Shown here: one piece after another, positions 1-22,171 of the stretch
How positions within the stretch are numbered: position 1 is the first letter of the stretch
Layout: the number at the start of each line of letters is the position of its first letter
Virus record (IMG/VR): IMGVR_UViG_3300028045_000116
Location: 1 to 22,171 of that record
Length of the DNA stretch: 22,171 nt
Strand: one strand, 5' to 3'
DNA from: a virus
Notes under the pieces: model-generated
Seen by the model: the letters and a program-made list of their open reading frames with translations, nothing else
Told to the model about the DNA's origin: nothing
Databases searched by the model: none
Program-made: the position numbers and the translations under genes

Positions 1-1
1 G

Positions 2-85
2 AAACCAAGGGTAGGTGCAGCTAACGACAAAGAGTATATGCTATACTTTGAAGAACAAGATGGCTTGTTCTATATATACAAGTAG
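2..85 (+). CDS. C-terminal fragment of an unidentified upstream gene
   Basis: An open frame enters from the left edge and ends at the TAG at 83-85, giving 27 residues that finish in DGLFYIYK. The residue mix (alternating acidic and aromatic residues) and the 23-nt gap to the next start fit the end of a real gene in the same plus-strand cluster. Nothing in 27 residues identifies a family. The alternative is chance openness, which is quite possible over so short a stretch. Confidence 0.45.
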   Translation, partial: KPRVGAANDKEYMLYFEEQDGLFYIYK

Positions 86-91
86 ATTTAT

Positions 92-99
92 TATCTTTG
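92..99 (+). promoter_or_regulatory. Candidate Bacteroidota-type -7 promoter box (TAnnTTTG)
   Basis: TATCTTTG lies 9 nt before the ATG at 109 and matches the TAnnTTTG -7 consensus used by the main sigma factor of Bacteroidota. A possible -33 TTG is at 65-67, but the 24-nt spacing is a little long. Transcription starting a few bases downstream would give an almost leaderless mRNA. The same 10-mer TTATCTTTGT recurs before the start at 14140 on the other strand. The assignment rests on a short motif in AT-rich DNA. Confidence 0.35.
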
Positions 100-108
100 T
101 GTTAGACA

Positions 109-348
109 ATGACAGAGCAACAGATACAGGCAAAAAGAATTAAACAATTAGAATCTGAGGGTTACTATGTCTTAAAATTAGTGAAGACTAATAAGAATGG
201 AATACCTGACATCCTCGCAATACCACCTAATTCAAATGTAATCTTTAGTGAGGTCAAGACACCTAAAGGTAAGGTATCAGAACTGCAAAAATATAGGTTA
301 AAAGAATTAGAAAAATATGGATTTACTACTGAAGTATTTAGAGGGTAG
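109..348 (+). CDS. VRR-NUC domain nuclease (small PD-(D/E)XK type)
   Basis: This 79-residue protein is close to a minimal VRR-NUC domain. The PD-(D/E)XK active-site layout is visible: GIPD at residues 31-34 supplies the first acidic residue (D34), and E48-V-K50 supplies the ExK half. It is followed by the family-typical G-K-V-S-E-L-Q stretch (54-60) and a conserved-looking Q60. VRR-NUC proteins in phages are thought to cut branched or junction DNA during replication, recombination or packaging; the substrate here is unknown. The start follows a TAnnTTTG box and has no Shine-Dalgarno sequence. The 3' end overlaps the next gene by 32 nt, as is common in this cluster. All three catalytic positions are present, so the enzyme is probably active. 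Confidence 0.85.
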   Translation: MTEQQIQAKRIKQLESEGYYVLKLVKTNKNGIPDILAIPPNSNVIFSEVKTPKGKVSELQKYRLKELEKYGFTTEVFRG

Positions 349-724
349 CAGTTTTTATGAGATTGAGGATTGGTTTTACAATCAACTTGGATTATACTCT
401 CTTGAAGACTCATCCCATATAATAGCACAGACACTTGCCGTAGTAGATTTTTTACCAAACCAAAATGGTTGGACCCAAGAAGTAGCAGGAGTAATTAAAA
501 ATGAAGAGCCTATCTTTTTTGTTGTAGAATATCTAAAGCAAGAAGGAGATATGCCAATACTTATAGACTTAAATGAAATAGAACTTGAAGAATACTTAGA
601 CTTCATAGACCATAAACAATCAATCAAATCATATATAGATGAACACACAAGAAACAATGAACCCGGAATACGAAACGATATTCTTGAAAGAGGAACAATT
701 CAATCACTTAAGGGTGGTGGTTAA
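317..724 (+). CDS. Acidic protein of unknown function
   Basis: A 135-residue protein I do not recognise. It is strongly acidic in its second half (for example LIDLNEIELEEYLDFID) and has a Trp/Tyr-rich N-terminal third. There is no membrane segment or signal peptide. The ATG at 317 is the only ATG available near the front and makes a 32-nt overlap with the nuclease gene. The 3' end overlaps the DnaA-like gene by 68-86 nt, which is long, so the last 20 or so residues (ending SLKGGG) may be little constrained. Its acidic character beside DNA-binding genes could suggest a DNA mimic or inhibitor, but that is speculation. Confidence 0.6.
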   Translation: MDLLLKYLEGSSFYEIEDWFYNQLGLYSLEDSSHIIAQTLAVVDFLPNQNGWTQEVAGVIKNEEPIFFVVEYLKQEGDMPILIDLNEIELEEYLDFIDHKQSIKSYIDEHTRNNEPGIRNDILERGTIQSLKGGG

Positions 725-1208
725 AACAATATTAGGAGTAGACGTAAGGAAAGAAAGAAAACGCTATCACAATATTGTAAATGCTAAAATAATTTACTCT
801 CAAATCTTACACGAAGCAGGGTATGGTTGTAGTATCATAGCTAAGTCTATGATTATGAATCACGCTACAGTACTTCATTACTTTAGAAAATTCCCGTGGT
901 ATGTAAAAACAGACGTTCAGCTTCGTAATAATTACGAGAAGTGCAAGTCAGAGTTTAATAGAGTTTATGACCCTATTTATTATTTGACAGAAAATGAACT
1001 AAAAAAAGAATTAATTTCTTTGAGAATTGAAAAAGAAAAGCTATCTTCGGAATTAGAAAAGTTAAACGCTATTGTGACTGAGGCTGAGGTAAAATCAGAA
1101 AGGCTAAAACCTCTATTCGATATGGTCGAACAAAGAACAAGGGTCGGCACAGAGGAAAATATAATTCACAGGCTAAATCAATTCTTCAATGGTGTATACA
1201 ATAGATGA
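639..1208 (+). CDS. DnaA domain IV-like DNA-binding protein with C-terminal coiled coil
   Basis: This 189-residue protein carries a region (about residues 26-105) that lines up with the DNA-binding domain IV of the replication initiator DnaA. Signs are the basic R-K-E-R-K-R run (37-42) where DnaA has its S-K-x-R-K-R element, a helix in the position of the RQ-A-M-x-L helix (48-57), and N-H-A-T-V-L-H (74-80) followed by F-R-K, matching the DnaA signature D-H-T-T-V-L-H-A-x-R-K. The first signature Thr is replaced by Ala. There is no AAA+ ATPase domain. Residues 117-149 form a heptad coiled coil (leucines at 121, 128, 135, 142), so it probably oligomerises. Two starts are possible, ATG at 639 or at 657; both overlap the previous gene. 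It may be a phage origin-binding or initiation-modulating factor, or a transcription regulator using the same fold. Confidence 0.72.
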   Translation: MNTQETMNPEYETIFLKEEQFNHLRVVVKTILGVDVRKERKRYHNIVNAKIIYSQILHEAGYGCSIIAKSMIMNHATVLHYFRKFPWYVKTDVQLRNNYEKCKSEFNRVYDPIYYLTENELKKELISLRIEKEKLSSELEKLNAIVTEAEVKSERLKPLFDMVEQRTRVGTEENIIHRLNQFFNGVYNR

Positions 1209-1443
1209 AATAGAAAAAATAATATCATACAAAACTTGGTCTGTTAAAAAGAAAACAGATAAGTTGCTTCAAATGGATTGCAGTATGTATTGCAATCTCG
1301 GCACAGACTCAACGAGATTAGAAAAGCGTGAGGTTCGAGCCATATCAAGAAAAATATACACGGCTATTAAGACCATCAACATTAATATGGGAACATTGTT
1401 TTTACAGTCAATGGACTCAAATAAAACAAAACATCCACTATAG
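1189..1443 (+). CDS. Small basic helical protein of unknown function
   Basis: An 84-residue protein starting inside the last codons of the DnaA-like gene (20-nt overlap), in the ordinary manner of translationally linked phage genes. The first 62 residues are rich in Lys/Arg/Glu and predicted helical. The C-terminal 20 or so residues look unstructured and may be variable. No motif identifies a function. The next gene starts 1 nt after its stop codon, which supports a shared transcript. Confidence 0.6.
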   Translation: MVYTIDEIEKIISYKTWSVKKKTDKLLQMDCSMYCNLGTDSTRLEKREVRAISRKIYTAIKTININMGTLFLQSMDSNKTKHPL

Positions 1444-1444
1444 A

Positions 1445-1639
1445 ATGCAAGAAGACATCTCAGCGTATGACAAGGAACGTATTGCTCACATCAATTTTTT
1501 GATGGATGTCATCAACGACTCCGCTTCTGAGATATATGAATCGTTAGTTGATAGGGATTTTGAAAACCTAAAGCCACAATTAAAAAAACTTCAAGCCTTC
1601 TTGAAAGAAATATCTTTATCCATAGAAGATGATATATAA
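1445..1639 (+). CDS. Small acidic helical protein of unknown function
   Basis: The likely product is 64 residues, starting at the ATG at 1445, one base after the stop codon of the preceding gene. The same frame is open further upstream to an ATG at 1328, but that longer form would overlap the 84-residue gene almost completely and adds Trp/Cys/Gln-rich sequence of non-coding look. The 64-residue form is amphipathic and helical, with an acidic C-terminus (SIEDDI). The end overlaps the next gene by 11 nt. Function unknown. Confidence 0.55.
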   Translation: MQEDISAYDKERIAHINFLMDVINDSASEIYESLVDRDFENLKPQLKKLQAFLKEISLSIEDDI

Positions 1640-2039
1640 CCCTAAGCTTATTAGGGAGGAGGCGGATTTATTTAATTTTATAAAGAATCATTTCATACCC
1701 GACTTGATTCCAACGGAACTTCGTAAAAGATACGATTGCTTTTCTGAATTGTACCAAATGGATATTGAGTTAAAGTGCAGACGAAAACATTACCCCACAT
1801 TACTTATAGAAAAACCAAAGTACAATGCGTTAATGAATAGGTGTAAGGCATATTGCACAACACCTGTTTATATAAACTCTACACCCAAAGGTATTTGGGC
1901 ATTTTACATTCAAGACCACGATATAGTGTGGGAGAAAAAATATCTCCCAATCAATACTGACTTTGGCAACAATTCAAAAATTATAAAAGAAGTTGGATAC
2001 CTTGATATAAAAAATGGTATTGATTTACTTTCCATTTAA
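1629..2039 (+). CDS. Putative PD-(D/E)XK-fold nuclease
   Basis: A 136-residue protein with a compact nuclease-like core: R-Y-D at 34-36, then D45-I-E47-L-K49 (the D/ExK element) followed by a basic C-R-R-K stretch (50-53) and the region PTLLIEKPKYNAL (56-68), which resembles the strand-helix after the catalytic Lys in this superfamily. A later strand pair (PVYINSTPKGIWAFYI) would continue the sheet. In phages such proteins often act as Holliday-junction or recombination nucleases, and the position at the end of a DNA-metabolism cluster fits. The D/ExK pattern alone is not decisive, so the enzyme class is tentative. Its stop codon overlaps the stop of the convergent giant gene. Confidence 0.6.
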   Translation: MIYNPKLIREEADLFNFIKNHFIPDLIPTELRKRYDCFSELYQMDIELKCRRKHYPTLLIEKPKYNALMNRCKAYCTTPVYINSTPKGIWAFYIQDHDIVWEKKYLPINTDFGNNSKIIKEVGYLDIKNGIDLLSI

Positions 2040-5000
2040 TTTTTCAAGGCATCATTAATTTCGTCTCTAATTTCTTTTTTAATTGCTTTTACTTCTCGTT
2101 CAGTCTCATATCCCGGTCTTGATTTACCATACAATTCTTCATACAAATCAGGGTCAATAGCTTTTAATACTCTTTTATCTGAAGCTTTAGTTGATTTTTC
2201 CTTACCCTTAGTGCTTTTCTTTTTCGTTCCATATCCCGGTCTGTAAGATGGTGTAACACCTATCGCATCATAAATGTTATCGTCATCAGTATCACCTCCA
2301 AGAAGTTTAATTAAACCAATTGGTGCATCAAGTTGCATACCTGAATATATTTCTAACAATACCCTTGCAGCTTTCAGCATACCATCTGAACTTTGAAACT
2401 CATCCACATCCTTAAATACTTTTCTTACTACAGATGTAAGAGGATTGACAACATCAGAAACAGGTTTTCTGTCTCCTTGCATTTTAGCTACAAAAGATTC
2501 AATACCTGCTCCAATTAACGGTATAGCATATACAAGATTCAAACCTAACGCTGCATCTTTCAAAGCCTTGTATGCTCTTTCTTTTTCTCCATCCTTACCA
2601 AAAAGTAATGCAGGAGCATATGACACTGCGGTAAACGCAACGTTGGCTAACGAATAATTCAATGCCAACTTACGAACCTCTTTTCTGCTTATGTTCTTCC
2701 AACCTTTAGGACCCTTCATAATGTCTGAAGTAATACTCATTGAGGACTGCATAACATTATTCATCATCAAGAATAAAGAACTACCAAACATAGTAAAACT
2801 TCTGTTTAGTGCATCTGTGTTCTGTTGTAGACCCACTTTTTCTGTCGACCTTCTTGACTGTTGTGTAGAGTTGTAGTCGTTGAAGTCTCTTAGTGCTTGG
2901 TTTTTATCTACACCATTTCTTATTTGTCTATTATACAAAGCTTTGTACCCAATTACCCCGAGTATATCTCCGGCTACTGTAGTAAATCCTTTTGTTTTTT
3001 CAAACCCTCTTTTAAATTTACCTTTTCTCCCTTGGTCTGCTCTTGCCTTTTTAAATGTTCTACCACCTGACTCAAGACCAAGTACGTCTCCTTCTAAACC
3101 TTTCTTGATACGAGCATCGAAGGTTGCTGAAAGTTCTCTTGATTCTCTTAAATTAGTTCTAAGCATAATCAAAACCTCAGCATAGTCCTTTAAAAAACCA
3201 AGCGTGTCTAATCCCGGTATATATCTTCCTGAAGGAAGTGCATCATATTTTTGCCAAGCAAATATAAATGAAGACATTTGTTTAGGAACCTGCACAAGCT
3301 TAAGTGCTAAAGCGAAACCTGTAAATAAACTTTGAAGTTTTGTAACGGCATCATTGCTTTGTACTTGTGGTCCCGAATCGGGATTTATAGCGTAGCTTAA
3401 CATCCTATCGAACAAAGGTTTAATCCCCGACTCTTTTAATAAGTTTTGGATACCTTGGTCTTGAAGAACTGAATTCATTTCCTTTACTCCCACCGCATAA
3501 GCTTTGTACTTTTCCATTGACTGAACGTGGTCTTCCATAGTTTCTGTAAAAGAAAAGTATGGGTCCACATCTCCCGACATATCTGTACGCTCTTTAAGTG
3601 CAGGAGAAAACTCAGCAGAAAATATCTTTTGAAATTCTCCTTCAGCAATCATTGCACTTGTAATCTGACCTTTTGAAATAGTTCTTGTAGGGAAATAATT
3701 CTCTACATAACCGAGGTTCACATCATTTACTTGAGAGAATACTTGATTTGTTTCTTCAAAATATTTGTTACTTAAAAAGTCAACTGACTGTTCAACTAAA
3801 AGTTGGTTGTCTTGCCCTATGAAGTTTTTAATTTGCTCCATATCAAACCCCATCTTCTCAAGCTTTTCACCCTGAACTTCGTTTAAAGACAAAGCATACA
3901 ATCTCATCGCTTGGTCTTTATTAAATACATCAGTAATTACTTTACCGGTTTTTGTTGTCTCTTTAAAGGTGAGTTCAATAACATCAGTTCCTAAATTATA
4001 TTTCCATTTAGTCCAATCTGTTTTGTTGGTAGCTTGTGCAATAGCATCCATAGACCCCATAGTTCTTCTAACACCCTGAAGATTTCTTTCATCAAAATCA
4101 TTTAGTACATTATAGAATTTTTCGGTAAACAAACCTTCTTTATTACCATCAAGCATTCGTGTGAACGTACCAAGATGTACAACATAGTTCTGCATAAACC
4201 TTGACACGCTATTGGATGTCAACTTTTTCTGACCATCTTCTTTAAAGGTATCCAAGAAAGCTCGTGCTGCTGACCATAAACCACCTTTCTCAAAAGCTTT
4301 TCTAATCGTTTGTCTTTTAGATTTTAGAGCAAGTTCACCAAGAGGATTTCCATTCTCATCGTATAACTGACTGTAATCCTGATTCATTTGCTCATTGAAC
4401 TCCTTTTGAATCTCTTCAACATTCTTTTTTCTTTGCTCTCTTCTGTTATTAAGATTAGCAATTGACTCGCTTCTTGTTTGTTTTACATCAATAAATAAAT
4501 CCTGAACATCTTCAAGTTCCATTGTCATTACGTTTGCAAACGTATCAAATGCAAGTTGTCTATCAACAAGAACTTGTTCTTTGGTAGTAAGCTTTTTGCC
4601 TTCTTCAATTTTTGTAGCAATATCCGACATCACTTGAGGGTCGAGAGTATCTTGAAGTTCTTTAAGCTTTACGAAGTCTTGTTTTTTAACCGCTTCTAAA
4701 ACTGCTTTTACTTGTGCAAAATAACTTTGTCCTGCTGCATCTAAACCTGCTGACCTTCTTTTTCCTGAATCCGTTTTTATAGTTTTAGCTTTCTTCTTAA
4801 CTAAAGCTATAATCTTATCAATCGTTCTGTTCTTTTCGTTGTTCCTTTCAATCTGAACATCCTTCAATACCTCAGAAACTTTTCCTACAAAGTTTTCCGG
4901 TGTAGTTGTGTTAATGGTTTTTAGTAATCTATTTATAACTGCATTACTGAAGTTTTTAGATTTAGGCAAAAGCTTACGAATAACCATACGCATTCTTCTT

Positions 5001-8000
5001 TGTGCATCTGTGATGTTGTCTTTACTAATCTTTCTTTGCTTAAGATTGTTTCTTATCTGACCTATCTCTCTCGAAACGTTTGCATTACTTCTAATACCAA
5101 GTACTCTGTCAAATGCCACCAACAGTTCATTTTGAATCTGTTCAGTTTGAACCTTAAAGATTGGACTCTGTTTCATTTCTTCAAAAGCCTTTTGTCTTAT
5201 CTCTGAAAAGCTTTTAATTCTACCTGTCGAGTCAAATGCAAATTTATTTACAATGGTTCTTACGTCATTGAATAATTTAAACCCAACCTTCGCACCTTGT
5301 GCAACGTCTCCAAAAACTCTTGGCATTTCTAAGTCTAAACCAAGTTCTACTTTCATTGCTGCTTTAATATCAGTAGCAGAGAACCCTCTGTTCTTAAGCA
5401 CCACTCTTATAGACTCATCGTTTATTCCGTCATTCCTTCCCTTTCGAACGATACTGTCTATAGACATCCCTGAACTAAACATAGCTTCGGGATTCTTTAA
5501 TGCCTTGACTTGATTCTCCGTCATCTTAAGTGGCTTACCTGCAAATATATCCGCAAGTGCAGTCCCTAAGAACGCATCGAGAGTTAAATTTTGAATCTCT
5601 TCTGCAGATAAATCTTTAGACATTTTGAACTGAGCCTTGATATAGTTCCACATACCAATCAACCATTCTTGAAACTCAGATTTAATAGACCCATTTACAA
5701 TAGTCTCACCCTTGTTACCAATAAGAATAGCCATAGTTTCTCTTGTGGCTTTATCTACATCACCGTCAAACTTTTCTAATTGTCTTTTAAACTCTTCGGT
5801 TTCTTGAACAACCTCAGCACCTCTGTTGTAAATTTCTTTACCTTTCTTGCTCGTCTGTAAGTAATCCGTCCAAACGTGACCCATCTCGTGTATAGATGTG
5901 TTGTATAAAGAAGACTTAGTATCGTGTACCTCAGGGTTAATATAAACGTCCCCGTCTACTGTTACCCCATATATAATCTCATCGCCCTTTAGATACGCTC
6001 TAACGTTGTCCTGAGACATTACATTGTTGAATGTATCTACGTCTGAATTAATAACTACAGACGGGAACGCTAAGTTCATAAAAGCATTAAGCTTAGTAGA
6101 CTCATCAGGATTAATAGCTGCCACAATACCAATGTAGTCCTTGTCGGGGACACCAATGCCGACTCCTGTGGTTTGCGTTCGTTTTGTTTTAGCATCAAAC
6201 TTGTTACCTTTTTCTTCTGAGGCAACCATTTTAGCAATTATCTTTTCGAATGCCTTAGGGTATACAGTCTCCATAGATTGTGGATTCTCAAGTATACCTA
6301 TTGACCTACCTCTAACCCCATACTTATAGTTTGGGTGTGTTGTTTCAATTACCCCGGGATTAAGAACATCAACTCCTACTAAAGCAACAACGTTACCAAT
6401 AGGTACATTCTTTAGTTGTGGGTCTGTAAGTAGATTAGTTATTTGTGCTAAGTTCAACTTAATCGCATCACTCTCTACACCTTTAAGAAGTTCTTTTACC
6501 GTAACCTTTGTGCTTTTAGTAACCCCTCCAACCTTTGTTTCTTTAGCCTTGGCTTCCTGAATTTTACTTGAAGTTAAATAACCAACCAACTTTGCTCTTG
6601 CAGGAAGAGACATAGTCTCTACAAATGCAGGTGTAAGTGCTTGGTCTATAGTCGTAACCTTACCGTCTCTAAGTCTTTGCAGTAAGTCTGTAATGTTTTT
6701 TATATCTTTTTTGTTAGTAGCGTTTTTCTTTGGTATGGCATTTAACCTTACCAAGTCTGCTTTCATTTGTCTTTTTAAAACAGGTACGGCTAACTTTCTA
6801 TTCTTAATAGGAAGAGATGATACGTTATCTGCTAAGACTCTAACAACTGCTTCGTTAGACTTCATAGCTTCCTGCCCCATCTTAACAATGTTCATAGGAA
6901 CTAAACCATTGTACTCAGGATTATCTGCCCAAAACTTTCTAAATATAGCTTCGTTGTTTTGAAAGATTAACTCTGCTCTATTAATAATTGTTTTAGCCTC
7001 TTTCTCCTCTACGTTTGCCCAAGCTGCCTGTTCGTTTCCTACTGTTCCGTTAAAACCAATTGCACCTTTAAGTTCACTTATAACATTACCTGTTGCCGGA
7101 TTAGTTACAGTACCTGTAGTTAGTTGGTCTGTAATGCTAAACATTGTAGGTACACCTTTAATAATTTTAAGGTTAGTTATTTTTAATGGTCTATCAGTAC
7201 GAGAGTTTAATTCTTCAACATCAATTTTATCTGATGTCATTTCCTCCGGTGTAATCTTAACGTCAACGTTAGGACTTTCCTGTGCATTAATAGAATTTGT
7301 TACCGCATCTTCAGCTTCTTGTTTCTCTGTTTCATTGGTGGTTTCTTCTATCTCTGTTCTGAAATCAACCTTAGGCTTCTTACCTGACTCTTCTTGTTTA
7401 AGTGACTCCTCAAAATCTACAGACTCCTGAACGGTTACAGACGTATTATCTTTTGACTCTACATTATTAGACCTTTCTATTTGTCTTGGTGCTCGTCCTT
7501 CTATTTGAGGTTGTGTCTTTGAAGACACTTCTTCTGTAGTTGTTGTAACAACACCCGTTTCTTCTGTAGCCGTTGGAACAATGCTCGTTTCTTCTGTAGT
7601 CGTTGTGGTTTCTTCTTGAGTACCTTGAGTACCTTGAGTACCTTGAGTACCTTGAGTACCTTGAGTTCCACTGTTCTCAGTACCTCGCTTCTTGTTTATG
7701 TTAGCTTCGGCTAATTTATTGGCAACAAATTGAGCAACCTCGTCATCGTTATCTATTGTAGCACTCATACGAGTCAACTCGTAGGGAGACATATTATTAA
7801 TAAACTCAATAAACTCATTTTTCGTTACTTGTTTTACCCTGCCAAATCGGCTTGTCTTTATTTTATAAGATGCCAATCCTTCTCTAACATCACTAATGTT
7901 TGACTGTTCCCCAACAGAGAACACCCCTTTACCTGCAAGAATTGTTTGCTCATTTAAAGGTTTAAGTTCTCTTGTTGTAATTATGTCAGCTAACTCTTTG

Positions 8001-10936
8001 TTTATTTCTGAAACCTTATCGCTAAATATTGATTTTCTATTTGTGGTAGAAGTCATCTCTTCTTTTGCGGCAAGTAGTTCCATTACCCTTGTCTCTACAT
8101 CTCCGTTTCTTTTTACTCTTTGAAACGCTCCTGTGTTTTTAAGCAACTCTCTTGCAGTTCTTCTTAACCCAACGTTCATTTGAATACGTTGATTCATTTC
8201 AGGGTCAATCTTACCAAGACGTTCCATATTATTTGCCCAAGCAGAAATTTTAGTTCCTGAAGACAACTCATTAGACATAAACTTAATGTCAGTAAAGCCT
8301 GATGCCAACTCGACATTATTTTTGCTTCTTGCTTGTAGTGCAAGGTTAATGCTCATATTGGATGTGTTACTACCTGTAGCACCACCCATTTCTGCCATAA
8401 TATCTTTGATGTTTATTTCATCACCAACATTTATTTGTGCAGCTAATTCCCCAAATCCTTCAGCTATTGGGTCAGCTATCATACGCTCTGCAGCAAGTGC
8501 ACCTATTCTTGCAGGAAGACTTGCAGTTCTTCCAACTCTTATAAGATTACCTGCGAGTCGAGCAGTTAATAAGTCTACAATAGCAATTGGAATACCTCTT
8601 TTTAAACCACGCTCTTTACCTAAGTCCCACACCCCTTGGTCTTGTAATGCCTTCTCTACAGATTTAGGGTCGGTTATATCATAACCTTTAGTTGTAATAG
8701 CTGCAAGAACTTCATTGGTATATTCCATCGCTAATTGTGTAGCCGCAAATCCTGTTCTTAAACCCCAAGTTAAACCTGTTACTGCTCCTGCTCCTGTAGT
8801 TACTACACCTCCGGGTCCTGTAACAAAACCTGTTGCTCCAATAGCTGCACCTGTTCCGGCACCTGTTGCTGCTGCAGTAGGTATTATCTTCTTACCATAC
8901 GGAAGCATCATAGAGATACTGTGTGCCGCTAAAGAAGTCGTCCACTCAAATGGGTCGTCTAAAATAACATCCCAATTTTCAGCCATATTAGTTGTCTTCT
9001 CCCATCGACTCATAACCCTTGACCTTTTCTCAGGTTGAGCATTCATATACTCTACAATTGACTCTGCCATTCTTGTAGTAGACTCAGGGTCGTCAAGGTC
9101 TATACCACCCATAAACTGAGGGTACATTGTAGCGGCTAAAATTAAATCACCTGCTTGACCTACATTGTTACCTTCTGCTATAGAAGTTTTAAACCCTTCC
9201 CAATTTTCTGCATACTCTCGTTCTGCAAATTTATCGTACTTCAAGTCAAAAAAAGTTGTAGCATTTTCATATGCATCTGCGGCAATGTTAGACTTTAATT
9301 GTTGTGCACCGTACTCAAGTTGAATTGATTTTATAATCTGTTCTTCCCTTTTATCTTTTGGTTCAACCAATGATAATTCACTTGGGTCAACACCAAAGTA
9401 CCTTTGACTTTTTTGACTGATAAGTTTCTCTGCTTCTTTGGCAGCAAAGTTTACTTTAATAGCACCACCTATACTTTGTTGTCTTCTTTTTTCAAGAAAT
9501 AAATCAGCATCTTCTCTTACCTTCATAGACTTATCGTCAAGATATTTGTCCTGTAAGGTCATCCTTATACGTCCTGCCTCATTGTACAAGTCTTTACTGT
9601 CACCTCTTAGCTTCCCGTTAATATAAAACTTGTCACCGTATAGTGCTTGGTCTTCAGCAGACAATGATGTTAATCTAAATGGTGCCCAATCTAAAAAGGC
9701 TTCATCAGACTTTGCTTCTTCATAATCAAATAATAGTTTTCTCTCTGCTTCGTAGTTGAGACCTTTTTTATTATAATAACTTTCTATTTCTGCCTCAGCA
9801 GTTGAAACATCTTTCCAACTTCCTTGAGCAAATGCTTCTGCCTCCTCTTTGGTGTCAAACTCAAACACCTCGTTTCTTTCTCTTGATAATTCTAAAGCCT
9901 CCTCAAAACTTAAGTCTTCGTGCCACCACATTCTGTCTGATGTGTAATTGTCAGGGTCAATGGGGTGTAGCATAGGGATAACCTTATGCTTACCATCTTC
10001 CTCAAACGAGGTCATTCTAACAGTTGATTCCGAACCGTCTGAATTTTTCAGTGCAATATCACGCATTGTCTTTGCCTTGATTGCTTTCTGAACGGTGGAA
10101 GTAATTGGTTGTGCTTTCTCTCCTGAAAGATTATTTTTTATAAATCTTTTTAGTTGGTTTGCTCCGCTTACTTCACTGCTTGAAAAGTAAGGGTCTAAAT
10201 CTATTGTAGTCTTTGTGAATCCATCAGGTGCAACAACTGATACATTGTCTCCAATTCCTGATTCGCTAAATGTAAATCCGTACTTTTTAAATTTCTTAAT
10301 CAAAAAAGGAACAACATCTTCTTCTTCCTTACCTATAAGGTCAGCATCTATTCTTGCTATTTCATCTTTAAAAATAGGGTCTTGCTTTATTTCTAATATT
10401 TGAGCGTTTTTTATTGCTTTGGCTTCTGCCTTCGCTGCTGCTTCTTGTTTTTTTCTTAAATCTAAATCAGGTTTTTCCTCAGAAATATTTGCCTTAGTAA
10501 AGTCGTTGTCTACAAACGTTTGTGCGAATGCACGGTCAATCTGACTTTGTTCAGGGTACATCCCTATGCTTCGAATAGGGTCTCTATATCCATCCTCACG
10601 GGTGTCTACTGCAGGACCCGGTGCTGAAGGGTCATAGTTAAATGTGGAAGGGTCGAACTCAGGAATGTCTGACAAGTCCGAAGAACCATCTTCCAAAGAA
10701 CCATCCATACCGTCTTGTTCCGGTTGGTCTTTTTTTTTTACCTGTGCTACTCCAAAATATGCTCCAAAAAACTCAGCTTCATTTAAGTCAGTCATACCCT
10801 CACCTTTAACAAAGTTAAATACATCCTTAGCTTTATAAGGGTCATTGCTATATGCGGCATTAAACTCTTCAAGTGACAAATCAGTTGCCCCTTGTCCTTT
10901 TATATATGCATATAATTCTTGCAGCTTCTCGTTCAT
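2036..10936 (-). CDS. Giant polyvalent virion/ejection protein with zincin metallopeptidase motif
   Basis: At 2966 residues this is the last gene of the late operon and sits where P22 has gp16 and T7 has gp16. Regions in order: two copies of a 22-residue motif at 8-29 and 39-60; an acidic Asp/Ser/Pro linker to about 115; a long helical N-terminal half; a Gly/Ala-rich, membrane-like segment at about 680-730; a conserved-looking block at about 810-850; a Thr/Gln/Glu repeat linker at 1090-1136; a metallopeptidase-like region with HEMGH at 1683-1687 and E1733 as a possible third zinc ligand; long helical and coiled-coil stretches at about 1850-2250; YVENYFP at 2410-2416; and a hydrophobic stretch at about 2760-2830 before a basic tail. 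HExxH plus YVENYFP-type blocks are typical of giant polyvalent proteins carried by phages and conjugative elements. By inference it is packaged and injected with the DNA. No RNA-polymerase DxDGD motif was seen. Confidence 0.8.
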   Translation of the reverse strand: MNEKLQELYAYIKGQGATDLSLEEFNAAYSNDPYKAKDVFNFVKGEGMTDLNEAEFFGAYFGVAQVKKKDQPEQDGMDGSLEDGSSDLSDIPEFDPSTFNYDPSAPGPAVDTREDGYRDPIRSIGMYPEQSQIDRAFAQTFVDNDFTKANISEEKPDLDLRKKQEAAAKAEAKAIKNAQILEIKQDPIFKDEIARIDADLIGKEEEDVVPFLIKKFKKYGFTFSESGIGDNVSVVAPDGFTKTTIDLDPYFSSSEVSGANQLKRFIKNNLSGEKAQPITSTVQKAIKAKTMRDIALKNSDGSESTVRMTSFEEDGKHKVIPMLHPIDPDNYTSDRMWWHEDLSFEEALELSRERNEVFEFDTKEEAEAFAQGSWKDVSTAEAEIESYYNKKGLNYEAERKLLFDYEEAKSDEAFLDWAPFRLTSLSAEDQALYGDKFYINGKLRGDSKDLYNEAGRIRMTLQDKYLDDKSMKVREDADLFLEKRRQQSIGGAIKVNFAAKEAEKLISQKSQRYFGVDPSELSLVEPKDKREEQIIKSIQLEYGAQQLKSNIAADAYENATTFFDLKYDKFAEREYAENWEGFKTSIAEGNNVGQAGDLILAATMYPQFMGGIDLDDPESTTRMAESIVEYMNAQPEKRSRVMSRWEKTTNMAENWDVILDDPFEWTTSLAAHSISMMLPYGKKIIPTAAATGAGTGAAIGATGFVTGPGGVVTTGAGAVTGLTWGLRTGFAATQLAMEYTNEVLAAITTKGYDITDPKSVEKALQDQGVWDLGKERGLKRGIPIAIVDLLTARLAGNLIRVGRTASLPARIGALAAERMIADPIAEGFGELAAQINVGDEINIKDIMAEMGGATGSNTSNMSINLALQARSKNNVELASGFTDIKFMSNELSSGTKISAWANNMERLGKIDPEMNQRIQMNVGLRRTARELLKNTGAFQRVKRNGDVETRVMELLAAKEEMTSTTNRKSIFSDKVSEINKELADIITTRELKPLNEQTILAGKGVFSVGEQSNISDVREGLASYKIKTSRFGRVKQVTKNEFIEFINNMSPYELTRMSATIDNDDEVAQFVANKLAEANINKKRGTENSGTQGTQGTQGTQGTQGTQEETTTTTEETSIVPTATEETGVVTTTTEEVSSKTQPQIEGRAPRQIERSNNVESKDNTSVTVQESVDFEESLKQEESGKKPKVDFRTEIEETTNETEKQEAEDAVTNSINAQESPNVDVKITPEEMTSDKIDVEELNSRTDRPLKITNLKIIKGVPTMFSITDQLTTGTVTNPATGNVISELKGAIGFNGTVGNEQAAWANVEEKEAKTIINRAELIFQNNEAIFRKFWADNPEYNGLVPMNIVKMGQEAMKSNEAVVRVLADNVSSLPIKNRKLAVPVLKRQMKADLVRLNAIPKKNATNKKDIKNITDLLQRLRDGKVTTIDQALTPAFVETMSLPARAKLVGYLTSSKIQEAKAKETKVGGVTKSTKVTVKELLKGVESDAIKLNLAQITNLLTDPQLKNVPIGNVVALVGVDVLNPGVIETTHPNYKYGVRGRSIGILENPQSMETVYPKAFEKIIAKMVASEEKGNKFDAKTKRTQTTGVGIGVPDKDYIGIVAAINPDESTKLNAFMNLAFPSVVINSDVDTFNNVMSQDNVRAYLKGDEIIYGVTVDGDVYINPEVHDTKSSLYNTSIHEMGHVWTDYLQTSKKGKEIYNRGAEVVQETEEFKRQLEKFDGDVDKATRETMAILIGNKGETIVNGSIKSEFQEWLIGMWNYIKAQFKMSKDLSAEEIQNLTLDAFLGTALADIFAGKPLKMTENQVKALKNPEAMFSSGMSIDSIVRKGRNDGINDESIRVVLKNRGFSATDIKAAMKVELGLDLEMPRVFGDVAQGAKVGFKLFNDVRTIVNKFAFDSTGRIKSFSEIRQKAFEEMKQSPIFKVQTEQIQNELLVAFDRVLGIRSNANVSREIGQIRNNLKQRKISKDNITDAQRRMRMVIRKLLPKSKNFSNAVINRLLKTINTTTPENFVGKVSEVLKDVQIERNNEKNRTIDKIIALVKKKAKTIKTDSGKRRSAGLDAAGQSYFAQVKAVLEAVKKQDFVKLKELQDTLDPQVMSDIATKIEEGKKLTTKEQVLVDRQLAFDTFANVMTMELEDVQDLFIDVKQTRSESIANLNNRREQRKKNVEEIQKEFNEQMNQDYSQLYDENGNPLGELALKSKRQTIRKAFEKGGLWSAARAFLDTFKEDGQKKLTSNSVSRFMQNYVVHLGTFTRMLDGNKEGLFTEKFYNVLNDFDERNLQGVRRTMGSMDAIAQATNKTDWTKWKYNLGTDVIELTFKETTKTGKVITDVFNKDQAMRLYALSLNEVQGEKLEKMGFDMEQIKNFIGQDNQLLVEQSVDFLSNKYFEETNQVFSQVNDVNLGYVENYFPTRTISKGQITSAMIAEGEFQKIFSAEFSPALKERTDMSGDVDPYFSFTETMEDHVQSMEKYKAYAVGVKEMNSVLQDQGIQNLLKESGIKPLFDRMLSYAINPDSGPQVQSNDAVTKLQSLFTGFALALKLVQVPKQMSSFIFAWQKYDALPSGRYIPGLDTLGFLKDYAEVLIMLRTNLRESRELSATFDARIKKGLEGDVLGLESGGRTFKKARADQGRKGKFKRGFEKTKGFTTVAGDILGVIGYKALYNRQIRNGVDKNQALRDFNDYNSTQQSRRSTEKVGLQQNTDALNRSFTMFGSSLFLMMNNVMQSSMSITSDIMKGPKGWKNISRKEVRKLALNYSLANVAFTAVSYAPALLFGKDGEKERAYKALKDAALGLNLVYAIPLIGAGIESFVAKMQGDRKPVSDVVNPLTSVVRKVFKDVDEFQSSDGMLKAARVLLEIYSGMQLDAPIGLIKLLGGDTDDDNIYDAIGVTPSYRPGYGTKKKSTKGKEKSTKASDKRVLKAIDPDLYEELYGKSRPGYETEREVKAIKKEIRDEINDALKN
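7531..7620. repeat. Three imperfect 30-nt tandem repeats inside the giant gene
   Basis: Each unit begins CTTCTGTAG on the plus strand, at 7531, 7561 and 7591, with an exact 30-nt period. On the minus strand they encode 10-residue units rich in Thr and Glu (TEETSIVPTA, TEETGVVTTT and a diverged third). The period is a multiple of three, so copy changes keep the frame. They lie next to the 9-nt array and together encode a flexible linker. Confidence 0.85.
7615..7669. repeat. 9-nt tandem repeat array encoding GTQ units
   Basis: TACCTTGAG is repeated perfectly five times at 7621-7665, with partial copies on each side. On the minus strand it encodes six consecutive Gly-Thr-Gln units (residues 1090-1107 of the giant protein). 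Such perfect microrepeats change copy number easily by slippage, and the 9-nt unit keeps the frame. Confidence 0.95.
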
Positions 10937-10940
10937 CTTA

Positions 10941-12914
10941 TTATCCGTTTAATTTTATTTTCCCTTGTTTCTTACTTGTTCTTGGAGCAGACTTTACTGT
11001 TCCTCTCTTACCTTGAACTTTAATTGCTTTATCCTCAACAGATGTATTATTCATAGACAATTCATAAATACTGTCATAGAATGTTTGTAGTGCGGCTGCC
11101 GTTGGTTTATCGTCAAATAGGATTGAACTAACAACATTGCCATCTTTATCTTTAATTTCTATAAAGTCAGCATTGTCTGAGGATGTAACCGCAGTAAAGT
11201 TACCTGATATACCCGGTATTTTTGCCATCCATTGTTGAACTTTTGGTAAAGAAGCATCTTCATCATCCTCAATAATCATTTTCGAAGGTGGCTTGATGTT
11301 TCTAATTTCTCTCTTGAACACTACATCAATTGCTTCTTGCTGAGGTGCAGCCTCTCCTGCACTAAACCCTACAGATGTTGAATTAAACTGTCTCGTACCA
11401 TCGAACTTAGATTTTTTAAGGGTAGCATCTACATCTTTTATTTTACTCTTGTCTCCTAATATTTTGTTTACGTTACCTTTTATGAATGATGCTTGGTCTA
11501 CTTGTGCTCCTGCATCATCTGTAAAGTTAAGCGTTTCAGTTCTGCCATCTGAAAATTCAACAACAACTGATGCTCCATCTCTGTCAAAAGAAACAATGTC
11601 ATTATTTATACTTCTCAAGAAATCTTCTGCCTCTTTAACTTCTGTATCATTACCATACCAAAGTTTAGCAAAGTTACCTACTACAGATTGTTGTTCTGCA
11701 GCTAACTTTCTATTTGCATCTTCAGTTGTTGTTGCAGGTCTTGATTGTTCTTTCATTTTTTGAGTAGACACCTCATCAATAGTGCTTATCTGCATCTCAG
11801 CTTGTGCTGCTAAACTTCTTGCAGCAACTGCGTTTTGTTCGTCAGTCATCTCTGTAACTGTACGACCATTCTCATTTTTCAATAAGATTATATTTTGTTT
11901 TCTTTTACCGTTAGCATCTAATGTATCTGCCTCGTCAAAAGTAGTGGAATATATCTGTCCATCAGGTGTAGATTTATTAAAGTCCATCAATATAGATGCC
12001 CCATTAAAAGACTTACCCTGCAGTTGGCTTTCTGCCCAAGTCTTTCTTGACTCATCCCATAGACTTAATGCCTTTAAATCACTTGGCTTAACACCCATCT
12101 CTAACGCAGTAGCTTCTAATTGTTCATCAGTCATATCATTGAAGCCACCATCTCTGTTTCTAATATCAGATATCTTTCTGAGTTGACCTGAACTTAGCGA
12201 GGTCCCCATACTTATAACGGTTTGAACTACATCAGTTCCTAATGTAGATGTCCAATCTTTCGCTGCTGAAATGACATCATACTTTGTGATTTTAGTTTTA
12301 ATTCTGTTCTTTAGGTTTTGAACTGACACCAAGTTATTTCTGTTTGGGTCAAGTATCTTAGGACCGGAAGGGTCGTCAGGATTTTCTATGAGTTTACCCA
12401 TAGAAACTAATCCCGTTTCAGGATTAATAACTAACTCTGAATCATTAAAGTTAGAGAACCCTTCAACATTTGCCATAATCTCTAAGTCAATATTTGATAG
12501 TTGGTCTCCATAAGCCACATCATCACCAAGCAGTGCCATTTTAGCTGAGTACTCGTCATTGTAATCTTGAAGCAAACTAAAACCTTGGTCTGTTCCATCG
12601 GTAATGTTTGCTCTCATCATTGTATATTGTCTTGGACTAAGCTGACCTGACTTTAATAAAGTTTCTTGCATTAACATTTGTTTCTGCAATTTTTCAGAAA
12701 ATCCTATAGCATATTTATTTAACTCGCTATTTTCTCCTTGTGGAACATTGTTAAGTACACGCTGATATTCACGAGAAGCCTCGTCAATAGCGGCTTTCTT
12801 TTCCTCTCGTACACGGACTTCTTCATTAAGCATATTGTTAACATTGCTGCCAACTTCTGCCCAATTAATGTTATTGTCATTATTCCTTTCAACGTACTTA
12901 TATGCTGTAGCCAT
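10941..12914 (-). CDS. Internal virion (ejection/cargo) protein, 657 residues
   Basis: A 657-residue soluble protein with no signal peptide or membrane segment. It is Asp/Asn/Lys-rich and mainly helical in the first 170 residues (a Glu/Arg-rich coiled-coil stretch at about 30-55), with more mixed composition afterwards and a basic, low-complexity C-terminus (about 635-657). No catalytic motif was recognised. Its place between a T7 gp14-like protein and the giant protein, and its length, correspond to T7 gp15 and P22 gp20, so it is most likely a packaged protein released into the host with the DNA. Its ATG follows an A/T-only leader, and the giant gene starts 4 nt after its stop. The function rests on position rather than on a domain. 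Confidence 0.68.
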   Translation of the reverse strand: MATAYKYVERNNDNNINWAEVGSNVNNMLNEEVRVREEKKAAIDEASREYQRVLNNVPQGENSELNKYAIGFSEKLQKQMLMQETLLKSGQLSPRQYTMMRANITDGTDQGFSLLQDYNDEYSAKMALLGDDVAYGDQLSNIDLEIMANVEGFSNFNDSELVINPETGLVSMGKLIENPDDPSGPKILDPNRNNLVSVQNLKNRIKTKITKYDVISAAKDWTSTLGTDVVQTVISMGTSLSSGQLRKISDIRNRDGGFNDMTDEQLEATALEMGVKPSDLKALSLWDESRKTWAESQLQGKSFNGASILMDFNKSTPDGQIYSTTFDEADTLDANGKRKQNIILLKNENGRTVTEMTDEQNAVAARSLAAQAEMQISTIDEVSTQKMKEQSRPATTTEDANRKLAAEQQSVVGNFAKLWYGNDTEVKEAEDFLRSINNDIVSFDRDGASVVVEFSDGRTETLNFTDDAGAQVDQASFIKGNVNKILGDKSKIKDVDATLKKSKFDGTRQFNSTSVGFSAGEAAPQQEAIDVVFKREIRNIKPPSKMIIEDDEDASLPKVQQWMAKIPGISGNFTAVTSSDNADFIEIKDKDGNVVSSILFDDKPTAAALQTFYDSIYELSMNNTSVEDKAIKVQGKRGTVKSAPRTSKKQGKIKLNG

Positions 12915-12924
12915 TCTTTATTTT

Positions 12925-13728
12925 TTATTGTGTTCCTGCCGGATTTCCAAGGTAAGTAGCAAAAGGGTTTTGATACGCTTGAACGTATTGGTCATTTTGA
13001 AAAAGCATATTGCTCTGACCGGGTGTAAGGCTCCTTTTATATTGCCTAAAGTCTCTATTAGTCATATTTGCAATTGCATTAGGGTCGGTAAAGGTTGCTC
13101 CGTTTCCTGCTGCTTTAAAAGCTGCTGCATCTATATTATCAATTCCTCCAACTGCTGCCCTTTGGTTAGCCGTGTTCTGACCATATAAAGGAACAAACGC
13201 TGCTGCTTGTTGTGCAGAATTCATTATCCCTTGTATTCCTTGTTGTTTAGCTTGTTGTGCCGCTTCTTGTGCGTTCGCTGCCTTTAATTGATTTCCTGCA
13301 ACCTCTTCTAAGTCTAAAGAAACATCTAAGTCTCTAAGCCTTGAATCCTCTTCTATAATTGCATTTTCAATGTTAGTCATTTCGTCTGCCATAGCACCTC
13401 TTACATTTGCTTGACCTGCTTGTTGTGCAGCATAGACTCTACCTGCAGTTGTAGCTGAACCTCTTTCACTCGCCATACCTGACTCGGTTGCCATAGCACC
13501 CTGAACCAATAAAGCTTCTCTTTCGTTATCGTAAGCTTCTTTTTTAATAGACATTTGTTCGGCAAAGTTTACATCAAGTTTCCCTCGTGCTTCTGCCATT
13601 GCTTTATCAGCATCAAGTTCTGCTTGTTCTTGTGCTTTTCTTTGTTTACTTGCTTGTGAAAATGAAGCTACAGTACTCCCTACGGATACCGCTAACCCCA
13701 CTGCCGCTATTGCCGTTGCTGCTGCCAT
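12925..13728 (-). CDS. Ala/Gln-rich internal virion protein (T7 gp14-like)
   Basis: This 267-residue protein opens with a hydrophobic Ala/Val/Gly segment (residues 1-25, MAAATAIAAVGLAVSVGS) and then a long Ala/Gln/Glu/Lys helical region (about 26-180) full of short polar residues. A Gly/Asn/Ala-rich C-terminal part ends the protein. T7 gp14 and similar podoviral internal core proteins share the pattern of a membrane-inserting N-terminus followed by an Ala/Gln-rich coiled coil; gp14 forms the outer-membrane pore of the ejection conduit. The neighbouring gene order supports this role. The start is 1 nt downstream of the GNAT gene's stop, with an A/T-rich leader and no Shine-Dalgarno sequence. 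Homology is inferred from composition and position. Confidence 0.7.
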   Translation of the reverse strand: MAAATAIAAVGLAVSVGSTVASFSQASKQRKAQEQAELDADKAMAEARGKLDVNFAEQMSIKKEAYDNEREALLVQGAMATESGMASERGSATTAGRVYAAQQAGQANVRGAMADEMTNIENAIIEEDSRLRDLDVSLDLEEVAGNQLKAANAQEAAQQAKQQGIQGIMNSAQQAAAFVPLYGQNTANQRAAVGGIDNIDAAAFKAAGNGATFTDPNAIANMTNRDFRQYKRSLTPGQSNMLFQNDQYVQAYQNPFATYLGNPAGTQ

Positions 13729-13729
13729 A

Positions 13730-14140
13730 TTATAAATTTTTTATCATTTCATAAGTGTTAGAATCTCCCTTAACATAACCTAAGGACTCAAAAGTATTCA
13801 TCAAAGATTTGTGTTTCAGTAATGAATAACAATACTTTGCTCCTTGATTTTTACTTATATTGGTTAGTGTTTCTACTAATAGACCCATCGCTTGTTTCCT
13901 GTGAGGTTTCTTTCTATATTCTTTGTTTGATACCAAAAACTCAATTAGTGCAACGTTTGAATTTGTGAGGTATATAAAACCTGCACATACCGGAGTTTCA
14001 CCATCATAAATCATCATACCACCTTTGCCATCATCAGGTAAGAAGTCTTTTGGAGGAGGTGTCCAACCCCAATCTTCCCACCACTTTACAAGGGTGTCAT
14101 CGTAATCATTAGATTTGAGTATTTTAATATCGAATATCAT
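13730..14140 (-). CDS. GNAT-fold acetyltransferase-like protein in the ejection cassette
   Basis: A 136-residue protein with the GNAT outline: a strand region PVCAGFIYL (50-58), a strand ALIEFLVSNKEYR (64-76), a loop-helix KPHRKQAMGLLVETL (78-92), and a terminal strand-helix-strand with SLMNTFESLGYVKGDSNTYEM. The acetyl-CoA pyrophosphate loop lacks the normal Q/R-x-x-G-x-G/A spacing, so activity is uncertain. WWEDWGW at 20-26 is an unusual aromatic cluster. P22 gp14 and T7 gp13, which sit at the same place in their late operons, are also GNAT-like, which suggests a conserved structural role. I chose the ATG at 14140; a TTG nine bases upstream (14149) is also in frame but is less likely. Confidence 0.75.
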   Translation of the reverse strand: MIFDIKILKSNDYDDTLVKWWEDWGWTPPPKDFLPDDGKGGMMIYDGETPVCAGFIYLTNSNVALIEFLVSNKEYRKKPHRKQAMGLLVETLTNISKNQGAKYCYSLLKHKSLMNTFESLGYVKGDSNTYEMIKNL

Positions 14141-14146
14141 TGACAA

Positions 14147-14154
14147 CAAAGATA
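14147..14154 (-). promoter_or_regulatory. Candidate internal promoter box (TAnnTTTG) before the GNAT gene
   Basis: TATCTTTG on the minus strand lies 6 nt before the ATG at 14140 and matches the Bacteroidota -7 consensus. It falls in the 20-nt gap between the fibre gene and the GNAT gene, the longest gap of the operon. The surrounding 10-mer is identical to the one before the gene at 109. No TTG is seen at the expected -33 distance, so this is a half-match only. Confidence 0.3.
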
Positions 14155-14160
14155 AGAAAT

Positions 14161-14982
14161 TTAAGGGAATGATTTCATCACTTCGCTTTCTACTGAAAAC
14201 AATTCTACTTTCTCAGTATTGTTATTAGTAAGTGTGAACACACCATAGTGTCCAAGAATACCGTGAGACTCAACTACTGAGTTTTTTATATATAACATAT
14301 ATTCTGTAGTTGTTGGTGCCGGAGCACCAATTGTATTGTCTACCACTATCTCGTTTATACCTGCAGGGAAGTCTTGGTTTACCTGAATAACTCTTCCCAA
14401 TAATGTTGGATTAGGGTTGCCAAAATAAAGCATATCTCCATCGTTGTTAAGAGTTGTTCCTACAGATATTATATTACCTATTGGCATTGTAACAGGAAAA
14501 GAAACTGTTGTTGTTGTACCTGTAACCACAATGTTAGCACTCGTCCCTATCCCATTTAAAGAACGTAGAGCGTACTCGCTCAGTTGAGCAGGAGTAGTTC
14601 CATCGTTTCTTACAAAAGCAAAATAAGAACCTTCTTTTTTAGCGTACCAAGGTGCTAATATAAACCCATCATCTTGTTGGTCGCTAATAAGTATAGTTCC
14701 CCAACTATCATCTCCCTCTAAGTTAATTGTTTTAAATAGTTTGTTCTCTAAAGGAACGTCATTAAATACCGACTGCATCACACTACTATAGTTTACACCA
14801 TAATATTGGTTTCTAATAGTGTTTGTGTTGTGACGATAAAGGTTACCCCCTTTAAATGTATAGAAGTAGTTGTTCATACCAATCATCCAATCTGCAAAAT
14901 AAGAATAGAAAGATGGGAACCCTTTTATACCATTGTCATACGTTACCGTATAGTTTTTGTTTTTATCTACTTGATTACTCAT
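14161..14982 (-). CDS. Tail/fibre-associated virion protein, 273 residues
   Basis: This protein has a Tyr/Phe/Trp-rich N-terminal block, with PSFYSYFADWMIGMNNYFY at residues 23-41 followed by F-K-G-G and L-Y-R-H-N (43-52). I recognise that block as recurring in tail proteins of Bacteroidota phages. Residues 90-130 look like a second beta-rich unit, and 150-235 are Thr/Ile/Val-rich and beta-structured, as in fibre or baseplate domains. There is no signal peptide or catalytic motif. It follows the Cys-rich tail protein gene by 10 nt. Adsorption or tail-tip structure is the likely role; the exact position in the virion cannot be read from the sequence. Confidence 0.6.
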   Translation of the reverse strand: MSNQVDKNKNYTVTYDNGIKGFPSFYSYFADWMIGMNNYFYTFKGGNLYRHNTNTIRNQYYGVNYSSVMQSVFNDVPLENKLFKTINLEGDDSWGTILISDQQDDGFILAPWYAKKEGSYFAFVRNDGTTPAQLSEYALRSLNGIGTSANIVVTGTTTTVSFPVTMPIGNIISVGTTLNNDGDMLYFGNPNPTLLGRVIQVNQDFPAGINEIVVDNTIGAPAPTTTEYMLYIKNSVVESHGILGHYGVFTLTNNNTEKVELFSVESEVMKSFP

Positions 14983-14992
14983 ATTTTATATT

Positions 14993-16177
14993 TTATGGAC
15001 AGTGCACTGTGTCATCACAATCTCTTGCAATAAACCCTTCTTGTTGTGCGTTTGTTGCTACTCCTGTAGCGATACTTGTAATCGTACCGCAATATGTTGT
15101 TGACGGAATTTCTTGTTGTACCAAGTCTATTCTTTTGTATTTAATAACTTCTCCGACAGTGTTTGTTCCAAATCTATCATTGAATGACCATAATCCACCA
15201 CCTTTACAATCATCTACCGTAATAACATCACAAGCATCATTTGTTCTTGCTACAACAATTCCAAATGTTACTTCATAAATATAACCTGTAGGATGTAAAT
15301 ACCAACCATCTGCAACAGATGCGGAACCATCTGCATCTGCGAAAATATAATCGTGAATATTTACATTCCCTTGAGTAGACGAATTGTTTACAGGGACGTG
15401 ATAAACATATTGGTCAAGAACTGCCGAACAAATAGTATCACGATTCCCATTACCTGCGAGTAAGCGTGGTATCTTAACGGGACACTGAACGTCAATACTC
15501 CAAGCAGTACCACCACAAGGACCAATAGCATCAATAGATATTGTTGTGGGTGACACATTAGGTTTTGGCACAACCATAACGCAATTCCCCGGAGCACCAC
15601 CTGATGTTAACTGATTTTGATTAGCATTAATAACTACAGTTTCTTGAAGACCTGAGTTAACAAACCCACTTCCTGAATAAGTAAAAACAGTTAGGTTGGG
15701 ATAGGTACCCTCTATAGAACCTGCTTGACAATTTCCTTGAGACCCTGTTGAACCAATGTAGGTTGCCACTGTTGTAACAGGAGTACCTGCATTGTTTGCC
15801 TGTAAGTATCCAAAGTTCGGAGAACTTAACTTGTTGTATGTAGTTCCGTTGTATGTAGCTATAATTCCATCGGGTACCGATTGAGGGTCGAACTTTATGA
15901 TTATCGCACCTGTATCTGTTGCCGTTCCACCCAAGTCAATATCTAATCTGTACACTCCTGTACCGCCTGATGCGGATATAGATGTACCACAAGGAGTAGC
16001 ACAACTTGGACATACTTGAGGAGGTAACAATTGACAAGTGCTTCCTGCAAACACTTGCTCTCTTGATATGCTACCGTCAGAATAAAACGCAGCAGGAGCA
16101 CAGTTAGTTAGTGCAGCATCTGTGTATACTGCAGTTGAGTTCTGTAGTGTTGTTCCGTCTATATAAAAATTTGCCAT
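14993..16177 (-). CDS. Cysteine-rich tail fibre/spike-like protein
   Basis: A 394-residue, mainly beta-structured protein rich in Gly, Thr, Ser, Val and Asn, with 15 cysteines by my count, including C56-P-S-C59-x3-C63 and a C-terminal C-D-D-T-V-H-C-P. The N-terminus (YIDGTTLQNSTAVYTDAAL, residues 5-23) is of a type that recurs in predicted tail fibres of Bacteroidota phages. There is no leader peptide, so the cysteines are not explained by secretion. The role proposed is receptor binding or tail decoration. It starts 14 nt after the stop of the 1549-residue tail gene, whose own C-terminus is also Cys-rich, which suggests the two products meet in the particle. Confidence 0.62.
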   Translation of the reverse strand: MANFYIDGTTLQNSTAVYTDAALTNCAPAAFYSDGSISREQVFAGSTCQLLPPQVCPSCATPCGTSISASGGTGVYRLDIDLGGTATDTGAIIIKFDPQSVPDGIIATYNGTTYNKLSSPNFGYLQANNAGTPVTTVATYIGSTGSQGNCQAGSIEGTYPNLTVFTYSGSGFVNSGLQETVVINANQNQLTSGGAPGNCVMVVPKPNVSPTTISIDAIGPCGGTAWSIDVQCPVKIPRLLAGNGNRDTICSAVLDQYVYHVPVNNSSTQGNVNIHDYIFADADGSASVADGWYLHPTGYIYEVTFGIVVARTNDACDVITVDDCKGGGLWSFNDRFGTNTVGEVIKYKRIDLVQQEIPSTTYCGTITSIATGVATNAQQEGFIARDCDDTVHCP

Positions 16178-16191
16178 ATTATTTTATTTTA

Positions 16192-19100
16192 TTAAGTAGG
16201 AGTTTCTTCACACCCACAACAAGAGTCAAGTAAACTATCACTTGAGCACAAGTCTATTAAAGTAGGTTTCCTTAAGTCCCACACTAAGTATAAGTAATCA
16301 CCTGCATTGCCTGAAGGCATTGTAAAAGTAGCCTCGTAAACATTTGGTTGACCCGTTGTGTCAGTTGTTAAAACATTACACTGAGGTATTAAAGAATTTA
16401 TTGACTGAGGAGTGTTTGCAAAATTATCTGCACTTCTTAACCATCTAAATTTATTAGTAGGATTGTCCCAAATTGCTGAATCGTTTTGGAATTTATTCCA
16501 AACCATTCTTACTGTTGAACTTGTTGTTGGTATAGAGCCTTGACCTTGCAGACCTGTTACCGTATTGTAATAACTAACCACCGGGTTCCCCGAGCCTGAA
16601 TCAAAGTTTACAAGAGTAGATGTTAAAGGAGAAATAAATGTCCCATCAACATATCTATATTGTGTGTGTATATTCAAACCTGCTTCGTTAGCCGATGTAG
16701 CTACTACTTCAATTACTGTTATCTCTGTAGCCTCAGGACAAGGAACGGTTAAGTTTAAAGTAACCGATTGAGTTGAAGTAATAATTACTGTTACTTCAGT
16801 TACACCAACGAGTGATTTTTGTATAGTTAAAGAACCACTTGCGGACTGACCCGTGGCAGAAGTTGTTATGCCATTATATATTACATCAACATCAAAAGTA
16901 CCACTAACACTTGTAACATTCCAAGCTACAACTACGGGACCTAAAACATCTCCCATTTCAAAACAAGCATCAAAAGTGTTGTTAGGACTTAACGTCATTT
17001 GCTGAGAAATCCCACACGCAAGACATTGTTTGTCAATTGGTATTAAATCTTGATTAGATGTAATTACATACTCATTCATATAGGGGTCAAATCCACCTAA
17101 CTTTTGAGTTTCAAACTGAGTGTTAAATAAGTCTCTAAACCAAGTTCTCATCCCATAACCTGAAATGGTTTCAAGGCTATCGTTTGCGTAACTTGTTCCG
17201 CTTAGTTTTAGAACCGCACCTCTTTTAGCATCTGAAAAGTATTTGTCTGCACCATACTGTGCAAAGCTTTCAGGGTTATGGCTAATTCCAAATTCTTCAA
17301 TTCTTGCTACCTGTGTTCCAAGCACTTCGGGAACTGACTGAAGTAAGTTACCTGCACCTGCATCGTTAAGTATGTTTTTACCTGACAATACATAAGATAT
17401 CTTATCCTCTTGCAGAGTCAATACATCTGTCTCTCTTGCAAAAAGTTTTTGTATTGGACCGAAAGACTCTTCTAAAGGTTTAAAGTTAAGTAGACCTCCA
17501 TTAAATTCGTTTAGTCTATTGACATTAGATTCATCGTTATAAATACCACTGTATGTTATATCTGAAAATCTATTTACCTCTGAATAATCTAAAGCTTGTG
17601 TAGATGTAACTCTATTCCCAAGATTAAAATCTTTCCCTATCGCACTATCTCTTACCTTATAACTTTCAACTCCGTTTCCAAAAGCATAACAATTAAAAAG
17701 ACCTGTATCACATATTGCAGGTTGACCTGAAGAAAATACTTGACTCTGTATGTTTCCGAGGTGTGTTCCTGTTGGTATTGAAACTGAACTAAGAGTTACG
17801 TTTGCCGGATTCGTTGGAGGTGTAGATGCACTAATTGATGCAGTACCACACTTCCCTGCAAAGTTTACCGTTGTAGGTCCGTTTATATTGTTTTGAACTA
17901 ATATTTGTTGAGGTAAATTGTTAGTGTCTGTATAATCAAACACAACATCATTACCATCATTATTGACAACAGTAAAGTTACATACGTCATCGCCTTTAAC
18001 AATTCCAAATGTTTTAGACCCTTCATACCAAATATCAGGTGATGAATCTAAAGGTTCGCTTTCCCAAATTATAGTGCTTTCTGCTCTAAATACTGTAATA
18101 CAAACTTTTATTCTCGACCTTCTTTTTTTACTTCGACCACAGGCTCTTGTACCTCTGCTCATAAAAATTAACTGATTCGATGTTGGGTTCCTATAAAAAC
18201 CAAAATAAATTGTACATAAATCTTGAGGCAGTACCGCAGAAGTTAACATACCTTCATATGATGTGTCAAAATCACAACCACTTCCCGGGTTACCAATGCT
18301 ACTAATACCAAGTGCTAAAACATCATCAATGTTATCGCCTTCAAACCAATCATAAAAATTATCATAGTCCTGTGTAGCAGTTGCAGTTTTGTCTAAATTC
18401 CACCTTCTACCTTCACACTTATTACCTGCACCTCTTCTTTCAACTTCTATATTAAATACGATTCTTGAACCTGAAGGTATAGTGTAATCTGTATAAGTAG
18501 AACCTGCAATAAGTGGGTCTGCCCCCGTTAGGTTAACGTGATAGTCTACCTGAGGGTAATTACCGGAACCTTTTATTGTGGTTTGGTTACACCCATAATC
18601 TATAATTGCATTTTCGCCCTGAACTGTAGAGAATGAATTTGCTTTCATTTTCATATAAGTCCCTGACGGTATAGGTAGATTTTCTGTTGGGTCTGCTTCT
18701 GACGGAATATCAATAAAGTTTTTTTGTTTTGCATCTTTATCTAATACCGTTGAAAATACACAACCTGATGTTGCTCCATCTACGTCTGTCTTTACAATTA
18801 ATCTCTGACCTTCTGTTATTTTAGCAGCATTTTCAGCTTGTAATAAAAAGTATGTACTACTATCTTCAGGGTCAGTGAAAAATATGTTTGAGTATATTGT
18901 TTCGTAAGTTTCTCTATCGGGTTTGATTACAAACTTATAATTTGCCGCCCAAAACGGTGCGACCTGTGAAGTAGGTATATTAGCAATAAGGCTATTTTGT
19001 GTATCAGAATCGTTACAAGAAAAATGAGCAGTATTGTATTGACTTACTAAAGCAGGTGTTGACCTATTAAAGTCATCCATATAAACAATGCCAACCTCGT

Positions 19101-20841
19101 ATCCTCTGTTACTGTGTAGGCTTTCTCCTGCACCTAAAGAATTATATCCAAGTTCTATAAGAGTGGTTTTAAAATACTCTGTAACAATATTCGTAGGTGC
19201 TATAACATCAGGGGATGCATATTGAACTGCAGGAAACTTGAAGGTAACTGTGTTAGACCCCGGTGTCGTTTCTAATATAATTGCCTGTGTAACGGCAGAT
19301 ATACCACTTTGATATATTAGTTCCGTTCCGTCTAAATCAGGTTTCCATAAACGGTTAAAAGAATCCGTCATTGTACTTCCTTGGTCTCTTGTTGCCATTG
19401 GCTGAATATTCCCACCCGGCAATGAAGTACCTAATTGACCCGTTGTTATTGAACTTGTCGCCCACTCATAAACACTGTTGTATTGCTGCTGAACATTAAA
19501 CGTAAACTGAAGACTCTGAGGTTCATTCGTTTCTACAGGAGCAGTCCCTCCACCAAATGAATCGTGCTCAAAATCTATTAAAACCGTAATTGTTGCTCCT
19601 TCTATAAAATCTACTGTACCTAAATCAAAAGAGGCTCCTGCATCTACAATAGTCTGTGCTCCGTCAATACTATAATTAACATTAACACCATTTCCATCTA
19701 TCTCTGTATCTTCAAAATCCTTGCTCTGTTTTGTAATCGTATAATCAAAACGCACAGGATTCAAGTCGGAAGTCACCAAGTTGTATCCTTCGGTATAATT
19801 ACCATACATAAGTCTGTTGCCCATTAAGGTTTGTGCCTTAGCGAGTAAAGGTACATTGTCATACAACCTTAATATTTCTGCTTCAGGGAGTATTGTAAAT
19901 ATCTTGCTATTTGTAAAAGTATATGTTACGTCTTGATTGTTAGAATAACCTTGGTCATTTTTATCAAGTTTTTCTATTACTTTTATTACGGGAGAAGTTG
20001 CTTCTTTAAAGAGTAAATCAATACCTTTTACTAAAGGACCTCCTGTATTAAAGGTGACTAAAGCCGTATTATATAAGTTAGTCATCCCCTCATTCAAATA
20101 ACTCTCACCTGAAAATAGAAAATCCTGAGGGTTAAATGCAGGGTCTGTAAATTGAGATATGGCTGAATACTCATCGTCATCATACTTATATCTATATCCA
20201 AAACAAATAAACCTTTCTTCTAAAAAGTTTTCCTGAGTTCCTGTTTGAAGTAACTGAACTCCCGGTGCTGATAATGGCGGTTTTTTTATAACCAATATAT
20301 CATCATAATCAAATAAATCTATACCTGATGCGTTAGGGTCAGCGTAGTTTCTTACTACATTTATTTTTCTTGGAGGATTAATATCATCTGTAAAAAATAA
20401 TAAATTTTCTATTTTATTTATACCTGTAAATAAATATTGCTCATCAAAGTTTAAGGTGGTATTTACACCGCCTCCATCATCTTTGCTAATAACGTGGTAT
20501 ACAACGATACCATTATTAGAGTTCCAAGAAAGTATTAGGTCTAATTTACCTGTATTACTATCTGTAAACGCAGGGTCGTGAACCATCCAATAGATAGTTT
20601 CAAGTGCCCCGTCCTCAAACGCACCAATTGTCTTAGCACTCGAAGATAGAGATACTCCATTAACCTCTATATTTGTTAGCACAAGGTTTCCTTTAGAGTT
20701 TTCAATAACTCCAATTTCAGAACCCTCTGTTGAACCCATACGAATATTCAATGCATCAATGTACTCCCCGTTTGGAACGAGTCGTTCATCGACCATTTTA
20801 TTCATTTTACCCTGAGTAAAGTTTCTTGTTATATTCGCCAT
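16192..20841 (-). CDS. Large tail/stabilisation protein (P22 gp10 / T7 gp12 position)
   Basis: At 1549 residues this is the second largest gene. The N-terminal block (TRNFTQGKMNKMVDERLVPNGEYIDALNIR, about 5-34, followed by SEIGVIENSKGN at 40-51) is a recurrent signature of structural tail proteins in Bacteroidota podoviruses, where it fits the beta-propeller 'phage stabilisation' role of P22 gp10 and T7 gp12. The protein is far longer than either (about 470 and 790 residues), so extra domains are added: a basic patch R903-S-K-K-R-R-S-R-I-K912, beta-sandwich-like repeats after about 1330, and a C-terminal cap YLYLVWDLR followed by C1532 and C1541-C-G-C1544. It lies 1 nt after the connector gene. 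It probably forms the tail tube or muzzle and may carry adsorption domains. Confidence 0.7.
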   Translation of the reverse strand: MANITRNFTQGKMNKMVDERLVPNGEYIDALNIRMGSTEGSEIGVIENSKGNLVLTNIEVNGVSLSSSAKTIGAFEDGALETIYWMVHDPAFTDSNTGKLDLILSWNSNNGIVVYHVISKDDGGGVNTTLNFDEQYLFTGINKIENLLFFTDDINPPRKINVVRNYADPNASGIDLFDYDDILVIKKPPLSAPGVQLLQTGTQENFLEERFICFGYRYKYDDDEYSAISQFTDPAFNPQDFLFSGESYLNEGMTNLYNTALVTFNTGGPLVKGIDLLFKEATSPVIKVIEKLDKNDQGYSNNQDVTYTFTNSKIFTILPEAEILRLYDNVPLLAKAQTLMGNRLMYGNYTEGYNLVTSDLNPVRFDYTITKQSKDFEDTEIDGNGVNVNYSIDGAQTIVDAGASFDLGTVDFIEGATITVLIDFEHDSFGGGTAPVETNEPQSLQFTFNVQQQYNSVYEWATSSITTGQLGTSLPGGNIQPMATRDQGSTMTDSFNRLWKPDLDGTELIYQSGISAVTQAIILETTPGSNTVTFKFPAVQYASPDVIAPTNIVTEYFKTTLIELGYNSLGAGESLHSNRGYEVGIVYMDDFNRSTPALVSQYNTAHFSCNDSDTQNSLIANIPTSQVAPFWAANYKFVIKPDRETYETIYSNIFFTDPEDSSTYFLLQAENAAKITEGQRLIVKTDVDGATSGCVFSTVLDKDAKQKNFIDIPSEADPTENLPIPSGTYMKMKANSFSTVQGENAIIDYGCNQTTIKGSGNYPQVDYHVNLTGADPLIAGSTYTDYTIPSGSRIVFNIEVERRGAGNKCEGRRWNLDKTATATQDYDNFYDWFEGDNIDDVLALGISSIGNPGSGCDFDTSYEGMLTSAVLPQDLCTIYFGFYRNPTSNQLIFMSRGTRACGRSKKRRSRIKVCITVFRAESTIIWESEPLDSSPDIWYEGSKTFGIVKGDDVCNFTVVNNDGNDVVFDYTDTNNLPQQILVQNNINGPTTVNFAGKCGTASISASTPPTNPANVTLSSVSIPTGTHLGNIQSQVFSSGQPAICDTGLFNCYAFGNGVESYKVRDSAIGKDFNLGNRVTSTQALDYSEVNRFSDITYSGIYNDESNVNRLNEFNGGLLNFKPLEESFGPIQKLFARETDVLTLQEDKISYVLSGKNILNDAGAGNLLQSVPEVLGTQVARIEEFGISHNPESFAQYGADKYFSDAKRGAVLKLSGTSYANDSLETISGYGMRTWFRDLFNTQFETQKLGGFDPYMNEYVITSNQDLIPIDKQCLACGISQQMTLSPNNTFDACFEMGDVLGPVVVAWNVTSVSGTFDVDVIYNGITTSATGQSASGSLTIQKSLVGVTEVTVIITSTQSVTLNLTVPCPEATEITVIEVVATSANEAGLNIHTQYRYVDGTFISPLTSTLVNFDSGSGNPVVSYYNTVTGLQGQGSIPTTSSTVRMVWNKFQNDSAIWDNPTNKFRWLRSADNFANTPQSINSLIPQCNVLTTDTTGQPNVYEATFTMPSGNAGDYLYLVWDLRKPTLIDLCSSDSLLDSCCGCEETPT

Positions 20842-20842
20842 A

Positions 20843-21766
20843 TTACTTTAGCCACTTATCTCTACCCCTTAAGTTTTGCAATAGTCTTCCGGGATGAATG
20901 TTACTAATTCTGATTCTTGCATTACGCAACAATGCAGCTTTCTTTTTTCGTAGCCTTGCTACAATATACTCTTGAGTATTTAGCTTTGAACTTAGAATTG
21001 CAAACTCTATGTAAGCATAAATAAACTCTTCAAACATTTTGTTTACCGTCACTAATGAATCATCTCCATTTTCCATACCGTCTGATACATACTCAAGAAT
21101 ACAAAGTTCTCCCGACATACCCGAACTAAAGTTAATAACCCCTCCTTTTGGGTCTACCTTAAATGTAGGGTTAGCGTTAGCGGTTTCTGTATTTAAACCA
21201 AAACGTGCACCAATATTGTATCCAAAAAACCAATCCCCATCAATATTCCAACCTGAACTTCCGTTGTATTGCGAATTTTGATTTAAGTAAATTGACTGAG
21301 TTCCCCCTGTAATTCTGTCAAAATCAATGTTAGAGTCCTGTGGACTTAAAGCGTTACCGTCTAAGTCAAAAAGAATTCGACAGTTATTGTCTTGAAGATA
21401 TGCAGAAGACCAATTGGTCTGAATATTTTCAGTAAGTGGCATAAGTAAGCCATCTCTATATAAAGAAATTCTAACCCAATTCACATAGTCAGAAGGCAAT
21501 ACATATCTTAATTGGTCACAAACACTTAATTCTAATATTTTAATTTCTTTAAATGCATCATAGTTTAATTCTTGAACGGCTCTTTTAGCGTGAAATAAAA
21601 TCTTAAATCTTTCTTCGTTGTTTACAAGACTGTGGTTTCCTTGATACATCAACATAAAATTATTGACTATATCTTCAAGTGAAACATATTGATATGAACC
21701 CCAATTTGCATCTTCAGGTGCTACACCTCCGTTTTCGTAATACTGATACTGTGTTATATAACTCAT
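20843..21766 (-). CDS. Head-tail connector / tail tubular protein A-like
   Basis: A 307-residue protein. The N-terminal half (about 25-120) is helical and aromatic-rich, with the run FLLMYQGNHSLVNNEER-type sequence around residues 37-53 and the segment RAVQELNYDAFKEIK at 62-76. This layout is typical of the four-helix adaptor proteins that sit below the portal (P22 gp4, T7 gp11, crAss-like ring proteins). The middle has DQLRYVLPSDYVNWVRISLY (about 88-107), a hallmark of these adaptors. The C-terminus is basic (RLRKKKAALLRNARIRIS). It lies directly upstream of the large tail gene, as gp4 and gp11 do relative to gp10 and gp12. I am confident of the structural role, less of the exact ring. Confidence 0.72.
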   Translation of the reverse strand: MSYITQYQYYENGGVAPEDANWGSYQYVSLEDIVNNFMLMYQGNHSLVNNEERFKILFHAKRAVQELNYDAFKEIKILELSVCDQLRYVLPSDYVNWVRISLYRDGLLMPLTENIQTNWSSAYLQDNNCRILFDLDGNALSPQDSNIDFDRITGGTQSIYLNQNSQYNGSSGWNIDGDWFFGYNIGARFGLNTETANANPTFKVDPKGGVINFSSGMSGELCILEYVSDGMENGDDSLVTVNKMFEEFIYAYIEFAILSSKLNTQEYIVARLRKKKAALLRNARIRISNIHPGRLLQNLRGRDKWLK

Positions 21767-21768
21767 AA

Positions 21769-22116
21769 TTATTTCTCTTCTTGGTTATTAGCTTGTTCCT
21801 CTGCTCCTCCAAACTGTGCAACTGCTATCTCCCTTATTGACATACCTGCGTATTGAAGTATCTTGTTTATTAGATTTACCTCATCGTCATTTGGTAATTC
21901 AAAATCTTGATAGTCAGGTTGAGATGCATCAAAAGCAGGTTCACCGTTCGTCAACTGAACAAAAGTCCATTTAGGTACATAAGGAAACCTTATATACTGA
22001 CAAACAATTTGACCTTTGTTTGAGATAGTAAACGGATAAGTTTGTGCCACCAAGTCCTCTTGTGTGTAAGCCGGGTACGTTAGATTAGGCTTAGTTAACA
22101 ATGAGTTATTCAACAT
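21769..22116 (-). CDS. Small virion-associated protein, possibly 5'-truncated at the window edge
   Basis: From the ATG at 22116 the product is 115 residues: a beta-like N-terminal half with aromatic clusters (QYIRFPYVPKWTF, about 40-52), an acidic middle, and a C-terminal helix (about 80-100) with a Glu/Gln/Asn tail. No family is recognised. The same frame stays open upstream to the window edge at 22170 (Lys/Glu-rich residues), so the true start may lie outside. Alternatively a different gene ends in the overlapping frame with a TGA at 22110-22112, giving an ATGTTGA start-stop overlap. Its place before the connector gene argues for a head or connector accessory protein. Confidence 0.62.
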   Translation of the reverse strand: MLNNSLLTKPNLTYPAYTQEDLVAQTYPFTISNKGQIVCQYIRFPYVPKWTFVQLTNGEPAFDASQPDYQDFELPNDDEVNLINKILQYAGMSIREIAVAQFGGAEEQANNQEEK

Positions 22117-22171
22117 TGTAATTTTACTATGCGTAATTTTTTCTGCTTCCTTTTTCGTGTCTGCCCTATAT

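Follow-up and report, generated by a model that had tools for sequence, protein, structure and literature searches.

The giant protein encoded at positions 2036-10936 of the window (the whole stretch of viral DNA analysed, 22,171 nucleotides, which makes up one IMG/VR record) is a new member of the polyvalent proteins, belonging to a sequence family that lies outside the current models. We propose, with a probability of roughly 0.74, that it is an injected polyvalent cargo protein with constant ends, a variable slot and an intact zincin-type metallopeptidase domain. A Bacteroidota podovirus would carry such a protein inside its virion and deliver it to the host cell either together with its DNA or before it. 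Packaging and ejection would be the work of the two constant ends, of which the N-terminal one is membrane-like. Between these ends would lie a cargo slot (nearly empty in the window phage), then an alpha/beta module and then a zincin with its catalytic site intact, which may free the modules by self-processing after ejection.

Domain layout and the zincin domain

ORF calling recovered the gene as a single ORF with an ATG start, of the length and at the position given by the first-pass annotation, and placed it on the minus strand, where it closes a leftward late operon running from 22116 down to 2036. A convergent plus-strand gene at 1629-2039 overlaps its end by 4 bp, and a VRR-NUC nuclease is encoded at 109-348 on the plus strand (1.1e-9). 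The protein is laid out as follows:

2036-10936, minus strand: giant modular protein, 2966 aa (P0001), defined by the ORF and its relatives
7682-10399, minus strand: N-terminal conserved module, aa 180-1085, from family alignment and HMM
8732-8896, minus strand: Gly/Ala-rich membrane-like stretch, aa 681-735
7307-7681, minus strand: variable slot, aa 1086-1210, here only a low-complexity linker with TQG repeats
6167-7234, minus strand: middle alpha/beta module, aa 1235-1590, from AlphaFold2, with matches to BFVD phage proteins whose alignment may take in the zincin
5522-6139, minus strand: zincin-type metallopeptidase domain, aa 1600-1805
5924-5926, minus strand: conserved H1671, just past the strand preceding the HExxH helix
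5876-5890, minus strand: HEMGH, aa 1683-1687
5738-5740, minus strand: third zinc ligand E1733, in the second helix of the model
2039-5479, minus strand: C-terminal constant core, aa 1820-2966
3689-3709, minus strand: YVENYFP, aa 2410-2416, inside the C-terminal core

Scans of the whole-length protein against Pfam and PHROG gave zero matches, and PDB sequence searches returned just designed helical repeats, a beta-glucosidase and a miniprotein. The zincin is the sole recognised enzymatic domain in the window protein; relatives hold a GNAT, DUF7178, DUF3293 or second zincin domain. The protein contains only 10 histidines, and the number of HExxH motifs expected from its composition alone is 0.003. 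The HEMGH motif and its possible third ligand had been located to the exact residues in the first-pass annotation, and we found the HExxH signature and E1733 to be invariant in two alignments and identical in all 56 non-redundant full-length relatives, a set fetched in part by the HExxH pattern. H1671, a feature named in the available part of Iyer et al. 2017 (PMC5512222), is retained in 54 of the 54 sequences ungapped at that position. Residues 1641-1800 form the most conserved stretch of the entire protein (mean 0.71-0.77 versus about 0.3-0.6 elsewhere).

AlphaFold2 models aa 1600-1805 with a pLDDT of 88.1 and a pTM of 0.86 as a helix, three strands, the HExxH helix and a Glu helix, with E1733 in helix 128-149 of the 206-residue model; a longer model of aa 1235-1870 reaches a pLDDT of 85.6. 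This core order was found with DSSP on two AlphaFold2 models and is stated for polyvalent MPTases in the available part of PMC5512222. Around residues 1600-1750, where the absence of a zincin fold had been named beforehand as the observation that would count against the assignment, AlphaFold2 instead gives a zincin-like topology. A Foldseek search of PDB with the zincin model gave no match at E <= 0.001 (best E 0.45). Five of its top 10 matches (ranks 1, 2, 5, 6 and 10), none significant, are HExxH zinc metallopeptidases, the top folds being MATCAP, lugdulysin M30 and an M61 peptidase, likewise below significance; the same search with the 636-residue model was uninformative. Family members also gave weak Pfam matches on HExxH families (SprT-like in 19 of 38, M91 in 9, M78 in 5 and MPTase-PolyVal in 2), and in 14 phage records the cut-off of 27.5 bits for PF18818 (MPTase-PolyVal) was unreached, the best score being 15 bits. 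We regard the zincin assignment, drawn from alignments and models, as strongly supported, although not proven. Because the catalytic residues are invariant, which argues for activity, we predict that the window zincin is catalytically intact.

Outside the zincin, the membrane-like Gly/Ala segment noted earlier is real, in that aa 681-735 are 45% G+A with glycines conserved among relatives, but its hydropathy falls under that of a clear transmembrane helix. Similarly, the YVENYFP block stands exactly where it had been placed and is part of the conserved C-terminal core, a region that in the giant-protein family is matched by no LPD family of Pfam. LPD38, being unmatched there, was rejected as its identity, and yet two distant relatives carry LPD38 near their C end. 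The linker contains tandem repeats at 7529-7606 and 7615-7666, of which the latter is a perfect 9-bp tandem repeat of 5.8 copies coding the TQG repeats; slippage at this repeat could change the linker length.

Relatives, cargo slot and exchange of the protease

In scans of IMG/VR, at least 140 stretches encode relatives of the zincin and at least 107 encode relatives of the C core, and we read the best 77 of the former and the best 80 of the latter. Zincin relatives in bacterial genomes lie in giant ORFs in every case inspected, and five of the six such ORFs scanned carry curated polyvalent domains over the cut-off, namely InPase, MuF_C, LPD3, PBECR1, LPD38, Kinase-PolyVal and ART-PolyVal. A giant from Paludibacter sp. 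221 (L176) is related to the window family in the zincin (2e-31) as well as in the C core (7e-31), and it carries the Pfam domains InPase, Kinase-PolyVal and ART-PolyVal; because it joins both modules to polyvalent domains, we place the window protein among the polyvalent proteins. Furthermore, the giant gene is encoded among virion genes, and the complete relative MW202828 has a terminase and a portal. The link to giant polyvalent proteins drawn in the first-pass annotation is hence borne out, whereas its statement that the combination could be matched to no described system is countered by the description of zincins in phage-injected polyvalent proteins in the available part of PMC5512222. 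There, zincin MPTases are reported as the commonest domain of these proteins, the N4 virion RNAP included, processing and effector roles (both raised in the first-pass annotation) are proposed, and domain mosaicism is described.

The homologous giant of MW202828 (L007:19518-31097) has two zincins and is annotated as 'reticulocyte binding/rhoptry protein', probably a misannotation. A phage-like stretch with a giant protein (C core 5e-48) forms part of a 1.05 Mb 'chromosome' binned as Candidatus Aenigmatarchaeota (L172), a placement that is an assembly or binning question.

Most members share a constant N module (aa ~185-1080) and a constant C core (~1820-2960), and a slot of 55-1107 aa separates the N module from the middle module. 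The slot or the adjoining region holds GNAT and DUF7178 domains (L060), DUF3293 (L082), a second zincin (MW202828) and several domains outside Pfam; even in close relatives with flanks ~90% identical, the slots differ. One slot domain absent from Pfam, with conserved HDxFGH, GEENAW and ETRGQNS motifs, occurs in L023, L036, L062 (twice) and L082 and may be a new enzyme. A second unrecognised slot domain (VAPFFDTTIE...) is present in L061, L072, L165 and L169, zincin-less giants included, and a slot stretch of L050, 'LLFTGSPRKFQSFDM...FFSNDPYIAEYYS', resembles an ADP-ribosyltransferase by eye and has no Pfam match.

The protease itself is also exchanged. The DNA of two relatives, L039 and L129, is 94-96% identical outside a stretch of 2.1-2.6 kb, within which only 167 bp align; here L039 encodes a type A zincin (HEMGHVW) and L129 a type B zincin (HEVTHAV), which likewise keeps the H, E, H and third-ligand E. 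In the set found by the C core only (80 loci, the best of at least 107, fetched through the C-terminal region), 76 loci were long enough to be typed, of which 61 have type A, eight type B, one type C and six no zincin; these are counts of sequences rather than of independent events, as some loci are near-duplicates. Among the zincin-less members, L157 has the N module and the C core and is devoid of a slot domain, while L165, L166 (judged by its close similarity to L165) and L169 retain one.

What the zincin does may be read in more than one way. Some zincin is retained in 70 of the 76 loci despite the changes of type, a pattern that suits a general function, for instance cleavage of linkers within the giant itself. 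Accordingly, we slightly favor self-processing, by which the modules would be released once ejected, over host targeting, at somewhat below even odds. Against processing as the sole role speak the zincin-less members, some of which (L165, L166 and L169) have a slot domain. As these natural variants keep the C core (six of 76), the zincin appears dispensable for building the particle, which agrees with the second reading, a serious contender at about one chance in three: that the zincin is an injected effector cutting host proteins of defence, transcription or the envelope, with exchange of type reflecting changing host targets. The swap of a whole protease module between phages ~94-96% identical also favors this reading, as does precedent, since zincins serve as effectors in polymorphic toxins and the same role is proposed for polyvalent proteins in the available part of PMC5512222. 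However, in most members the region still encodes a zincin of one type or another and not some unrelated effector. A broader version, less likely than not in our view, sees the giant as an injection chassis whose zincin clades and other enzymes are swapped by recombination between near-identical phages because each works against a different target or defence of the host. What probability remains falls to both roles together or to a structural one.

For a structural role there is a parallel in the N4 vRNAP, in which an HExxH subdomain precedes a helical C-terminal part of ~1,100 aa and which shares the three-gene cassette order (PMC12633501); the available part of PMC5512222 describes it as packaged unprocessed. 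By this comparison the zincin of the window protein would be a relic without protease activity in an ejection protein, as the N4 subdomain may be. We consider this improbable, given that the H, E, H and third-ligand E are invariant in 56 of 56 relatives and are kept even in the type B module.

Neighboring cassette, host and packaging

A 1549-aa tail protein of the window matches those of Flavobacterium, Cellulophaga, Tenacibaculum and Maribacter podoviruses, and a Bacteroidota host is therefore likely. Four genes precede the giant in the cassette:

14161-14982, minus strand: tail protein with the crAss muzzle C-terminal domain (PF25729, 1.7e-13)
13730-14149, minus strand: 139-aa acetyltransferase-like protein (phrog_17252; phi40:1 gp098, MS/MS, is in the same PHROG)
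12925-13728, minus strand: 267-aa internal virion protein (phrog_13764; phi40:1 gp099, MS/MS, is in the same PHROG)
10941-12914, minus strand: 657-aa probable ejection/cargo protein (phrog_35506; positional counterpart of phi40:1 gp100, MS/MS)

The PF25729 domain belongs to an ORF of its own (273 aa) rather than to the 1549-aa tail protein, and the two are possibly a split muzzle. The acetyltransferase-like label of the 139-aa protein comes from the annotation of MW202828, and an injected modifying enzyme is a possible identity for it.

The order of muzzle, 139-aa, 267-aa, 657-aa and giant proteins is that of Cellulophaga phi40:1 gp097-gp101, all five of which are annotated 'structural protein ... 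experimental MS/MS proteomics analysis'; gp100 and gp101 correspond to the window genes by position only. The giant gene is the last of this cassette, as had been recognised in the first-pass annotation, and the packaging supposed there is likely by analogy, because the cassette matches MS/MS-annotated genes of phi40:1 and because the products of the post-muzzle cassette of crAss001 are cargo proteins that mass spectrometry detected in the virion (PMC10172136). A packaged giant would presumably also be injected. The only bridge between phi40:1 gp101 and the window giant is Tenacibaculum phage Gundel_1 gp74, whose N part matches phi38:1 gp101 (5e-16) and whose middle part aligns to the window zincin (1e-26, profile). 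The family HMMs gave no match to the phi38:1 homologue of phi40:1 gp101, and hhalign detected no significant similarity of the N module to the phi38:1 and Gundel N regions; in the available part of a 2026 mSystems paper about the phi38:1 virion, no protein is named that would correspond to the giant. The phi38:1 record (L009, KC821614) cites 'phi18:1' for its structural evidence, probably a record error, the MS/MS notes being on phi40:1 and phi18:1 measuring only 39.2 kb. That the giant is a late non-virion protein is very unlikely: the 'structural protein' labels of the Gundel_1 and Flavobacterium elemo giants are annotation alone, but the gene ends a cassette whose phi40:1 counterparts are all MS/MS-annotated, two of them with PHROGs in common with window genes.

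Comparison with known injected proteins

The family adds to the polyvalent proteins and is abundant in phages, one scan confirming at least 107 stretches in IMG/VR; its window member lies outside every Pfam and PHROG model tested. Natural near-isogenic pairs differing almost only in the protease module are a useful addition, making the target of the protease, the phage's own protein versus the host's, directly testable in a lab phage.

T7 gp16 and P22 gp16, with which the first-pass annotation had compared the giant, resemble it by analogy of position in the ejection cassette; the comparison goes no further, as Pfam and PHROG revealed no lysozyme/transglycosylase domain or sequence match. The N4 virion RNA polymerase (gp50) is, like the window giant, the last product of a three-gene ejection cassette, an injected giant of 3500 aa with an HExxH motif followed by a C part; profiles of the N, zincin and C modules gave no significant match to it. 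An RNA polymerase identity was rejected, there being no conserved DxDxD between the window and manatee proteins and no homology to N4 gp50. The crAss001 cargo proteins gp45/46/47/49/50 are encoded directly after the muzzle gene, comparable to the window with its PF25729 domain. Unlike that cargo, the window giant is without a conserved DxDxD polymerase motif, and the text of PMC10172136 mentions no protease. The same genomic position is occupied by phi38:1/phi40:1 gp101, Gundel_1 gp74 and the elemo giant; Gundel_1 gp74 has a window-type zincin, the elemo giant a type B zincin and phi38:1 gp101 no HExxH, and the N and C modules of the phi38:1, Gundel_1 and elemo giants differ beyond detection.

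The best match is to the polyvalent proteins as described in the available part of Iyer et al. 2017 (PMC5512222): a giant modular protein encoded among virion genes, with a zincin whose second helix bears the Glu and whose HExxH helix is preceded by a conserved His, and with relatives that pair the zincin with ART, kinase, InPase, PBECR1, MuF_C, LPD3 and LPD38 domains in a mosaic fashion. Unlike those proteins, the window protein reaches no Pfam polyvalent model and falls into a distinct sequence family that has N and C modules of its own. Neither a swap between near-identical phages nor a fixed cargo slot is found in the available part of that work, and what appears new here, as judged from sequence comparisons, is the architecture of constant ends, a hypervariable slot and a protease module that is swapped between near-identical phages or absent.
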